Assembly: GCF_019890615.1 (NCBI RefSeq)
Contig: NZ_JAINVZ010000015.1
Coordinates: 124,001-188,000, forward strand
Length of the DNA stretch: 64,000 bases
Reading direction: 5' to 3'
DNA from: Streptantibioticus parmotrematis
GTDB taxonomy: Bacteria; Actinomycetota; Actinomycetes; Streptomycetales; Streptomycetaceae
Shown here: positions 1-64,000 of the stretch, in pieces
Numbering within the stretch: the stretch's first letter is position 1
Layout of the letters: the number at the start of each line of letters is the position of its first letter
Notes under the pieces: model-generated
The model's input: only the letters and a program-made list of their open reading frames with translations
The model's database searches: none
What the model was told of the DNA's origin: nothing
Translations under genes and position numbers: made by a program

Positions 1-1219
1 CACGGTTGACCGCGTCGGTCGAGGCCGGGGCGAGCAGGAAGCCGATGCCCGCGCCCGCCATCACCACGAACCACCACTGCCTGCTGAGCGACAGGTCCGT
101 CAGCCTGCCCGCCCACAACGCGAATCCCACCGCGCCGAGCGCCGTGCCCAGCAGCATCGCGGGCCGTGCGCCGTTGCGGTCCAGGATGCGCCCGCCGAGC
201 TGCGAGGCGATGGCGAACCCGGCGAAGAAGATGAACAGGTACGAGCCCGCCTCGCTGGGCGACATGCTCAGGCACACCTGCCCGTAGACGGAGGCGAAGA
301 AGAACAGCGGGACGAACGCCATCATGGCGAAGAACAGCACGCCGTTGTCGACGGCGAACGCGCGGTCGCGGAAGACCCGCAGCTTGATCAGCGGGTGCCG
401 GGTGGCGAGTTCGACCCGGCAGAAGACCGCCAGGACGGCGAGACCGCCCACGATGCACACCCACGTCTTCCAGTCGCCCCAGCCCCACGTCGTCGACTGC
501 TGCAAGCCCAGCACCGCGCCGCCCATGCCGAGGGCGACCAGCGCGGCGCCCCGCCAGTCCATCGCCTCGCGGCGCGGCCGGTCGCGCAGCTTGGCCATCA
601 GCGTGAGCGTGACGGCGATGACGGCGACGGGCACGTTGACCCAGAAGATCGCCCGCCACGTCCACGTGGTGAGCCAGCCGCCGAGGATCGGGCCGATCGC
701 GGTCAGCGCGCCGGAGATGCCGAAGAACAGCGCCAGCGCGCGGCCCCGGCGCTCGACCGGGAAGACCGCGACGACCACGGCGAGCGCGGCCGGGAACAGC
801 AGCGCGGCGCCGAAGCCCTGGATGGCGCGGCAGGTGATGAGCCAGGCCAGCGCGCCCGACCCCTTGGGCACCGCGCCGCACAGCGCCGAGGCGACGACGA
901 AGACGATCGTGCCGCCGAGCGCGACCCGGCGCGGGCCCAGCAGGTCGGCGAGGCGTCCGCCGAACGCGAAGAACGCGGCCAGCGCGAGCAGGTAGGCGTT
1001 GACCACCCACTGCATGCCGGACGCGGTCAGGTTCAGCTCGTCGATGATGTCGGGCGCCGCGATCGCGACGATGGTCTGGTCGATGAACGTCATCGAGACC
1101 GTGAAGAGCATGGCCGCCAGGACGAGGGTCTGGCGGCCCGGACGCATCGGCCCGCCGGAGACCACCACGTCCGATCGCTCGGTGCGGGAACTCGCGGCGG
1201 AGGGGGTACCGCTGCTCAT
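1..1219 (-). CDS. DHA2-family MFS drug efflux transporter, 3' end outside window
   Basis: Proton-driven multidrug exporter of the inner membrane. It starts at the ATG ending at 1219 and is still open at base 1, giving about 406 visible codons. After a Ser/Thr-rich N-terminal tail come alternating hydrophobic segments. DHA2 landmarks are present: a TFIDQTIV segment in TM1, GGRLADLLGPRRV in the loop after TM2, and a GxxxGPxxGG stretch (GPILGGW) in TM5. It lies 85 bp downstream of a second DHA2 pump on the same strand, so the two may be co-transcribed. The substrate cannot be read from the sequence. No regulator of the pair is visible in the window. Confidence 0.85.
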   Translation of the reverse strand, partial: MSSGTPSAASSRTERSDVVVSGGPMRPGRQTLVLAAMLFTVSMTFIDQTIVAIAAPDIIDELNLTASGMQWVVNAYLLALAAFFAFGGRLADLLGPRRVALGGTIVFVVASALCGAVPKGSGALAWLITCRAIQGFGAALLFPAALAVVVAVFPVERRGRALALFFGISGALTAIGPILGGWLTTWTWRAIFWVNVPVAVIAVTLTLMAKLRDRPRREAMDWRGAALVALGMGGAVLGLQQSTTWGWGDWKTWVCIVGGLAVLAVFCRVELATRHPLIKLRVFRDRAFAVDNGVLFFAMMAFVPLFFFASVYGQVCLSMSPSEAGSYLFIFFAGFAIASQLGGRILDRNGARPAMLLGTALGAVGFALWAGRLTDLSLSRQWWFVVMAGAGIGFLLAPASTDAVNR

Positions 1220-1304
1220 GCGTTTGATTGTGGCCCCATACGGGACGACCCGCAGCCGGAGAGCGATCAGCGCACGCACCCCGGCACGCCTCCCGGCCGG
1301 CTCC

Positions 1305-2747
1305 TCAGCCCGTCTTCACCGCGCGCGCCGCGGGCCGGGGCAGCGCCACCGCCATCAGCACCGCCGCGACCAGCAGGAACCCGGTGGCGACCAGGAACAC
1401 CCTGCCGTATCCGGCGGCCAGCGCGGCGGCCGAGGTCGCGGTGCCGGTGCGGTCGGCGGCGACCGTGGCCAGGATGGTCAGACCCAGCGCGCCACCCATC
1501 TGGCGCGAGGTGTTGACCAGGCCCGACACCAGTCCCGCCTCCGTCGGCGCGACCCCCGAGGTGGCCGCCGCGGCGAGCGGTGTCATCGACAGCCCGGCGC
1601 CCAGCGACATCAGCACCGCCGGACCCAGGATCGTCCCGGTGAAGGTGCCGTGCGCGCTCATCCTGCTCTCCCAGGCGAAACCAGCCGCCTGCGACAGCGC
1701 GCCCACCACGCACAGCAGCCGCGCGTCGACCCGGGCCATCAGCCGGGGCGCGAGCTTCGAGCCGAGGATGATCGACAACGTGAACGGCAGGAAGGCGAAC
1801 CCGGCGCGCAACGGCGAGTAGCGCAGCACGTTCTGCATGTAGAGCGACATGAAGTACCACATCGAGAACATCGCGGAACCGCACACCAGCATGACCGCGT
1901 TGCCCGCCGACACCGACCTGACCCGCAGCAGTCCCAGCGGCATCAACGGCTCCCGGGACAGCGCCTGCACGACACCGAACGCCACCAGCAGCGCCGCCCC
2001 GCCCAGCAGCGGCATCAGCGCCCGGTCCGAACCCCAGCCGTACTGGCCGGAGTTGACGATGCCGTAGGCGAGCGCGGCCACGCCCGAGGTCACCAGGACC
2101 GCGCCCGGCACGTCCAGCCTGCGGCGCGGCCCCTGCGCGCGGGACTCGGCCAGCCGCAGCGCGGCGACCACCAGGACGAGGGCGCCCACGGGCACGTTGA
2201 CCAGCAGCACCCAGCGCCACGACAGGTAGTCGGTGAGGATGCCGCCGACCATGCCACCGGCCGCGCCGCCGCCCGCCCCGACCGCGGTCCAGGTGCCTAT
2301 CGCGCGGGTACGGGCGGATCCCTCGGGGAAGTTGGTGGTGAGGATGGTCAGCGTGGCGGGCGACAGCACGGCGGCGCCCAGGCCCTGCACGGCGCGCGCG
2401 ACGACCAGTTGCCACGGCTGCTGGGACAGGCCGCCGCCGAGGCTGGCGAGGGTGAACAGCGCGAGCCCCAGCAGGAAGATCCGCTTGCGCCCGAACAGGT
2501 CGGCGGCCCGGCCGCCCAGCAGCAGGAAGCCCGCGAACGTCAACGCGTAGGCGTTGACCACCCATTGCAGGCCGGTCGCGCTCAGCCCGAGGTCGCCGCG
2601 GATCGACGGCAGCGCCACGTTGACCACGGACACGTCCAGCACGACGAGGAACTGCCCGGCGCAGGCGGCGAGCAGGACCGCCCAGGCGGGCGGCGCGGGC
2701 CGCCGGTCCGTGCCGGAGGTGTTCAGCTGCGCGGTGAGGTCGGACAT
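1305..2747 (-). CDS. DHA2-family MFS drug efflux transporter
   Basis: Fourteen-helix drug:proton antiporter of about 480 residues, the usual DHA2 length. TM1 carries the family VLDVSVVNVALPSI segment, followed by WVVNAYALTFAG, the GRAADLFGRKRIF loop, an ARAVQGLGAA segment and a short Gly-rich motif C. In-frame starts exist at 2783, 2756 and 2747; 2747 (MSDLTAQ) fits the family N-terminus. The next gene downstream is another DHA2 pump. The upstream flank has three copies of a 20-bp repeat (2798-2876), which may be its operator region. Exported compound unknown. Confidence 0.85.
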   Translation of the reverse strand: MSDLTAQLNTSGTDRRPAPPAWAVLLAACAGQFLVVLDVSVVNVALPSIRGDLGLSATGLQWVVNAYALTFAGFLLLGGRAADLFGRKRIFLLGLALFTLASLGGGLSQQPWQLVVARAVQGLGAAVLSPATLTILTTNFPEGSARTRAIGTWTAVGAGGGAAGGMVGGILTDYLSWRWVLLVNVPVGALVLVVAALRLAESRAQGPRRRLDVPGAVLVTSGVAALAYGIVNSGQYGWGSDRALMPLLGGAALLVAFGVVQALSREPLMPLGLLRVRSVSAGNAVMLVCGSAMFSMWYFMSLYMQNVLRYSPLRAGFAFLPFTLSIILGSKLAPRLMARVDARLLCVVGALSQAAGFAWESRMSAHGTFTGTILGPAVLMSLGAGLSMTPLAAAATSGVAPTEAGLVSGLVNTSRQMGGALGLTILATVAADRTGTATSAAALAAGYGRVFLVATGFLLVAAVLMAVALPRPAARAVKTG

Positions 2748-2797
2748 GGTCGCCATGCTGTCGCGCGCCGCTGGAACGCGCATCGGATTTACGTCGT

Positions 2798-2876
2798 AGG
2801 ACCGCCGGAGTACGGCGTCACGCCTTAGGACCGCCGGAGTACAGCGTCACGTCTTGAGGACCGCCGGAGTACGGCG
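2798..2876. repeat. Three direct copies of a 20-bp unit, spacing 29-30 bp
   Basis: The unit AGGACCGCCGGAGTACGGCG occurs at 2798-2817, 2827-2846 (one mismatch) and 2857-2876. Read on the + strand, each copy is entered by a stop triplet (TAG, TAG, TGA). The array sits between an efflux gene (-) and a methyltransferase gene (+). It could be an iterated operator or the leftover 3' end of a lost gene. Confidence 0.85.
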
Positions 2877-2987
2877 CGTTCCGCCGCAGGCCGCGTTCGC
2901 GTCCGCGGCCGCACACCGCATGGGCACGCCGAGGCCGCGGCCGCCCCCGGGCGTCGGCCCGCGCGCCCCCTGCGGCACGATGTGGGC

Positions 2988-3665
2988 ATGAGCAACCCCG
3001 CGCCGCACCCCGAGGTCCTCGCCGCGTTCGAGCAGGCCAAGGGCTTCATGCCCGTCGACGAGGGCCTGGCCCTGTACGCCGCCGCCGTCGAGGCCGCCGC
3101 GCTCGGGCTGCCGCTGCTGGAGGTCGGCACGTACTGCGGGCGCTCCACGATCCTGCTGGCCGCCGCCGCGCGCGACGCGGGCGTGACGGCCGTCACCGTC
3201 GACCACCACCGCGGCAGCGAGGAGCAGCAGCCGGGCTGGGAGTACCACGACGCGGGCCTGGTCGACCCCGAGCTGACGGTGACCGCCGCGGACGGCACCA
3301 GGACCGTGCGCATGGACACCCTGCCGACGTTCCGCAGGACGCTGTTCGCCGCGGGCCTGGAGGACCACGTGGTGGCGCTGGTCGGACGCTCCCCGAGGGC
3401 CGCCGCGCTGTGGGGCCGCCCGCTGGGCCTGGTCTTCGTCGACGGCGGCCACACCGACGAGCACGCAGGCGCGGACTACGAGGGCTGGGCGCCGCACGTG
3501 GCGCCCGGCGGGCTGCTGGTCGTGCACGACGTCTTCCCCGACCCGGCGGACGGCGGGCAGGCGCCGTACCGGATCTACCGCAGGGCGCTGGAGTCGGGGG
3601 CGTTCGCCGAGACGTCGGTCACGCGATCCCTGCGCGTGCTGCGGCGGGTCGCCGACGGGGTCTAG
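2988..3665 (+). CDS. Class I SAM-dependent methyltransferase (Methyltransf_24 type)
   Basis: Soluble methyltransferase of 225 residues. Motif I reads LLEVGTYCGRSTILLA (about residues 45-60) and the acidic post-II strand is LVFVDGGHTDEHAGADYEGW, ending in GGLLVVHDVF. This layout matches small Rossmann methyltransferases related to the O-methyltransferase and CmcI-like groups. An upstream in-frame GTG at 2982 is possible, but ATG 2988 is the better start. The stop lies 11 bp before the next gene, so the two are probably one transcript. Substrate unknown. Confidence 0.75.
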   Translation: MSNPAPHPEVLAAFEQAKGFMPVDEGLALYAAAVEAAALGLPLLEVGTYCGRSTILLAAAARDAGVTAVTVDHHRGSEEQQPGWEYHDAGLVDPELTVTAADGTRTVRMDTLPTFRRTLFAAGLEDHVVALVGRSPRAAALWGRPLGLVFVDGGHTDEHAGADYEGWAPHVAPGGLLVVHDVFPDPADGGQAPYRIYRRALESGAFAETSVTRSLRVLRRVADGV

Positions 3666-3676
3666 GGTCTACGCCC

Positions 3677-4510
3677 ATGTCCAGCCCCATCAGACGCGGC
3701 GCGGCCGTCGCGCTCGGGCTCGCCGCCCTCGTGACGGCGTGCTCGGCGCAGCGTCCGCCGGCTCCCCCCACCTCGCCGGCGCCGCGCGTCTCCCCCACAG
3801 CCCACGACTCCGGCGCCCCGCCCGGCAAGCCCCTGGCGGGCAAGGTCGTGGTGATCGACCCCGGCCACAACATCGGCAACCAGCACCACACGGCCGAGAT
3901 CAACCGCCTGGTCGACATCGGCGGCAGCCGCAAGGCCTGCGACACCACCGGCACCGCCACCGACGCCGGTTACCCGGAGGCCGACTTCACGCTCGACGTC
4001 GCCCGCCGGGCGCGGACGCTGCTGACGGCGCTGGGCGCGAAGGTGACGTTCACGCAGGACGGGAACCGGTCGTGGGGTCCGTGCGTGGACGAGCGGGCCA
4101 GGATCGGCAACGCGGCGCACGCCGACGCGGCCGTCTCGATCCACGCGGACGGCGCGGCCGTCGGCGACCGCGGCTTCCACGTGATCCTGCCCGCCGCGGT
4201 GCACGCGGGGATCGCGGACACCCGGCCGATCGTGGCGCCCTCCCGGACCCTCGGCACCGACCTGCGGAATCGATTCGCCGCCGACACCGGCGAGCCGTTC
4301 TCCACCTACGTGGGCCACGGCACCGCATTGGACGTGCGCGGCGACCTCGGCGGGCTCGACCTGTCGACGGTGCCGAAGGTCTTCATCGAGTGCGGCAACA
4401 TGCGCGATCCGCAGGACGCCGCGCGGCTGACCGACGCGGCCTGGCGGCAGCGGGCGGCACGGGGCATCGCGGACGGGATCGCCGCATACCTGGAGGGTTC
4501 CGGAGGGTAG
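3677..4510 (+). CDS. N-acetylmuramoyl-L-alanine amidase, lipoprotein (Amidase_3)
   Basis: Zinc amidase that cuts the MurNAc-L-Ala bond of peptidoglycan, predicted to be anchored on the outer face of the membrane. The signal peptide ends in a lipobox with Cys near residue 20 (LVTAC). A Pro/Ser-rich linker precedes the catalytic domain. Expected zinc and catalytic positions are visible: VVVIDPGHN (His), PEADFTLDVARR (Glu), VSIHADG (His) and FIECGNM (catalytic Glu). The 277-residue length suits a single-domain amidase with no separate wall-binding module. It follows the methyltransferase by 11 bp. Confidence 0.85.
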   Translation: MSSPIRRGAAVALGLAALVTACSAQRPPAPPTSPAPRVSPTAHDSGAPPGKPLAGKVVVIDPGHNIGNQHHTAEINRLVDIGGSRKACDTTGTATDAGYPEADFTLDVARRARTLLTALGAKVTFTQDGNRSWGPCVDERARIGNAAHADAAVSIHADGAAVGDRGFHVILPAAVHAGIADTRPIVAPSRTLGTDLRNRFAADTGEPFSTYVGHGTALDVRGDLGGLDLSTVPKVFIECGNMRDPQDAARLTDAAWRQRAARGIADGIAAYLEGSGG

Positions 4511-4540
4511 GGACGGCCCGGGACGGCTGCCCGACCCGGC

Positions 4541-4569
4541 TGACCGGCACCAGGTCACACCCGTACGAT
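4541..4569 (+). promoter_or_regulatory. Candidate sigma-70-type promoter for the 4668 membrane gene
   Basis: A -35-like TGACCG at 4541-4546 and a -10-like TACGAT at 4564-4569 are separated by 17 bp, between the amidase stop and the next start. The predicted leader would be about 90 nt. Confidence 0.45.
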
Positions 4570-4667
4570 GGGTCCCCACCCCCCGCGCTCGACCCTGCCG
4601 GGACCGGGAGCGCTCCGTGCGTACCGGCGCCAGCGACGACCACCGAGACCGACGAAGGACACTCCAC

Positions 4668-5525
4668 GTGAACATCCGCTCCCTCACCCGAGGAGACGGC
4701 GCGGTGATCGGTGCAGCCGTGCTGCTGCTGATCGCGTCGTTCCTCGACTTCTACAGCGTCAGCAACTGCGGCAACCTGTGCGGCGAGGTCCAGATGCCGT
4801 CCGGCTGGAAGTCCGAGATCTTCCCCGTGCTGCCCTCGGTGTTCCTCGCCGGTCTGATCGCCGCCGTGCTGATCGTGGCGTCCCGCGTGCTGCCGCAGAA
4901 CCGCAAGGTCGCCGGGCTCACCCTGGACCAGTGGGGCACCGCGCTCGCGGTGTTCGCGGCGTGGAGCGCGCTGTGGTCGCTGATGGGCGGCGGTTCGCAG
5001 CTGAGCCCCGGCGCCGGCGCGATCCTCGGCCTGGTGGCGACCCTGGTGCTGGCGGCGGCGGCGATCGCCACGCCGCGGGTGCCGGCGCTCAAGGCGGCGC
5101 TGCTGGGCGCCCCGAAGCCGCAGCAGGCCTTCCCCGGCCAGCAGCAGCACTTCAACCCCGGCCCCGGCCAGCCCGGCGGCGGTTACGGCTACCCGGGCCA
5201 GCCGCAGGGCTACGGCGCCCAGCCGCAGCAGCCGGGGGCTCCGATCGGGGGCGTGCAGCCCACCCCGACCCCGGCGCAGGGTCACGCGGCGGCCACCGCG
5301 CAGCCCCAGCAGGCCGCGCACGCGCAGGAGTTCGCGCCGTTCTGGTTCGCGGTGCCGGTGGCCCGGCCGCTGTACCCGGAGGACGGCTCGCCGACCCCGC
5401 TGGCCGAACTGACCCCCGGCACCTGGTACTTGGCCGTCGACCAGCGCGGTTCCGCGCTGGTGGCGCAGACCCAGGACGGGCGCCGTGGTGTCCTTCAGGA
5501 CACCACGGGCATCCAGCGCGGCTGA
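4668..5525 (+). CDS. Four-helix membrane protein with Pro/Gln-rich C-terminal tail
   Basis: Uncharacterised 285-residue protein. The GTG at 4668 is chosen because GAAGGA sits 9 bp upstream. Residues 1-140 form about four membrane helices; two cysteines (NCGNLCGEV) lie in the first extracytoplasmic loop and could form a disulfide. Residues 140-230 are low-complexity Pro/Gln/Gly, and the last 60 form a compact domain with EFAPFWFAVPVARPLY and ending DTTGIQRG. Proteins of this design are common and unstudied in Streptomyces. The gene has its own candidate promoter and a strong terminator, suggesting a monocistronic unit. Confidence 0.7.
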   Translation: MNIRSLTRGDGAVIGAAVLLLIASFLDFYSVSNCGNLCGEVQMPSGWKSEIFPVLPSVFLAGLIAAVLIVASRVLPQNRKVAGLTLDQWGTALAVFAAWSALWSLMGGGSQLSPGAGAILGLVATLVLAAAAIATPRVPALKAALLGAPKPQQAFPGQQQHFNPGPGQPGGGYGYPGQPQGYGAQPQQPGAPIGGVQPTPTPAQGHAAATAQPQQAAHAQEFAPFWFAVPVARPLYPEDGSPTPLAELTPGTWYLAVDQRGSALVAQTQDGRRGVLQDTTGIQRG

Positions 5526-5545
5526 CCGCCCCGTCCGCTCGTCGC

Positions 5546-5583
5546 ACGACGGCCCCCTCCGCACCGGCGGAGGGGGCCGTCGT
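5546..5583. terminator. Bidirectional terminator hairpin
   Basis: Perfect 17-bp stem (ACGACGGCCCCCTCCGC with its complement) around a 4-base loop, placed between convergent genes ending at 5525 (+) and 5634 (-). It probably ends both transcripts. Confidence 0.8.
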
Positions 5584-5633
5584 CGTTCCGTCGCGCCGGA
5601 ACGTTCGACTTCCTTGCCTGCGGCCGACGTCGA

Positions 5634-6311
5634 TCAGCTGCCGCTCTTGAGCTGGCTGAGCGAGGGGACCTTGTCGGTGACGTTGTCGCCGTCCTTCTTG
5701 GCGGTGGACTTCACGTTGTTGATGGTGTCCTGGAAGGAGTTGACCGTGCTGTCCGGCGACTCGCCCTTCTTCAGCTTGGCCGGGAGCGCCTTGAGCGAGT
5801 CGACGCTCTTGGTCAGCGGCGCGACCAGTTTGGCGAGCGTCTTGTCACCCTGCGCGTCGTGCAGCGCCGCCTTGAGCCGGTTGTAGGTGAACCCTCCGGC
5901 CAGACCCGCCTTGACCAGCGCGAAGGTGCGGCCCTTGGCGCCCTTCTTGAACGTGCCCGCCTTGTACGGCTTGTAGATCCACTGGTACGTGGCGCCCGCG
6001 GCGAGCGAGGAGTTGAGCACGAACTTCGTTTTGGCCAGCTTCACCGGCGAGGTGGAGGAGTCCGCCGCCGCACCGGTCGCGGGCGCGGTCACGGAGGCGC
6101 TCGCCGTGGCCGGGACGCTGGGGCTCGCCGCACCGGCCGCCGCCTTGTGGCCGCCGCCACCGCACGCGGTCAGCGTCATCAGCAGGGCGGCCAGCAGCAA
6201 CGCGACCAGCCCGCGGGCGCGCGTCCCCGAGGTGGGCCGCGGCGGCCGCCTGGTCGTACGGGACGGCGGGCCCGAGGGGCTGAGCGGCGGGCCGGACGGT
6301 CGAGTGGACAT
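5634..6311 (-). CDS. Secreted lipoprotein of unknown function
   Basis: 225-residue predicted lipoprotein. The N-terminus is Pro/Arg-rich, then a hydrophobic core and lipobox LTAC with Cys near residue 49. A Ser/Thr/Ala linker leads to a Lys-rich domain (YQWIYKPYKAGTFKKG, LVAPLTKSVDSLKALPAKLKKG) likely to be helical. The start ending at 6311 is fixed by GGAGGA five bases upstream. It lies 106 bp downstream of the operon led by the glycosyltransferase, on the same strand, so partial read-through is possible. No family recognised. Confidence 0.65.
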   Translation of the reverse strand: MSTRPSGPPLSPSGPPSRTTRRPPRPTSGTRARGLVALLLAALLMTLTACGGGGHKAAAGAASPSVPATASASVTAPATGAAADSSTSPVKLAKTKFVLNSSLAAGATYQWIYKPYKAGTFKKGAKGRTFALVKAGLAGGFTYNRLKAALHDAQGDKTLAKLVAPLTKSVDSLKALPAKLKKGESPDSTVNSFQDTINNVKSTAKKDGDNVTDKVPSLSQLKSGS

Positions 6312-6417
6312 GGGTCCTCCGTGGGCGGGGGCGGGCATCCCTGCGAGCCTCACCGCGCCGCCGCGACGGCGCCACCGGAGCGCCTCCATTCGGAGGACAC
6401 CCGGTCCGGGACCGCCC

Positions 6418-7497
6418 TCAACAGCAGCTTTCCGCCGGGTCGTCGAGCCCGAGCGGCAGCCGGTCGCCGCCGAAGACCGCCGTCGTCGCCTCGTCCCCGC
6501 CGAGCGCCGCGACCGCGAGCAGCAGCGCGCCCGCCGTCCAGGTGGTGCGCTCCTCGGGCCAGACCGCGTCGTCCTCGAAGACGTACCCGGTCCAGTACAG
6601 CCCATCGTCCGCGCGCAGATGCTGGATGTCGGTGAGCAGGCGCACCGCGCGGTCCGACTCGCCGATCGCCCACAGCGCGAGGGCGAGTTCGGCGCTCTCG
6701 GCGCCGGTCACCCACGGGTTCGGCTCCACGCAGCGCACGCCGAGGCCGGGGACGACGAAGCGGTCCCAGCCCTCCTGGACGCGGGCGCGGGCGGCGTCGC
6801 CGCGCAGCGCGGTGCCCAGCACCGGGTAGTACCAGTCCATCGAGTGCGGCTTGGCCAGGAACCGTTCCGGGTGGTGGACGATCGCGTGCCGCAGCCGTCC
6901 CGTCGCCAACTCCCAGTCGGGCTGCGGGTCCTCGCGCGTCTCGGCGACGGCGAGCGCGCAGCGCAGCGCGTGGTAGACCGACGAGCAGCCGGTCAGCAGC
7001 GCCTCGTGCGGGAAGCTCCCGTCGTCGTCGCGCTTCCAGGCGATCTCGCCACCGGGCAGTTGCAGCGCGAGCACGAACTCGATCGCGGCGAACAGGTGCG
7101 GCCACATCGCGTCGAGGAACGCCTCGTCACCGGTGGACAGGTAGTGGTGCCACACGCCGACGGCGACGTAGGCGCAGAAGTTGGCCTCCCGCCCGCGGTC
7201 CTTGGGGCTGCCCTCGGCGCCGTCCGCGTAGTCGTACGCCGCGTACCAGGAGCCGTCCGCGTTCTGGACCCGCGCCAGCCACGCGTAGGCCGCCGCCGCG
7301 CGCGCGTGCTCGCCCGCCGCGTCCAGCGCCATCGCCGCCTCGACGTGGTCCCAGGGGTCGAGGTGGCCGCCGTCGAACCACGGTACGGCGCCGTCCGGCC
7401 GCTGCGCGGCGGCGATCCCGGCGACCGTCCGGGCGGCCTGCCCGGCGGTGAGGACTCCGGGCAGGACCAGGTGCTCGGTGCGCCCGGGCGAGGTCAC
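6418..7497 (-). CDS. Alpha/alpha-toroid (prenyltransferase/squalene-cyclase repeat) protein
   Basis: 359-residue soluble protein built from repeated helical pairs with the QNxDGSW-type signature of terpene-cyclase and glycosidase toroids (VQNADGSWYAAYDY, LRADDGLYWTGYVFE). The order of Trp/Tyr-rich turns predicts an (alpha/alpha)6 barrel. Annotators usually call such proteins prenyltransferase-like, but no DxDD or prenyl-diphosphate motif is visible; a carbohydrate-acting enzyme is equally possible. GTG start at 7497 overlaps the upstream methyltransferase stop by four bases, so translation is coupled. Last gene of the KstR-box operon. Function unknown. Confidence 0.7.
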   Translation of the reverse strand: MTSPGRTEHLVLPGVLTAGQAARTVAGIAAAQRPDGAVPWFDGGHLDPWDHVEAAMALDAAGEHARAAAAYAWLARVQNADGSWYAAYDYADGAEGSPKDRGREANFCAYVAVGVWHHYLSTGDEAFLDAMWPHLFAAIEFVLALQLPGGEIAWKRDDDGSFPHEALLTGCSSVYHALRCALAVAETREDPQPDWELATGRLRHAIVHHPERFLAKPHSMDWYYPVLGTALRGDAARARVQEGWDRFVVPGLGVRCVEPNPWVTGAESAELALALWAIGESDRAVRLLTDIQHLRADDGLYWTGYVFEDDAVWPEERTTWTAGALLLAVAALGGDEATTAVFGGDRLPLGLDDPAESCC

Positions 7498-8228
7498 AGG
7501 GCGGCCCCGGCCGGCAGGTGCGGCTTGGTGGCGTACGCGACGAAGCTCTTGCCGATCAGGGGGTTGAGCGCCTGCTCGGCCAGCCGGGTGGCCAGCGGCT
7601 TCTTCATGATGTCCCAGACCAGCAGCTTGTGGTACGCCTTCACCGGCAGCGCCTGGTCGTTGTCGACGCCCACCGCGCACTTGATCCACCAGTACGGGGA
7701 GTGCAGGCCGTGCGCGTGGTGGGTGCCGTACGGTTCGAGACCGGCCTCGCGCATCCGCTCCAGCAGTTCGTCGCCGCGGTAGATGCGGATGTGGCCGCCC
7801 TCGACCTCGTGGTAGGCGTCGGACAGCGCCCAGCAGATCTTCTCCGGCAGCCAGCGCGGCACGGTGACCGCTATCCGGCCGCCCGGCCGCAGCACCCGCA
7901 CCATCTCGGCGAGCACGCCCTTGTCGTCCGGGATGTGCTCCATGACCTCGGAGATGATCACGACGTCGAAGCTCGCGTCGGGGAACGGCAGGCGCAGCGC
8001 GTCGCCCTCCATCGCGACGGCGGAGGCGCCCGCCGGTGCCTCCCCGGCCTCCTTCATCGCGGCGAACCACTTGGCGACCTCGCGGATCTCCTCGCCGTTG
8101 CGGTCGAGGGCGACCACGTTGGCGCCGCGCCGGTAGCACTCGAAGGCGTGGCGGCCCGCGCCGCAGCCGAGGTCGAGCACCCGGTCGCCGGGGGCGAGCG
8201 GGAAGCGGGAGAAGTCGACGGTCAGCAC
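7494..8228 (-). CDS. Class I SAM-dependent methyltransferase
   Basis: 244-residue methyltransferase of the UbiE/Methyltransf_11 type. Motif I is VLDLGCGAGRHAFE (residues about 18-31), the motif II region is ASFDVVIISEVMEHIPD, and motif III follows as RVLRPGGRIAVTVP. The C-terminal third (HIRIYRGDELLERMREAGL, then a Trp-rich segment) resembles methyltransferases acting on lipid- or sugar-linked substrates. GTG start at 8228. It is 13 bp downstream of the glycosyltransferase and overlaps the next gene by four bases, so the three products probably act on one glycosylated compound. Confidence 0.8.
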   Translation of the reverse strand: MLTVDFSRFPLAPGDRVLDLGCGAGRHAFECYRRGANVVALDRNGEEIREVAKWFAAMKEAGEAPAGASAVAMEGDALRLPFPDASFDVVIISEVMEHIPDDKGVLAEMVRVLRPGGRIAVTVPRWLPEKICWALSDAYHEVEGGHIRIYRGDELLERMREAGLEPYGTHHAHGLHSPYWWIKCAVGVDNDQALPVKAYHKLLVWDIMKKPLATRLAEQALNPLIGKSFVAYATKPHLPAGAAL

Positions 8229-8241
8229 GTGGACTCTGCTT

Positions 8242-9606
8242 TCAGTTGGAGGTGCTGGGGGTGGTCCTGGGGCGCCGTCCTGCGACGGTGATGGCCTCGC
8301 GGTAGCGCCGCACCGTGCCGCGCGCGGCCTCCTCCCAGGTGAAGCGTGTCAGGACCCGGGTGCGGCCCGCCGCGCCGAGCCGCGCGCGCAGCTCGGCGTC
8401 CCCCAGCAGGCGGTTCAGCGCCACGGCGAGCGCGTCGGGGTCCCCCGGCGGCACGGCCAGGCAGGTCTGCCCGTCCGGCCCCGCGACCTCGGGGATGGCG
8501 CCGCCGGTGGTGGCGACCAGCGGTGTGCCGGTGGCCATCGCCTCGGCGGCGGGCAGCGAGAAGCCCTCGTACAGCGACGGCACGCAGGAGATCTGGGCGC
8601 CGCGCACCAGGTCGACCAGCTCGGGGTCGCTGATTCCCTTGACGAACTCCACCGCACGGGTGAGTCCGTGCCGGGCGATCGCGTCGGCGACCGGGCCCTT
8701 CTCCGGGCGCTTGCCGACGACGACGAGGTGGGCGCCGGGGTGTTCGCCGCGGACCTTGGCCAGCGCCTCGACGAGGTGGACCAGGCCCTTGAGCGGCACG
8801 TCGGCGCTGGAGGTGGTGACGATGCGCCCGGGCACCTCGGGCACCGAGGGGTCGGGCGAGAACAGGCGGGTGTCGGCGCCGATCGGCACCACGTGCACCC
8901 GTTCGGGGCGCACCCCGAGGTCGGCGACGATCTCGCGGCGCGAGGAGCCGGAGACGGTCAGCACCGACGGCAGCCTGCGCGCCACCCGCTTCTGCATCTG
9001 CACGAAGCCGTACCAGCGGCGCACCGACAGCCGCCGCCTGGCGCTGGTCGCGGCCGCCAGGTCCAGGCGGCGGTCGACGGTGATCGGGTGGTGGATGGTG
9101 GTGACCAGCGGCAGGCCCGCCCGCTCCAGGTTCAGCAGCCCGTAGCCGAGCGTCTGGTTGTCGTGGACCACGTCGAACTCGCCGCGCCGGGCGGCCAGAT
9201 GACGGCGGGCGCGCAGCGAGAAGGTCAGCGGCTCGGGGAAGCCGCCGGTCCACATGGTGGCGACCTCCAGCGCGTCGATCCAGTCGCGGAACTCCTCGCG
9301 CCCCGGGGTGCGGAACGGGTCCGGCTGGCGGTACAGGTCGAGGCTGGGCAGTCGGGTGAGGGCGACCCCGGGCAGTTCGTCGAGCACCGGGTACGGCTGG
9401 GCGCCGATGACCTCGACGGTGTGGCCGAGCCGGGCGAGTTCGCGGGAGAGGTGGCGCACGTAGACGCCCTGCCCGCCGCAGAAGGGGTTGCCCTTGTAGC
9501 TCAGCAGCGCGATCCGCAGCGGCCGGTCGCCGTCGCCGTCCCGGACCCCGTTGACCTGGGGCGACGGCGGCCTGCGCCCGACTGCCTCAGCGGCCTCAGC
9601 TGGCAC
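8242..9606 (-). CDS. GT4-family glycosyltransferase
   Basis: GT-B fold glycosyltransferase of 454 residues. The N-terminal domain has the Gly-rich GGQGVYVRHLSRELARLGH turn; the C-terminal nucleotide-sugar domain has the family EGFSLPAAEAMATGTPLVATTGGAIPE block with the E-x7-E pair. A retaining transfer to a lipid or small-molecule acceptor is expected for GT4, but donor and acceptor are not readable. GTG start at 9606 with AAGGGGG upstream. First gene of the operon, with a promoter at 9638-9667 overlapped by a KstR-type box. Confidence 0.85.
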   Translation of the reverse strand: MPAEAAEAVGRRPPSPQVNGVRDGDGDRPLRIALLSYKGNPFCGGQGVYVRHLSRELARLGHTVEVIGAQPYPVLDELPGVALTRLPSLDLYRQPDPFRTPGREEFRDWIDALEVATMWTGGFPEPLTFSLRARRHLAARRGEFDVVHDNQTLGYGLLNLERAGLPLVTTIHHPITVDRRLDLAAATSARRRLSVRRWYGFVQMQKRVARRLPSVLTVSGSSRREIVADLGVRPERVHVVPIGADTRLFSPDPSVPEVPGRIVTTSSADVPLKGLVHLVEALAKVRGEHPGAHLVVVGKRPEKGPVADAIARHGLTRAVEFVKGISDPELVDLVRGAQISCVPSLYEGFSLPAAEAMATGTPLVATTGGAIPEVAGPDGQTCLAVPPGDPDALAVALNRLLGDAELRARLGAAGRTRVLTRFTWEEAARGTVRRYREAITVAGRRPRTTPSTSN

Positions 9607-9637
9607 TCACGGCCCCCTTCTCACTGCGATCAGCCGG

Positions 9638-9667
9638 AGCGTAACCGGTGGCGCTAATCTAGAACAA
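9638..9667 (-). promoter_or_regulatory. Promoter of the GT4-methyltransferase-toroid operon
   Basis: On the minus strand, TTGTTC (plus 9662-9667) serves as -35 and TACGCT (plus 9638-9643) as -10, with an 18-bp spacer. The -35 lies inside the palindrome at 9660-9673, which suggests repression by occlusion. Confidence 0.55.
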
Positions 9668-9673
9668 GTTTCA
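9660..9673. promoter_or_regulatory. KstR-type operator
   Basis: TAGAACAAGTTTCA matches the published mycobacterial KstR consensus TNNAACNNGTTNNA at every fixed position. It lies between the divergent GT4 operon and a TetR gene whose protein resembles KstR, so auto- and operon control by that regulator is the natural inference. Confidence 0.7.
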
Positions 9674-9834
9674 GACTCAGGGGTTCGACGAACCTCGAAT
9701 CTACCGGCCGGGCAGCAGGCCGCCAGGGGCGGATCAGGTGATTCGCACCACGGCGCGGCGTGCTGCCATCATGCGCACACGCCCGACGTGCCGCGCGCGG
9801 ACGGGTGCCACGGACGAGCCACGGAAGGGGACAC

Positions 9835-10473
9835 ATGGCCACGCAGTCACGGCCGGCCTCCGCGCCCCTGACCGCACGTCAGGAGGCCCGGCGTCGGCGC
9901 ATCCTGCACGCCGGCGCCCGGCTGGCCGGCCGCGGCGGGTTCGACGCCGTGCAGATGCGGGAGGTCGCCGAGACCTCGCAGGTCGCGCTCGGCACGCTCT
10001 ACCGGTACTTCCCCTCCAAGATCCACCTGTTGGTCGCCACCATGCAGGACCAGCTCCAGCAGCTGCACGAGACGCTGCGCAAGCGCCCGCCGAGCGCGCC
10101 GGAGCCCTCCGCGCGGGTCGCCGAGACGCTGATGCGGGCGTTCCGCGCGATGCGGCGCGAGCCGAACCTCGCGGATGCCATGGTGCGGGCGGTGATCTTC
10201 GCGGACCGCTCGGTCAGCCCCGAGGTGGACGTGGTCTCCCGGCTGACGACGGCGATCATCCTGGACGCGATGCGACTGCCGGGCCCACCGACCGCCGAGC
10301 AGCTGGCCGCCGTGCGGGTCGTCGAGCACACCTGGCACTCGGCGCTGGTCACCTGGCTCGCGGGCCGGGCGTCGATCACCCAGGTGCGCGGCGACATCGA
10401 GACCGCGTGCCGCCTGATCGACCTGACGGCACCCACCGCCGACCGGGAGCGCGAACCGCAGCACGTAAAGTGA
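9835..10473 (+). CDS. TetR-family regulator, KstR-like
   Basis: 212-residue one-domain repressor. The HTH covers about residues 20-65; RRRRILHAG, GGFDAVQMREVAE and VALGTLYRYFPSKIHLLVA closely follow the mycobacterial KstR pattern (repressor of cholesterol degradation that binds a steroid-CoA). The ligand domain also keeps DAMVRAVIFAD and the WLAGRAS stretch. ATG 9835 is preceded by GGAAGGGG. It is divergent from the glycosyltransferase operon, with a perfect KstR box between them. No sterol-catabolic cluster surrounds it, so its ligand may be another polyisoprenoid or acyl-CoA; that is inference. Confidence 0.8.
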   Translation: MATQSRPASAPLTARQEARRRRILHAGARLAGRGGFDAVQMREVAETSQVALGTLYRYFPSKIHLLVATMQDQLQQLHETLRKRPPSAPEPSARVAETLMRAFRAMRREPNLADAMVRAVIFADRSVSPEVDVVSRLTTAIILDAMRLPGPPTAEQLAAVRVVEHTWHSALVTWLAGRASITQVRGDIETACRLIDLTAPTADREREPQHVK

Positions 10474-10496
10474 GGGCGACCGAACAGTCGACAAAA

Positions 10497-10640
10497 CGAT
10501 CGTGTGCGCGCGGGGGAAGCCGGTGGGATTCCGGCGCTGGCCCGCAACCGTGACGCGTCCGCCCGACCCGGGGCGGCCGCCCAGCCGGAGTGCCCGTCCG
10601 CACGCGTGAGGCTCCCGGTGACGACGCGCGAGCGCCGCCA
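10497..10640 (+). promoter_or_regulatory. Cobalamin (AdoCbl) riboswitch
   Basis: Core elements occur in canonical order: GGGAAGCCGGTG at 10513-10524, GGATTCCGGCGCTG after it, the invariant CCCGCAACCGTGACG block at 10541-10555, and the B12-box-like CAGCCGGAGTGCC at 10582-10594. The outer boundaries are approximate. It precedes a five-gene B12 uptake operon, so high cobalamin should switch the operon off. Confidence 0.9.
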
Positions 10641-10679
10641 CCGGCACCGTCGAGGAAACGCGGAGCCGGAGCCCGGTGC

Positions 10680-10705
10680 CGTGCCCCCGCCCGCGTGGGG
10701 GCACG
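10680..10705 (+). terminator. Hairpin downstream of the riboswitch, probable expression platform
   Basis: CGTGCCCCC pairs with GGGGGCACG across an 8-base loop. It lies between the aptamer and the start codon at 10778. It could terminate transcription in the B12-bound state or compete with an antiterminator; there is no U-tract, as is usual in Streptomyces. Confidence 0.5.
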
Positions 10706-10777
10706 CGGCGGTGCGCCCTGCCGCGCTCCGCGTTCGCGAGGTCTTCGTCAAGTCTCCCGAAAGGCACCGAACACGCC

Positions 10778-12034
10778 ATGGCACTCCGCCTCGCCGTGAC
10801 CCGATCCCTGGGCACCCTGGTCGCCGCCGCCGCGCTCGGCGCCGCGGTGGTCCCCGCCGCCTCGGCGGCCTCCCCGTCGCCGTCCGCGCCGCCGAAGCTG
10901 CCCGCGGGCCTTTACGGGGCGACCGACCCCACGTACGACGGGGTGTGGCGGCAGTCCACCGCGCTGCTGGCGCTGGACGCGGTGAAGACGGCGCCGCCCG
11001 CGGCCGCGGTGGACTGGCTGACCGGCCAGCAGTGCGCGGACGGCGGCTTCACCGCGTACCGCGCGAGCACCGCGCAGCCGTGCGTGGCGAAGAACGAGGA
11101 CACCAACTCGACGGGCCTGGCCGTGCAGGCGCTGGCCGCGCTCGGCGGGCACCAGGCGGCCGTGTCGAAGGCGGTGACCTGGCTGAAGGGGATGCAGGAG
11201 AGCGACGGCGGCTGGGGCTACCAGCAGGGCGCGGCCACCGACGCCGACTCCACGACCGTCGTCGAGGGCGCGCTGACCGCGGCGGGCGAGCACCCCGCGC
11301 AGGTCACCAAGGGCGGCAAGAACGGGATGGACGCCCTGCGCGGCCTCCAACTGGGCTGCGACGCCCCGCAGGCGCAGCGCGGCGCGTTCGCGTACCAGCC
11401 GGATCCCAAGGGCGGGAAGCTCACCGCCAACGACAAGGCGACCACCGACGGCGTCATCGGCGCGCACGGCTCCGGCTACCTGGTGGCCGCGCCCGCGGGC
11501 GACAGCGCGCCGAAGGCCCCGGCCTGCCCGTCCGGTTCCTCGGCGAAGCCCGGCGACGCGAACGCCTCCGCGCAGGCCGGGTCCGCTTACCTGGCCGGTG
11601 TGCTGGACGCGGGCGGGCAGCACCTGACGACCGCGCAGCCCGGCTCCAGCACCAAGACGCCGGACTACTCGACGACCGCCGACGCGGTGCTCGCGCTCGC
11701 CTCCGACGGCCACCTCGCGGCGGCCAAGAAGCCGTACGACTGGCTGGTCGCCAACGCCTCCGGTTGGGCCAAGGACAACCCCGCCGCGCTCGGCCAGCTG
11801 GTCCTGGCCTCGGCGGCGGTCGGCGCCAACCCGCACGACTTCGGCGGCACCGACCTGGTACGGCAGCTGGCCAACACCGGGCCGCAGGGCAGCGCCGCGC
11901 CCGCGCCGTCCGCGAGCAGCGCCAAGAGCAGCGGCAAGGGCGGCGGCGAGAGCATCTGGTGGATCATCGGCGTCGGCCTGGTCGCGGGCGTCGGCATCGG
12001 CTTCGCGCTCAGCCTGCGCAGGAAGCGGGGCTGA
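10778..12034 (+). CDS. Secreted alpha/alpha-toroid protein of the B12 operon, C-terminally anchored
   Basis: 418-residue exported protein. A signal peptide (residues 1-30, ending AASA) precedes a helical repeat domain with QQCADGGFTAY and MQESDGGWGYQ turns of the prenyltransferase/squalene-oxidase repeat. The tail is a Ser/Ala/Gly linker, one hydrophobic helix (IWWIIGVGLVAGVGIGFAL) and RRKRG, a surface anchor without an LPxTG motif. It is first behind the cobalamin riboswitch. Vertebrate intrinsic factor and transcobalamin also use an alpha/alpha toroid to hold cobalamin, so a surface corrinoid-binding role is attractive but unproven. RBS GAAAGG at 10759-10764. Confidence 0.75.
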   Translation: MALRLAVTRSLGTLVAAAALGAAVVPAASAASPSPSAPPKLPAGLYGATDPTYDGVWRQSTALLALDAVKTAPPAAAVDWLTGQQCADGGFTAYRASTAQPCVAKNEDTNSTGLAVQALAALGGHQAAVSKAVTWLKGMQESDGGWGYQQGAATDADSTTVVEGALTAAGEHPAQVTKGGKNGMDALRGLQLGCDAPQAQRGAFAYQPDPKGGKLTANDKATTDGVIGAHGSGYLVAAPAGDSAPKAPACPSGSSAKPGDANASAQAGSAYLAGVLDAGGQHLTTAQPGSSTKTPDYSTTADAVLALASDGHLAAAKKPYDWLVANASGWAKDNPAALGQLVLASAAVGANPHDFGGTDLVRQLANTGPQGSAAPAPSASSAKSSGKGGGESIWWIIGVGLVAGVGIGFALSLRRKRG

Positions 12035-12036
12035 CG

Positions 12037-12873
12037 GTGCGGGGCGCGCCGCGGACGCCGACCGCGGGGGCGCGGCACGTCGCACCGGACTCGGGGGCGC
12101 GGCACGTCGCACCGGACTCGGGGGCGCGGCATGTCGCACTGGGCGTGGGAGCACGGCATGTCGCACTGGGCGTGGGAGCACGGCGCGTCGTACGGGCCGG
12201 GCTGCTGCCGCTGCTCCTGCTCGCCCTGTCCGCGACGGCCGCCTCGCTGATCGCCGCGAGCCCGGCGCAGGCGGTCGGCTACCGCTACTGGTCGTTCTGG
12301 GAACGCACCGGCTCCACCTGGACGTTCGCCCAGACCGGTCCCGCGATGACCGACCCGGCGGACGGCGCGGTGGAGGGCTGGCGTTTCGCGGTGAGCGCGG
12401 ACTCGGCCGACGCGGTCAAGCCGCGCGGGGCGGCGTCGTTCGCGACGATCTGCGCGAGCACGCCGCCGCGCCCCGGCACCAAGCGGGTCGCGCTGGTGCT
12501 GGACTTCGGCACCTCGCAGGACGCCCCGAACGGCGCGACCCCGCCGGCCGCGCGCACCTCCTGCGCCCGCGTGCCCGAGGACGCCACCGCGGCCGACGCG
12601 CTGGCGGCGGTGGCCAAGCCGCTGCGGTACGACGCGAGCGGGCTGGTCTGCGCGATCACGGGCTACCCGGCCACCGGCTGCGGTGAACAGGTCTCCTCGG
12701 GCGGCGCCACCGGCTCCTCCCCGGCCGCGTCCCGCTCGGCGAGCGCCAACGGCGGCTCGGGTAGCGGCGGTTCGGACACCGGGCCGTCGCTGGGCGTGCT
12801 CGCCGGGGGCGCGGTCGTGCTGCTGCTCGGCGCGGGCGCGGCCTGGCAGGTGCGCAGGCGGCGCGAACGATGA
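12037..12873 (+). CDS. SCO2322-family secreted protein, C-terminally anchored
   Basis: Begins 2 bp after the previous stop. If GTG 12037 is used, the first 45 residues are 9-residue repeats (GARHVAPDS, GARHVALGV); GTG 12172 gives a cleaner export signal (GARRVVRAGLLPLLLLAL...). The mature domain has YRYWSFWERTGSTWTFAQTGPAM and paired cysteines (TICAS, TSCARV, LVCAITGYPATGC) and resembles the SCO2322 family, a usual companion of actinobacterial ECF operons. It ends in a Ser/Gly linker, one membrane helix and RRRRER. With the preceding toroid protein it may form a two-part corrinoid receptor. Overlaps the next gene by four bases. Confidence 0.7.
   Translation: MRGAPRTPTAGARHVAPDSGARHVAPDSGARHVALGVGARHVALGVGARRVVRAGLLPLLLLALSATAASLIAASPAQAVGYRYWSFWERTGSTWTFAQTGPAMTDPADGAVEGWRFAVSADSADAVKPRGAASFATICASTPPRPGTKRVALVLDFGTSQDAPNGATPPAARTSCARVPEDATAADALAAVAKPLRYDASGLVCAITGYPATGCGEQVSSGGATGSSPAASRSASANGGSGSGGSDTGPSLGVLAGGAVVLLLGAGAAWQVRRRRER
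12066..12190 (+). repeat. 27-bp tandem repeat at the 5' end of the SCO2322-type gene
   Basis: About 4.6 units of 27 bp: 12066-12092 and 12093-12119 are identical, 12120-12146 and 12147-12173 are a second variant, and the rest is partial. In frame it encodes nine-residue repeats beginning GARHVA. It may be untranslated leader if GTG 12172 is the real start. Confidence 0.9.
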
Positions 12874-14159
12874 CCCGCACCTGGTCGTCGCTGGCCCCGG
12901 CGCGGGCCGACCGGTCCAACGCGCTGCACGCGGGCGCCTGGTGGGTGTGGGCGCTGGGCCTGGCCACCGCGGCGTCGCGCACCACCAACCCGTTGCTGCT
13001 CCTGCTCGTCGTCGCGGTCGCGGGCTACGTCGTCGCCGCCCGCAGGACGGACGCGCCCTGGGCCCGCTCCTACGGCGCGTTCCTCAAGCTCGGCGTCTTC
13101 GTGCTGGGCATCCGCGTGGTCTTCGCGATCGCGCTGGGCTCCCCGGTCCCGGGCACCCACACCCTGTTCACGCTGCCCGAGATCCCGTTGCCGCACTGGG
13201 CGCAGGGCGTGCGGCTCGGCGGCCGGGTCACCGCGGAGGGCGTCGCGTTCGCCGCGTACGACGGGCTGAAGCTGGCCACCCTGCTGGTCTGCGTCGGCGC
13301 CGCCAACGCGCTGGCCAACCCGGCGCGGCTGCTCAAGTCGCTGCCCGGCGCGCTGTACGAGGCGGGGGTCGCCGTCGTCGTGGCGATGACCTTCGCGCCC
13401 AACCTCGTCGCCGACGTCGGCAGGCTGCGGGCCGCGCGCCGGATGCGGGGCCGCGCCGACACCGGGATCAGGGCGCTGGCGCAGGTCGGACTGCCCGTGC
13501 TGGAAGGCGCGTTGGAGCGGTCGGTGGCGCTGGCCGCCTCGATGGACGCGCGCGGCTACGGCCGCACCGCCGACGTCCCGCGCGGCGTGCGACGGCTGAC
13601 GGCCGCGCTGACGCTGGGCGGACTGCTGGGCGTGTGCGTCGGCTCGTACGGGCTGCTGGCGGCGCAGGGCGCGGGCTTCGGGGCGCCGTTGCTGGGGGCG
13701 GGGCTCGCGGCGGCGCTGGCCGGGCTGTGGCTGGGCGGGCGGCGCAGCGTGCGCACCCGCTACCGGCCGGACCGCTGGGGCACGCGGGCCTGGCTGGTGG
13801 CCGGTTGCGGGATCGCGGTGGCGACGCTGACCATCTGGGCGGCGTCCTACGCCCCGGCCGGGCTCAACCCCCCGGCCGTTCCGCTGTCCGCGCCGACGCT
13901 GCCGCTGTGGCCCGCCGCGTCGCTGCTGCTGGGGCTGGTGCCCGCGGTGGTGGCACCGCTGCCCGCGCGGGCGGGCGGACGCGGGTCGTCGGCCGTATCC
14001 GTGCCGCGGGAGCAGGCGCGCGTCGACGTGCCGGAGGAGGAAGCGGGCGTGAACGTGCCGGAGGAGGAAGCGGGCGTGAACGTGCCGAAAGGGGAAGCGG
14101 GCGTGAACGTGCCCGAGGGCGATGCGCAGGTGAACGTGCGGAAGGGGCGAGCGCGTTGA
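12870..14159 (+). CDS. ECF transporter T component (CbiQ family)
   Basis: Transmembrane coupling subunit of an energy-coupling factor importer. Several hydrophobic helices flank the cytoplasmic coupling region, whose two Ala-Arg motifs are visible: RAARRMRGRAD and ASMDARGYG (about residues 190-235), which in this family contact the ATPases. 429 residues is long for CbiQ because of a C-terminal tail of 9-residue repeats (VPEEEAGVN and variants). ATG 12870 overlaps the previous stop, and its own stop overlaps the ATPase start. Position in a cobalamin-riboswitch operon indicates corrinoid or cobalt import. Confidence 0.85.
   Translation: MTRTWSSLAPARADRSNALHAGAWWVWALGLATAASRTTNPLLLLLVVAVAGYVVAARRTDAPWARSYGAFLKLGVFVLGIRVVFAIALGSPVPGTHTLFTLPEIPLPHWAQGVRLGGRVTAEGVAFAAYDGLKLATLLVCVGAANALANPARLLKSLPGALYEAGVAVVVAMTFAPNLVADVGRLRAARRMRGRADTGIRALAQVGLPVLEGALERSVALAASMDARGYGRTADVPRGVRRLTAALTLGGLLGVCVGSYGLLAAQGAGFGAPLLGAGLAAALAGLWLGGRRSVRTRYRPDRWGTRAWLVAGCGIAVATLTIWAASYAPAGLNPPAVPLSAPTLPLWPAASLLLGLVPAVVAPLPARAGGRGSSAVSVPREQARVDVPEEEAGVNVPEEEAGVNVPKGEAGVNVPEGDAQVNVRKGRAR
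14001..14159 (+). repeat. 27-bp tandem repeat at the 3' end of the ECF-T gene
   Basis: Units at 14001, 14028, 14055, 14082, 14109 and a 24-bp last one at 14136-14159. Units 2 and 3 are identical. The final degenerate unit carries the T-component stop codon, the GAAGGGG ribosome site and most of the TTG start of the next gene. Confidence 0.9.
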
Positions 14160-15781
14160 TCCGCTTCGAGAACGTCTCGGTCACCTACGCCGACGCGGAC
14201 CGCCCCGCGCTCAGCGGCGTCGAACTCACCGTCGAGGAGGGTGAGTTGTGCCTGCTCGCCGGGCCGTCGGGGGTGGGCAAGTCCACGTTGCTCGGCGCGG
14301 TGAGCGGGCTCGTGCCGCACTTCACCGGCGGCCGTCTCGGCGGCCGGGTGACCGTCGCCGGGCGCGACACCCGTACCCACAAGCCGCGTGAACTCGCCGA
14401 CGTGGTCGGCACGGTGGGCCAGGATCCGCTGGCGCACTTCGTGACCGACGTCGTCGAGGACGAACTCGCCTACGGCATGGAGTCGTTGGGGATCGCGCCG
14501 GACGTGATGCGGCGCCGCGTCGAGGAGACCCTCGACCTGCTGGGCCTGGCCGACCTGCGCGACCGCCCGCTCGCGACGCTGTCGGGCGGACAGCGGCAGC
14601 GGGTGGCGATCGGGTCGGTGCTGACCGTGCACCCGAAGGTGCTGGTGCTGGACGAGCCGACCTCCGCGCTGGACCCGGCCGCCGCCGAGGAGGTCCTCGC
14701 GGTGCTGCAACGCCTCGTGCACGACCTGGGCACCACGGTCCTGCTCGCCGAACACCGTCTGGAACGGGTCGTGCAGTACGCGGACCGCGTGGTGCTGCTG
14801 CCCGGCCCGGGCGAACCTCCCGTGGTGGGCGACCCGGCCTCGGTGATGGCGGTCTCGCCGGTGTTCCCGCCAGTCGTCGGGCTGGGCAGGCTGGCGGGCT
14901 GGTCGCCGCTGCCGCTGTCGGTACGCGACGCGCGACGGGCGGCCGGGGCGCTGCGCGAGGAGCTGGCGGGACGCTCGCCGGTGCCGGTGGCCGCCCCCGC
15001 CGCGGACGGCGAGCCGGTCGCGAAGGCGTCGGGCCTTTCGGTGCGGCGCGGCAGGATCGAGGCGCTGCGCGGCGTGGACCTGGCCGTGCGGCCGGGCGAG
15101 GCGATCGCGTTGATGGGCCGCAACGGCGCGGGCAAGTCCACGCTGCTGGGCACGTTGACCGGGCTGTACGAGCCCGCGGCCGGCACGGTGCGCGTCGACG
15201 GCGTCGTGCCGCACCGCACGGCGCCGCGGCGTCTGGTGCGTCACGTGGGCCTGGTGCCGCAGGAGCCGCGCGACCTGTTGTACGCGGACACGGTGACCGG
15301 TGAGTGCGCGGCGGCAGACGATGACGCGGGTGCCGCGGGTGCCGCGGCCGGGACGTGCCGGGCGCTGGTGGAGGAGCTGCTGCCCGGGGTGCCGGACGAC
15401 ACGCACCCGCGCGACCTGTCCGAGGGCCAGCGCCTCGCCCTGGCGCTGGCGGTCGTCCTCACCGCGCGTCCCCCGCTGCTGCTGCTGGACGAGCCGACCC
15501 GGGGTCTGGACTACGCGGCGAAGGCCCGCCTGGTCACGCACCTGCGCGCGCTCGCGGCCGAGGGCCATGCGATCATCCTGGCCACGCACGACGTGGAGCT
15601 GGCGGCCGAACTCGCCCACCGGGTGGTCATCCTGGCCGACGGCGAGGTGGTCGCCGACGGCCCGACCGCCGAAGTGGTCGTCTCCAGCCCCGCGTTCGCC
15701 CCGCAGGTGTCGAAGGTGCTGCGCCCGCAGGACTGGCTGACGGTGAGTCAGGTCGCCGGGGCGATGGGGTGGTCGGGGTGA
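14156..15781 (+). CDS. ECF transporter ATPase, two fused ABC domains
   Basis: 541-residue double ATPase, equal to the two A subunits of an ECF module. First domain: Walker A GPSGVGKS (residues 36-43), signature LSGGQRQR, Walker B VLVLDEPTSALD. Second domain: GRNGAGKS (about 320-327), signature LSEGQRLALAL, Walker B LLLLDEPTRGLD. Start is TTG 14156 in a TTGA overlap, with GAAGGGG at 14141-14147; no other in-frame start has a ribosome site. Energises the T and S components on either side. Confidence 0.85.
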   Translation: MIRFENVSVTYADADRPALSGVELTVEEGELCLLAGPSGVGKSTLLGAVSGLVPHFTGGRLGGRVTVAGRDTRTHKPRELADVVGTVGQDPLAHFVTDVVEDELAYGMESLGIAPDVMRRRVEETLDLLGLADLRDRPLATLSGGQRQRVAIGSVLTVHPKVLVLDEPTSALDPAAAEEVLAVLQRLVHDLGTTVLLAEHRLERVVQYADRVVLLPGPGEPPVVGDPASVMAVSPVFPPVVGLGRLAGWSPLPLSVRDARRAAGALREELAGRSPVPVAAPAADGEPVAKASGLSVRRGRIEALRGVDLAVRPGEAIALMGRNGAGKSTLLGTLTGLYEPAAGTVRVDGVVPHRTAPRRLVRHVGLVPQEPRDLLYADTVTGECAAADDDAGAAGAAAGTCRALVEELLPGVPDDTHPRDLSEGQRLALALAVVLTARPPLLLLDEPTRGLDYAAKARLVTHLRALAAEGHAIILATHDVELAAELAHRVVILADGEVVADGPTAEVVVSSPAFAPQVSKVLRPQDWLTVSQVAGAMGWSG

Positions 15782-16611
15782 GCGGGCTGCGTGGGGCGCG
15801 CGCCGTCCGGCTCGGCCCGCGATCCGTCGCGGCCCTGGCGCTGATCACCGCGATCGGGGTGGTGGCGTTCGGCTGGCCGCTGCTGGCCTCGCCTGGTTCG
15901 GGCCTGGCGCACAGCGCGGACGCGCCCTGGCTCTTCGCCGCGTTGCTGCCGTTGCTGCTGGCCGTGGTCGTGGCGGCGATCTCCGACTCGGGCCTGGACG
16001 CGAAGGCGATCGCGATGCTGGGCGTGCTGGCGGCGGCCGGTGCCGCGTTGCGTCCGCTGGGCGCGGGGACGGCGGGCATCGAGCCGATGTTCTTCCTGAT
16101 GGTGCTGGCGGGCAGGGTGCTCGGCCCGGGCTTCGGTTTCGTGCTGGGGGCGCTGTCGATGTTCGCGTCGGCGCTGCTGACCGGCGGGGTCGGCCCGTGG
16201 ATGCCGTTCCAGATGCTCAGCATGGGCTGGGTCTCGATGGGCGCGGGCCTGCTGCCGGAACGGCCGCGCGGCAGACCGGAGTTGGCACTGCTGGCGGTCT
16301 ACGGCGCGATCTCGGCCCTGCTGTACGGCACCGTGATGAACCTCCAGGGCTGGCCGTACATCGCGGGCATGGTGTCAGGCGTCAGCTACGTCCCCGGCGC
16401 GCCGCTGGCGTCCAACCTGACGCGTTTCGTGGCGTACGACCTGACGACGTCCCTGGGCTGGGACATCCCCCGAGCGGCGCTGACCGCCACGCTGACGCTG
16501 CTCCTGGGCAAGCCGCTGCTGAAGGCGCTGCGCAGGGCGACCCGGAGGGCGGCGTTCGAGACGGAGGGGGATTTCGGGGAGGCGCGGGGTTCGGGCGGCC
16601 AGGCGCCGTAG
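15778..16611 (+). CDS. ECF transporter S component (substrate-binding membrane subunit)
   Basis: 277-residue integral membrane protein with about six helices, starting at GTG 15778 inside the previous stop (GTGA). The central Gly-rich stretch (MVLAGRVLGPGFGFVLGALSM, then GGVGPWMPFQMLSMGWVSMGAG) is typical of ECF S units. Cobalamin is the likely ligand because of the riboswitch; it may be the actinobacterial counterpart of the predicted CbrT-type units, but the sequence does not exclude cobalt or a B12 precursor. Followed by a 24-bp palindromic terminator. Confidence 0.75.
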   Translation: MSGLRGARAVRLGPRSVAALALITAIGVVAFGWPLLASPGSGLAHSADAPWLFAALLPLLLAVVVAAISDSGLDAKAIAMLGVLAAAGAALRPLGAGTAGIEPMFFLMVLAGRVLGPGFGFVLGALSMFASALLTGGVGPWMPFQMLSMGWVSMGAGLLPERPRGRPELALLAVYGAISALLYGTVMNLQGWPYIAGMVSGVSYVPGAPLASNLTRFVAYDLTTSLGWDIPRAALTATLTLLLGKPLLKALRRATRRAAFETEGDFGEARGSGGQAP

Positions 16612-16618
16612 TGCGGCC

Positions 16619-16642
16619 GGACACCCGCGGCCGCGGGTGTCC
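16619..16642. terminator. Terminator of the B12 operon
   Basis: Perfect 24-bp palindrome with 12-bp arms (GGACACCCGCGG and complement), 8 bp after the S-component stop. Confidence 0.75.
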
Positions 16643-16695
16643 CGGGTGGCCGGAGCCGGGGCGGTGATGTCAGTGGCAGCGGGTAGGTTGAGGAC

Positions 16696-17256
16696 ATGTC
16701 GGACCAGAACCCCTACAACTCGGCTCCCAACCAGGAAGGTTGGCCCGCGCCCCCGCCGCCGGAGGGCTCCCCGGCGTATCCGCGGCAGGGCGGCGCGGCG
16801 CCATACGGCGAGAACCCGTACGGCCAGACCCCGTACGCGCAGAACCCGTACCAGCAGCCCTACGCGCCCTACCCGGGCGGTCCGATGGCGGCCGCGCCCG
16901 TGGAGATGCCGGGGCCGGTGAAGGCGGCGCGGGTGCTGTCGTATGTGGCCTTCGGGCTGCTGGTGCTGGGCGCGGTCATCGGTGGAGCGCTGGCGGGGCC
17001 GGAGGTCGCGGGCGCGGTCATGGGCGGCGGCTTCCCGGTGATCGGGCTGTTCGTCTGCGCGTTGCTGTTCCACCGCGCGGGCCCGGCGTGCCGGGTGACG
17101 GCCATCGTCTTCGCCTCGCTGACGATCGTCTCCGGTCTGGCCGCCCTGGGCCGCAGCCCCGGCGCGGGCCTGATCCCGCTGGCCCTGTCGATAGCCGTGG
17201 TCGTCAACCTCTCCCGCGGCGTCACGGGCGACTGGTTCCGCAGGCCGCGCGCCTGA
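16696..17256 (+). CDS. Small membrane protein with Pro/Tyr-rich N-terminal tail
   Basis: 186-residue protein. Residues 1-75 are low-complexity with repeated NPYGQTPYAQNPY motifs; residues 80-175 make four closely spaced hydrophobic helices; the end is the basic WFRRPRA. The layout resembles DUF4190-like actinobacterial proteins, but no family assignment is safe. It has its own region after the B12-operon terminator and is followed on the same strand by a tiny ORF and the toxin operon. Confidence 0.65.
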   Translation: MSDQNPYNSAPNQEGWPAPPPPEGSPAYPRQGGAAPYGENPYGQTPYAQNPYQQPYAPYPGGPMAAAPVEMPGPVKAARVLSYVAFGLLVLGAVIGGALAGPEVAGAVMGGGFPVIGLFVCALLFHRAGPACRVTAIVFASLTIVSGLAALGRSPGAGLIPLALSIAVVVNLSRGVTGDWFRRPRA

Positions 17257-17309
17257 GACCGCCCCGGCACAGTGCCCCGGCCGGGGTGCGCGCGCACGGG
17301 GAGGGTGAC

Positions 17310-17552
17310 ATGGCCGGGGTCCTGGTGTGGGGCGGGGTGCTCTTGATGGTGGTGACGATGCTGTCACGCGGTTGGCGCTGCGCGGGATCGGGCCTGCGGC
17401 GCGGTGAGTTGCCGCGTGACCCCGTGGTGGCCCTCGTCCCGCCGGCCGTTGCGCCGACCGAACCCCCTCCCCCCACACACAGGCGACCACCGGCGGCCGA
17501 CAGCACACAGCTTGCCGACGCGCCAGGTCATCTAGGATCGGCCGGGACGTGA
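17310..17552 (+). CDS. Possible small single-pass membrane protein
   Basis: 80-codon ORF with GGGGAGGG five bases before ATG 17310. It encodes one hydrophobic helix (VLVWGGVLLMVVTMLSRGW) and a Pro-rich cytoplasmic tail. The last codons run into the leader of the WXG100-like gene 12 bp downstream. No homology recognised; the ribosome site and clean helix are the only support. Confidence 0.4.
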   Translation: MAGVLVWGGVLLMVVTMLSRGWRCAGSGLRRGELPRDPVVALVPPAVAPTEPPPPTHRRPPAADSTQLADAPGHLGSAGT

Positions 17553-17564
17553 GGGGGTTGCCGC

Positions 17565-17927
17565 ATGGGTGACGGCGGCAAGGTGCTGGACATCAAGACG
17601 GCGGATCTGAAGGTGTCTGCACCGGTGTTCCAGACGCAGGCAGAGGCGCTGAGTTCGGCGTTGACCACGTTGATCAAGACGCTGGACGGGCTGGGCACAC
17701 CGTGGGGTGAGGACAAGCAGGGCAAGGAGTTCGAGAAGGCGTACTCGCCCCAGCAGAAGGCCATCGAGAGCGCGACCGGCATCCTCGTTCTCGGCCTGAC
17801 GAGCATTCACGAAGCGATGTCGGACATGGCTGACGGCCATATCGCCAACGACCAGCTGATCGCGGGCATGTTCACGAAGGCGAAGTCCCCGACCGCCGCG
17901 GGGCGGCCGGGAGGCGCGGCGCGGTGA
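17565..17927 (+). CDS. WXG100-like protein, companion of the Rhs toxin
   Basis: 120-residue helical protein. A predicted helix, a GTPWGEDKQGKEFEKAY turn (the W-x-G position, residues about 46-63) and a second helix give the WXG100/ESX helical-hairpin pattern. Such proteins are partners or substrates of type VII secretion, and actinobacteria often place them directly before polymorphic toxins. GTGA overlap with the Rhs gene means the two are translated together, so an export or chaperone role for the toxin is likely. No type VII machinery is in the window. Confidence 0.7.
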   Translation: MGDGGKVLDIKTADLKVSAPVFQTQAEALSSALTTLIKTLDGLGTPWGEDKQGKEFEKAYSPQQKAIESATGILVLGLTSIHEAMSDMADGHIANDQLIAGMFTKAKSPTAAGRPGGAAR

Positions 17928-20900
17928 GTCTTGAGGACGACGCCAAAGCCATTCTGCTGAAGATGGGGCTGTGGTGGCCGGACGCCGACTCCGGCACGCT
18001 GCGCACCGCTGCCGGCGCCTGGCGCACGTTCGCGACCGCCGTGGACGACGTCCGTACGCCGGTGAACAACACGGCTGCCTCGCTCATCCACAACAACTCG
18101 GGTGAGGCGATCGACGCGTTCGAGGTCTTCTGGGGCCGGTACGCGAAGGGCAGGGACGGCGGCTGGCTGAGCGATCTGTCGCAGGCCGCGGGCAAGTTGG
18201 CCGATGCCCTGGAGAAGTTCGCGGACGTCGTCGATCACGCGATCACGAAGCTGTGGACGCAGATAGGCATCGACGCCGCGGCGATCGCCGGCAGCATCAC
18301 GCTCGCGTTCTTCACCGCGGGCGCGTTCTCCGCCGGGGTGGCGGCGGTGGCGGACGGCATCATCGCGATGGGCGAGGCACTCGCGGTGAGTGTCTCGGAA
18401 GAGGTGGCCACGATCGCCGCCGGCACGCTGGTGTCGGCGGCGTTCGGCGGGGTGCAGTCGGTAACGGTGGACCTGGCCGTCGCCCAGCCTCTGGCGATCG
18501 CCACCGGCATGCAGCAGCACCTGAGCCTGGACGAGGTCGACCAGGCGGCGAAGGACGGCGTGATCTCCGGCGCCATGACGGGCGGCGGCGTGGGGGTGCT
18601 GAAGGCGGGCGTCGACAGCGCGTTCAGCGATGGCGTGCCGCTCATGCTGTATCCGCCGTCCCTGCGCCCGGACCTCGTCGACCTGGGGCCGGCCGCGCGC
18701 TCCGGCGACGACATCCCCTGTGTCAACGATCCCGTCGACGTGGCGACCGGCGCCATGCTGATGCGGCAGACCGATGTGACCCTGCCGGGCGTCCTGCCGC
18801 TGGTCTTCGAGCGCACCCATCTGTCGTCCTACCGCGGCGGGGTCTGCTTCGGACCGGTGTGGGCCTCGACGCTGGACGAGTGCTGCCAGATCGACGGCGA
18901 GGGCGTGGTGTTCGCCGCCGCGGACGGCATGCGACTGGTCTACCCGGTGCCACGGCCGGGGGAGCCCACGATGCCGGTGAAGGGCGGTCGCCTGCCTCTG
19001 GTGTGGGACGGCGCGCCGGAGGGCACGATCGAGGTCACCGATCCGGACACCGGTGTCGTACGCACCTTCACCGCCGCCGTCCCGTCCGCCACCCCGGGCG
19101 TCTTCCACCTCCCGCTCAACAGCCTCCGGGACCGCGGCGGCAACCGGATCGACATCGAACGCGACGCGCACGGTGTGCCGGTGGGGTTGCGGCACTCCGG
19201 CGGGTACTACCTGGCCGTCGACACCGCGGGTCCGCGCGTGACAGCGCTGCGCCTGCTGGACGAGCCGCCGTCCCGCTACGGCGACGGCCCGGACCGGGAC
19301 GCCGGGACGGTGGTGGTCCGCTACGGCTACGACAAGGCCGGCAACCTCACCGAAGTCGTCAACTCCAGCGGCTCGCCGCTGCGTTTCGCGTACGACGACC
19401 AGGGCCGGATATGCCGGTGGACCGACCGCAACGGCACCTGGTTCGGGTATGTCTACGACGAGCGGGGCCGCGTCATCCGCACGGAGGGCGTCGACGGCAT
19501 CCTGTCGGCAACCTTCGACTACGACGACACAACACGTACGACGACGTACACCGACTCCCAGGGGAATCGCTCGACGTACGGCCACACCACGGACGGGCAG
19601 GTCGCGCAGGAGACCGACCCGCTCGGCAACACCACTCGCACCTGGTGGGACGCTCACGGTGACAAACCGCTCGCGATCACCGACCCGCTCGGCCGCACCA
19701 CGACCTACGCGTACGACGCGTACGGCCGCCCGACCCAGGTCACTTTGCCGGACGGTTCGGTGGCCCGGGCCGCCTACAACGCCCTCGGCCTGCCGGAGGA
19801 GGTCGTCGAGCCCGGCGGTGCGACCTGGCGCCGCACCTACGACGACCGCGGCAACCTGCTCACCACAACCGACCCGGCGGGAGCCGAGACCCGTCGCACC
19901 TACGACGACGGGGGCCGGCTGACGAGCGTCACGGACGCGCTGGGCGGCGTGCGGGCGTTCACCGCGAACCCGGCGGGCCTGCCGGTGGCGGTCACCGACG
20001 AGTTGGGCCGTGTCACGTCGGTACGCCGTGATCCGTTCGGCAGGGTCGCCGAGATCACCGACCCGCTCGGCCGCGTCACCCGCCTCACCTGGACGCTTGA
20101 GGGCAGGCCGCGCCGACGCGACCACCCCGACGGCACCCACGAGTCCTGGACGTGGGACGGCGAAGGAAACCTCCTTTCCCACACCGACCAGGTGGGCAAC
20201 GTCACCCGGCACACTCCGGGCCCCTTCGACCTCCCGGCCCAGCGTCTCGACCCGGACGGTGCCGCGTACGCCTTCGCCTACGACACCGAACTGCGCCTGA
20301 CCGGTGTCACCAACCCGCAGGGCAGGACCTGGTCGTACGTCTACGACGCCGCCGGGCGCCTGACCGGGGAGACGGACTTCAACGGACGCACCTTGCACTA
20401 CGGTCACGACGCGTCCGGCGCCCTGACCTCCCGCACGAACGGCGCGGGCGAAACGCTCGGCTTCACCCGCGACGCCCTCGGCCGCGTCACGGAGCAGCGC
20501 GCGAGCAACGGCGAGGCGACCACGTACGCCTACGGCGCCGACGGCCGCCCGACCCGCATCTCGAACCCGGACGCCGAAGTCCTCACCACCTACGACCCGT
20601 TGGGCCGCACGCTCACCGAGGCGGTCAACGGCCGCGTCACCCGCTACGCCTACGACCCGCTCGGCCGTCGTGTCCTGCGCACCACGCCGAGCGGGCTGAC
20701 CTCCCGGTGGACGTACGACCCGGCGGGCCAGGCCGCCACCCTCGCCACGGACGCGGGCACCCTCGCCTTCTCCTACGACGCGGCAGGCCGCGAATCGCGA
20801 CGCCGCATCGGGCCGGACGTGACGCTGACGCAGACCTGGGACGACGCGGACCGCCTGGCGACGCAGTCCCTGACGGCGGGGTCCGTCGCGGCGCGGGCGA

Positions 20901-22249
20901 TCCGGCAGCTCCAGTTTCGCTCCTACGCCTACCGCGCGGACGGCTACGTCGAGGAGATCCGCGAACTCACCTCGGGCACGCGCCACTTCACCCTCGACCC
21001 CGTCGGCAGGATCACCACGGTCCGCGCCCACGGCTGGACGGAGACCTACGCGTACGACGCCGCCGGCAACCTCACCACCGCCCGGGCTCCCGGCCACCCG
21101 GCCCCCGGCGAGCGGCAGTTCGACGGCATGCTGATCCGTACCGCGGGCAACACCGCGTACGAGCACGACGCGCAAGGCCGCGTGGTCCGCAGGACGCGCA
21201 AGCTGCTGAACGGCCAACGCAAGGTGTGGACCTACAGTTGGAGCCCGGAAGACCGCCTCACGGAACTGGTCGCGCCGGACGGCGAACGCTGGCAGTACCA
21301 CTACGACCCTCTCGGCCGCCGCATTTCCAAGCAGCGGGTGCTGGACGGCGATCGGGTGGCCGACCGCGAGGTCTTCACCTGGGACGGCACCACGCTGGCG
21401 GAACGCGTGTCGTCCGACGGTGCGACCACGACGTGGGACCACGCCCAGGGAACCCACCGTCCACTGACCCAGACAGACCACCACCCTGTCCCGCAAAGCG
21501 AGGCCACCCGCTCATTGGCCGCCCTCGCCGAGGCAACGGACCGACCCCCCGCCCGCTTCCACGCGATCATCACCGACGCGGTCGGCACACCGATGGAACT
21601 GGTCACCCCCTCGGGCGACCTCGCATGGCAGCAACGGACCACCAGTTGGGGAACCCGGCTCCCGCCCGCAACCACCACGACGCCCGCAGTAACCTGCCCT
21701 CTCCGCTTCCCCGGCCAGTACGCCGACGCCGAGTCAGGGCTGCACTACAACTACTTCAGGTACTACGAGCCCGAAATCGGGTCCTATCTTGCCGAGGACC
21801 CACTTGGTCTGAGCCCTGCGCCCAACTCTCGTCGCTACGTGATCAACGCGTTCACGCACGCCGATCCCACGGGGCTCGCGCCACAGTGCGGCGACATACT
21901 GGGCAACCCGTCCACACTGGCCGGGTGGATACCTTCCGAAGTGCCAGAGGAATCCAAGGCTGTCCTACAGGACATCCGCGAGTTCGGCGTCGAAGCTCAG
22001 GGAGCCGGACCTCAGCGCATGGGCCCATCCCTCCCCAAGACGTTCAGCAACAGCGGAAAGGGCGGGGCCTACAAGCTGCCGGGATTCGACAGCACCGGAA
22101 AGCCCATCCGCTATCTCGAATGGGGGACCGTGCAATCCGCACAGAACCCCAAATGGGGCGGCGAACGTATAGTCACTGGTTCGGACGGATCGGCCTATTA
22201 CACTCCGACCCACTACCAGACATTCATCGTCATGGAGGCAGGCAGATGA
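17924..22249 (+). CDS. Rhs/YD-repeat polymorphic toxin with barnase-like RNase C-terminus
   Basis: 1441 residues. Residues 1-110 form a WXG-like helical region (GLWWPDADSG), followed by hydrophobic segments near 115-160. DUF6531 starts at about 266 (CVNDPVDVATGAML). YD repeats (YDxxGR) run from about 466 to 1260 and close with the Rhs core motif GLHYNYFRYYEPEIGSYLAEDPLGL. The last 125 residues are the toxin: LPGF, RYLEWG, ERIVTG and THYQTF match the barnase/RNase Sa family, giving E1399, R1415 and H1430 as base, phosphate-binding and acid residues. The second arginine of the family (barnase R83) is not obvious; W1411 or K1410 is there instead. GTG 17924 and stop overlap both neighbours. Confidence 0.9.
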   Translation: MSLEDDAKAILLKMGLWWPDADSGTLRTAAGAWRTFATAVDDVRTPVNNTAASLIHNNSGEAIDAFEVFWGRYAKGRDGGWLSDLSQAAGKLADALEKFADVVDHAITKLWTQIGIDAAAIAGSITLAFFTAGAFSAGVAAVADGIIAMGEALAVSVSEEVATIAAGTLVSAAFGGVQSVTVDLAVAQPLAIATGMQQHLSLDEVDQAAKDGVISGAMTGGGVGVLKAGVDSAFSDGVPLMLYPPSLRPDLVDLGPAARSGDDIPCVNDPVDVATGAMLMRQTDVTLPGVLPLVFERTHLSSYRGGVCFGPVWASTLDECCQIDGEGVVFAAADGMRLVYPVPRPGEPTMPVKGGRLPLVWDGAPEGTIEVTDPDTGVVRTFTAAVPSATPGVFHLPLNSLRDRGGNRIDIERDAHGVPVGLRHSGGYYLAVDTAGPRVTALRLLDEPPSRYGDGPDRDAGTVVVRYGYDKAGNLTEVVNSSGSPLRFAYDDQGRICRWTDRNGTWFGYVYDERGRVIRTEGVDGILSATFDYDDTTRTTTYTDSQGNRSTYGHTTDGQVAQETDPLGNTTRTWWDAHGDKPLAITDPLGRTTTYAYDAYGRPTQVTLPDGSVARAAYNALGLPEEVVEPGGATWRRTYDDRGNLLTTTDPAGAETRRTYDDGGRLTSVTDALGGVRAFTANPAGLPVAVTDELGRVTSVRRDPFGRVAEITDPLGRVTRLTWTLEGRPRRRDHPDGTHESWTWDGEGNLLSHTDQVGNVTRHTPGPFDLPAQRLDPDGAAYAFAYDTELRLTGVTNPQGRTWSYVYDAAGRLTGETDFNGRTLHYGHDASGALTSRTNGAGETLGFTRDALGRVTEQRASNGEATTYAYGADGRPTRISNPDAEVLTTYDPLGRTLTEAVNGRVTRYAYDPLGRRVLRTTPSGLTSRWTYDPAGQAATLATDAGTLAFSYDAAGRESRRRIGPDVTLTQTWDDADRLATQSLTAGSVAARAIRQLQFRSYAYRADGYVEEIRELTSGTRHFTLDPVGRITTVRAHGWTETYAYDAAGNLTTARAPGHPAPGERQFDGMLIRTAGNTAYEHDAQGRVVRRTRKLLNGQRKVWTYSWSPEDRLTELVAPDGERWQYHYDPLGRRISKQRVLDGDRVADREVFTWDGTTLAERVSSDGATTTWDHAQGTHRPLTQTDHHPVPQSEATRSLAALAEATDRPPARFHAIITDAVGTPMELVTPSGDLAWQQRTTSWGTRLPPATTTTPAVTCPLRFPGQYADAESGLHYNYFRYYEPEIGSYLAEDPLGLSPAPNSRRYVINAFTHADPTGLAPQCGDILGNPSTLAGWIPSEVPEESKAVLQDIREFGVEAQGAGPQRMGPSLPKTFSNSGKGGAYKLPGFDSTGKPIRYLEWGTVQSAQNPKWGGERIVTGSDGSAYYTPTHYQTFIVMEAGR

Positions 22250-22716
22250 GCAACGCCGAGTTGTGGAGGCACGGCCCTGAATGGATGAGCGTGGTCCGCA
22301 CCGGCGCGTTCGTGCCGCTCGGAGCGACTCTCCCGCCCCAAGGGTCGACCTTCTGCGCCCGCCTGCAAGGAGGGGGGATGGGTGACGTCGACGGCGTCTT
22401 CACTCAGTTCTACGAGCGGCTTCGACTCCCGGACTACTTCGGCTGGAACTGGGATGCCCTGAGCGACTGTCTCAGCGATCTGCACTGGCTGGCAGAGGAG
22501 AACGTGCTCCTCGTCGTGGAGAACGCCGAAGCTCTTTTGAACGGGGACGAGGAAGTCCGCACCGACCTCTTCATGACACTGCGGACCGGATGCTCCTTCT
22601 GGGCAGAGAAGCCGGAAGTGCCTCTGCAAAGAAATATCTCTCTCAGGACTGTCCTGGTCACCGCCGCCGAGAGATTTTCGGACATGTGCGAGGCAGTTGA
22701 CGAGATCTCGGCCTGA
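22246..22716 (+). CDS. Barstar-family immunity protein
   Basis: 156-residue cognate inhibitor of the preceding RNase domain. Residues 61-76 read LPDYFGWNWDALSDCL and align with the binding helix of barstar; D70 and D74 correspond to D35 and D39, the residues that plug the barnase active site. It is longer than barstar (about 90 residues) because of a 40-residue N-terminal extension. ATG 22246 overlaps the toxin stop, ensuring co-translation. More A/T-ending codons than flanking genes (also true of the toxin end) suggest that the toxin-immunity cassette was acquired as a unit. Confidence 0.9.
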   Translation: MSNAELWRHGPEWMSVVRTGAFVPLGATLPPQGSTFCARLQGGGMGDVDGVFTQFYERLRLPDYFGWNWDALSDCLSDLHWLAEENVLLVVENAEALLNGDEEVRTDLFMTLRTGCSFWAEKPEVPLQRNISLRTVLVTAAERFSDMCEAVDEISA

Positions 22717-22755
22717 GATCCACTCCGGGCCGACAGCTCGGCTGCACGAGGCCCC

Positions 22756-23532
22756 TCACGCGCCCCTGGGCCCGAAGCGTGACGGTGGTGTGCCGAAGGT
22801 TCGGGTGAACGCCGCGGTGAAGGCCGCTGGGGACGCGTAGCCGAGGTGGGTGGCCACCTCGGTGACCGAGGCCGTGCGCAGCAGCGGGACTGCCGCGAGG
22901 AGCCTCGCGCGGGCTCGCCACGCGGCGGGGCTGTCGCCGGTCTGCGCGCGGAAGCGCCGGGTGAAGGCCCGTTCGCTCATCGCCGTCCGCCGCGCCCACA
23001 CCGCGTTCGTGACGCCCGTGTCCGGCTCGGCCAGGTACGCGCGGCACAGTTCCGCGAGGTCGGCGGAGGCCGGGATCGCCACGTGGAACGGCAGCGGGGT
23101 GCGCTCGGCGATCTCGTGCAGGAGCAGCGTGGCGATGGTTCCCTCCCGCCCGGACAGGCTGTAGTCCGCCTCGAACTCGACGGCCGCCAGCAGCAGTTCG
23201 CGCAGCAGCGGCGGAACGTCCACGACCACGCAGTCCGCCGGCCACCACGGCACCGCGTCGGGCTCGACGTACAGGCTGCGGGTGCTCACCCCCAGCATGC
23301 GGACCCGGTGCCGGGTGGCGGCCGGGATCAGCACGGCGCGCTCGGGCGGCACGGTCCAGGTGCCCTGGGCGGTGTCGACGACCATGACCCCGGTGGCGCC
23401 GTGGAGGAACTGCGCGCGGCGGTGCTCGTGCCAGTCCAGCAGGTGACCGGGCGGGTAGTCCGTGCCGATCGGCAGCACGGCCCGCTCCGCGTGGTCGACG
23501 TCGTCCAGCGACACGTTCCTCACGCCGTCCAC
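22756..23532 (-). CDS. AraC-family transcriptional regulator
   Basis: Cupin-type sensor domain (DWHEHRRAQFLHGATGVMVV, then VPPERAVLIPAATRHRV) followed by a C-terminal double HTH (MSERAFTRRFRAQTGDSPAAWRARARL, VTEVATHLGYASPAAFTAAFTRTFG). GTG 23532 is preferred; the longer ATG at 23574 would overlap the divergent permease ORF if that used its longest start. The regulator and the TauE-like permease are divergent with about 77 bp between, so it most likely controls that gene. Ligand unknown. Confidence 0.85.
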   Translation of the reverse strand: MDGVRNVSLDDVDHAERAVLPIGTDYPPGHLLDWHEHRRAQFLHGATGVMVVDTAQGTWTVPPERAVLIPAATRHRVRMLGVSTRSLYVEPDAVPWWPADCVVVDVPPLLRELLLAAVEFEADYSLSGREGTIATLLLHEIAERTPLPFHVAIPASADLAELCRAYLAEPDTGVTNAVWARRTAMSERAFTRRFRAQTGDSPAAWRARARLLAAVPLLRTASVTEVATHLGYASPAAFTAAFTRTFGTPPSRFGPRGA

Positions 23533-23609
23533 CCTACTGGCTGGGTCGCGAAGGAATCGTGCCGACCATCGCATGCGAGCCCCGGCGCCCGGCTGGTGGA
23601 GTGGGTGCT

Positions 23610-24419
23610 GTGGACGTGGACCTCGTGGTGTTGACCGGGATCGGGCTCCTGACCGGAGTGACGACCGTGGTGTTCGGGTTCGGCGGCGGGTTCGCCGCCG
23701 TACCGGTCGTGGTGTGGGCCGACGCGGCGCTCGGCGCGGACGCGATGCGGGTGGCGACGGCCACCTCCGCCCTGGTGATGGTGGTGAACGCGGGCTTCGC
23801 CACGGCCGTCACCCCGCGCCGGACACTCCTGGCGCTGCGCGGCACCCGCGCGCTGGTGCTCCTGCTGGCGGTCGGCGCGGTGGCCGGCGCGCTGGCCACC
23901 CGCCTCGCCCCGGCGGGCCTGGCCCGCGCGGCGTTCGTCGCCTACGTCTCCGTCACCGTCGTCGACCTGCTCCTGCGCCCGGGCTTCCTCCGCCCGCGTG
24001 CCCCGGTCGAGAAGGCGGAAGCCGACCCGCGTCCGCTGCCGGCCGTCCTCGGCGCGCCGGTCGGCGCGGTCGCCGCGTTCCTCGGGGTGGGTGGCAGCGT
24101 GATGACCGTGCCCGCGATGCGACGGGCCGGTCACCCGATGCGCGTGGCGACCGCGCTGGCCAATCCGCTCACCCTGGCCATCGCGGTCCCGGCCGCCGCG
24201 GTGTCCCTGAGCGGCGCGGCGGTCCCGGCCGCGGCGGGCGCGCACGTGCGGCTGGTGGGCCTCGTCGACCCGGGTGCCGCCGCCGCGCTGCTGCTCGGCG
24301 CGCTGCCGGTGATCGCGGTCCTGCGCCGCCACCCGCCGCGCATCCCCGACCGTGTGTACGCGTGGGCGTACGTCGGGCTGCTGGGGACGGTGGCGGCCGC
24401 GATGGTGCTGTCACCGTGA
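23610..24419 (+). CDS. TauE/SafE-family membrane permease
   Basis: 269-residue sulfite/organosulfonate exporter-type protein with two homologous halves: VVFGFGGGFAAVPVVVW near the N-terminus and FLGVGGSVMTVPAMRR in the second half, the Gly-rich family signature. Seven to eight hydrophobic helices. Start GTG 23610 is chosen; GTG 23601 and an upstream ATG 23559 are possible. The transported anion is uncertain for this family. Confidence 0.8.
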   Translation: MDVDLVVLTGIGLLTGVTTVVFGFGGGFAAVPVVVWADAALGADAMRVATATSALVMVVNAGFATAVTPRRTLLALRGTRALVLLLAVGAVAGALATRLAPAGLARAAFVAYVSVTVVDLLLRPGFLRPRAPVEKAEADPRPLPAVLGAPVGAVAAFLGVGGSVMTVPAMRRAGHPMRVATALANPLTLAIAVPAAAVSLSGAAVPAAAGAHVRLVGLVDPGAAAALLLGALPVIAVLRRHPPRIPDRVYAWAYVGLLGTVAAAMVLSP

Positions 24420-24431
24420 GGCGCTCGCCGT

Positions 24432-24484
24432 GAGCCCTACGACTACGGCCTCTGCGCGAGCCCCTACGACTACAGCCTCTGCAG
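24432..24484. repeat. 27-bp direct repeat spanning the thiolase stop codon
   Basis: 24458-24484 covers the last sense codons and stop of the thiolase gene; 24432-24457 repeats it immediately downstream with three changes. Read in the gene frame, both copies carry TAG-TCG-TAG, so the duplication adds two more in-frame stops. Confidence 0.85.
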
Positions 24485-25639
24485 GATCGTCGCCGTGGCA
24501 AGCGCTCCGCCCGCGCACGTCGTGACCAGGGCGAACTCCCGGTCCGCGCGCTCCAGTTCGTGCAACGCCGTCGTGATCAGGCGGGCGCCCGCCGCGCCGA
24601 CCGGGTGACCGAGGGCTATCGCTCCCCCGTTGACGTTCACCTGGTCCAGGTCCGCGTCGAAGACCTGCGCCCAGCTCAGCACCACTGAAGCGAAAGCCTC
24701 GTTGACCTCGAAGACGTCGATGTCGCACAGTGTCATGCCCGCCTTCCCCAGCACCGCCCGGGTCGCGTCGACCGGCCCGTCGAGGTGGAAGTGCGGATCG
24801 GCGCCCACCAGCGCCTGCGCGACGACGCGCGCTCTGGGCCGCAGTCCCAGCGCCTTCGCCATGCGCTTGGACGCCCACATCACCGCCGCCGAACCGTCCG
24901 CGGCCGGGGCGGTGCTGCCCGCCGTGTGCACCGCTCCTGGCATCACCGGGTTCAGGGCGGCCAGCGCGTCGACGCCGGTGTCGCGCGGTCCCTCGTCGCG
25001 TTCGAGGTGACGCCACATGCCCTGGCCCGCGGCCTGTTCTTCGTGCGTCGTCGGTACCTGCACGGGGTACGTCTCGCGCTTGAAGCGTTCCTCCGCCCAC
25101 GCCCGCGCCGCCCGCGTCCGCGACAGCAGCCCGAGTGCGTCGGTGCGCTCCCGGGTCAGGCCGCGCCGGGCGGCGATGCGCTCCGCGGCGTGGAACGGGC
25201 CGGGCAGGTCCACGTTCCACTCGTCGGGTAACGGCCTGCCGGGGCCGTGCTGGGACGCGCTGCCCTGCGGCACCCGCGACGTCGACTCCACCCCGCAGCC
25301 GATGCCCACGTCGATCACACCGGCCGCGATCATGGCGGCGACCACGTGGTTGGCCTGCTGCGACGCACCGCCTTCGCAGTCCAGCGTGGACGCGGCCGTC
25401 TCGTACGGCAGTCCCGCCGCCAGCCACGCCGTGCGCGCCGGGTTCGCCGACTGCTCGCCCGCGAGCGTGGCCGTGCCGCCGACGACCTGTTCCACGCAGT
25501 CCGGCTGGATGCGGGTGCGCGCCAGGAGTTCCCGGTACGTCTCCCCCAGCAGGCGGGCGGGGTGCAGGGCGGCCAGCGCGCCGCCGCGTTCGCCGATGGG
25601 GGTGCGTACCGCCTCGACGATGACGGGTTCGGGGGCCAT
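24470..25639 (-). CDS. Acetyl-CoA C-acyltransferase (thiolase)
   Basis: 389-residue thiolase that cleaves or forms 3-ketoacyl-CoA. The nucleophile lies in STLDCEGGASQQA (Cys near residue 87). VNVNGGAIALGHPVGAAGARL carries the GHP histidine, and TTCAGGALA supplies the second catalytic cysteine; EVNEAFA is also present. The CEGG context is unlike the CGSG of biosynthetic thiolases and fits degradative FadA5/FadA6-like enzymes acting on bulky acyl-CoAs. ATG 25639 has GGAGAGG upstream. Monocistronic; no KstR box was seen upstream, so a tie to the KstR-like regulator at 9.8 kb is not supported. Confidence 0.85.
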   Translation of the reverse strand: MAPEPVIVEAVRTPIGERGGALAALHPARLLGETYRELLARTRIQPDCVEQVVGGTATLAGEQSANPARTAWLAAGLPYETAASTLDCEGGASQQANHVVAAMIAAGVIDVGIGCGVESTSRVPQGSASQHGPGRPLPDEWNVDLPGPFHAAERIAARRGLTRERTDALGLLSRTRAARAWAEERFKRETYPVQVPTTHEEQAAGQGMWRHLERDEGPRDTGVDALAALNPVMPGAVHTAGSTAPAADGSAAVMWASKRMAKALGLRPRARVVAQALVGADPHFHLDGPVDATRAVLGKAGMTLCDIDVFEVNEAFASVVLSWAQVFDADLDQVNVNGGAIALGHPVGAAGARLITTALHELERADREFALVTTCAGGALATATILQRL

Positions 25640-25825
25640 GAAGCTCGTCCTCTCCTCGGCCCCGGGCGGCGTCCCGGCGCCCGGAGCGGCACGGGTCCGC
25701 GTTCCGTTGATCCGGCACGTTTGTATTACCCGCGGTACGGCCACGCAAGGGTCGCGCACGGAAACGGCGCGTACGCGATGGGTGACGGGGCGTCAGTGAA
25801 TTGGTGCACGGCTGCCCGACCCGCC

Positions 25826-27895
25826 TCACGCAGGCTTGACCGCCGCCACCGTCGACCCCCCGCGTTCCGGATGATCGGAGTCGTCCCCGCACAGCTGCGC
25901 GCTCAACTCCCTTAGCAGGCCGTGCAGATCGTCGGCCGCGCGGGCCGGATCCCACCAGTCGCCCAGCAGTTCCGCCAGCACCTCGGTGCGTGCCCGTACC
26001 AGGTGCCGCGCCATCTCCTGCCCGGAGTCGGTGAGGACCAGCAGCAGCCCCTCGCGCCGCACCAGCCCGCGCAACTCCACCTCCGCGGTGGCCTGGTAGA
26101 CGATCTCGTTCGGGATCGACACGCGTTCGGCCAGCAGTTGGGGCGCGGCGGACCCGTAGCGGTTGATGCGCAACAGCAGCCAACCGGAGGCGGGATGCAG
26201 GTCGAGCCCCGCGCGTTCGGTGATCCGGACGTACAGGTCACGCCGGCCCTCGCGGGTGCCGAGGGTGGACAGCGCGCGGGCCACCTCCTCGCGCGAGGAG
26301 CGTTCCACCGGGTTGGAGGCGAGCGTCTCGGTGACGTCCGGCGCGGTGACCGAGCCGCGCAGCGGCTGCTCCTTGAGGAACCAGGCGAGCACGAACGCCA
26401 CCGCCGTGACCGGCACCGCGTACAGGAAGATGTCGGTGATCGCCACGGAGTACGCGTGCAGGACGCCGGTCCTGGTGGCAACCGGCAGCCGGGAGATGGT
26501 GTGCGGGTCGGTCTGGAGCTGGCCGGGGTTGAATCCGGGCGGCAGCGGCTTGCCGGTCAGCGCCGCGCGCAGTTCGGTGCGCAGTTCGTTGGTGAAGATG
26601 GTGCCGAAGATCGCCACGCCGAACGAGGCGCCGATGGAACGGAAGAAGGTGGCGCCGGAGGTGGCGACGCCCAGGTCCTCGTATCCCACGGAGTTCTGCA
26701 CGACGAGCACCAGCACCTGCATGACCAGGCCGAGCCCGAAGCCGAAGACGAAGAAGACCCCGCTCATCGCCCACGTGCCGCTGGACTCGCTCAGGGTGTG
26801 CAGCAGGAGCAGGCCGACGATCACCACGGCGGTCCCGGCGATGGGGAACACCTTGTAGTGGCCGGTGCGGCTGACGACCTGGCCGGAGCCGGTGGAGGCG
26901 ATCAGCAGGCCGAGCACCATGGGCAGCATGTGGACGCCGGACATGGTGGGCGTGACGCCGTGCACGACCTGGAGGAAGGTCGGCAGGTAGGTCATGCCAC
27001 CGAACATCGCGAACCCGATGACGAAGCCGATCACCGAGCAGAGCGTGAAGGTGCGGATGTGGAACAGCCGCAGTGGCAGCACCGGTTCGGCCGCCTTGCG
27101 TTCGATGGCGACGAAGACGCCGAGCAGCACCACGCCCAGCACGGCGAGACCGATGATCTGCGGTGAACCCCACGCCCATGTCGTGCCGCCGAGCGAGGCG
27201 ACCAGCACCAGGCAGGTGGCGACGCCCGCGATCACACCGGTCCCCGCGTAGTCGATGACGTGCTTGGTGCGGTGCACGGGGATGTGCAGCACGGTGGCGA
27301 TGACGGCGAGCGCGACGACACCGATGGGGAGGTTGACGTAGAAGACCCAGCGCCAGGAGAGGTTGTCCACGAACAGCCCGCCCAGCAGCGGCCCGAGCAC
27401 ACTGCTGGCGCCGAACACCGCGCCGAACAGGCCCTGGTAGCGGCCCCGGTCGCGCGGCGGCACGATGTCGCCCACGATCGCCATCGACAACACCATCAAC
27501 CCGCCGCCGCCCAGGCCCTGCAACGCGCGGAAGCCGATCAACTCGCCCATGTTCCGGGCGAGTCCGCACAGCGCGGAGCCGATCAGGAAGATGACGATGG
27601 CGGTCTGGAACAGCTTCTTGCGCCCGTACTGGTCGCCGAGCTTGCCCCACAGCGGGGTGGCGGCGGTGGAGGCGAGCATGTACGCGGTGACCACCCACGA
27701 CAGGTGGTCGAGCCCGCCGAGGTCGCTGACGATGGTGGGCAGCGCGGTCGAGACGATCGTCTGGTCCAGCGCGGCGAGCAGCATGCCCATCAGCAGGGCG
27801 CTCATCGCCACCAGGACGGTGCGGTGCGAGGGCGTGCCGGAGGGCGGCTCGGCGGCCGCGGAGGCGGCCGCCTCGTTTGTCGCGTCCTGTGCCAT
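25826..27895 (-). CDS. DHA2 MFS efflux pump fused to a MarR-like winged-helix domain
   Basis: 689 residues. The first 530 form a 14-helix DHA2 pump (LAALDQTIVSTALPTIVSDL in TM1, GKLGDQYGRKKLF loop, GPLLGGLFVDN motif C). After a linker, residues about 560-680 form a soluble domain: LHPASGWLLLRINRYG, QLLAERVSIPNEIVYQATAEVELRGLVRREGLLLVLTDSGQEMARHLVRAR, a MarR-type winged helix with recognition helix and wing. Pump-regulator fusion could let the cytoplasmic domain sense substrate or bind DNA at the membrane. ATG 27895 has an A/T-rich leader and no strong ribosome site. Divergent from the next gene. Confidence 0.8.
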   Translation of the reverse strand: MAQDATNEAAASAAAEPPSGTPSHRTVLVAMSALLMGMLLAALDQTIVSTALPTIVSDLGGLDHLSWVVTAYMLASTAATPLWGKLGDQYGRKKLFQTAIVIFLIGSALCGLARNMGELIGFRALQGLGGGGLMVLSMAIVGDIVPPRDRGRYQGLFGAVFGASSVLGPLLGGLFVDNLSWRWVFYVNLPIGVVALAVIATVLHIPVHRTKHVIDYAGTGVIAGVATCLVLVASLGGTTWAWGSPQIIGLAVLGVVLLGVFVAIERKAAEPVLPLRLFHIRTFTLCSVIGFVIGFAMFGGMTYLPTFLQVVHGVTPTMSGVHMLPMVLGLLIASTGSGQVVSRTGHYKVFPIAGTAVVIVGLLLLHTLSESSGTWAMSGVFFVFGFGLGLVMQVLVLVVQNSVGYEDLGVATSGATFFRSIGASFGVAIFGTIFTNELRTELRAALTGKPLPPGFNPGQLQTDPHTISRLPVATRTGVLHAYSVAITDIFLYAVPVTAVAFVLAWFLKEQPLRGSVTAPDVTETLASNPVERSSREEVARALSTLGTREGRRDLYVRITERAGLDLHPASGWLLLRINRYGSAAPQLLAERVSIPNEIVYQATAEVELRGLVRREGLLLVLTDSGQEMARHLVRARTEVLAELLGDWWDPARAADDLHGLLRELSAQLCGDDSDHPERGGSTVAAVKPA

Positions 27896-27977
27896 TTCTA
27901 TATGTTCACACCGTTCGCCCGGTCCCGCTTGGGGGTCCGGAGCCGGGCCCGCCGCCCCGGCGCATAGGCTCACTTTC

Positions 27978-28526
27978 GTGGCGAATGGTGATTTCGGAAC
28001 CGCGGGACTCCAGCTGGTCCTGCTGCGGCGGATGGCGGACCACCGCCCTGACCTGGTCGAGGAGGCCCTGCGCGACCTCGGTACCGACCGCAGCCGGATG
28101 CGGGAGGCGAACCGGCACTGGCAGGCCACGCTGCGCGCCCGCGGCTTCCCCAAGGGCCTGCGGCGGCACCACGTCCTGCTGGGGCCGCCCGAGGCGCAGG
28201 AGGACCGCCGGATCGGCGACGTCACGTGCCGCGCGCTGCTGTGGCCGGTGCCGCTGTGGCCCACGCTGCGGTTCGAGGTGATGGCGGGGCCGGGCGGCCG
28301 GGTGTGGAACGAGTGGCTGGTCCGCGCGCCCGGCGAGCCCGCGCCCGGCCTGCGCGGGCCGGAGGACCTGACGCCGTGGTCGTGCGTCGTGGACGAGGTG
28401 GCCCGCGCCTTCGCCCCCGCCAGGCCCATGGAGGGCGACGCGCCGACCCGCTGGCGGCTTGCCTTCGAGGGCCACGTCGCGCACTTCACGTACGGGCTGC
28501 TCCAGTACGTGGAACCAGGGGCTTGA
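27978..28526 (+). CDS. Conserved hypothetical protein
   Basis: 182-residue soluble protein, not recognised. The N-terminal half is helical and basic (LVLLRRMADHRPDLVEEALRDLG, RGFPKGLRRHHVLLGPPEA); the C-terminal half has regular Trp/Phe positions (RALLWPVPLWPTLRFEV, RWRLAFEGHVAHFTYGLLQYVEPGA) that suggest a beta domain. GTG 27978 lies 7 bp after a TAGGCT hexamer, so the message may be leaderless. Divergent from the MFS-MarR fusion. Confidence 0.65.
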   Translation: MANGDFGTAGLQLVLLRRMADHRPDLVEEALRDLGTDRSRMREANRHWQATLRARGFPKGLRRHHVLLGPPEAQEDRRIGDVTCRALLWPVPLWPTLRFEVMAGPGGRVWNEWLVRAPGEPAPGLRGPEDLTPWSCVVDEVARAFAPARPMEGDAPTRWRLAFEGHVAHFTYGLLQYVEPGA

Positions 28527-28610
28527 GGGGATCCCCGGCGGGGCCGGATCGCCCCGAAGGGGCCCATTGGCGTGATCGGGGCATCGTTTTGTATCGTTGA
28601 GGAACAAAGT

Positions 28611-28644
28611 GGCTCGCCCGTTTCCCCTGACCGGCGGGCGAGCC
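28611..28644. terminator. Stem-loop before the HAD gene
   Basis: GGCTCGCCCG (28611-28620) pairs perfectly with CGGGCGAGCC (28635-28644), followed by a T-rich run (CTTGTGTTCTTTCC). It probably terminates the 27978 transcript, or else forms a leader structure of the HAD gene. Confidence 0.65.
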
Positions 28645-28723
28645 GCTTGTGTTCTTTCCGCTGTCGTTCCCGCCCCGCCGCTGTTCCCTCACCGCAGCGC
28701 GGTCAACGCCGAGGAGTCCGCCC

Positions 28724-29380
28724 ATGACGGCCGTCACCCTGACCGCTCGCGCGCTGCTGCTGGACATGGACGGCACGCTGGTCAACTCCGACGCGGTCGT
28801 CGAGCGCTGCTGGCGCGCGTGGGCCGAGCGGCACGGGCTGGACGTCGCCGACGTGCTGCGGGTGGTGCACGGCCGGCAGGGCTACGCCACCATGGCCGCG
28901 CTGCTGCCGGACCGCCCGATGGCCGTCAACCACGCCGAGAACGCCGAGATGCTGGCCCGGGAGACCGCCGACACCGAGGGCGTCGTCCCGGTCGAGGGCG
29001 CCCCGGAGTTCCTCGCCGCCCTGGCCGACGGCCCGCACGCGCTGGTGACCTCGGCCGACGCGGCCCTGGCCCGTGCCCGGATGGACGCCGCCGCGCTGCC
29101 GATGCCCGAGGTGCGGATCACCGCCGAGTGCGTGAGCGCCAGCAAGCCCGACCCGGAAGGGTTCCTGAAGGGCGCGGCCGAGCTGGGCTTCGCGCCTGCG
29201 GACTGCGTGGTCTTCGAGGACTCCGAGGCCGGGATCGCGGCGGGCTTCGCGGCCGGAATGCGCGTGGTGGGCGTGGGCCCGCGCGCCGAGGCATTCGGCC
29301 CGACCGCGTACGCGCCGACGCTGGAGGCGGTCCGGGTCCTGCGCGAGGCGGACGGCACCTTCACCCTGCGCGTGGGCTGA
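28724..29380 (+). CDS. HAD-superfamily sugar-phosphate phosphatase/phosphoglucomutase-like
   Basis: 218 residues, HAD subfamily IA. Motif I is LLLDMDGTLVNS (nucleophile Asp near residue 15), motif II VTSAD, motif III lysine in SKPDPEGFLKG, motif IV VVFEDSEAGIAAG. An alpha-helical cap lies between motifs I and II. This set fits small sugar phosphatases or beta-phosphoglucomutases rather than a specific enzyme. ATG 28724 has GAGGAG seven bases upstream. Confidence 0.85.
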   Translation: MTAVTLTARALLLDMDGTLVNSDAVVERCWRAWAERHGLDVADVLRVVHGRQGYATMAALLPDRPMAVNHAENAEMLARETADTEGVVPVEGAPEFLAALADGPHALVTSADAALARARMDAAALPMPEVRITAECVSASKPDPEGFLKGAAELGFAPADCVVFEDSEAGIAAGFAAGMRVVGVGPRAEAFGPTAYAPTLEAVRVLREADGTFTLRVG

Positions 29381-29410
29381 CACGCGCCCCGCGCGGCCCG
29401 TACCGCCGGA

Positions 29411-30001
29411 TCACCCGGCGATCGCCTCGTACAGGCTCACGCCCGCCATCACCACCATCACCACGGCCGCGATCTTGGTGATCAACGGCAGCGGCACCCG
29501 CTTCATCAGCGCCTTGCCGCCGAGGATGCCGAGCGCGGCGACCGCCCACAGCGCCAGCACCGCGCCGATGGCGACCGAGACGGGGTCGTTGTAGCGGGCG
29601 GCGAGGTTGGCCGTCATGATCTGCGTGAGGTCGCCGAACTCGGCCACCAGGATGAGCGTGAAGCCACTGCCCGCGACCCGCCAGAAGCTCTGGCTGCTGG
29701 GCGTCCTCATGCCCTCCTCGTCCTCGTCGTCCCCCTGCCCGTGCCGCAGCAGCGCGATCGCGCCGCCGAGGAAGAGCAGCGCGACGACGCCCTCCACCCA
29801 CCGGTGCGGCAGCAGCGCCAGCAGGCTGCCCGCGGCGATGGCGAGGGCGACGTGCACGGCGAAGGCGGCGGCGATGCCGCAGAAGACGTAGGACGCGCGG
29901 AAGCGGGTGCCGAGCACCAGGCTGGCCAGCGCGGTCTTGTCGGGGAGTTCCGCGACGAAGATGATGCCGAAGACGATCGCGGCGACGGTGAAGCTGAACA
30001 C
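29411..30001 (-). CDS. TMEM165/GDT1 (UPF0016) family cation exporter, probably Mn2+
   Basis: 196-residue six-helix protein with the two family motifs: FVAELPDKTALASL in TM1 (E18, D21, K22, T23) and LVAEFGDLTQIMTAN in TM4. The halves are separated by an acidic loop (GDDEDEEGM). Family members export Mn2+ or Ca2+. The yybP-ykoY riboswitch upstream senses Mn2+, which identifies manganese as the likely substrate. GTG 30001 is used, with GAAGAGGAA upstream. Confidence 0.85.
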   Translation of the reverse strand: MFSFTVAAIVFGIIFVAELPDKTALASLVLGTRFRASYVFCGIAAAFAVHVALAIAAGSLLALLPHRWVEGVVALLFLGGAIALLRHGQGDDEDEEGMRTPSSQSFWRVAGSGFTLILVAEFGDLTQIMTANLAARYNDPVSVAIGAVLALWAVAALGILGGKALMKRVPLPLITKIAAVVMVVMAGVSLYEAIAG

Positions 30002-30090
30002 GGAGGACGTTTCCTCTTCGGTCGGGCTCGCCGCACCGGAAGGGCCTCGGGGAGAGGGGTCGCTTCGGCACGGCAGCGTCGGACACTGCG

Positions 30091-30208
30091 GCCGAAGGTC
30101 TCGCTGGCGCGTACGGGCCACGCTGAACGTGTCCGTACGGCCTCCGGGCGCCGGCTCGGGAGACCCGAGCAGTATGTCGACGGTCCGGCGAAGAGCTACT
30201 CCCCTTCT
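30091..30208 (-). promoter_or_regulatory. yybP-ykoY (Mn2+-sensing) riboswitch
   Basis: Read on the minus strand, the conserved GGGGAGTAGC (plus 30195-30204) is followed by GTCGACATACTG and a stem, and closes with AGCGAGACCTTCGGC (plus 30091-30105); these are the family's two conserved docking segments. It lies 90 bases before the GDT1-type exporter start. Confidence 0.88.
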
Positions 30209-30310
30209 GCTGCCTCCCAGCCTAACCGAAGCCTCCGGCACTCCCGGAACGACGGCAGGCCCGACGGCCGGTACGGCGACCAGCCCGCCGACCACGTGAC
30301 GCGCGCGACA

Positions 30311-30362
30311 GAGGCCGAGGCCGAGGTCGAGGTCGAGGCAGAGGCAGGCGCGGCAGAGGCGG
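30311..30362. repeat. Hexanucleotide-like GAGGCC/GAGGTC microsatellite
   Basis: About eight degenerate copies of GAGGYC/GAGGCA in a row, upstream of the manganese riboswitch and outside any supported gene. The remainder of 30209-30532 shows no gene. Confidence 0.7.
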
Positions 30363-30532
30363 ACGTGAGCGTGAGTCAACACACATCACCAAAGTGACCA
30401 CGATCGAGCGACACGCAAGGTGCACCACACCTGTCCTGTTCATTTACGAGCGACCGGCCGGTAGGCGTGACGCCCCGGGCAGGATGGGTCACCGTCCCGC
30501 CCTTCGCCCCTTCTGCCCCGGGAGAGCGCATC

Positions 30533-32488
30533 GTGGCCGCAGAGCACCACGCCGCCCCAGAACACGGCCCCGTCACCGACGCCTCCGCCGGCCGCACGCA
30601 CCACGTCATAGCCGTCGTCGGCGCGGGACCGCGCGGCACCAGCGTGCTGGAGCGGTTGTGCGCCGCCGTCCCCGAACTCGCCCCACAGGCACGGGTGTCG
30701 GTGCACATGATCGATCCGGCGCCGCCCGGCGCGGGGCGGGTGTGGCGCACCACGCAGTCCGGTGAGCTGCTGATGAACACGGTCGCCTCGCAGGTCACCC
30801 TCTTCACCGACGCGAGCGTCTCGTGCGACGGCCCGGTGCGTCCGGGCCCGAGCCTGCACGAGTGGGCCGTGGCCCGGGGCCTGCCGCTCGGGCCCGACGA
30901 CTACCCGACGCGGGCGCTGTACGGCCGTTACCTGGAATGGGTCTTCGCGCACACCGTCGCCTCCGCCCCCGGCGGCGTGACCGTCGAGACGCACGCCGCC
31001 CGCGCGGTGCGGCTGGCCGAGGAGCCGGACGGCACCCAGGTCGTGGACCTCGACGACGGCCGCCGCCTGACCGGCCTGACCGCGGTCGTGCTCGCCCAGG
31101 GCCACCTGCCCGCGCTGCCGACCCCGGCCCAGCGCCGCTTCGCCGACCACGCCGTACGGCACGGCCTGCGCTATCTGCCACCCGCCAACCCGGCCGACGT
31201 CACGGACGAGCTGGACCGTGTCGCGCCCGGCGAACCGGTGCTGCTGCGCGGCCTGGGCCTGACCTTCTTCGACCACATGGCCCTGCTGACCCGCGCCCGC
31301 GGCGGCCGCTTCACCACCGACCCGGACACCGGCCGCCTGGTCTACCGGCCGTCCGGCCACGAACCCCGGCTGTACGCGGGCTCACGGCGCGGCGTGCCGT
31401 ACCGGGCACGCGGCGACAACGCCAAGGGCCCGTACGGACGCCACGAACCGCTGCTGCTGACCCCCGACGTCATCGAGGGATTCCGCAAACGGACCGCGGC
31501 CGGCGATCCGCCGGACTTCCTGGCCGACGTGTGGCCGCTGGTCGCCAAGGAGGTGGAGGCCGTCCACTACGCGGCCGTGCTCGCCCGCGCCGACCCCGCG
31601 CTGGTGGACCGCTTCCGGGACCGCTTCCTGCGGACCGTGCACGGCAGTCGTGAGGAGGCGGCCGTGCTGGACGAGTTCGGCTTCCCCGACGACGGGCGCA
31701 GGTGGGACTGGGGGCGGCTGACGGCGCCGGATGCCGGGCGGGACTTCACGGGGCGCGCGGACTTCCGGGGGTGGCTGCTGGAGTTGCTGCGCGAGGACGT
31801 GGCGGGGGCGCGTCTCGGCAACGTCGCCGGTCCGGTGCCGGCCGCGCTGGACGTGCTGCGCGACCTGCGCAACGAGCTGCGGCAGATCGTGGACCACGGC
31901 GGTCTGGACGGCGGTTCGCGCCGCGACCACCTCGACGGCTGGTACACCCCGCTGAACGCCTTCCTGTCGATCGGGCCGCCGCGGCACCGGGTCGAGCAAC
32001 TGGTGGCGCTCATCGAGGCGGGAACGATCGAGGTGCTGGGCCCGGGACTCGAGGTGACCGCGGGCCACGACGACGCCGGGCGGCCCGCGTTCGTCGCGCA
32101 CTCGCCGCGGGTGCCGGGCGCGCGGGTCGCGGTGCGCACGCTCGTCGACGCCAGGCTGCCCGAGCCCCGACTGCCGTACGCGGCCGACCCGTTGCTCGCC
32201 GGACTGCTGCGGTCGGGCGCGTGCCGTACGCACGTGGTCGGCGGCCACGACACCGGAGGACTCGACGTCGGCCCGCGCCCGTACCACCTGATCGACCGTC
32301 AAGGGATGCCGCACGCAAGGCGGTTCGCGATCGGAGTGCCGACCGAGGGAGTCCACTGGGTGACGGCGGCGGGCGTCCGTCCCGGGGTCGATTCGGTGAC
32401 GCTCGGCGACACGGACGCGGTGGCGCGAGCCGTTCTGCGGGTCGGGATCCAGCCACCCTCTTGCTTGAATCTTGCAGAATTTAGTTAG
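30533..32488 (+). CDS. FAD/NAD(P)-binding protein (NAD_binding_9 type)
   Basis: 651-residue soluble flavoprotein. The dinucleotide fold starts with VIAVVGAGPRGTSVLERL (about residues 25-42), and further features match the large FAD_NAD_binding group common in actinobacteria: LLMNTVASQVTLFTD, VVLAQGHLP and VLLRGLGLTFFDH. Members are often annotated as adenylate cyclase-like or hydroxylase-like without biochemical proof, so the reaction is unknown. GTG 30533 has GGGAGAG nearby. The last codons are unusually A/T-rich and its stop overlaps an iron-box-like palindrome. Confidence 0.75.
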   Translation: MAAEHHAAPEHGPVTDASAGRTHHVIAVVGAGPRGTSVLERLCAAVPELAPQARVSVHMIDPAPPGAGRVWRTTQSGELLMNTVASQVTLFTDASVSCDGPVRPGPSLHEWAVARGLPLGPDDYPTRALYGRYLEWVFAHTVASAPGGVTVETHAARAVRLAEEPDGTQVVDLDDGRRLTGLTAVVLAQGHLPALPTPAQRRFADHAVRHGLRYLPPANPADVTDELDRVAPGEPVLLRGLGLTFFDHMALLTRARGGRFTTDPDTGRLVYRPSGHEPRLYAGSRRGVPYRARGDNAKGPYGRHEPLLLTPDVIEGFRKRTAAGDPPDFLADVWPLVAKEVEAVHYAAVLARADPALVDRFRDRFLRTVHGSREEAAVLDEFGFPDDGRRWDWGRLTAPDAGRDFTGRADFRGWLLELLREDVAGARLGNVAGPVPAALDVLRDLRNELRQIVDHGGLDGGSRRDHLDGWYTPLNAFLSIGPPRHRVEQLVALIEAGTIEVLGPGLEVTAGHDDAGRPAFVAHSPRVPGARVAVRTLVDARLPEPRLPYAADPLLAGLLRSGACRTHVVGGHDTGGLDVGPRPYHLIDRQGMPHARRFAIGVPTEGVHWVTAAGVRPGVDSVTLGDTDAVARAVLRVGIQPPSCLNLAEFS

Positions 32489-32498
32489 GACTGCCTAA
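32480..32498. promoter_or_regulatory. Iron-box-like (DmdR/IdeR) operator
   Basis: The 19-mer starting TTTAGTTAGG and ending CCTAA matches the Streptomyces iron-box consensus (TTAGGTTAGGCTCACCTAA) at 13 of 19 positions, including the TTAGG/CCTAA core. It sits 52 bp before the DoxX start and overlaps the stop of the FAD gene. Confidence 0.5.
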
Positions 32499-32550
32499 TC
32501 TATGGTCTCCAATTCGGTACTCCGTCCCCACCGACCGAAGGAGATCCCCC

Positions 32551-33051
32551 ATGCGCTGGACCAGAACGTGGACCGGCAAGGCGCATCCGCACGTGCTCGC
32601 ACTCTTCCGGATCGTGATCGGCCTGCTGTTCGCCTGCCACGGAGCGGCCTCGCTCTTCGGCGTCCTGGGCGGCGCGATGGGCACCCAAGGCGGCACGGTC
32701 GCGGCGGGCGCCTGGCCCGGCTGGTACGCGGCGCTCATCCAGCTGGTCGGCGGGCTCCTCGTCCTGGTCGGCTTCGGCACCCGCATAGCCGCGCTGATCA
32801 GCTCCGGCTCGATGGCGTACGCGTACTTCAGCGTCCACGCGCAGCACGCACTGTGGCCCATCCAGAACGGCGGCGAGCCCGCGGCGATCTACGCCTGGGC
32901 GTTCCTGCTGCTCGTCGTCACCGGCCCAGGCGCGTGGTCGGTCGACAGCCTGCTGCCGTACGAGAAGGAGCACGCCGGGCAGGAGCACCCCGAGGGCGCC
33001 GCGATCGCGGCCCCGGCCACGCAGCCGGAACGGAGCACGGTCGCTTCGTGA
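32551..33051 (+). CDS. DoxX-family membrane protein
   Basis: 166 residues with four helices. LFRIVIGLLFACHGAASLFG and IQLVGGLLVLVGFGTRIAALISSGSMAYAYF are the DoxX signature segments. The C-terminal 25 residues are a hydrophilic tail. Members join membrane redox or thiol-stress complexes, but the substrate is unclear. GAAGGAGA is six bases before ATG 32551. Possible control by an iron-dependent regulator through the site at 32480. Confidence 0.85.
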   Translation: MRWTRTWTGKAHPHVLALFRIVIGLLFACHGAASLFGVLGGAMGTQGGTVAAGAWPGWYAALIQLVGGLLVLVGFGTRIAALISSGSMAYAYFSVHAQHALWPIQNGGEPAAIYAWAFLLLVVTGPGAWSVDSLLPYEKEHAGQEHPEGAAIAAPATQPERSTVAS

Positions 33052-33125
33052 AGCACGCATCGTGAAGCACGGCCTCGTGAAGCGCGCTTCGTGAGGAGGC
33101 ACGTTTCGTGAAGCACGCCCGGTGA
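33041..33125 (+). repeat. 14-17-bp tandem repeat carrying the DoxX stop codon
   Basis: CGTGAAGCACG-like units begin at 33047 (the gene's own TCG-TGA), 33061, 33076, 33090 and 33107, with a last degenerate copy at 33121. Each unit carries TGA. The rest of the 33126-33413 gap contains the hairpin at 33185 but no gene. Confidence 0.85.
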
Positions 33126-33184
33126 GGCGCGGCGGCCGGAGCCGGGCCCCGCGAGCGCCCTCTCCGTGCCGCCGGGCTCCCGGC

Positions 33185-33216
33185 GCTCGAACGCGGCCCG
33201 CGAGCCGCGTTCGAGC
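33185..33216. terminator. Terminator hairpin between doxX and dedA genes
   Basis: Perfect 13-bp stem GCTCGAACGCGGC/GCCGCGTTCGAGC around a 6-base loop. Confidence 0.8.
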
Positions 33217-33413
33217 AGGGCTCCGGCGCCGTCCGGCACCCTTCCCCCGGCCGCTCGCGGGCGAAGTGCCGGGCGGCGACCCGGAGGGGAAGCGGGATGA
33301 GAAGTACGTCACGCCGCCCCGCCCACTGAACGCCGGATTTCCCGGCGTACGCTGTACGGCTGGATGGGGCGTCGGTCGCCTCACGGCGGACGCGCGGACC
33401 AGGAGAAACGACG

Positions 33414-34034
33414 GTGCTCGGACACTTGGGTTCACTCGTCGACTCGCCCTGGGGCCTCGCCCTCGTCGCGCTCTCCGTCCTGCTGGACGTCTTCCTCCCC
33501 GTGCTGCCGAGCGGTGTGCTGCTGATATCCGCCGCGACCGCCGCCACCGCGGGCGTCGACGGCGCCCGGGACATCCTCGACGTCGTCGAACTGCTGGGCT
33601 GCGCCGCCGCCGCGTCCTGCCTCGGCGACCTCGCCGCGTACCGCCTCGCCTACCGCGGCGGTACGTGGCTGGAGCGGCGCATGACGCGTTCGCGCCGGCT
33701 GGTCGCCGCGCAGGAACGGGTCGGGCAGGTGCTGCTGCGGGGCGGCGGCGCGCTGGTCGTGCTGGCCCGGTTCGCCCCGGCCGGGCGGTCGGTGGTCAGC
33801 CTCGGCGCGGGCGCGGCGCACCGCAGTCCCGCCGAGTTCCTGCCCTGGTCGGCCCTGGCGGGGTTGGCGTGGGCCGCGTACGGGGTGGGCGTCGGCTACG
33901 TGGGCGGCCAGTGGCTCGGCGCGACATGGCTGGCGACCGCGGTGTCGATCATCTCGCTGGTCGGCGCGGGAGCGCTGGCGGCGTACGTGTTCCGGCGCGA
34001 GCAGCGCGAGACGATCCCCGCCGAAGCGGGCTGA
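33414..34034 (+). CDS. DedA/VTT-family membrane protein
   Basis: 206 residues. Typical DedA features: N-terminal helix with FLPVLPSGVLL, a re-entrant GDLAAYRLAYRGG segment, and RFAPAGRSVVSLGAGAAHRSPAEFLPWSALAGLAWA with the conserved Arg and Gly positions. The family acts in lipid scrambling or flipping (undecaprenyl phosphate or phospholipids). GTG 33414 preceded by AGGAGAAA. Separated from DoxX by a terminator. Confidence 0.85.
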   Translation: MLGHLGSLVDSPWGLALVALSVLLDVFLPVLPSGVLLISAATAATAGVDGARDILDVVELLGCAAAASCLGDLAAYRLAYRGGTWLERRMTRSRRLVAAQERVGQVLLRGGGALVVLARFAPAGRSVVSLGAGAAHRSPAEFLPWSALAGLAWAAYGVGVGYVGGQWLGATWLATAVSIISLVGAGALAAYVFRREQRETIPAEAG

Positions 34035-34150
34035 CACGCCCTCCCCCGGAGGCCCGACCGCCTGGCGGAGCCCGATCGCGGAAGCCCGACCGCCTGCCGG
34101 AGGCCCGACCGCGGAACCGGGCCGCCTGGCCGGGTGCGACCGCTCAGGGG

Positions 34151-34223
34151 ATCGCGCCTGCGCGAGGCCGACCGCCTGCCCTGCGCGACCCCCGCGTCAT
34201 CCCGCCTGCGTGAGGCCGACCGC
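34151..34223. repeat. Duplicated 3' end of the pabAB gene
   Basis: 34199-34223, which includes part of the pabAB stop codon and its last seven codons, is repeated at 34151-34175 with two mismatches, 48 bp downstream in the gene's direction. More degenerate CCGACCGCCTG units continue back to about 34067. Confidence 0.75.
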
Positions 34224-36407
34224 CTCCGCTCGCTCCGGCTCCCGCCTGCCGGGGAAGTCCGCGCCCGTGAGGGCCAGCAGCGGTGCCGACTTGACCGCCG
34301 TCTCCTCGAACTCCGCCTCCGGGTCGGACAACGCGACGACCGCGCCCCCGGCGCCGTACCGCAGGCGTCCGGGCGTCATCACGGCCGTGCGTATGACGAT
34401 GCTCAGGTCAGCCGCCCCGTTCGGCGAGAAGTACCCGATCGCGCCGGAGTAGACGCCGCGCGGTCCCGCTTCCAGCCGGTCGATGATCCGCATCGTCCGG
34501 ACCTTCGGCGCCCCGGTCATCGACCCGCCGGGGAACGCGTCCCGTACGCAGTCCGGCGCCGAGGCGTCCGGCCGCAGCCGCGCCCGCACCGTGCTGACCA
34601 GTTGGTGCACGGTGTCGTACGTCTCGACCTCGAACAGCCGCGTCACCTCGACCGATCCGGTCCGCGCGTGCTTGCCGAGGTCGTTGCGGACCAGGTCGAC
34701 GATCATCAGGTTCTCCGACCGGTCCTTCTCGCAGGCGCCCAACTCCCGCCGCAGGAGCGCGTCCTGCTCCGGTGTGGCCCCGCGCGGCCGGGTCCCCTTG
34801 ATCGGCCGCGACTCCGCCCGGCCGTCCGCCGTGACGCGCAGGAAGCGCTCCGGTGACGTGCTGAGCACCGACACCTCGCCGAAGCGCAGCAGCGCGCCGA
34901 AGGGCGCGGGCGACACGCGGCGCATCAGCCGGTAGGCCTCCCACGGGTCGGCGTCCCGCGGCAGGTCGGCCTCGGCCATGTTGGTCAGGTTGATCTCGTA
35001 CGTCTCCCCCGCCGCGATCTCCTCCTGCGCGATCGCGATCAGCTCCAGGTAGCGGTCGCGGTCGTGGCGCAGCCGTATGTCGCAGCGCGGAAAAGGCCGT
35101 GTGGGCGCCGGAATCCGCCCCGTCAGGCCGTCGAGCCGGGCCGCCGTCTCCCGCAGCCAGGCCCGCGCGCTCCCGCGCCTGCCGCCCTCATCCCCGTCCC
35201 CGTCCCCGTTCCGTTCCACCAGCGTGAGCAGGTAGGTCATCCCGCTCGCGTGATCCATCACCACCGCGCGGTCGGCGAAGACCATCGCGGCGTCCGGCTC
35301 CGAGGACCGGTGCGCCTTCTGCCCGCCGCACTGCGCCTTCAGCTCGTACCCGAGGTACCCGACCCAGCCCAGCGCGAAGTCGAACGGCAGGTGGTGGAAG
35401 CCGGACTGCGTGACCTCCATCGAGCGCAGGTCCTGGTCGAGCCAGCCCAGGAAGTCCCCGGTGACCAGGCGTTCCTCGGTGCCCGAGCGGACGTCCACGG
35501 TGCCGGTCCAGGTGTCGGCGGTGGCGACGCGCGCCAGCGGTCCCGAGGCATCGCCCATGATCGAGAACCGCCCGTTCGCCCCGCCGGGACGGCTGCTGTC
35601 CAGCCAGAACGCGTAGGGCCCCTCGCGGAACAGCGCGTCGAAGACGACCTCGTCGCTCCAGCGGGTGGGCAGCCGGTGCGCGAGCATCTCGAAGCGTCGC
35701 GGCGCGCCGGGCGCCTCGTGGGTGGTCGGCCGTTCCGTCGCCGCCCGCGCCGCCGGCTCCTGCGCGTCGCCACCGCTCCGCAGCCGCACGTGCTCCCGGT
35801 GCGCGGCGCCCGACCCCTCGTGGTGGTCCCGGGCCAGCGCGGCGAAGTTCTCCATCAGCCGGTCCCCGTACGACGTGCAGACCGACTCGGGATGGAACTG
35901 CACACCCCACATCGGCCGCCGCAGGTGCCGCAGCGCCATCAGCACGCCGTCCGGCGTGTGCGCGAGCGCCTCCAGGTCGTCGGACAGGCCGTTCACCGTC
36001 AACGAGTGGTAGCGGACCACCTCGAACGGGGAGGGGATGCCGTCGAAGAGGCCGGTCCCCGGGTGGATCACGGGCGACACCCGGCCGTGCCGCGGCTCGA
36101 CCGCACGGCCCACCGAGCCGCCGTGCCCGGCGGCGATGCCCTGGTGGCCGAGGCAGATCCCGAACAACGGCAGCTCGCACCGTTCGACGACCTGGCGGCA
36201 CACCCCGAAGTCGGCCGCCCGCTCCGGCGTGCCGGGCCCCGGCGAGATCACGACCGCGTCGAACCCGTCGAGCAGCCCGGGCCGCCAGCCCGGGTCGTCG
36301 TTCCGCACGACGACCGGCTCCTGCCCGGTGGCGGCGGCGATCTGGTGCACCAGGTTGTACGTGAACGAGTCGTAGTTGTCGATCAGCAGTGTGCGTAGTG
36401 TGCGCAT
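34197..36407 (-). CDS. pabAB: Aminodeoxychorismate synthase, fused PabA-PabB
   Basis: 736-residue bifunctional enzyme converting chorismate and glutamine to 4-amino-4-deoxychorismate, for folate or p-aminobenzoate-derived products. Residues 1-200 are the class I amidotransferase: LLIDNYDSFTYNL, catalytic Cys in LFGICLGHQG, FHPES with His and Glu. Residues about 270-720 are the chorismate-binding part, with ESRPIKGTRPRG (the PIKGT motif separates PabB from TrpE) and FPGGSMTGAPKVRTM. ATG 36407. Single gene; no antibiotic cluster around it. Confidence 0.88.
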   Translation of the reverse strand: MRTLRTLLIDNYDSFTYNLVHQIAAATGQEPVVVRNDDPGWRPGLLDGFDAVVISPGPGTPERAADFGVCRQVVERCELPLFGICLGHQGIAAGHGGSVGRAVEPRHGRVSPVIHPGTGLFDGIPSPFEVVRYHSLTVNGLSDDLEALAHTPDGVLMALRHLRRPMWGVQFHPESVCTSYGDRLMENFAALARDHHEGSGAAHREHVRLRSGGDAQEPAARAATERPTTHEAPGAPRRFEMLAHRLPTRWSDEVVFDALFREGPYAFWLDSSRPGGANGRFSIMGDASGPLARVATADTWTGTVDVRSGTEERLVTGDFLGWLDQDLRSMEVTQSGFHHLPFDFALGWVGYLGYELKAQCGGQKAHRSSEPDAAMVFADRAVVMDHASGMTYLLTLVERNGDGDGDEGGRRGSARAWLRETAARLDGLTGRIPAPTRPFPRCDIRLRHDRDRYLELIAIAQEEIAAGETYEINLTNMAEADLPRDADPWEAYRLMRRVSPAPFGALLRFGEVSVLSTSPERFLRVTADGRAESRPIKGTRPRGATPEQDALLRRELGACEKDRSENLMIVDLVRNDLGKHARTGSVEVTRLFEVETYDTVHQLVSTVRARLRPDASAPDCVRDAFPGGSMTGAPKVRTMRIIDRLEAGPRGVYSGAIGYFSPNGAADLSIVIRTAVMTPGRLRYGAGGAVVALSDPEAEFEETAVKSAPLLALTGADFPGRREPERAEAVGLTQAG

Positions 36408-36514
36408 GGCCCGGGATCACCTCTTCGCCAGATTTTCCCACGCCCCTGTGACAACGGCAGTCACGAGGGCGCCCGGGCTCCGGGCAGGCGGGGGCGTCGT
36501 GCGCGGGTCCGAGG

Positions 36515-36531
36515 CGGCCTGCGGCAGGCCG
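36515..36531. terminator. Small hairpin after the 36553 gene
   Basis: 17-bp palindrome CGGCCTGCGGCAGGCCG, downstream of a minus-strand gene end and upstream of pabAB on the same strand. Confidence 0.5.
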
Positions 36532-36552
36532 GGGTCTGCGCGCGCCGAGCGC

Positions 36553-36831
36553 CTACGACCGTCGCGCGGCCTGCCGCAGGGCCGACTGCATGCGCCCGTA
36601 GATCCGCTCGGCGGCGGCACGGCGCATCACCGGATGCGCGCCGAGATCACGGACCGCGCGCCGGTAGGTCTCCCAGCGTGCCTCCCACTCGGCCCGGCGT
36701 TCGGCGGACCACTGCGACGGCGGGGCATCGGGCCGCTCCTCGCCGTCCCACTCCCCCAACGCCGCGAACGCCGTGTCGACGGCCTGCTGCATCCGGACCA
36801 GCTCGTCGGTTATCTCCAACGTGTCGCGCAT
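36553..36831 (-). CDS. Small conserved hypothetical protein
   Basis: 92-residue, charged, all-helical protein: an N-terminal amphipathic helix (ELVRMQQAVDTAFAALGEW) and a long Arg/Trp-rich helix (SAERRAEWEARWETYRRAVRDLG). No signal or membrane helix. Unrecognised. It is divergent from the Imm51-type gene, with a perfect 14-bp palindrome 24 bp upstream of its start. Confidence 0.65.
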   Translation of the reverse strand: MRDTLEITDELVRMQQAVDTAFAALGEWDGEERPDAPPSQWSAERRAEWEARWETYRRAVRDLGAHPVMRRAAAERIYGRMQSALRQAARRS

Positions 36832-36854
36832 GCGGGGATCGTAGGCGCCGTATA

Positions 36855-36868
36855 TGACAGATCTGTCA
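36855..36868. promoter_or_regulatory. 14-bp perfect palindrome, candidate operator
   Basis: TGACAGATCTGTCA lies 24 bp before the start of the minus-strand gene ending at 36831, inside an A/T-richer island (TATATGACAG). No cognate regulator is adjacent. The rest of 36869-37115 shows no gene. Confidence 0.55.
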
Positions 36869-37115
36869 CGGGGTGGCGGGCCGGATCCGGCCAGTGGCGA
36901 ACCGTTTCGTCAAGTGCCGCTCCCAGCTGCGGAGTTGGCGATCGCGGCCCGGTCCGGGACCGGAACTGAGAATCCGCTCACGTGCGGCCCGTGCGGCCGC
37001 CCCGCCGGAACGGCCCCACGCCCGCGCCCCGCGCACCTCCCGCCCCACCCCCGCCCCGACCTGGGGCGAAGCGGACGAACACGGCGTTGTCAGACCCCCG
37101 CGCTAGCGTCGAAGC

Positions 37116-37472
37116 ATGATGGACAGGACGACCTACGCGCCCCTGCTCCTGGCCGAGTACGGCGAGGGGTCCGGCTCGTACTACCTCATGCTCACCGACG
37201 ACGCGATGGCCTCGGTGATGGACGCGTTCGCGGCGGCCGGCGGGTACGGCAACGGCTACGGCTGGCACGGCGTGGCCCGTTCCGCGGTGCGCGCGGACGC
37301 GCCCGATCTGGCCGACCGCCTCGCCTACGACCCCGAGGCCGGCACCCTCGTGGTCCGCAGCGACGACGTGGAGGCGCTGCGCCGGGTCGCGACGCTGCTC
37401 AGCTCGGCCTACCACGACCGCTCCCGCCTGGCGGAGCTGATACGCACCGGCGACCCGGCGGACTTCGACTGA
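37116..37472 (+). CDS. Imm51-like immunity protein, orphan
   Basis: 118-residue acidic protein. YAPLLLAEYGEGSGSYYLMLTDD, GGYGNGYGWHGVARSAVR and LAELIRTGDPADFD follow the pattern of the immunity-51 family, which neutralises polymorphic toxins. No toxin is next to it, so it may protect against toxins of neighbours or have lost its partner. A TAGCGT hexamer ends 7 bp before ATG 37116, consistent with a leaderless message. Family assignment is from recalled pattern and should be treated as probable. Confidence 0.6.
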   Translation: MMDRTTYAPLLLAEYGEGSGSYYLMLTDDAMASVMDAFAAAGGYGNGYGWHGVARSAVRADAPDLADRLAYDPEAGTLVVRSDDVEALRRVATLLSSAYHDRSRLAELIRTGDPADFD

Positions 37473-37517
37473 CGGGACGGAGACGGGACCGCAGCGGGCC
37501 GGGGCGGGGCGGACCGC

Positions 37518-37569
37518 GCCGGGGCGGGCCCGAGCGGCGGGGCGGACTGGGCCGGGGCGGGCCCGAGCG
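37518..37569. repeat. 33-bp-spaced GC-rich direct repeat
   Basis: GCCGGGGCGGGCCCGAGCG occurs exactly at 37518-37536 and 37551-37569, between convergent gene ends at 37472 and 37594. Confidence 0.8.
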
Positions 37570-37593
37570 CACGGCCGGGTCAGGCCGCGAGGC

Positions 37594-38355
37594 TCACGCC
37601 TGCCGTGTCGGAAGGGCGATGACCTGCCGGAGGTTGACGCGGGCCGGGCGGCTGGTGGTGTACGCGATCAGGTCGGCGATGTCGTCCGGGGTCAGCGGCC
37701 CGATCTCGGCGGCCATCCCGTCGAGTTGGCCGCTCAGCTCGGCGTTGTCGATGTGCGAGCCGAGTTCGGTGTCGGTCAGACCGGGCTCGATGTTGGTCAC
37801 CCGCACGTCGCGCGGCCCGAGTTCGGCGCGCAGGGTGGCGGACAGATGGGTCAGCGCGGCCTTGGTGGCGCTGTAGACGGCGTAGTGGGGGAAGGTGAGG
37901 TGAGCGCCGATCGAGGAGATGTTGACGAGGTCGGCCGTGCGCCCGGCGCCGGCGGCGGCGACCAGGTCGGGCAGGAACGCCCGGATGACGCGGAGCGCGC
38001 CGGTGAGGTTGGTGTCGATCATGCGCGTCCACTCGTCGTCACGGCCGTCGGCGACCGGGTTGGGCAGCATGACACCGGCACCGTTGACCACCAGGTCCAC
38101 GTCGCCGTACGCCGCGTGCACGCGTTCCACCGCGGACGCGACGGCGGCCGGGTCGGTGACGTCCACGCCGACCGGCAGCGCCCGGCCGCCCTCGGCGCCG
38201 ATCGTCTCGGCGATCCCGGCGAGCCGGTCCTCGCGCCGGGCCAGCAGCGCGACGCGTGCGCCGTGGGCGGCGAGCAGTCGCGCGGTCGCCTCACCCATGC
38301 CGCTGGCGGCCCCGGTGACGACGGCGGTACGACCACGGAGAGCGGAGTAGGTCAT
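37594..38355 (-). CDS. Short-chain dehydrogenase/reductase (classical SDR)
   Basis: 253-residue NAD(P)-dependent oxidoreductase. TGAASGMGEA is the cofactor loop, NGAG the structural motif, ISSIG the catalytic Ser strand, and YSATK supplies the catalytic Tyr and Lys. The basic RREDR after the second strand favours NADPH. ATG 38355 with a GGGGGA site. Divergent from an MmyB-type regulator, a frequent actinobacterial pairing in which the regulator controls the SDR. Substrate unknown. Confidence 0.85.
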   Translation of the reverse strand: MTYSALRGRTAVVTGAASGMGEATARLLAAHGARVALLARREDRLAGIAETIGAEGGRALPVGVDVTDPAAVASAVERVHAAYGDVDLVVNGAGVMLPNPVADGRDDEWTRMIDTNLTGALRVIRAFLPDLVAAAGAGRTADLVNISSIGAHLTFPHYAVYSATKAALTHLSATLRAELGPRDVRVTNIEPGLTDTELGSHIDNAELSGQLDGMAAEIGPLTPDDIADLIAYTTSRPARVNLRQVIALPTRQA

Positions 38356-38513
38356 GGTCTGTCCCCCTGAGAAGGAATGAAGGAATGGTGGTGATCGCAG
38401 GAGAGCGGGCGTGATGGAACGTGAGGAAGCGCGCCGCCGACCCCGAACGCGGGCCGCCGACCCCGGAAGCGGTGGACGGCCCGGACTCGATCCTGCGGCG
38501 GCCGGCGTGCCGT

Positions 38514-38538
38514 ACCCAGGGCTGTGGTTTTCCTGGGT
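38514..38538. promoter_or_regulatory. Inverted repeat between the SDR and MmyB-type regulator genes
   Basis: ACCCAGG (38514-38520) and CCTGGGT (38532-38538) flank an 11-base spacer. It lies 49 bp before the regulator start, a suitable site for autoregulation and SDR control. Confidence 0.55.
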
Positions 38539-38586
38539 GAGCCAGTACCAGGCTCGCGGTGGGACGTGTCGCCTACGCTGAGGCCC

Positions 38587-39471
38587 ATGAGCGGTGAACT
38601 GGGGGACTTCCTGCGCACGCGTCGTTCGCGCGTCCAGCCCGAGGACGTCGGGCTGCGCGCCCACGGCCGTCGGCGGGTGCCGGGCCTGCGCCGGGAGGAG
38701 GTGGCCCAACTCGCGGGCGTGAGCGTGGACTACTACGTCCGCCTGGAGCAGGGCCGGGGCGGCAGCGCGTCGGACGCGGTGCTCGACGCGGTGGCCCGGG
38801 TGCTGCGCCTCGACGACGTCGAGCACGCCCACCTGCGCTCGCTGGCCCGCCCGGCGAACTCCGCGTCGCCGTCCCGTACGCCCTCGAAGCAGCCGCTGCG
38901 CGAGGGTGTCCGCGCGTTGCTGGAGTCGATGACGACGCCCGCGTTCGTGCTGGGCCGGCGCATGGACGTGCTGGCGTGGAACGAAGCGGGCGACGCGGTG
39001 TGCGCGTTCTCCACCCGCTCGCGCCCGGACCTGAACCAGGCCCGCCACGCGTTCCTCAACCCGGGGGCGCGCGCGTTCTACGCGGACTGGGAGGCGGTGA
39101 CAGCGGAGACGGTCGCGTACCTGCGGCTGGACGCGGGCCGCCACCCCAGGGACCAGCGTCTGGCCGAGCTGGTCGGCGAACTCACCCTGGCCAGTGAGGA
39201 CTTCGCCCGTCTGTGGGCGGACCACGAGGTCAGGGAGAAGACGTACGGCGTCAAGCGCATGAACCATCCCGAGGTGGGCGCCCTGCACCTGGCCTACGAG
39301 ACACTGTGTTTCCCGGGGGAACCCGACCAGCTCCTCGTCGCCTACACGGCCGCTCCCGGCTCCCCGTCGGCCGAGAAGCTCACCCTCCTGTCCAGTTGGC
39401 AGGCGACCTCGCGCCCGGCTCGCGTCACCCTCCCCGTCCCGCAACCGTCAAGCGACGGTCAAAACCCGTAA
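38587..39471 (+). CDS. XRE-family regulator with MmyB-like ligand-binding domain
   Basis: 294 residues. HTH at about 35-65 (GLRREEVAQLAGVSVDYYVRLEQGRG), then the MmyB-like sensor (LLESMTTPAFVLGRRMDVLAWNEAGDAV, HPRDQRLAELVGELTLASEDFARLWADHEVREKTYGVKRMNHPEVG). Members bind fatty-acid-like ligands. TACGCT at 38574-38579 lies 7 bp before ATG 38587, consistent with leaderless transcription. Divergent from the SDR that it probably regulates. Confidence 0.88.
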   Translation: MSGELGDFLRTRRSRVQPEDVGLRAHGRRRVPGLRREEVAQLAGVSVDYYVRLEQGRGGSASDAVLDAVARVLRLDDVEHAHLRSLARPANSASPSRTPSKQPLREGVRALLESMTTPAFVLGRRMDVLAWNEAGDAVCAFSTRSRPDLNQARHAFLNPGARAFYADWEAVTAETVAYLRLDAGRHPRDQRLAELVGELTLASEDFARLWADHEVREKTYGVKRMNHPEVGALHLAYETLCFPGEPDQLLVAYTAAPGSPSAEKLTLLSSWQATSRPARVTLPVPQPSSDGQNP

Positions 39472-39514
39472 CAGGCAGCGAGAAGTCGCCTGTTCGGGCG
39501 CATCATCGACGTTC

Positions 39515-40828
39515 GTGCATGACAACTCGGATGATCCTCTCTGTCCGGAGTGCGGCGCGCAGCTGCCGCCCGCGGACCCCCGCTTCACCGTGTGGTGCCC
39601 GGCCTGCGACTGGAACGTCGACCCGACGGGAGCCCTGGCCGCCCTCACACCAACCGAACGCGCCCGCCGCGACGAGCGACTGGCCCGCCAGGAGCAGGCG
39701 TTGGAGCGCATGCCCCGCGACGGCGCGCCGGGACCGTCGTGGAGCGCGCCCGCGTGCGCGGCGACGGCGTTGGCGACCGTGGTCAACCTGATCACCATCG
39801 CCCTGGCGGGAACGGGGGTGTGGTTACTGGTGACCGGCACCTGGCCGCAACGCGTGCTGGGCGCCCTGGAGGTCGCCGTAGCGGTCGCGTTGCGGCCCCG
39901 CCGTCCACGGATTCCTCAACGCACCCTCGACCGCGCCGAAGCCCCGGCGCTCCACGCCGTGATCGACCGGGTGGCAACGGAACTCGGCACCGTTCCGGCC
40001 CACTTGGTGGCCGTGGACGCGCGCTTCGGGCCCGCGTACAGCCTGCCGGGCCCGCGCGGACGCCGCGTCCTGATCCTGGGACTGCCGCTCTGGGAGGCCC
40101 TGGCCCCCGATCAGCGCGTCGCGCTGATAGCCGGTGAACTCGCCCACGACGCGGGCCGCCGCCGCGTGAGCGCCCGTTGGACCGCGGCGGCCCTCACCTC
40201 GCTCACGGTGTGGACGGACCTGTTCAGACCCGGCAGGTCCCGACAGGCCCGTCAGGACGCGCTCTACACCGGTGCCGGTTTCTCAGCCACCGGCCCGCAG
40301 ACGGGCGGGACCGCGAGCGGCCTGGTGGCCCTGGTCGAGATGATCACCTGGCCGCTGCTGGCGATCCCGGACTGCGCCGCCGGCAGGACACACCGCCTGC
40401 TCACCGGTCTCAGCGTCCGCTCCCGCGCTCAGTCCGCCTACGCGGCGGACGCGGCGGCCGCGCGAGTGGCCTCGGCGGAGTCGGCCGAGGGCATGGTGCG
40501 AGCCCTGCTGCTGGCCGAGACGGCGGCCTTCGCCCTCGAACGCTTCTCCAGGAGCGCCGACGACGCATGGCGGGAGCTGCGCACGCACCTGGCGACGGTT
40601 CCCGAAACAGAACGCGCACGCCGCCTGCGCCTGTCGGAACGCCAGGGCAGCGCGACGACCGGCGACAGCCTGCCGCCCACGCACCTGCGTCTGAGGGCGA
40701 TGGGGCACCTCCCCCACGCGGAGCCGACGGTCGCGCCGAGCCCCGAGGAGGCCGACGCCATGGACGCCGAACTCGACGCCGTCCGGCAGGCGTTGGCCGA
40801 GGATCTCAGGACGTACTACGGGAAGTAG
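39515..40828 (+). CDS. M48-like membrane protein with zinc ribbon and degenerate active site; TTA codon
   Basis: 437 residues. An N-terminal zinc ribbon (CPECG, CPACDW) is followed by two membrane helices and an M48-type domain. Where M48 peptidases have HExxH this protein has GELAH (G207-H211), and the expected ExxAD glutamate segment reads SAYAAD, so peptidase activity is doubtful. A leucine TTA codon at 39824-39826 (codon 104) makes translation potentially dependent on the bldA tRNA and therefore on development. GTG 39515 has no ribosome site and may be leaderless. It follows the MmyB regulator by 43 bp. Confidence 0.75.
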   Translation: MHDNSDDPLCPECGAQLPPADPRFTVWCPACDWNVDPTGALAALTPTERARRDERLARQEQALERMPRDGAPGPSWSAPACAATALATVVNLITIALAGTGVWLLVTGTWPQRVLGALEVAVAVALRPRRPRIPQRTLDRAEAPALHAVIDRVATELGTVPAHLVAVDARFGPAYSLPGPRGRRVLILGLPLWEALAPDQRVALIAGELAHDAGRRRVSARWTAAALTSLTVWTDLFRPGRSRQARQDALYTGAGFSATGPQTGGTASGLVALVEMITWPLLAIPDCAAGRTHRLLTGLSVRSRAQSAYAADAAAARVASAESAEGMVRALLLAETAAFALERFSRSADDAWRELRTHLATVPETERARRLRLSERQGSATTGDSLPPTHLRLRAMGHLPHAEPTVAPSPEEADAMDAELDAVRQALAEDLRTYYGK

Positions 40829-40917
40829 GAAGTGAAGGGAGCGGTGACCGCTGCCGCTCGCGGACGGTTGCGACCCGGGGCGACCGCCGCCTCCGGTGTG
40901 CTTTGAGCCAACTTTGC

Positions 40918-40940
40918 GGTTCCTGTGATTCCACGGAACC
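40918..40940. promoter_or_regulatory. Inverted repeat upstream of snapalysin
   Basis: GGTTCC(T)GTG and CACGGAACC form a near-perfect palindrome about 75 bp before the protease start, with an A/T-richer surround. A LysR-type activator such as SnpR usually controls snpA, but none is adjacent here. Confidence 0.5.
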
Positions 40941-41015
40941 CAGAGGTTGTCATGCTCGCGACGGAAACCGTTTACTGCGGGCAGCAACGGAGAGCCAAGG
41001 AGGCGCACCAGTCTC

Positions 41016-41609
41016 ATGATCAAGCGAATAGTCACCCTGACCGTCCTCGTCCCGGCCCTGCTCAGCACCGCGGTCAGCGCCGCCGAGGCGCACCCCGCGC
41101 CCCGCGCGACCGCGGACGTGGTCACCCTCACCTACGACGCAAGCGACGCCGGTCAGTGGGCCGGCCCGATCGAACAGGCCGTGCAGAACTGGAACAACGC
41201 GGTGCACAACGTGCGCCTGGAGCCGACGAGCACCCCCGGCGAGGCCGACTACGTCTACGAGGCGACCAGCGGCTGGCCGCAGACCACGTTGGGCCCGATC
41301 TTCCCCGGCGGCAGCGGCGAAGTGCAGCTGGGCCAGCAGGCGGTGGACGAGGGCTACGACGCGACCCGGATCACGGCCCACGAGACCGGACACATCCTCG
41401 GGCTCCCCGACGACTACAGCGGCCCCTGCTCGGAGATCATGTCGGGCCACGGCCCCGGCACGTCCTGCACGAACGCCAAACCGGACGCGGCCGAGGCGGC
41501 GCAGGTCGACAAGAACTACGCCGACGGCGCGACGGCGATGCTCCGGAACCACCACCACCAGATCGTGATCGACGTGTGGACCGGACGGGTTCTCACCGGC
41601 TCGCACTGA
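41016..41609 (+). CDS. snpA: Snapalysin, secreted zinc metalloprotease (M7)
   Basis: 197-residue small neutral protease. A signal peptide (residues 1-28) and short propeptide are followed by the M7 catalytic domain with HETGHILGLPDDYSGPCSEIMSG, in which two His and the Asp bind zinc, and a conserved Cys pair (GPCSEI, TSCTNA). ATG 41016 lies 13 bp after AAGGAGG; the longer frame from 40947 lacks a signal. Extracellular milk-protein-type protease of Streptomyces. Ends in a strong terminator. Confidence 0.9.
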   Translation: MIKRIVTLTVLVPALLSTAVSAAEAHPAPRATADVVTLTYDASDAGQWAGPIEQAVQNWNNAVHNVRLEPTSTPGEADYVYEATSGWPQTTLGPIFPGGSGEVQLGQQAVDEGYDATRITAHETGHILGLPDDYSGPCSEIMSGHGPGTSCTNAKPDAAEAAQVDKNYADGATAMLRNHHHQIVIDVWTGRVLTGSH

Positions 41610-41650
41610 CCGGCGGCCAGGTCCACGACCCCCTTCCGCGACCGCTCGGT

Positions 41651-41685
41651 CGGCCGGAACGGTGCGCCTCGCGCCGTTCCGGCCG
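41651..41685. terminator. Terminator after snpA
   Basis: CGGCCGGAACGGTGC pairs with GCGCCGTTCCGGCCG (one G-U pair), about 40 bp after the stop. Confidence 0.8.
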
Positions 41686-41725
41686 CGCCCGGACCCCGCC
41701 CCGCCCCAGGTGCGCGGCGGACGGC

Positions 41726-41760
41726 TTGACGAAATTACTTATACACAACACAATCGTTGT
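41726..41760 (+). promoter_or_regulatory. Promoter with MarR-type operator for the SDR gene
   Basis: TTGACG (41726-41731) and CACAAT (41749-41754) are spaced by 17 bp, placing the start of transcription at or near ATG 41762, so the message is probably leaderless. ACAAC (41745-41749) and GTTGT (41756-41760) form an inverted repeat over the -10, suited to the MarR protein encoded downstream. Confidence 0.6.
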
Positions 41761-41761
41761 T

Positions 41762-42514
41762 ATGACTACAACGAACTCGAACCCCCGCGACCTCCAGGCA
41801 CCCCGCCCCGGCCTCCCGCCGACCCCGATCCAGCGTGTCCTGCTGATCGGCGCGTCCCGCGGTCTGGGGCTCGCGCTCGCCCAGGAGTGGGCGAAGGGCG
41901 GCCGGGAGGTCACGGCCACCGTGCGCGGTTCGGCCCGTACCCGCCTGCACGACCTCGCGGACACCCACCCGGACGGTGTCGAGATCGAGACCGTCGACAT
42001 CACCGAGCCCGAGCAGATCGCCGCGCTGCGCGACCGCCTGGCAGGCCGGAGGTTCGACCTGCTCTTCGTGAACGCGGGCGTCACCAACCAGCCGGAAGGC
42101 ACCGTCGCGGAGACCTCGACCGAGGAGTTCACCCGCGTCATGGTCACCAACGCGCTGAGCCCGCTGCGCGTCGTCGAGGCGCTCCAGGACCTCGTGGAGC
42201 CCGACGGCACGATCGGTGTGATGTCCTCGGGCCAGGGCAGCGTGGCCAACAACGAACGGGGCGGCCACGAGGTGTACCGCGGCAGCAAGGCCGCGCTCAA
42301 CACGTTCATGCGCAGCTACGCGGCGCGGCACGAAGGCGAGCCCAGGACGCTGGTGTTGATGGCCCCCGGCTGGGTGCGTACCGACATGGGCGGCCCCGAC
42401 GCGCGTTTCGGCATCGACGAGAGCATCCCGAACGTGGTCAGGACGCTCGACGCCCTCCAGGGCAGCCCGGGCCTGCACTACGTGGACTATCTCGGCCGCA
42501 CGGTAGCGTGGTGA
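41762..42514 (+). CDS. Short-chain dehydrogenase/reductase
   Basis: 250 residues. The cofactor loop is IGASRGLGLA; the structural motif is VNAGVT (in place of NNAG), the serine strand VMSSGQGS, and the catalytic Tyr-x3-Lys appears as VYRGSKAAL. The altered NAG motif places it near divergent or C-factor-like SDRs. No ribosome site before ATG 41762; its promoter suggests leaderless expression. The MarR gene lies 79 bp downstream on the same strand and the two likely form a self-regulated unit. Confidence 0.85.
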   Translation: MTTTNSNPRDLQAPRPGLPPTPIQRVLLIGASRGLGLALAQEWAKGGREVTATVRGSARTRLHDLADTHPDGVEIETVDITEPEQIAALRDRLAGRRFDLLFVNAGVTNQPEGTVAETSTEEFTRVMVTNALSPLRVVEALQDLVEPDGTIGVMSSGQGSVANNERGGHEVYRGSKAALNTFMRSYAARHEGEPRTLVLMAPGWVRTDMGGPDARFGIDESIPNVVRTLDALQGSPGLHYVDYLGRTVAW

Positions 42515-42593
42515 CGGCGGCGCCCGCGGCAGGCCGGTGCCACGGAACGGCGGCGCGGACCGCACAGCGTGAGGGACGCGGGAGAGACCGCCG

Positions 42594-43037
42594 ATGGCAG
42601 TGACGTCGCGACGACCGGCCGACCCCGTCCAGCAGGCGTGGGCCCTCATGCAGGGCTTCGTCGAGGCCCACAGCCGCCGGGGCGAACTGGCCGAGGCCCT
42701 CGGTTTCCGGCTCGGCGGCGGCCGGGGCAAGGTGCTCTTCCGACTGCGCGAGGGGCCGATGACCCTGGGCCAGATCGCGGCCGCCCACCACGTCGACGCC
42801 CCCTACGCGACCCTCATCGTCGACAAGCTCGAAGCCCACGGCCTCGTCGAACGAAAGCCCCATCCCGACGACCGCCGCCGCAAGTTGGTCACCCTCACGG
42901 ACGCCGGCCACCAGGCCATCGCGACCGCCGACGCGATCCTGCTGCGCCCACCACGGGCGGTCGAGGCCCTCACCCCCGACGAACTCGGCCAGTTGACCGC
43001 TCTCCTCACCCGTCTCGCAGCGGCGGACGAGGGCTGA
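42594..43037 (+). CDS. MarR-family transcriptional regulator
   Basis: 147 residues with the MarR winged helix: MTLGQIAAAHHVDAPYATLIVDKLEAHGLVERKPHPDDRRRKLVTLTDAG, where DDRRRK is the wing. Dimerisation helices flank it. ATG 42594 follows GGGAGAG. It probably represses the upstream SDR promoter through the ACAAC-GTTGT repeat at 41745. Its end is 10 bp from a convergent gene. Confidence 0.88.
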   Translation: MAVTSRRPADPVQQAWALMQGFVEAHSRRGELAEALGFRLGGGRGKVLFRLREGPMTLGQIAAAHHVDAPYATLIVDKLEAHGLVERKPHPDDRRRKLVTLTDAGHQAIATADAILLRPPRAVEALTPDELGQLTALLTRLAAADEG

Positions 43038-43047
43038 GCGCGCCGCC

Positions 43048-43431
43048 TCAGAACGAGAACGAAAGCTGCAGGTGGAAGAGGATCCACCAGTACCAGGCCA
43101 TGAGGCAGCAGATGATGCCGATGGCCGACGCCAGGGGCAGGGACGGGGCCCGCACGAGCCTGCCGACGGCCACGCCCGCACCGGCCCCGACGAGAGGCAC
43201 GAAGACGACGAGGGCCGAGATGTCGGCCAGTTCGACGTTCGCCGCGTGGTTCGCCTGCGCGGCGTAGGGCGAGGGATGCGCGGCGCCGTTGGCCGCGGCG
43301 CACCAGAACCAGACGGCCGGCACGTAGACCACCACCGCCACCAGCCACATCACGACGGTGCCGGCGCTGTTCCGTAACCGCGCGTCCGACGGTGTGCCGC
43401 CGCCGCGCCCTGAGATCTCCATGCGCGTCAT
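43048..43431 (-). CDS. Four-helix membrane protein, unknown
   Basis: About 127 residues with four hydrophobic segments (VVMWLVAVVVYVPAVWFWCAA, DISALVVFVPLVGAGAGVAVG, ASAIGIICCLMAWYWWILFHL). No family recognised. Starts are possible at GTG 43455, ATG 43431 or ATG 43422; none has a clear ribosome site. Convergent with the MarR gene. Confidence 0.6.
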   Translation of the reverse strand: MTRMEISGRGGGTPSDARLRNSAGTVVMWLVAVVVYVPAVWFWCAAANGAAHPSPYAAQANHAANVELADISALVVFVPLVGAGAGVAVGRLVRAPSLPLASAIGIICCLMAWYWWILFHLQLSFSF

Positions 43432-43517
43432 CGTCAGCCACGTCGCCCGGCGCACGCATGAGTACGGCTACTCAGACGGGGAGAGACAATCAGGAGTCAG
43501 AGACTTCAGGGGGCCGC

Positions 43518-43967
43518 ATGCAATGGTCGACCATCACGGCCACAGCTGTAGGCGCGGTGCTCGGTGTGATGGCCACACTCGTCGCCGAACATGTCCGGCG
43601 GCGGCACGAGCGGGCGGACCAGGATCGCGAAACGCTGCTCAGCGCGTTCACGGACTACCTTGCCGCTCTTGCGCGGGCCAGGACCGCGTTCTCGAAGGCG
43701 CAGCCCGCGCCTGAAGACGTCGGCAGAGGCCATGTCGCGATCAGCGAGCACGGCGTGTACGCGGCGCACCAGCAACTGGAACTGGTGGCCCCACAGTTGC
43801 TGGTGGAAAAGGCCGGTCGAGCGACCCTCAGTGTGCTCGACTTCCATGACGTTGTGGTCGCGGGTCACACCTCGGGCTCGCGGGAGTACGTGCACGCCTG
43901 GCGGGCCGCCCGCCAGGCCCGCGCAGCATTGATCGCGGAGATGCGCCTGGCACTACGACAGACCTGA
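43518..43967 (+). CDS. Hypothetical membrane-anchored helical protein
   Basis: 149 residues: one N-terminal helix (ITATAVGAVLGVMATLVAEHV), a positive stop (RRRHER) and a long helical cytoplasmic part with Arg/Ala-rich segments. Similar short anchored proteins accompany mobile or accessory loci, but no domain is recognised. ATG 43518 follows a G-rich stretch (CAGGGGG). First gene of a less GC-rich patch. Confidence 0.55.
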   Translation: MQWSTITATAVGAVLGVMATLVAEHVRRRHERADQDRETLLSAFTDYLAALARARTAFSKAQPAPEDVGRGHVAISEHGVYAAHQQLELVAPQLLVEKAGRATLSVLDFHDVVVAGHTSGSREYVHAWRAARQARAALIAEMRLALRQT

Positions 43968-44396
43968 GGCGCGGGACGAACTGATGGATGAAGTAAGTGC
44001 GTTCACTTGCTGCCACGCAAAAGACAGACAACAAGCCTTCGCCCATCGGCATCGGTGACAGCCTTGGACGGCGGGGCGAGAGCACGTTTTCTGCTCATCA
44101 CCCACTCCGCTCGAACGTCGCAACGACTACCGCCGTGCGCCGGTTTGCCGATGTGTGGATTGGACCGTTCTCGCGGAGAAACCTGCCGTTGGCTATGCGT
44201 CCTGACCTTACCGATGACGGCAGCGCGCTGGTGGCCTGCTTTGGTGTCCGGCGGCCGGACGAGCGATCACCCGCTTTACGGGAGAGGCTGGGGAGTGTCG
44301 CCTCCTGAGCTCTGGATTTGCTGGCCGGGGAAGCGAGCGACTGCTCACCCGCAAAGCAGCACTGTTGACCGTAGCCGGCCTTCGCGTCTGGCATCG
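43968..44396. other. Gene-poor stretch in the accessory patch
   Basis: No ORF here has Streptomyces-like codon use or recognisable protein motifs. Base composition is lower in GC than the surroundings. The only structure seen is a short palindrome AAGTG-CGTT-CACTT at 43995-44008. Probably a decayed remnant or non-coding flank of the DUF4365 gene. Confidence 0.5.
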
Positions 44397-45670
44397 CTAT
44401 GGAACGGACCTCAGCCGATCACAGTCAGCCACGATGGCGTGTGGACCCTTGCTCAGGAACACGCCAGACGATTCTGATCTGTTCCTCGGGGGGAGTGAGG
44501 GGCCACCGATGTAGATGCGGTGGATGAGGTAGTGGACGGCAAGTCGGAATGCCTCTGGTTCGATGTCGTCAATCGTCTCCACCCTTGCCCTGCCGAGCTT
44601 ATTCACTTGGCGGACGATACGGGGCTCGCTTTCGAGGGGGCCGAGTTCGGCGACGATCTCCGCTGGGAGTTCGCCGTCCTCGCGCAGGGCCAGGATCGAG
44701 CGTTGCAGCAGGTTGGGCTCGGCCTCGATCCTGTCGATGATGCGAGCAAGGACGTATGCGTGGAGCACATCTGCCGCGATGTTGCGTGTTCCTCGGGCTC
44801 CTCGCCCGTGCAGCTCGGGCACCCCTCGCACTCGATGGGTGTGACGAGGTCGTTCTCAGGTCCTTCGTCGGCCTCCCGGGTGGAGAGGAAGCACGAAGCC
44901 ACCCACATGACTTCGGTTCGGTCTAGCTCCAGGTCTTCCGCGGTCGGCAGGTCAAGGTCGTCCCATTCGTGCTCGGGATCGCCGTTGTTCCGGCCCTCCG
45001 GAGGTGGAATCTCGGAGCGCATCAGAGACTTCAGGCTGACCAGATACGGATCCCAGTCGTGGGCACTGAGCAGTAGCGTCGCCAGCGCGTCCCCTGGGCG
45101 TTTCCAGAAGATGAGGTCTTCGTCGTAGCCGTTGACGAAGTGCAGGACGTGGTCTTCCGGCGCGAAATCGACTCCCGACATCTCGCCGAGGTGGGTGAGC
45201 ACAGCCTGCCGACCTCGGTAGCGCCCAACGTAGCGGCGGGCCTGGGCGACGAAGGGCGCCATCGTGGCGTCGTTCAGCACCGCGTTCGGGCTGACACCGA
45301 TGAAGCGGGGCGGATTGAACGGACCGGACCGCCTTAGCTGTTGGGTGGCGTTCGCCCAGTGCAGTTTCGTGGTGCCCGGGTCATATATCACGCAGTAGAC
45401 GGGGATGTTCCCCTCCGCCCGCGTTCCGCTGTGGTGGTGGACGGGCACCGCGTAACCGTTGCCCCGGCGCCAACTGTCCCCACCCTTGGCCTGGATCTTG
45501 ATCGTGTCGCTGGTAACCTCGCCATCTTCGGTGAAGGTGACGTAGAAGTCCTCGCCGAAGTCGTTCTGCCCGGATATCTCCTGAACGATGTGGTCATGCG
45601 CTTCGAGTAGAGCGCGCAGCGCGTTCACGGCGGCCTGCCCCACGCGTCGACCATTCGGGATCTTAGGCAT
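44397..45670 (-). pseudogene. DUF4365-type nuclease-like protein, interrupted by a frameshift
   Basis: ATG 45670 (GGAGAGG before it) opens a frame encoding a DUF4365-type N-terminus: MPKIPNGRRVGQAAV, ISGQNDFGEDFYVTF and IKIQAKGGDSW, i.e. the D...QxK pattern of PD-(D/E)XK folds. That frame continues to an acidic CEGCPSCTGEEPEE stretch and then turns into Ser/Arg-rich nonsense. A different frame takes over near 44785-44805 with sensible sequence (NIAADVLHAYVLARIIDRIEAEPNLLQ...VHYLIHRIYIGG) to a stop at 44397. A single-base loss in a C-run fits. DUF4365 proteins are frequent in defence loci. Either a true pseudogene or a sequencing error. Confidence 0.7.
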
Positions 45671-45836
45671 ACCATCCTCTCCTTGAGCTTTGCCCGCCCC
45701 GGCGCATGTGGACGGCCCCATAACTCTGCCTCACCCCTCTGACACCGGACATGGGAGGAGAGCGGGATATCGGAGTCCGCTGACTCGGCCCAGCTCGACA
45801 ACGAAGTCCCAGGCCGCTGACTTGGGGCCTGCCAGA

Positions 45837-45884
45837 AGAGCAGGTGACGGGAATCGAACTCACGCCCTCAGCTTGGGAACTGCA
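45837..45884 (-). pseudogene. 3' fragment of a tRNA-Gly gene, candidate attachment-site scar
   Basis: Read on the minus strand this matches the 3' half of Streptomyces tRNA-Gly with the CCC anticodon: TTCCCAA loop with AGCTGAG stem, then GAGTTCGATTCCCGTC and CACCTGCTC. The 5' half is absent. Integrative elements that target tRNA genes leave such 3' copies. It borders the low-GC patch that holds the DUF4365 gene. Confidence 0.65.
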
Positions 45885-45980
45885 GCATCGCGGCCGACCG
45901 GGGGAGCGCGTATCTGGATGACCCCTTGTCCGGCTGGTGCGCGTCGCCGGAGCTGAGGATCATCTCCCGCACCGCCCGCC

Positions 45981-46022
45981 GCCGTTGACGTCCACCACCG
46001 TTCACGTCCGCCGCCGTTGAAC
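45981..46022. repeat. Three 16-bp direct repeats
   Basis: Units beginning GCCGTTGACGTCC at 45981, ACCGTTCACGTCC at 45997 and GCCGTTGA at 46013 lie between the tRNA-Gly fragment and the tRNA-Val terminator. No gene in 45885-46036. Confidence 0.7.
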
Positions 46023-46036
46023 CCGGCGCCCATGTC

Positions 46037-46068
46037 GAAGGCCCCAGCCGTCATCGGCTGGGGCCTTC
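46037..46068 (-). terminator. Terminator of tRNA-Val
   Basis: Perfect 14-bp stem GAAGGCCCCAGCCG/CGGCTGGGGCCTTC with loop TCAT, 4 bp after the CCA end of the tRNA. Confidence 0.88.
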
Positions 46069-46072
46069 TCAC

Positions 46073-46147
46073 TGGTGGGCACAACAGGATTCGAACCTGT
46101 GACATCTGCTTTGTAAGAGCAGCGCTCTACCGCTGAGCTATGCGCCC
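46073..46147 (-). tRNA. tRNA-Val(UAC)
   Basis: 75-nt cloverleaf with encoded CCA. Acceptor GGGCGCA/TGTGCCC, D arm with AGCTCAGCGGTAGAGC, anticodon stem CTGCT/AGCAG around CTTACAA (anticodon TAC), T arm ACAGG-TTCGAAT-CCTGT. It reads GUA codons, rare in this genome. Followed by a strong terminator. Confidence 0.95.
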
Positions 46148-46194
46148 TCGTGCACCGCGCGGGGTGCGGGAGACGACAGGTTACCCTGCCCCGG

Positions 46195-46253
46195 GGTGCC
46201 CGGGACAAATTCGCGGCGCCCGGGCGGCGGGCGCGGTGCCCGGGACAAATTCG
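46195..46253. repeat. Pair of 19-bp direct repeats spaced 40 bp
   Basis: GGTGCCCGGGACAAATTCG occurs exactly at 46195-46213 and 46235-46253, between the tRNA and the DUF4097 gene. The ACAAATT core is the only A/T-rich element nearby, and the 40-bp spacing is close to four helical turns. A TAGCGT -10-like hexamer for the next gene is at 46415-46420; the rest of 46148-46456 holds no gene. Confidence 0.8.
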
Positions 46254-46456
46254 TGGCAGCGGCGGCCCGGCCGTCGGCCCGTGAGCCCGCCGGGCCCGGC
46301 CCCCGCCCGGAAGCCGGAAGCCTCACCCCGGCCCCGCACGGAAGCCCGGGGCCTCGGGTTACCCCCACCCCCTCCCCGGGGGACGACCGGCTTACCCCCG
46401 GCCCACCGGATCCGTAGCGTTCTCGGCATCCTTCGGTGTCCAGTCAGGGAGTCCGC

Positions 46457-47278
46457 GTGTCCGCCTCGCCCCGTGTCCTTGCCGCCCGTACGCGTACGCG
46501 CACCCCCGCCACCCCCACCCCCACGCATACCCGCACCCGCGCCGCCGGGTTCCTCGCTCTGGCCGCCTGCGCGACGCTCGCCGTATCGGGGTGTTCCCGT
46601 TCCTCCGGTGGCAGCGGGCCCAAGCACAAGGACTTCGCGCTCGCTGGGACCTCGCTGACCATCGACAGTGACGACAGCGCCCTGGACGTGCGGCCCGCCG
46701 ACGTCGAGGACGTGCAGGTCACGCGGTGGTTCTCGGCGCACACCCTGGTCGGGAGCAGGCCCAGCGTCTCCTGGGCGATGGACGGCTCCACCCTGCGCCT
46801 GCGGCTGCACTGCTCCGGGATCGTCGCCGACTGCTCCGTACGCCACCAGATCCTGGTCCCGCGCGGCGTCGCCGTCACCGTCAAGGACGGCAACGGGGCC
46901 GTCACCGCCTCCGGTTTCAGCCGGCCGCTGACCATCACCTCCAGCAACGGCGCCGTCGACGTCAGCGGCTCCACCGGCACGCTCACCCTCGACAGCGGCA
47001 ACGGGCGGGTCGTCGCCTCCGGTGTCCGTTCGAAGGAGGTGCACGCCGGGTCGTCCAACGGCGAGGTCCGCGTCGACTTCGCCGCCGTGCCCGACCGGGT
47101 CACCACCTCCACCTCCAACGGTCCGGTCACCATCGGCCTGCCGCACGCCTCCTACGCCGTCACCGCGACCAGCGACAACGGCCACGCGAGCGTCAGCGTC
47201 CCGCAGGACTCCGCCAGCGGCCACGTCGTCACCGCGCACAGCTCCAACGGGTCGATCACCGTGCGTACCGCCTCCTGA
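46457..47278 (+). CDS. DUF4097 beta-helix lipoprotein
   Basis: 273 residues. Signal peptide with lipobox LAVSGC (Cys near 43) and a repetitive beta domain in which each turn repeats an SSNG-type motif (VKDGNGAVTASG, ITSSNGAVDVSG, LDSGNGRVVASG, GSSNGEVRV, SNGPVTIGL, SDNGHASV, SSNGSITV), the DUF4097/adhesin-like beta-helix. GTG 46457 has CAGGGA upstream. Role unknown; related domains occur in envelope-stress sensors. Confidence 0.8.
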   Translation: MSASPRVLAARTRTRTPATPTPTHTRTRAAGFLALAACATLAVSGCSRSSGGSGPKHKDFALAGTSLTIDSDDSALDVRPADVEDVQVTRWFSAHTLVGSRPSVSWAMDGSTLRLRLHCSGIVADCSVRHQILVPRGVAVTVKDGNGAVTASGFSRPLTITSSNGAVDVSGSTGTLTLDSGNGRVVASGVRSKEVHAGSSNGEVRVDFAAVPDRVTTSTSNGPVTIGLPHASYAVTATSDNGHASVSVPQDSASGHVVTAHSSNGSITVRTAS

Positions 47279-47330
47279 CGTCCCGCGGCCTCGCACCCGG
47301 CCGCTGTGTTCGGGCGGCCCAGGTGCGAGG

Positions 47331-48611
47331 ATGGACGCCAGCACCGTGGCGGACCAGCGGGAGAGGGATGTGACGACGGCACGTTCGTGGTGGCGGCGTG
47401 GGGACGATCACCGCGCGGGGGCGCAGGCCGCCAAGGAAGCCGCCGCCGAGGCCTTCTACGAGCTGGACACCGCGCAACGCGATCTGACCCTCTCGGTCGA
47501 GACCATCACGGCCGTCGACCGTTCCCCCGCGGGCCGCAAGGCGGCGGCGGACTTCCAGACGCTGGGGCACCGCGTCGACGAGGTCAGCGGCCGCTACATC
47601 GCCACCGTCGACGAGCACGACCTCGACGCGGTCGACCTCGACCTGGCCTCCGCCACCCGCGCCCGCAACGCCTTCACCCTGGCCAAGGACGAGATCCTCA
47701 AGGTCAGGGCGGACCTCGACCGCTTCGCGCAGAGCTTGGAGCCCCTCCAGTCCCGCGCCGCGACCGAGCTGGCCCGGCTCGCGCCCGCCGTGGCGCAGGC
47801 CAAGCAGTCGCTGCTGGCCGCCACCCAGGCGCTGGACACCGTTCGCGCGGGCGGGCTGCGCGCGGACGGCCTCGCCGCCCGCCTCGCCGCGCTCGGACCC
47901 GAGCTGACCAAGCTCAACCAGGGCGCGGGCGCCCACGGCGTGCAGGAGACCATCGGCCGGGCCGACGAGGTGCGCCGCGCGGCCGAGGAGATCCGCGCCG
48001 AGGCGGACCGCCTGCCGCAGCGCGCCAAGGAGATCGACAACCGCCTGGTCAGCCTGCGCACCCGGGTCCAGGCGATCACCACCCGCGCCGCCCAGGTCGA
48101 GCCCACGCTGAGCGAGCTGCGCCGCGGGTTCAGCGCCGCCTGCTGGCAGGACCTGCAACGGGTGCCGGAGCAGGCGGCGGCCGCCGCGGCCCAGGCCGAG
48201 CAGCGGCTGCGGGAGACGCGGACCGCGCGGGACGAGCAGCGCTGGGAGGACGCCACCGCGGGACTGACCGCCGTACGTGAGCTGCTGAGCGAGACCGACG
48301 CGGCCGTCTCGGCGGCCGGGGACCGGCTGCGCAGGCTCAAGGAGGTCAGCAAGGACCCGCAGGCCGAGATCGACCGGACCCGGTTCGCGGTGCGCGACGC
48401 GCAGCGGCTCGCGATGCAGGGCCGCACCACGCCCGACCCCCGGCACGCCGGCCCGTTGGACGCGGCCGTGACCAGGCTGGACGCGGCGGTGGCCGCGCTG
48501 ACCGGGCGGCATCCGGACTACTGGGCGTTCCTGACCGAGACCGCCGCGATCCGCGGGACCGTGGAGGGCGTCGTGGCCGACATCCGCGGCGAACGCGCGA
48601 ACCAGCGCTGA
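47331..48611 (+). CDS. Long coiled-coil cytoplasmic protein
   Basis: About 426 residues, almost entirely heptad-like helix (AQAAKEAAAEAFYELDTAQRDL, TRARNAFTLAKDEILKVRADL, LPQRAKEIDNRLVSLRTRVQAI). No membrane segment or enzymatic motif. The start could be ATG 47331 or GTG 47370 (GGGAG six bases before). Common in Streptomyces without known role; a scaffold or envelope-stress partner (compare TelA/PspA-like proteins) is conceivable only by shape. Its 3' end enters a stop-carrying repeat. Confidence 0.7.
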   Translation: MDASTVADQRERDVTTARSWWRRGDDHRAGAQAAKEAAAEAFYELDTAQRDLTLSVETITAVDRSPAGRKAAADFQTLGHRVDEVSGRYIATVDEHDLDAVDLDLASATRARNAFTLAKDEILKVRADLDRFAQSLEPLQSRAATELARLAPAVAQAKQSLLAATQALDTVRAGGLRADGLAARLAALGPELTKLNQGAGAHGVQETIGRADEVRRAAEEIRAEADRLPQRAKEIDNRLVSLRTRVQAITTRAAQVEPTLSELRRGFSAACWQDLQRVPEQAAAAAAQAEQRLRETRTARDEQRWEDATAGLTAVRELLSETDAAVSAAGDRLRRLKEVSKDPQAEIDRTRFAVRDAQRLAMQGRTTPDPRHAGPLDAAVTRLDAAVAALTGRHPDYWAFLTETAAIRGTVEGVVADIRGERANQR

Positions 48612-48708
48612 AGCCAACGCACGACCCGCCGCTGAAGCGCACGTGCGAAGCCCACGCGGACCCCACCGCTGAAGCGCCGTGCGAAGCCCACCCGCGCCCC
48701 ACCGCTGA
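48606..48708 (+). repeat. Tandem repeat carrying the coiled-coil gene's stop codon
   Basis: CGCTGA (the gene's last codon and stop) recurs at 48630, 48667 and 48703. Between the later copies a 36-37-bp unit GAAGC...GTGCGAAGCCCAC...CCCCAC is repeated with few changes. Confidence 0.85.
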
Positions 48709-48770
48709 CCTGCGCCGCCTCCCGCCGTGGACCACTCCTGAAGCCGCCCGGCGGCCGCTATCCTGCCGCC

Positions 48771-48992
48771 ATGCCTCGTTACGAGTACCGCTGCCGTGCC
48801 TGTGGCACCACCTTCGAGCTGAACCGGCCGATGGCCGAGTCGTCCGCGCCCGCCGCCTGCCCGGACGGGCACGACGACACCGTCAAGCTGCTGTCCACCG
48901 TGGCGGTGACCGGTGCCGCGTCCGCCGGACGGGCCGCGAGCGCGCCGCAGGGCGGTGGCGGTGGCTGCTGCGGGGGCGGCTGCTGCGGCTGA
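48771..48992 (+). CDS. FmdB-family zinc-ribbon protein
   Basis: 73 residues. The N-terminal zinc ribbon has MPRYEYRCRACGTTFEL with the first CxxC and ACPDGHDD with a second ligand set (Cys/His). The tail is Gly/Cys-rich (GGGGGCCGGGCCG), an unusual run of four cysteines that may bind metal. Regulatory FmdB-type proteins are small and of unclear function. Confidence 0.85.
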   Translation: MPRYEYRCRACGTTFELNRPMAESSAPAACPDGHDDTVKLLSTVAVTGAASAGRAASAPQGGGGGCCGGGCCG

Positions 48993-49144
48993 CCCGAGCG
49001 CCGGACAGCCGCACGGGCGCGGAGCCGCGGAGCCGAATTCCTCCGATTCCTCCCCATCCAGGACTGGCCCGGCTCGCCCCCGAGGCGGATGCTGGTCGTA
49101 GGCGCCGCAGCAGGCGCGGGAACGCCGCAGTCGAGGAGGGCGGC

Positions 49145-49702
49145 ATGAGACTCGACGAACACCTGCCCATCGACCACCGCCTCAGCCAGGTCTACCGGAT
49201 CGGCGCCGGACTCATGGGCCTCGTCCTGGTCGTGTTCGGCGTCTTCGGGTTCATCAACCGCGTGGGCTTCTTCTCCACCCACGGCGACGGCGTGGCGGGC
49301 CTGAGTTCCAACGGCGCGTTGAGCCTGCTGTCCATGATCGTGGGCGCGCTGCTCTTCGCGGGCATGCTGGTCGGCGGCAACCTGGCGTCCAACCTCAACA
49401 TGACGCTCGGCGTGCTGTTCATCGTCAGCGGCTTCGTCAACCTCGCCGTGCTGGACACCGGGCTCAACTACCTGGCGTTCCACATGTCCAACGTGCTGTT
49501 CAGCTTCGTCTTCGGACTGGTCCTGATGACCTTCGGGATGTACGGGCGGGTGCACAGTCATCTGCCGCACGACAACCCGTACTGGCAGCAGCGCCACCCC
49601 GATCAGGCGCGGCGCGAGGCGGCGGCGTCCCGGGCCGCCGCCGCCCGGCGTCAGCTCAACGCCCCGTCCGCCGTGCCAAAGTCAATCCGTCCGCAACACT
49701 GA
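49145..49702 (+). CDS. DUF4383 membrane protein
   Basis: 185 residues with four helices in the DUF4383 pattern (VYRIGAGLMGLVLVVFGVFGF, LSMIVGALLFAGML, VLFIVSGFVNLAVL, LAFHMSNVLFSFVFGLVLMTFGMYGRV), then a basic Ala/Arg tail. ATG 49145 follows GAGGAGGGCGGC. Its 3' end overlaps the convergent O-methyltransferase gene by 47 bp, so the last 15 codons are shared with antisense coding sequence. Confidence 0.85.
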   Translation: MRLDEHLPIDHRLSQVYRIGAGLMGLVLVVFGVFGFINRVGFFSTHGDGVAGLSSNGALSLLSMIVGALLFAGMLVGGNLASNLNMTLGVLFIVSGFVNLAVLDTGLNYLAFHMSNVLFSFVFGLVLMTFGMYGRVHSHLPHDNPYWQQRHPDQARREAAASRAAAARRQLNAPSAVPKSIRPQH

Positions 49703-50324
49703 GCAGCACGGCCTCCACCCGGTCGTCGGCGAGCACGTGGTCGTTGAAGGCACGGATGGCCGCCGCGCCGCCGGTCGCCGCGGTGTCCACGACGCCGCCG
49801 TGGAAGAGGGTGTTGTCCACGACGAGCAGGCCGCCGGGCCGGGTGCGGGGCACCAACTCCTCCCAGTAGGCGAGGTAGTTGCCCTTGTCGGCGTCGAGGA
49901 ACGCCATGTCGATCCACGGCTCGTCGGCCGGCAGCGCGCGCAGGGTGTCCAGGGCGGGCGCGATCCTGAGGTCGACGCGGTCGGCGACGCCCGCCTTGGC
50001 CCACGCCTCGCGGCCGAGCGCGGTCCACTCCTCGGAGACGTCGCAGGCGATGATCCGGCCGTCGTCGGGCAGCGCCTGGGCCATCGACAGCGTCGAGTAG
50101 CCGGTGAACGTGCCGACCTCGACGATCCGGCGGGCACCGGTCAGCCGCACCAGGAAGGCCAGCAACGGCCCCTGTTCCTCGGCGGTCTGCAACCCCGCGT
50201 CGTCGGCGAACCGGGCGCGGGTCGCGTTGATCAGCTCGCGCTGCACGGTGTCCAGCGGCGGGTTGTGGGCGAGCAGGTAGGCGTACAGGTCGTTGGTGAG
50301 GGGAGGGTTCTTGGTCTCGGGCAA
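49656..50324 (-). CDS. SAM-dependent O-methyltransferase (Methyltransf_3, COMT-like)
   Basis: 222 residues. GARRIVEVGTFTGYSTLSMA is motif I; RIIACDVSEEW and WIDMAFLDADKGNYLAYWEEL (metal-binding Asp) and RPGGLLVVDNTLFHGGVVD are the class marks of Mg-dependent catechol-type methyltransferases. Start is TTG 50324, with GAGGAG six bases before; the longer frame would need another TTG upstream. Small catechol or flavonoid-like acceptors are usual for the family. Confidence 0.85.
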   Translation of the reverse strand: MPETKNPPLTNDLYAYLLAHNPPLDTVQRELINATRARFADDAGLQTAEEQGPLLAFLVRLTGARRIVEVGTFTGYSTLSMAQALPDDGRIIACDVSEEWTALGREAWAKAGVADRVDLRIAPALDTLRALPADEPWIDMAFLDADKGNYLAYWEELVPRTRPGGLLVVDNTLFHGGVVDTAATGGAAAIRAFNDHVLADDRVEAVLLSVADGLTLARRTGR

Positions 50325-50360
50325 CGCGTGCTCCTCGCGGAATCCGGCGAAACGACACAA

Positions 50361-50390
50361 CGGTACGACGACGAAACGGTACGACGACGA
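50361..50390. repeat. 16-bp direct repeat upstream of the O-methyltransferase
   Basis: CGGTACGACGACGA at 50361-50374 and 50377-50390, in the 222-bp divergent region between the O-methyltransferase and kinase genes. Could be an operator pair. Confidence 0.75.
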
Positions 50391-50546
50391 GACGATGCCA
50401 CGGCGCGGGGACGCGGCAGCGACGGGGTGCGGGGCGTGGCGGCGCGGGGGATGCGGGGGTGCGGCCGCGCGACGACGGACCTCACGGCGTCCACGGTCGC
50501 GTCACCGCCCGTTTACGGCCATGTCACCGCTGCGTAGGGTGAGCGC

Positions 50547-51179
50547 ATGCTCAGCGGCCTGATCGAGGACGCCACCGCCCTGACCCCCGGTACGGCAGGG
50601 CGGCGGGCGCTGCTGGGGCTGGCCGGGCCGCCCGCCGCGGGCAAGTCGACGCTCGCCAGGCGGCTGGTGCACGGCGTCGAGCAGCGGCTGGGCGCGGGCT
50701 CGGCGGCGTACGTGCCGATGGACGGGTTCCACCTGTCCAACGCGCAGTTGGACCGCCTGGGTCTGCGCGGGCGCAAGGGCGCGCCGGAGACCTTCGACGT
50801 CGACGGGTACGTGGCGCTGCTGGGCAGGCTGCGGACGGAGACCGGGCGGGCGGTGTACGCGCCGGACTTCGACCGGCGGCTGGACGAGCCGGTGGCGGCG
50901 GGGCTCGTGGTGCCGCCGACCGCGCGGCTGGTGGTGACCGAGGGCAACTACCTGGCGGACGACGGCGACGGGTGGCGCGCGGTGCGCGAACTGCTGGACG
51001 CGCTGTGGTTCGTGGAGGCACCGCCCGAGGTGCGCGAGGAGCGGTTGTTGCGCAGGCATCTGCGGGGCGGGCGGTCCCGGGACGAGGCGCTGGAGTTCAT
51101 CGCGGCCAGCGAGCGTCCCAACGCCCGGCGGGTGGAGCGGGCCAGGGCCAACTGCTCACGGGTGGTGACCCGTTCGTGA
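50547..51179 (+). CDS. P-loop nucleoside/sugar kinase family protein
   Basis: 210 residues. Walker A is AGPPAAGKST (about 27-36), followed by VPMDGFHLSNAQLDRLGLRGRKGAPETFDVDGY, the phosphoribulokinase/uridine-kinase-like substrate loop, and VTEGNYLAD as Walker B. Related Streptomyces and rhizobial proteins include fructose kinases and uncharacterised nucleoside kinases, so the substrate is open. It is convergent (27 bp) with the Ter-module HAD gene and not in that operon. Confidence 0.82.
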   Translation: MLSGLIEDATALTPGTAGRRALLGLAGPPAAGKSTLARRLVHGVEQRLGAGSAAYVPMDGFHLSNAQLDRLGLRGRKGAPETFDVDGYVALLGRLRTETGRAVYAPDFDRRLDEPVAAGLVVPPTARLVVTEGNYLADDGDGWRAVRELLDALWFVEAPPEVREERLLRRHLRGGRSRDEALEFIAASERPNARRVERARANCSRVVTRS

Positions 51180-51206
51180 GCCGGCACCCGGCGACGGGAC
51201 GCCCCC

Positions 51207-52082
51207 TCACCCCTGCCCGATCCGTGTCGCCTCCGTCCACGTGCTCATCCGCAGCAGGATCGCCTCGCCCGCCGCGACGCCGACGGTGTCCAGGGCGGTG
51301 ACGTTCGGCGCGTTCCAGCCGGTCTCGGCGAGTTCGCCGTGGCCGGGGCGCCAGGCGCGGTCGGCGGCGAGCAGCAGGTCGGTGTCGAGCAGGGAGTCGC
51401 CCGCGGCCAGCACGCGGTCGGCGCCGGTGCGGCGGACGACCTCGGCCAGCGCCGCGCTCTTGGTCAGCGGCCGGGGCACCGCGTAGATCTTGCGGCCCTG
51501 GAGTGAGGCGGTCCAGCCGCGTTCCGCGGTCCACGCCTGGAGTTCCTTCAGCCAGCCCTCCGGCACCCCGGAGCGTTCGACCACCAGGTAGGCGAACAGG
51601 TCCTCGGCGACCCGGGCGGTGCGCAGCCACGCCGGGTCGGCGGCGGCGACGAGGTGGTCGAGCACCTCGGCCAGCGGCGCGCAGCCGTCCGCGAGGGTGC
51701 GGCGCACGTCGTCGTGCCAGTCACGGTCCGTTCTGCCGTCGATCAGGATGTGTCCGCCGTTGGCGCAGATGGCGTACTTGGGGGGCGGGCCGGGCAGGTG
51801 GACGCGGTGGTACTGGGCGCGGGTGCGGGTGGTGACGGGCACCAACGCGGCGCGTGCGGCGAGCTGTTGGACGAGTTCGGCGGCGCGCTCGGTGATGAAG
51901 GACAGGGGTCTGCCGTTGTAGACCTCGACGCACAGCAGCCGGGGGGCCTGCTCGTCGGGCATGCCGAGGGCGAGGGCGGCGGTGGAGTAGATCAGGGTGC
52001 GGTCGAGGTCGGTGGCGATGACCGTCGACGTGGCGGGAGCCGTCGGGGAGGGGGTGCCGGGGGTGGGCTGCGGGGTGGTCAC
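51207..52082 (-). CDS. HAD hydrolase of the Ter biosynthetic module
   Basis: 291 residues. Motif I IATDLDRTLIYS, motif II VPVTTRTRAQYHRV, cap region, and motif IV LAAGDSLLDTDLL, of the Cof/phosphomannomutase-like HAD type. GTG 52082 overlaps the PRTase-PELOTA stop by four bases. In published comparative genomics of Ter systems a HAD phosphatase is part of the predicted nucleoside-like metabolite pathway, with the phosphoribosyltransferases encoded upstream. Last gene of the minus-strand operon. Confidence 0.82.
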   Translation of the reverse strand: MTTPQPTPGTPSPTAPATSTVIATDLDRTLIYSTAALALGMPDEQAPRLLCVEVYNGRPLSFITERAAELVQQLAARAALVPVTTRTRAQYHRVHLPGPPPKYAICANGGHILIDGRTDRDWHDDVRRTLADGCAPLAEVLDHLVAAADPAWLRTARVAEDLFAYLVVERSGVPEGWLKELQAWTAERGWTASLQGRKIYAVPRPLTKSAALAEVVRRTGADRVLAAGDSLLDTDLLLAADRAWRPGHGELAETGWNAPNVTALDTVGVAAGEAILLRMSTWTEATRIGQG

Positions 52083-53209
52083 GCGCTCACCACCGCCCGG
52101 CCGTCGGCGCCGGTGGCGCCCCTGGTGTAGCGGGGGTGGATCAACCCGACGCACAGGTAGGGCAGTTCGTCCACCTCCTCCACGGGAACGCCGCGCTGGG
52201 CGGCCAGCAGTCGTACGTGGTCCAGGTCCGGGCCCGCGCCGCGCCGGGCCAGCACCCGCCACGGCACCCGGCGCAGCAGCACCCGGGTGGTCTCGCCGAC
52301 GCCGGGCTTGACCAGGTTGACGTCGCCGATGCCGTACGTCTCGCTGACCCGGGTCACCGCGTCCCAGCCCGCCCAGGTGGGCGTGCGGTCGGTGTCGCGG
52401 AGCGCGCCGGTGTCGGCGGGGAGGTCGGCGAAGCGGGCGGTGACGGTGTCGAGGAAGTGCGCGGAGACGTCGGAGCCGGCCAGTTCGCGGTAGAACTTGG
52501 CGCCGTGGAAGTCGTCGGGGCCGATCAGGTCGTCGCGCAGCACGGTGCGGGAGACCAGCCCGGAGACGGTGGAGTTCAGGCAGGCGGACGGGACGAGGAA
52601 GTCGTCGCGGGTGCCGTAGGTGTCCACGCAGCCGCCGGGGTCGGCGAGCACCGCGATGCGCGGGTCGAAGCCGTCGAACGGGCGGACGGCGGCGGCGAGT
52701 TCACGGGTGATGGCGCCCTTGCCGGTCCAGCCGTCGACGAAGACGACGGAGGCCGGGTCGTGGTGGGCGGCGAGCCAGCGCAGGGCGTTGGTGTCGATGC
52801 CCCGGCCGCGCACGATGGAGATCGTGTAGTGCGGCAGTTCGAGGCCGTGGGCGTGGCGGGCCCAGCGGCGCATGAGGATGCCGACCGGGGTGCCGGCGCG
52901 GGCGAGGGAGACCAGCACGGGAGCCGGGCCACGTTCGGCGAGCACGGTCTCGGTGACGACGGCGACCGCGTGGGCGACGCGCCGCGCGGAGGCGTCGAGG
53001 GCGGCGCGGAAGAGCGCCTGGTACTCGGCGGTCGGCTGGTACTCGACGGGCAGCGACTCGGCGTAGTGGGCGCCGCCGTTCTGCACCGCCTCCTCGCGTT
53101 CCTCGATCGGGGCCTCCAGGCGGACGCCGGAAAGGTCCTTCAGCAGCCACCCGACCTCGTCGGGGGTGTAGCTGGAGAACGCGGGACCGCGCAGCGGGTC
53201 AGGAAGCAT
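52079..53209 (-). CDS. Phosphoribosyltransferase with C-terminal PELOTA-type RNA-binding domain (Ter module)
   Basis: 376 residues. The PRTase_1 domain (once named StiP cysteine protease) has VVFVDGWTGKGAITREL as phosphate/ribose loop and LVSLARAGTPVGILMRRW. After residue about 290 a PELOTA-like domain follows (GVGETTRVLLRRVPWRVLARRG, VEEVDELPYLCVGLIHPRYTRG). Predicted to act on a PRPP-derived base in the Ter pathway; the PELOTA domain suggests contact with RNA. Overlaps its neighbours by 11 and 4 bases. Confidence 0.8.
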   Translation of the reverse strand: MLPDPLRGPAFSSYTPDEVGWLLKDLSGVRLEAPIEEREEAVQNGGAHYAESLPVEYQPTAEYQALFRAALDASARRVAHAVAVVTETVLAERGPAPVLVSLARAGTPVGILMRRWARHAHGLELPHYTISIVRGRGIDTNALRWLAAHHDPASVVFVDGWTGKGAITRELAAAVRPFDGFDPRIAVLADPGGCVDTYGTRDDFLVPSACLNSTVSGLVSRTVLRDDLIGPDDFHGAKFYRELAGSDVSAHFLDTVTARFADLPADTGALRDTDRTPTWAGWDAVTRVSETYGIGDVNLVKPGVGETTRVLLRRVPWRVLARRGAGPDLDHVRLLAAQRGVPVEEVDELPYLCVGLIHPRYTRGATGADGRAVVSA

Positions 53210-54539
53210 GACGGGTATCGACCTGTCGTTCGGGGGTGTACGACGGCACGACGGCGAGCAGCAGCCGGTCCGTGTGGGCGGCGAGCCGGTTCAGCAGCCC
53301 GCCGGGGGCGTGCAGCGCGGGTGTGTCGCCCGCGGAGTCGGTGACCGCGACGATCGCGTCGAAGCGGCGGGCGGGGTCGGTGCCGGGCGCGACGTTGTAG
53401 GCGTAGCGGGGGCCGGGCCCGTCGTCGGGGTCGTCGTGGGCGGGGAAGGTCAGGGCGGTGCGGATGGGGTAGCCGGGGTCGTCGACCGCGAGCACGGGTG
53501 AGCGGGTGGTGGTGGAGTAGCGCACCTCGAAGGCGGCGTCGCGTTCCAGTGCGGCGGCGATCCGCAGCGGCGCGTACATCAGCTCCTCGGTGCCGAGTAC
53601 CAGGACGCGGCGGGCGTGCGGCGGCAGGGCGGCGCGCAGGCGTTCCGCCATGCCGGGCAGCGCGGCCGTCAGGCGGTCGCGGTGGGCCGGGGTGAAGCCG
53701 TGCCGCCCGCCGTCCGGCACCCCGGCCGGCCACTCCAGCGCGACCCGCGCGGCCCCGTGCCCGCCGTCGTCAGCGCCTTCGCCCCCGCCGTCCCCGGCAC
53801 GGTCGTGGTCAGCGCCGTCCAGAGCGCGTTGCCGCGCGACCAGCTCCCGCCCCCGCTCCAGCACGTCCTGCGGCAGCCGCACCGTCCCGGAGGCGAGCGC
53901 CACCACGTCGAGCCGCGCGCCGAGCCCGGCCGCGTACGCCGCGAGCCGCTCGCGGTCGGCGTCGGTGCGCATGTCGACGAGCGCGACCACCACGTAGTGG
54001 TCGCGCGGGCGCAGCGCGTGCAGCGCGGTCACCGTGCCCAGCACGGTCCGGCCGGTCGAGAACTCGTCATCGACCAGTACCAACGGCCCGTCCCCGGTCA
54101 GGAGTTCCGGGTCGGCGGGGAGCAGCAGGTGGTCGGTGGCGTGGCTGTGGGACTCGGTGAACCGTCCCGTGGGCGCCACGCCGGGCACCGGGCGGCGGGT
54201 GGAGTGCAGGCAGGGCGCGTCGCCCAGGCCGTCGGCGACGCTGTGGCCGAGTCCGGTCGCGGTCTCCGCGTAGCCGACGACGACCGGCCGGGCGTCCTCG
54301 CCGATCAGCTCGCGCACCCGGCGGGCCAGCCGCAACCCGGCGTCGTGCACCACGCCGGGCCGCTGCGGCACGTGCTTGCCGAGCACGGTGGAGACCAGCA
54401 GGTGCGCCCGCTTGGGGTTGTCGCGCACCGCGAGGCCCAGCAGCCCGTACAGCTCGGGCGGCCCGTCCAGGGCGACCCCCAGCCGTGCGGCGGTCCACCG
54501 GCCGGTCCAGTCGGCGGGGGGCGTCACGGTCGTCGTCAT
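53199..54539 (-). CDS. PRTase_2-TRSP protein (Ter module)
   Basis: 446 residues. The orotate-PRTase-like domain carries GPLVLVDDEFSTGRTVLGTV, the PRPP-binding loop (DDEFSTG), and VVGYAETATGLGHSVADGL. The C-terminal TRSP domain is identified by YSTTTRSPVLAVDDPGYPI, including the name-giving Thr-Arg-Ser-Pro. An Asp/Gly-rich linker (GDGGGEGADDGGHG) separates the two. Follows the CitE-like lyase by 52 bp and overlaps the next gene by 11 bases. Confidence 0.85.
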   Translation of the reverse strand: MTTTVTPPADWTGRWTAARLGVALDGPPELYGLLGLAVRDNPKRAHLLVSTVLGKHVPQRPGVVHDAGLRLARRVRELIGEDARPVVVGYAETATGLGHSVADGLGDAPCLHSTRRPVPGVAPTGRFTESHSHATDHLLLPADPELLTGDGPLVLVDDEFSTGRTVLGTVTALHALRPRDHYVVVALVDMRTDADRERLAAYAAGLGARLDVVALASGTVRLPQDVLERGRELVARQRALDGADHDRAGDGGGEGADDGGHGAARVALEWPAGVPDGGRHGFTPAHRDRLTAALPGMAERLRAALPPHARRVLVLGTEELMYAPLRIAAALERDAAFEVRYSTTTRSPVLAVDDPGYPIRTALTFPAHDDPDDGPGPRYAYNVAPGTDPARRFDAIVAVTDSAGDTPALHAPGGLLNRLAAHTDRLLLAVVPSYTPERQVDTRHAS

Positions 54540-54591
54540 CGGCGAAGTGCTCCTGTGCGGCTGCGGGTTGGAGGGGGCGGAGGGGGCGCGG

Positions 54592-55764
54592 CTAGGCGGC
54601 GGGGACGGCGGCGGCCAGCAGTTCCACGAAGGTGACGTCCTCGCGGGCCACGCCGAAGACGTGGGCGCGGCGCATGGTGCGTTCCGCCCAGGCGCGGTGT
54701 GGTTTCACCTCGTTCATCTTGTTGGTGTAGGCGGAGCGCAGCACCCCTCCCCCGCCGTGGTCCTCGCGCAGGATGTCGGCGGCGTCGCTGAACTCCTCGT
54801 GGCTGACGACGGACAGGGCGTGCACGGGGGCGACGTGCGCGGGGTGGATGCAGGTCTTGCCCAGCAGGCCGTTGGCGCGGTCGAGTTCCACCTCGCGCAG
54901 CAGGCCGTCGAGGTCGTGCTCGATGAGCGCGGAGCGCAGCCGTTCGGCGCCGGGGGTGAAGGGGGTGCGGCGCAGTTGCGGTTTGAACATCCGCTCCTGG
55001 CGCGGGAAGTACTCCCACACCGGGCCGGTCACGGTGAAACCGGTGCCGTCCGCGCGGCCGAGGACGTTGACCACGTCGGCGATGACGGAGGCGACGATCC
55101 CGACGTCGTACGCGGTCATGTCGGGCGCCCGGCGCAGCCCGTAGGCCGAGCAGAAGTCGGTGACGCCCAGCCGCAGCGCGAGCACGCGGTCACGGTACTT
55201 CTCCACCGTGCGGGCGATGCCGCGCAGCGTCTCCTCACGGCTCTCCGCGTACAGCAGCGCGGCGGACTCCAGCACGGGCATCGCCAGCAGCCGCCGCCCG
55301 CAGGCCTCTTCGGCCGTGGTGAGCGATTCGAGGAACGGGACGCCGGTCTCCTCGGTGAACTTCGGCAGCACGAATCCGGTCAGCACGCCCACGGCCGGGC
55401 CGAGCCGCCGGGTGAGCGCGGTGATCTGGCCGGGGGCGCGGACCCGTACGAACAGCAGCGGCAGGGCGTCGCAGTCGGGGACCTCCGCGGCGAGCCGGGT
55501 CAGCTGGGCCACGAGGTTGTCCTCGGCCACGCCCACCTCGGCGTCGTCGATGGCGTCCTCCAGGCACAGCACCATGGACACCACGCCGCGTGCGGCCTGC
55601 TTGCGCACGTCGTCGGCGAGGCGCGGGCGGGTGGCGGGGCTGTAGAGCGTGGCACCCAGCGCGGTGGCCAGCACCGGCAGCGGGGAGTCGGTGCGGAACG
55701 CGGCGGGCTCCCGGTGGAACAGCGCGCCGCGCACCCGCGGCGCGAGGTGTCCGAAGTGGTGCAT
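54592..55764 (-). CDS. HpcH/HpaI (CitE-like) aldolase of the Ter module
   Basis: 390 residues. CitE-like TIM barrel: VSMVLCLEDAIDDAEV supplies the metal-binding acids, LLFVRVRAPGQ the Arg strand, and VLTGFVLPKFTEETG and LAMPVLESAALLYA further strands; GKTCIHPAHV is the family's C-terminal landmark. ATG 55764 has GGGGAG upstream. First gene of the operon CitE-PRTase_2-PRTase_1-HAD. C-C bond cleavage or formation on the pathway intermediate is presumed. Confidence 0.82.
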   Translation of the reverse strand: MHHFGHLAPRVRGALFHREPAAFRTDSPLPVLATALGATLYSPATRPRLADDVRKQAARGVVSMVLCLEDAIDDAEVGVAEDNLVAQLTRLAAEVPDCDALPLLFVRVRAPGQITALTRRLGPAVGVLTGFVLPKFTEETGVPFLESLTTAEEACGRRLLAMPVLESAALLYAESREETLRGIARTVEKYRDRVLALRLGVTDFCSAYGLRRAPDMTAYDVGIVASVIADVVNVLGRADGTGFTVTGPVWEYFPRQERMFKPQLRRTPFTPGAERLRSALIEHDLDGLLREVELDRANGLLGKTCIHPAHVAPVHALSVVSHEEFSDAADILREDHGGGGVLRSAYTNKMNEVKPHRAWAERTMRRAHVFGVAREDVTFVELLAAAVPAA

Positions 55765-56002
55765 ACAGCTCCCCGTGGGTGATCTGGCGGCGCTCGTACC
55801 GCGTGGTGAGCCCCCGCTGGGCCCTGGCGCGGGCCCCTCCCCGAGCCGCTCGTGGCCGATTATCGTACGCATTTCTATGGGGCAGTCTTTACCATCACAG
55901 GTGAAATCCGCGTAACCACCTGAGCTCGGGAAATCGCCCCGCGGACGTCCCCCGCGCCCCCTGCCTTGGTGCCCCCGGCCGCGAGGGGGCAGGATGAACG
56001 GC

Positions 56003-56914
56003 ATGACGCACGCGATGGTCAAGGGGTCCAACATTCCGCTGGAGGCGGGCTCGGTGCGCACCGTGCTGAGCTGGTCACCGGGCGCGGAGGTGCCCGACAT
56101 CGACGCGTCGGCGCTGCTGCTCGGCGAGGACGGGCGGGTGCGCTCGGACGCGGACTTCGTCTTCTACAACCAGCCCGCCCACCCCGGCGGCCTGGTCCGG
56201 CACCGCGCCAAGCGGCAGGACGAGGACGGGCTGACCGACGGCATCGAGGTGGACCTGGCACCGATGGAGCCCGCGGTGCGCCGGATCGTGCTGGCCGCCT
56301 CGGCGGACGGCGGCACCTTCGAGTCGGTCCGTGACCTGCGGCTGATGGTGTACGACGTGGCGGCGGGCGAGGGCGCGCCGCCGGTCGCGGCGTTCGACGT
56401 GCGGCCCGACACCGGCGAGGAGACCGCGCTGATCTGCGGCGAGCTGTACCGCAGGGACGAGGGCTGGAAGTTCCGCGCGCTGGGCCAGGGGTACGCGTCC
56501 GGACTGCTGGGCCTGGCCACGGAGTTCGGCATCGTGGTGGAGGACGACGAGGAGGAGGCGGACGCCACGGCCCCGGCCGCGCGGGAGCCGGAGGCGGACG
56601 CGCCGGGCGGCCTCACGGTCCCCGACGTCCCCGCCGCGCAGGCGCCGGACACCCCGCCCGCGCCCGCGGGCCCGCCGCCCGCCTCCGCGCCCGTACCGCC
56701 CGCGCCGCAGCCCGACGCCGCGGCCACCGTCGCGCCGCCGCCCACCGTGCCGCCGTCGTACGGCTATCCGCCGCCCGCGCCCGCCGCCGCACCGGCGCAG
56801 CCCGCCACCGGGTACGGATACCCGCCGCACCCCGCGTACGGATACCCGCAGCAGGCGCCGCCGCCCGCGATCACGTTGCCGCCGCAGGGGCCGCAGTTCC
56901 AGCGGCGGCGCTGA
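56003..56914 (+). CDS. TerD-family protein with Pro-rich tail
   Basis: 303 residues. The TerD domain covers residues 1-180 ([80 protein letters not shown]); the acid clusters are the Ca2+ sites of the family. Residues 180-300 are Pro/Ala/Tyr-Gly low complexity ([14 protein letters not shown]). ATG 56003 with AGGA eight bases before is preferred to ATG 55994. Divergent from the CitE-like operon, so both probably share regulation. Confidence 0.85.
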
Positions 56915-56942
56915 GCGGGCCGCCGGGGCCGCCGGTGAAGGG

Positions 56943-57674
56943 TCAGGCCTTGGTCTTGTAGCCGCGGCCCCACTGCAGGCCCCAGCCGTAGAGCCGGTCC
57001 AGTTCCGACTGGAAGCCGTAGACGTACTTCACCTCGCGGCGCACCGTCAGCTCGCCCTTGCGGTTCTCGATGAGCACCACCGCGCACGAACGGGCCTGCG
57101 GGGCACGCTCGGTGAGCGGGATCTCGATGCGCGGCCCGCTGCTGGGGTAGAGCGTGACGACGGCGTGGGTACGGTCGAACGCCGGGGTGCCGTCGTAGAT
57201 GTAGACGAAGACCAGCAGGCGGGCGAACTTCTCCTTCTTGTCCAGGTTGATGTAGACCGTCTCGCCCGTGCCCGAGCCGAACCGGTCGTCACCGCTGAGC
57301 TGGATGTAGGGCGGCTCGTTGAAGTTGCCCAGGAAGTCGCCGAGCGGCTGGACCACGCCCTTGGTGCCGTCGGACATCTCGTACATGCAGGCCAGGTCGA
57401 GGTCGACGTTGACCATCGCGGGCCCCTGCGCCTGCACGAGTTCGGGCTTGAAGAGGTTGAGCGGGCGGGTCAGGAAGCCGCCGGTGGTGCGGTCGTTGAT
57501 GTCGGAGGTGCGCATCGACCAGGTGAGGTTGACCCGCAGGTTGCCGGAGGCGGATCCCTGGTGGTTGAGCGAGACGACCTGGCGGCGTTTGGTCAGCGTG
57601 ACCGTGTGCGCGTTGCCCATGTCGAACTGCGGTTGCGAGGAACCGCTCCGCAGGAAGTCCCACACCTTGGCCAT
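56943..57674 (-). CDS. TerA-like tellurium-resistance family protein
   Basis: 243 residues. It lacks the canonical TerD opening but has the related beta-sandwich features: TLTKRRQVVSLNHQG, MVNVDLDLACMYEMSDGTKGVVQPLG, RFGSGTGETVYINLDKKEKFARLLVFVYIYDGTP. The end (VKYVYGFQSELDRLYGWGLQWGRGYK) is typical of TerA-type proteins in actinobacterial Ter clusters. ATG 57674 has GGGAGGG. Part of the membrane-associated TerC/TerD metal-stress complex by analogy. Confidence 0.82.
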   Translation of the reverse strand: MAKVWDFLRSGSSQPQFDMGNAHTVTLTKRRQVVSLNHQGSASGNLRVNLTWSMRTSDINDRTTGGFLTRPLNLFKPELVQAQGPAMVNVDLDLACMYEMSDGTKGVVQPLGDFLGNFNEPPYIQLSGDDRFGSGTGETVYINLDKKEKFARLLVFVYIYDGTPAFDRTHAVVTLYPSSGPRIEIPLTERAPQARSCAVVLIENRKGELTVRREVKYVYGFQSELDRLYGWGLQWGRGYKTKA

Positions 57675-57691
57675 GTCACCCTCCCCAGGCG

Positions 57692-57731
57692 CGCCCGGCC
57701 CCCCGCACCGTGACGGGCGGAGGGCCGGGCG
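57692..57731 (-). terminator. Terminator of the DUF475 gene
   Basis: CGCCCGGCCC (57692-57701) and GGGCCGGGCG (57722-57731) form a 10-bp stem just after the DUF475 stop and before the TerA-like start. Confidence 0.65.
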
Positions 57732-57751
57732 TACTGATCAGACCGTGACGG

Positions 57752-58927
57752 TCAGACCCCCGAAGGGACTTCCGTCCTCTGCTCCGGCTCTCCGGAGCCT
57801 TCCCCGAGCCGGCGGTTCCTCACCACCGACGACAGGTACGCCGCACCGATCAGTACCACACCGACGAGTCCGGTGATCACGTCGTTGATCTCGTACTTGA
57901 TGGTGACCAGCAGGATGACCGCCAGAGCTCCGATCGCGTAGTGGGCGCCGTGCTCCAGGTAGACGTAGTCGTCCAGGGTGCCCTTGCGGACCAGGAAGAC
58001 GGTCAGCGAGCGGATGTAGAGCGCACCGATGCCCAGGCCCAGGGCCATCTGGAAGATCTGGTTGGTGATGGCGAAGGCACCGATCACGCCGTCGAAGGAG
58101 AACGAGGCGTCGATGACCTCGAGGTAGAGGAACATGAAGAACGCGGCCTTGCCGGCCAGTCCCAGCGCGGAAGTGCCGGACTTCTTCGCCGTGTTGACGC
58201 CCGCCCCACCGGCTGCCTCGGCGCCGTCCTCGCTGTCCTCGGCGTCTTCAGCGTCCTCCTCGTCCTCCAACTGCTCCTCGAAGAAGCCGGAGATGCCGCC
58301 CACCACGAGGTAGGCGACCATGCCGGCGACCCCGGCGAGCAGCACGGTGGCGGTCTTGTCGACGGTGCCGTGGCCGCCGTGCAGCGGGACCGCGGTGGCC
58401 ACCGTCATCGCGGCGACCAGCAGCGCGACCAGCGCGATGACCACCGAGAGCATGTCCAGCTTGCCGAGCTTGGCCAACGGCCGCTCCAGCCAGGCGAGCC
58501 AGGCGATCTCGCGCTCCTCGAGGATGAAGTCGAGGAAGATCATCAGCAGGAACACCCCGCCGAACGCGGCGATCGCCGGGTGGGCGTTGGTGACCAGGTG
58601 CTGGTAGCGGTCCGGGTCGTTGACCGCCACCTTCACCGCGTCGACCGGGTTGATCTTCGCGGTGATGGCGACGATGGCGACCGGGAAGACCAGCCGCATG
58701 CCGAACACGGCGATCAGCACGCCGACCGTGAGGAAGATCCGCTGCCAGAAGGCGTTGAGCTTCCTCAGGATGCCGGCGTTGATGACCGCGTTGTCGAAGG
58801 AGAGGGAGATCTCCAGGACGGACAGGATCGCGACGACCGCAAGACCCGACCACCCCCAGATGAGCCCGGCGAAGGCGAGGCCGATGACGGTGATGACCAT
58901 CGACCAGCCGAAGGTACGGACTAGCAC
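57752..58927 (-). CDS. DUF475/TerC-like integral membrane protein
   Basis: 391 residues, nine or so helices. The TerC-superfamily acids are visible in EISLSFDNAVINA (TM2) and EVIDASFSFDGVIGAFA (TM7), where Asp and Glu lie in the membrane and probably coordinate metal. A cytoplasmic loop is strongly acidic (EDEEDAEDAEDSEDGAE). GTG 58927, with AAGGA about 12 bases upstream. Works with TerD proteins in tellurite and general metal/oxidative-stress response. Confidence 0.85.
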   Translation of the reverse strand: MLVRTFGWSMVITVIGLAFAGLIWGWSGLAVVAILSVLEISLSFDNAVINAGILRKLNAFWQRIFLTVGVLIAVFGMRLVFPVAIVAITAKINPVDAVKVAVNDPDRYQHLVTNAHPAIAAFGGVFLLMIFLDFILEEREIAWLAWLERPLAKLGKLDMLSVVIALVALLVAAMTVATAVPLHGGHGTVDKTATVLLAGVAGMVAYLVVGGISGFFEEQLEDEEDAEDAEDSEDGAEAAGGAGVNTAKKSGTSALGLAGKAAFFMFLYLEVIDASFSFDGVIGAFAITNQIFQMALGLGIGALYIRSLTVFLVRKGTLDDYVYLEHGAHYAIGALAVILLVTIKYEINDVITGLVGVVLIGAAYLSSVVRNRRLGEGSGEPEQRTEVPSGV

Positions 58928-58975
58928 ACTCGATCCAATCCTTGAGGGTCCCCCGCGCGTGCAGTCCGCGCAGTT

Positions 58976-59551
58976 TTACGAAACGTTGACCCCGAAGTCT
59001 AGAGCGATGCCGCGCAGTCCGGACGCGTACCCCTGACCCACCGCACGGAACTTCCACTCGCCGCCGTACCGGTACAGCTCGCCGAAGATCATCGCCGTCT
59101 CGCTGGAGGCGTCCTCGCTCAGGTCGTAGCGGGCCAGCTCCGACTGGTCGGCCTGGTTGACGACCCGGATGTAGGCGTTGCTGACCTGGCCGAACGTCTG
59201 GGAGCGGCTCTCCGCCTCGTAGATGGAGACCGGGAAGACAACCTTGTCGACGCCCTGCGGGACCTTGGCGAGGTCGACGAGGATGGTCTCGTCGTCACCG
59301 CCGGTGCCGCCGACGAGTTCGTCGCCGGTGTGCTCGACCGAGCCGTCCGGGCTCTTGAGGTTGTTGTAGAAGACGAAGTACTCGTCGCCCAGCACCCGGC
59401 CGTTCGCGCACAGCAGCGCGCTGGCGTCGAGGTCGAAGTCGGCGCCGGTGGTGGACCTGGCCTCCCAGCCGAGGCCGATCAGGACCTGCGTGAGGTTCGG
59501 CGCGGCCTTGCTGAGGGAGACGTTTCCCCCCTTGGCGAGCGTGACACCCAT
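58976..59551 (-). CDS. TerD-family tellurium-resistance protein, copy 2
   Basis: 191 residues, canonical Ter[91 protein letters not shown]. Acidic residues in the DLDAS and DGSVEHTGD segments form the Ca2+ sites. It is highly similar to the next TerD, from which it is separated by a terminator hairpin, and lies 48 bp upstream of DUF475. Confidence 0.92.
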
Positions 59552-59601
59552 GTTGTTGCTTCCTCCCCGGTGATACGTGCGTGGTGCGTACCGCCCCAGC
59601 G

Positions 59602-59642
59602 CGTCCGGCGCCGCGTCCCGCTGGGGAACGCGACGCCGGACG
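59602..59642 (-). terminator. Hairpin between the two terD genes
   Basis: CGTCCGGCGCCGCGT pairs with ACGCGACGCCGGACG (one mismatch) around an 11-base loop, 50 bp after the upstream TerD stop. Confidence 0.75.
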
Positions 59643-59692
59643 GGCGGGGCCGGTGGTGCGGTGGCGCCGGGCGCGCCCCGGGCGCCGTGGCG

Positions 59693-60268
59693 TCAGACGT
59701 TGACGCCGAAGTCCTGGGCGATGCCGCGCAGGCCGGAGGCGTAGCCCTGGCCGATGGCGCGGAACTTCCACTCCGCGCCGTTGCGGTACAGCTCACCGAA
59801 GACCATCGCGGTCTCGGTCGAGGCGTCCTCGCTCAGGTCGTAGCGCGCCAGCTCGTTGCCGTCGGCCCGGTTGATCACGCGGATGTAGGCGTTGCGGATC
59901 TGGCCGAAGCTCTGCTGGCGGGTCTCGGCCTCGTAGATGGAGACCGGGAAGACGATCTTGGCGACGTCGCCCGGGACCGAGGCCAGGTCGACGTTGATCA
60001 CCTCGTCGTCGCCCTCGCCCTCACCGGTGAGGTTGTCGCCGGTGTGCTCGACGGAGCCGTCGGGGCTCTTGAGGTTGTTGAAGAACACGAAGTGCTGGTC
60101 GCTGAGGACCTTGCCCTCCGGGTTCGTCAGCAGGGCGCTGGCGTCCAGGTCGAAGTCGGCGCCGGTGGTGGTCCGGGCGTCCCAGCCCAGGCCGACCTGG
60201 ACCGCGGTGAGGTTGGGCGCCTCCTTGGTCAGCGAGACGTTGCCACCCTTGCTGAGGCTGACTCCCAC
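59693..60268 (-). CDS. TerD-family tellurium-resistance protein, copy 1
   Basis: 191 residues with the same motifs as copy 2 ([68 protein letters not shown]). GTG 60268 is the family start, with GGAGG seven bases before. Tandem TerD genes arose by duplication and are usual in Streptomyces. Upstream lie two palindromes one helical turn apart (60325-60343), a possible control site. Confidence 0.92.
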
Positions 60269-60324
60269 GAGTCCTCCAAGGTCTAAAGGGGGAACGTCCG
60301 GTGCGGCGCCCCCGTGGTGCGTGG

Positions 60325-60343
60325 CCACCGGTGGTCACCGGTG
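60325..60343. promoter_or_regulatory. Two palindromes one helical turn apart upstream of terD
   Basis: CCACCGGTGG at 60325-60334 and CACCGGTG at 60336-60343 have centres 10 bp apart, with a third half-site-like GCCGGT at 60350. They lie about 57 bp before the TerD start, suiting cooperative binding of a dimeric regulator. Confidence 0.5.
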
Positions 60344-60450
60344 GTGGTCGCCGGTTCGGTCGCGTAGCCCGGCTTCCGCCGGATCAACGAACCGATCCTA
60401 GTGACCGGTTCCCCGCCGCCGCGGCAGCCAAGCGCCACGGGGGCGGCGCG

Positions 60451-60909
60451 TCACAGTTCGGCGAGCGCCTTGGCGTACTCGTCCAGGTCACGGGCGTCCG
60501 GCAGGCCGTTGACGACCGTCCAGCGCACCACGCCCTCGGTGTCGATGATGAAGGTGCCGCGCACCGCGCAGCCCTTCTCCTCGTCGAAGACGCCGTAGGC
60601 GCGGCTGGCCTCGCCGTGCGGCCAGAAGTCGGACAGCAGCGGGTACTCCAGGCCCTCGCGCTCGGCGAAGACCCGCAGGCTGAACGGGGAGTCGTTGGAG
60701 ACCGCGAGCAGCTGCACGGAGTCGTTGACGAACTTCGGCAGCTCGTCGCGCAGGGCGCACAGCTCGCCGGTGCAGACCCCGGTGAAGGCGAAGGGGTAGA
60801 AGAGCAGGACGACGTTCTTGTCTCCGCGGAAGTCGGAGAGCCGGACGGTCTGGCCGTGCTGGTCGCGCAGTGCGAAGTCCGGAGCCTTGGTGCCGACCTC
60901 GATCGCCAT
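60451..60909 (-). CDS. AhpE-type peroxiredoxin
   Basis: 152 residues. Thioredoxin-fold peroxidase reducing peroxides. The peroxidatic cysteine is C46 in [15 protein letters not shown], with a possible resolving C51; the catalytic Arg is in the [11 protein letters not shown] neighbourhood. ATG 60909. Lies between the Ter genes and DUF3052-aceE on the minus strand, an order common in Streptomyces. Confidence 0.9.
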
Positions 60910-60999
60910 GGGGTCGCGTCCCTTCGGTAGGGCGGTTACGTCGCGGGACAGTCTGTCACCGCGGTGTGCCGCTCCCGCGGGCGCGGGGGGCCACGCGAC

Positions 61000-61035
61000 G
61001 CGCCCCCGCGGGCCCGAGAGGCCCGGCGGGGGCGC
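61000..61035 (-). terminator. Terminator of the DUF3052 gene
   Basis: GCGCCCCCGCGGGCC pairs with GGCCCGGCGGGGGCGC (one bulged G), between the DUF3052 stop at 61158 and the peroxiredoxin start at 60909. Confidence 0.7.
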
Positions 61036-61090
61036 GGGGGGCGTCATGGCGGACGCCGGGGAGGCGCTCGGCGCCTTCTCGGCACTCCGG

Positions 61091-61169
61091 GATGCCGACC
61101 GGCTCAGCGGCTTCGGGATGCCGTCCGGTCAGCGCTTCCGGATGCCGTCCGGCCCGCTCAGCGCTTTCC
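61091..61169. repeat. 25-29-bp tandem repeat carrying the DUF3052 stop codon
   Basis: Three units (61091-61115, 61117-61139, 61141-61169), each with GGATGCCGNCCGG followed by the reverse complement of CGCTGA. The gene's own stop is in the unit at 61141; the other two lie downstream of it on the gene's strand. Confidence 0.85.
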
Positions 61170-61595
61170 GGCCTTGGCGGTCTTCGGGGTGACCAGGCGG
61201 CTGCCCGACCAGTCCTTGCCCGCGTTGAAGGTGCGGGTCTGGGTGAGACCGGCGGTGGTGGCGGCCTCGCCGATGTCGCTGGGCTCGACGTAGCCGTCGC
61301 GGCCGGTCTTGGGCGTCAGCAGCCAGATGGGCGAGCCGTCGTCGACGACCTGGGTGGCGTCCACCAGGGCGTCGGTGAGGTCCCCGTCATCGTCCCGGAA
61401 CCACAGCAGCACCGCGTCCGGCAGCTCCTCGTAGTCCTCGTCGGCGAGCTCCGTACCCGTAAGCTCCTCGATACCTTCACGGAGATCGTGATCGACGTCG
61501 TCGTCGTAGCCGAACTCCTGGACCACCTGTCCGGGCTGGAATCCCAACCGGCTCGCCGGGTTGGTCTCCTCCGCGTGGTCCGCGGTCGCGCTCAC
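61158..61595 (-). CDS. DUF3052 protein
   Basis: 145-residue acidic protein. FGYDDDVDHDLREGIEELTGTEL, PDAVLLWFRDDDGDLTDALVDA and IWLLTPKTGRDGYVEPSDIGEAA define the DUF3052 family, found next to aceE in many actinobacteria. GTG 61595 follows AGGAGG. Possible helper or regulator of pyruvate dehydrogenase by linkage only. Confidence 0.85.
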   Translation of the reverse strand: MSATADHAEETNPASRLGFQPGQVVQEFGYDDDVDHDLREGIEELTGTELADEDYEELPDAVLLWFRDDDGDLTDALVDATQVVDDGSPIWLLTPKTGRDGYVEPSDIGEAATTAGLTQTRTFNAGKDWSGSRLVTPKTAKAGKR

Positions 61596-61990
61596 GGATT
61601 GCCTCCTGTCTTGGGGATGTGTACTGGCCCCGCACGTGCGCGAGGCGTTGGCCGTAGTCCACACGGACGGGACGGATCGCGCAAGTACCCGGCTGCCGAG
61701 ATCGCCGAAACGGTGACTATTGGGGCTGTGTCGCCGCAAGACGCACACTCGGCCGTGACGGGCGCCACAGCCGATTTTACCCATTTGCGGCACCGCTACC
61801 CCCCGAAGATCCCCGGCCCGGCGGCGCGGCGGCGGGCCCGGCCGGGCCGAGGGCGACGCGAGCAGCGCGCGAGCGAATGGAAGTTCTCTTCCGATACGGG
61901 TGTCCGACCGCTTCCGGCCTGGGCGTAGAGTTGCGATTTGGCCCGGCTGAACCGGGGCCGAACACCGTCGCAGCTCGATGTGTCTCAGCC

Positions 61991-62006
61991 AGTGGTGGTT
62001 ACCACT
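61991..62006. promoter_or_regulatory. DasR-like palindrome upstream of aceE
   Basis: AGTGGTGGTTACCACT keeps both arms of the Streptomyces DasR (dre) consensus (A-C/G-TGGT...ACCA-C/G-T) but has GGTT instead of CTAG in the centre. It lies 87 bp before the aceE start. The 497-bp gap 61596-62092 holds no gene. Confidence 0.45.
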
Positions 62007-62092
62007 CAGTAGAGATGACGGAATCTCCAGCCGCGGTACACGATGGAGGCGGCGCGACACAGCAGAGCAAGACCTAGTAGCGAAGGAACAGC

Positions 62093-64000
62093 GTGGCTTC
62101 CGGATCCGATCGCAACCCGATCATCATTGGCGGCCTTCCCAGCCAGGTCCCGGATTTCGATCCCGAGGAGACGGCGGAATGGCTCGACTCGCTCGATGCG
62201 GCTATTGACGAACGCGGCCGTGAGCGCGCCCGCTACCTGATGCTCCGCCTCATCGAACGCGCCCGTGAGAAGCGGGTCGCCGTGCCCGAGATGCGCAGCA
62301 CGGACTACATCAACACCATCGCGACCAAGGACGAGCCGTTCTTCCCCGGCAACGAGGAGATCGAGCGCAAGGTCCTCAACGCGACCCGCTGGAACGCCGC
62401 CGTCATGGTCTCGCGTGCCCAGCGCCCCGGTATCGGCGTGGGCGGCCACATCGCCACCTTCGCCTCCTCCGCGTCGCTGTACGACGTCGGCTTCAACCAC
62501 TTCTTCCGGGGCAAGGACGACGGCAAGGGCGGTGACCAGGTCTTCTTCCAGGGTCACGCCTCCCCCGGCATCTACGCCCGCGCGTACCTGCTCGACCGGC
62601 TCTCCGAGGGCCAGCTCGACGGCTTCCGCCAGGAGAAGTCGAAGGCGCCCGACGGCCTGTCCAGCTACCCGCACCCCCGGCTGATGCCGGACTTCTGGGA
62701 GTTCCCGACCGTCTCGATGGGCCTCGGCCCGCTCGGCGCGATCTACCAGGCGCGGATGAACCGCTACATGGAGTCCCGCGGCATCGCCGACACCTCCGAC
62801 AGCCACGTGTGGGCGTTCCTCGGCGACGGCGAGATGGACGAGCCGGAGTCGCTCGGCCAGCTCTCGCTCGCCGCCCGCGAGGGCCTGGACAACCTGACCT
62901 TCGTGGTCAACTGCAACCTCCAGCGCCTCGACGGCCCGGTGCGCGGCAACGGCAAGATCATCCAGGAGCTGGAGTCGCAGTTCCGCGGCGCCGGCTGGAA
63001 CGTGATCAAGCTCATCTGGGACCGCAGCTGGGACCCGCTGCTCGCCCAGGACCGGGACGGCCTGCTGGTCAACAAGCTCAACACCACGCCGGACGGCCAG
63101 TTCCAGACCTACGCCACCGAGACCGGCGCGTACATCCGCGAGCACTTCTTCGGCAGTGACCAGCGGCTGCGCAACATGGTCGAGGGCATGACCGACGAGC
63201 AGGTCCTGCACCTCGGTCGCGGTGGCCACGACCACCGCAAGATCTTCGCGGCGTACACGGCGGCCAAGGAGCACAAGGGCCAGCCGACCGTCATCCTCGC
63301 CCAGACCATCAAGGGCTGGACGCTGGGCCCGAACTTCGAGGGCCGCAACGCGACCCACCAGATGAAGAAGCTGACGGTCGAGGACCTCAAGCGGTTCCGT
63401 GACCGGCTGCACCTGCCGATCGCCGACAAGGAGCTGGAGTCCGGCGCCCCGCCGTACTACCACCCGGGCCGGAACTCGGAGGAGATCCAGTACATGCACG
63501 ACCACCGCAAGGCCTGCGGTGGCTACGTGCCGACCCGGGTGGTGCGCGCCAAGCCGCTCGCGCTCCCGGACGACAAGGCCTACGCGGCCGTCAAGAAGGG
63601 CTCGGGGCACCAGTCGATCGCCACCACGATGGCGTTCGTCCGGCTGCTGAAGGACCTGATGCGGGACAAGGAGATCGGCAAGCGCTTCGTGCCGATCGCG
63701 CCGGACGAGTACCGCACCTTCGGCATGGACTCGCTCTTCCCGTCCGCCAAGATCTACAACCCGCAGGGCCAGACCTACGAGTCGGTCGACCGCGAGCTGC
63801 TGCTGGCGTACAAGGAGTCGCCGAGCGGCCAGATGCTGCACGACGGCATCACCGAGGCGGGCTGCACCGCCTCGCTGATCGCGGCGGGCTCGGCCTACGC
63901 CACGCACGGCGAGCCGCTGATCCCGGTCTACGTCTTCTACTCGATGTTCGGCTTCCAGCGCACCGGCGACCAGTTCTGGCAGATGGCCGACCAGCTGGCC
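62093..64000 (+). CDS. aceE: Pyruvate dehydrogenase E1 component, homodimeric type, 3' end outside window
   Basis: First 636 codons of the thiamine-diphosphate enzyme that decarboxylates pyruvate and passes acetyl to lipoyl-E2. [23 protein letters not shown] and [19 protein letters not shown] surround the cofactor; the ThDP fold motif starts [14 protein letters not shown] and ends in [10 protein letters not shown] (GDG...NN type). This is the single-chain AceE form, not the alpha/beta form. GTG 62093 with GAAGGA six bases before. Divergent from DUF3052. Confidence 0.95.

Follow-up and report, generated by a model that had tools for sequence, protein, structure and literature searches.

The window analysed here is a stretch of 64,000 nt from Streptantibioticus parmotrematis (assembly GCF_019890615.1, contig NZ_JAINVZ010000015.1, positions 124,001-188,000 of the forward strand), and its region 10497-16642 holds a single plus-strand operon composed of a B12 riboswitch, a toroid protein of the SCO2321 family, a protein of the SCO2322 family and the EcfT, EcfAA′ and EcfS subunits of an ECF importer. 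The first gene (10778..12034) encodes a signal peptide, an alpha/alpha toroid, a C-terminal membrane helix and an RRKRG tail, and its product scores 500.9 bits against NF053823 (SCO2321_fam, cut-off 300). The second (12037..12873) encodes a signal peptide, a beta domain read here as permuted and a GPS-CTERM membrane anchor, with 223.4 bits against NF040672 (cut-off 85) and 29.2 bits for the GPS-CTERM tail (cut-off 28); its start is a GTG of uncertain position. Both proteins are thus members of their NCBIfam families above the curated cut-offs, under family names that carry no function.

The importer follows with a CbiQ-like transmembrane subunit EcfT (12870..14159; PF02361, 27.3 bits, cut-off 25), the fused ATPases EcfA-EcfA′ from a TTG start (14156..15781; ABC_tran, 189.5 bits in two stretches) and the substrate-binding membrane subunit EcfS from a GTG start (15778..16611; PF12822, ECF_trnsprt, 34.3 bits, cut-off 30.7, and a family alignment). 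T, A/A′ and S components are encoded together, as in group I ECF operons. A profile of the S family found no solved S component in the PDB up to E 10 and did not tie EcfS to CbrT by sequence. The gene order is identical in 64 of the 65 named loci holding all five genes, so that the arrangement is more than chance. An operon under a B12 riboswitch, with two surface-anchored proteins in front of an ECF importer, was what the initial annotation had proposed, and the Rfam, NCBIfam and Pfam matches together with the conserved order bear this out; sequences and predicted helices likewise agree with its statement that both surface proteins end in a membrane helix and a basic tail.

The B12 riboswitch

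The aptamer spans 10501..10606 on the plus strand, with an outer stem drawn by eye (10501-10508 pairing 10599-10606). Its core matches RF00174 at 10514-10578: a search of 601 bases scored it at 22.3 bits (E 0.0014), short of the 31.5 bits set as gathering score, and a search of the whole window at Rfam gathering scores returned tRNA only and no cobalamin riboswitch. The aptamer is kept in relatives: of 80 named Streptomyces loci, 68 carry its core motif no more than 450 bases upstream of the toroid, and the gathering score is reached upstream of the toroid gene in 6/20 and 6/13 relatives of two sets. When 23 aptamers are aligned, at least one double change is seen in 8 of the 21 predicted pairs, spread over two stems, with a small covariation term (-0.98). 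Of 18 distant loci, nine have a B12 riboswitch immediately upstream and on the correct strand at the gathering score and four more have one below it, a count that leaves out L083, whose Rfam riboswitch sits on the opposite strand.

The SCO2322 beta domain and its proposed indirect link to transcobalamin

Profile comparisons show that the SCO2322 beta domain is, as judged from its alignment, a circular permutation of the domain holding the same operon position elsewhere in the phylum. Compared with the profile of that unpermuted domain, the SCO2322 profile gives two hits in swapped order: a first part (12268..12402; G000:C7:136268-136402; profile 74-119 of 121) corresponds to the C-terminal part of the unpermuted domain, and a second one (12475..12690; G000:C7:136475-136690; profile 3-74 of 121) to its N-terminal part. 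Against a doubled beta profile the two merge into one colinear alignment of 110 columns (probability 99.5, E 1.9e-22). The best real score was 83.8, compared with a mean of 12.9 and a maximum of 21.1 in 100 column shuffles, and the locus entries aligning in two parts were swapped in 140 cases and in native order in none. Two loci placed by the first script in the unpermuted class, L160 and L163, were rejected as such, their hits being in swapped order with the first one stretched.

The AF2 model of the protein is mediocre (pLDDT 70, below 50 in the presumed ligand-hairpin stretch), and a fold search with this poor model of a permuted domain matched nothing. Near the end of the domain stands a GCGEQ string that looks like the complement-type thioester motif; it was rejected as such a motif, the stretch being variable among relatives (GCGDP, GCGEA, GCGEP).

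A Pfam search with the SCO2322 protein gives nothing at E ≤1, hence the protein does not reach the cut-off of DUF4430 (PF14478), a family that PMC4350170 assigns, in the passage concerned, to the C-terminal region of transcobalamins. The unpermuted beta domain aligns colinearly with DUF4430 over 95-96 columns at a profile-profile probability of 60-79, with a score of 30.9 where the best of 100 shuffles gave 17.9; a direct comparison of SCO2322 with DUF4430 gives E 0.051 over 24 columns only. HMMER found DUF4430 in none of 10 proteins with the beta domain or SCO2322, the link being visible only between profiles. Searched in turn against the PDB, the DUF4430 profile returns four rows up to E 10, which are headed by 3u7z, a putative metal-binding protein (E 0.0067), and include weak hits to transcobalamin-1 (E 0.011, over residues 362-431 of 4kki) and transcobalamin-2 (E 0.38), the latter level with a translation factor (E 0.36). 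The unpermuted beta profile itself finds there antibody chains only, at E 0.79 or worse. SCO2322 would accordingly reach transcobalamin indirectly, along a chain leading through the unpermuted domain and DUF4430. Moreover, toroid and beta domain are fused in two relatives, L079 and L075, together with CWB2 cell-wall anchors, and the domain order of these fusions (toroid, beta, CWB2) is that of intrinsic factor.

The SCO2321 toroid

The family of the first protein exceeds its cut-off in 130 of 132 sampled genomes of the family containing Streptomyces. Its AlphaFold2 model is a helical toroid (mean pLDDT 83), in line with the presence of an alpha/alpha toroid domain, a fold common to terpene cyclases, complement C3/C4 and prenyltransferases. 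In structure as in sequence, terpene cyclases match it most closely; the best fold match is 7xqz, a drimenyl diphosphate synthase (Z 23.6, rmsd 3.2, 253 aligned residues), and the SHC profile matches too. Intrinsic factor and transcobalamin are absent among the 50 matches listed in each of two structure searches of this crowded fold, and PDB searches with toroid profiles are led by cyclases, complement and prenyltransferases, with no B12 carrier among the matches listed. On the other hand, the eukaryotic cobalamin-binding family PF01122 is matched at E ≤1 by 4 of 18 operon toroids (best E 0.0004). The toroid had initially been taken as a clue to a corrinoid receptor; the direction of that reading stands, whereas the fold argument is weak, because structure searches put terpene cyclases first.

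The Streptomyces toroid also appears to be circularly permuted, on weaker evidence than the beta domain. All 13 scored frames agree, two of them relying on second hits of just 4-5 bits, and a DPxxFGGxxL stretch seen by eye is C-terminal in the Streptomyces toroid and N-terminal in distant toroids. This is the weaker claim because toroids hold internal repeats, other registers align too (E about 1e-10) and those two frames are weakly supported.

Probable corrinoid reception and its alternatives

Across 296 genomes of the phylum, 59 have a strong S component and 53 the beta domain. In 45 of the 59 the latter lies on the same strand as the best S component and no more than 10 kb from it, in 8 it is located elsewhere and in 6 it is absent, and all 53 genomes with the beta domain possess an S component. 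Where the S component is a distant one (44 genomes), its neighbour is in 35 cases a DUF4430 protein instead. Two loci of the Streptomyces family have the toroid/SCO2322 pair without adjacent ECF genes and without the core motif, and a third keeps the toroid alone.

The operon probably encodes a split, permuted and intrinsic-factor-like corrinoid receptor that feeds a dedicated ECF importer, in which we infer ligand, complex formation, hand-over and transport. Going by the riboswitch class, low intracellular B12 would permit expression of the operon. The two exported proteins, each with one C-terminal membrane helix, would together form an intrinsic-factor-like clamp, with the toroid as its alpha half and the transcobalamin-type domain as its beta half. 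The halves would close around a corrinoid between them, like the two domains of transcobalamin; the clamp would pass it to the adjacent EcfS, and the EcfT/AA′ motor would then move EcfS inward. Such a receptor is partly supported by the SCO2322 permutation and DUF4430 link, the two fusions, the PF01122 matches and the way riboswitch and ECF genes accompany the pair throughout the phylum. That in Streptomyces an intrinsic-factor-like B12 clamp was split into two membrane-tethered jaws, both permuted when compared with other lineages of the phylum (toroid from B-A to A-B, beta from N-C to C-N) and closing on the corrinoid above a dedicated S component, seems to us slightly better than an even bet. 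The toroids and beta domains that occur in tandem in relatives (L075, L084) could plausibly be intermediate stages of a path through duplication and trimming.

It is unlikely that only the importer binds corrinoid, with the toroid and beta protein docking on a cell-wall polymer or scaffolding the importer: the CWB2 modules of the L079 and L075 toroids, an SLH module in one toroid of the set and the lack of a nearby toroid in 4 of 20 loci would suit such a role, but a pure anchor would have no need of a toroid paired with a beta domain of the presumed transcobalamin type, an arrangement that is fused in L079 and L075 and by which the animal carriers clamp their ligand. Less probable still is an import of cobalt or another vitamin under indirect B12 control. 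EcfT is indeed CbiQ-like, EcfS scores 29.8 bits against the folate S family (below its cut-off of 60) and another gene with a B12 riboswitch in the same genome encodes a NicT-type nickel/cobalt transporter; yet CbiM is not among the Pfam hits of EcfS, and the beta domain, apparently of the transcobalamin type, accompanies the S component across genomes.

In cyclases of the squalene-hopene type (SHC) the DVDD acid motif has a catalytic role. A terpene or prenyl enzyme whose B12 control is coincidental would account for the 7xqz and SHC matches, but the segment aligned to that motif reads D-T-N-S and not DXDD, D108, N110 and T112 are invariant in 60 sequences and the protein is by sequence exported and membrane-anchored; the toroid was rejected as a terpene cyclase on its acid-motif stretch, and the enzymatic reading is very improbable. 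We give even less credence to a corrinoid trap that denies cobamides to competitors and does not feed the importer. In G109 and G035 the pair does lie apart from ECF genes, but these genomes carry elsewhere, beside another toroid, an S component that the pair may serve, and pair and importer share one gene run in 65 complete named loci.

BtuF-type binding proteins contrast with a tethered two-part receptor, and the receptor proposed here would differ both from them and from bare ECF S components. It shares with intrinsic factor, transcobalamin and haptocorrin the toroid alpha domain and would also share the beta domain. Unlike these animal carriers, which are one toroid-first polypeptide, it consists of two separate membrane-anchored proteins (the L079 and L075 fusions excepted), with a beta domain and apparently also a toroid that are circularly permuted in Streptomyces, and a putative ligand. 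In 2007, Burroughs et al. (PMC1796856) described bacterial surface proteins with toroid and transcobalamin domains beside CbiO/CbiQ genes and predicted B12 scavenging, with toroid-SLBB fusions in Gram-positive bacteria usually lacking B12 synthesis, and proposed that the animal carriers derived from Gram-positive bacteria. The proteins studied here resemble those in surface location, proposed domains and CbiO/CbiQ operons, and differ in that SCO2322 is not hit by Pfam DUF4430; they would be a variant of the receptor kind already predicted there, new in its split and permuted form as far as the main text of that paper goes, which, figures apart, does not contain 'permut', 'Streptomyces' or 'riboswitch'. 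The cobalamin importer ECF-CbrT (PMC5997447) is likewise of ECF type and linked to B12, but belongs to group II with a shared motor, whereas the present operon is of group I and includes surface proteins, and the CbrT passages of that paper mention no surface receptor. Literature searches found SCO2322 in no paper, SCO2321/2323/2324/2325 in one off-topic paper and, by title or abstract opening, no description of a toroid/SCO2322/ECF operon, on which the relevant parts of PMC2667541 and PMC8914203 contain nothing either.

A widespread unnamed gene pair thereby becomes testable as a B12 receptor. If the reading is true, a major soil lineage would be assigned its B12 receptor, ECF importers would gain an extracellular one, a single ligand-binding machine would be found both split and circularly permuted in nature, and the Gram-positive origin proposed in PMC1796856 for the animal carriers would gain a genetically tractable system. 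Uptake may be dispensable in this organism, because its genome has B12-synthesis genes of the CobN and CbiB types, which stand under other B12 riboswitches. At L001 a B12 riboswitch precedes a methylmalonate-semialdehyde dehydrogenase gene, as PMC8914203 reports, in the part concerned, for S. griseus.

Operon layout and conservation in Streptomyces-family loci

The operon lies on the forward strand and starts with a B12 riboswitch (10501-10606), followed by the genes for an SCO2321-family alpha/alpha toroid (NF053823; 10778-12034), an SCO2322-family partner (NF040672; 12037-12873), the importer subunits EcfT (12870-14159) and fused EcfAA' (14156-15781) and, last, the S component EcfS (15778-16611), with 2-base gaps or 4-base overlaps between consecutive genes. 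It also contains two tandem-repeat arrays of 27-base units, the unit differing between them. The first falls in the stretch coding for the N-terminal part of SCO2322 (12063-12190), where GARHVA... repeats precede the signal peptide and therefore make the true start of the protein doubtful, and the second at the C-terminal end of EcfT (14000-14139).

Of 147 genomes sampled from the order, 130 have a toroid-family match above the curated cut-off, all from the window's own family (130/132 there, as counted from the table). Among 80 named loci, retrieved with an SCO2322 query so that presence of this protein is built in, the toroid and EcfT were found in 80, EcfA in 72 and EcfS in 65. All 15 without EcfA and/or EcfS are shorter than 10.3 kb and hence likely cut, and gene order is colinear in 64 of the 65 complete ones. 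The loci L088 (genome G109) and L089 (G035) keep toroid and SCO2322 without adjoining ECF genes or aptamer core motif, the S component of both genomes being located at a different locus next to a second toroid. In L090 (G110) the toroid alone remains, and no S component was found in G110 and G067.

The SCO2322 domain, its permutation and DUF4430

In distant genomes of the phylum, the NCBIfam SCO2322 profile matched as two halves in swapped order. A profile of this unpermuted relative (beta domain), built from 11 domains of those distant loci, matches them end to end and the Streptomyces-family SCO2322 in two swapped parts. Counting locus entries, which overlap and represent some genomes twice, 140 were swapped, none was in native order and 3 showed a single part; two further entries were likewise swapped. 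Profile-profile comparison of SCO2322 with the beta domain, where E-values are those of single comparisons, gave two swapped matches (E 1.2e-13 and 3e-12), and doubling the unpermuted profile gave a single colinear 110-column alignment (E 1.9e-22). The real score of 83.8 compares with a maximum of 21.1 in 100 column-shuffle controls.

An S-component match was obtained in 105 of 296 phylum genomes, 59 of them strong (180 bits or more) and 44 distant (under 100 bits). Among strong matches, 45 genomes have the beta domain on the same strand at a distance of up to 10 kb, 44 of these 2.1-3.8 kb upstream of the S component; in 8 it is elsewhere (on a different contig in 7, on the other strand in 1), and in 6 it was not found. 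None of the 44 distant-match genomes has a beta domain, and a protein with DUF4430 (PF14478), a domain of the transcobalamin C-terminal region, is found 2.4-3.7 kb upstream in 35 and anywhere in 43. Two genomes of intermediate score have neither. The S component is missing in 0/53 beta-domain genomes versus 5/51 DUF4430 genomes. By these neighbour counts, the SCO2322-type domain and DUF4430 fill the same slot next to one S-component family.

The beta domain is also colinear with phylum DUF4430 proteins over 95-96 columns (73 after realignment; probability 60-79). The score is 30.9, whereas 100 shuffles peak at 17.9 and the reversed profile scores 8.0; direct profile-profile alignment of SCO2322 with DUF4430 fails. 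Searched against the PDB, the phylum DUF4430 profile matched a putative metal-binding protein best (E 0.0067), then transcobalamin-1 (E 0.011), a translation factor (E 0.36) and transcobalamin-2 (E 0.38), these four being all the matches at E 10 or better.

The toroid and the distant loci

The AF2 model of the toroid is confident (mean pLDDT 83, core residues ~40-370 mostly >90). Structurally it comes closest to terpene cyclases (7xqz, Z 23.6, rmsd 3.2, 253 aligned), with complement C4 and prenyltransferases likewise among the best in Foldseek; at the position of the cyclase acid motif this toroid reads D-T-N-S. At E up to 1, the SHC C-terminal family matched 16 of 18 operon toroids (17 distant plus the window's), complement TED 11, and the Pfam eukaryotic cobalamin-binding family 4 (best E 0.0004; 11.6 versus 25 bits for the single member listed in full). 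Segment order is opposite to that of the Streptomyces toroid in 13/13 scorable distant frames, and the doubled toroid profile aligns colinearly over 295 columns (E 4.7e-37) versus 201 undoubled (E 8.9e-26). Internal repeats permit other registers, which align too (E about 1e-10), so the case for permutation of the toroid is weaker than that for the beta domain.

Twenty loci were sampled: 18, chosen among the best SCO2322-profile matches, come from genomes of other families and the remaining two from G010. All 20 have beta domain, EcfT, EcfA and EcfS in colinear order, with a toroid alongside in 16. L079 and L075 carry fusions of the toroid with a single or double beta domain plus cell-wall-binding repeats, the same domain order as in intrinsic factor, and a separate beta protein is present besides. 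An Rfam search of 18 of them (L068-L085) placed a B12 riboswitch directly upstream, on the right strand and at gathering score, in 9, and below it in 4 more, to which alone a lower threshold was applied; none was found directly upstream in the other 5. L083 (G010:C1:3645000-3663000) is a second, unpermuted locus of a Streptomyces-family genome, with a toroid and a true DUF4430 protein in addition to beta domain, EcfT, EcfA and EcfS. In L084 (G343), two toroid-beta tandem pairs precede a single set of ECF genes, and four B12 riboswitch matches fall within 18 kb. In the genomes G525 (1.6 Mb; L069) and G502 (1.9 Mb; L071), ECF genes adjoin toroid and beta domain, the riboswitches being AdoCbl-type (RF01482, sub-threshold) and Cobalamin, respectively.

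Corrinoid as candidate ligand and the riboswitches

Riboswitch, importer, toroid and putative transcobalamin-type domain together point to a corrinoid as the ligand. Transcobalamin, as described by Burroughs et al. (2007; PMC1796856), sandwiches one B12 between two domains; the two tethered proteins might sandwich a corrinoid in the same manner and would hand it on to EcfS. The same authors predicted a role in B12 scavenging for bacterial toroid plus transcobalamin-type proteins of CbiO/CbiQ operons, and pointed out that a single operon can encode paralogous surface proteins. Passages of a later review by these authors (PMC1949818) mention circular permutation solely for another beta-grasp family. 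Nothing on SCO2321/SCO2322 as B12 proteins was found in the literature searched, a collection lacking most subscription journals and judged mainly from listings.

Seven further B12 riboswitch matches, six above the Rfam cut-off, occur elsewhere in the window's genome. Of the seven frames downstream of them, six, mostly partial, have family matches (methylmalonate-semialdehyde dehydrogenase, MetE, NicT, CbiB, class I ribonucleotide reductase and CobN); the seventh has none. Since such genes follow these riboswitches, the host probably makes B12 and the operon probably serves salvage.

The window's aptamer is sub-threshold in Rfam (22.3 bits versus 31.5 needed), and the gathering score is reached in 6/20 and 6/13 relatives of two sets. 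In 68 of 80 named Streptomyces loci the core motif is found no more than 450 bases upstream of the toroid, and among 23 aligned aptamers, counting the window's own, 8 of 21 predicted pairs show at least one double change. A script counted 6 of the 80 loci (L124, L134, L135, L142, L167 and L171) in which, upstream of the toroid, a hairpin-like insert of recurrent sequence replaces GCAAC in the core. By eye, a similar insert is seen in L025, L035, L104 and L105, and look-alikes in L129 and, less clearly, L180. Such an insert may disable or rewire the aptamer.
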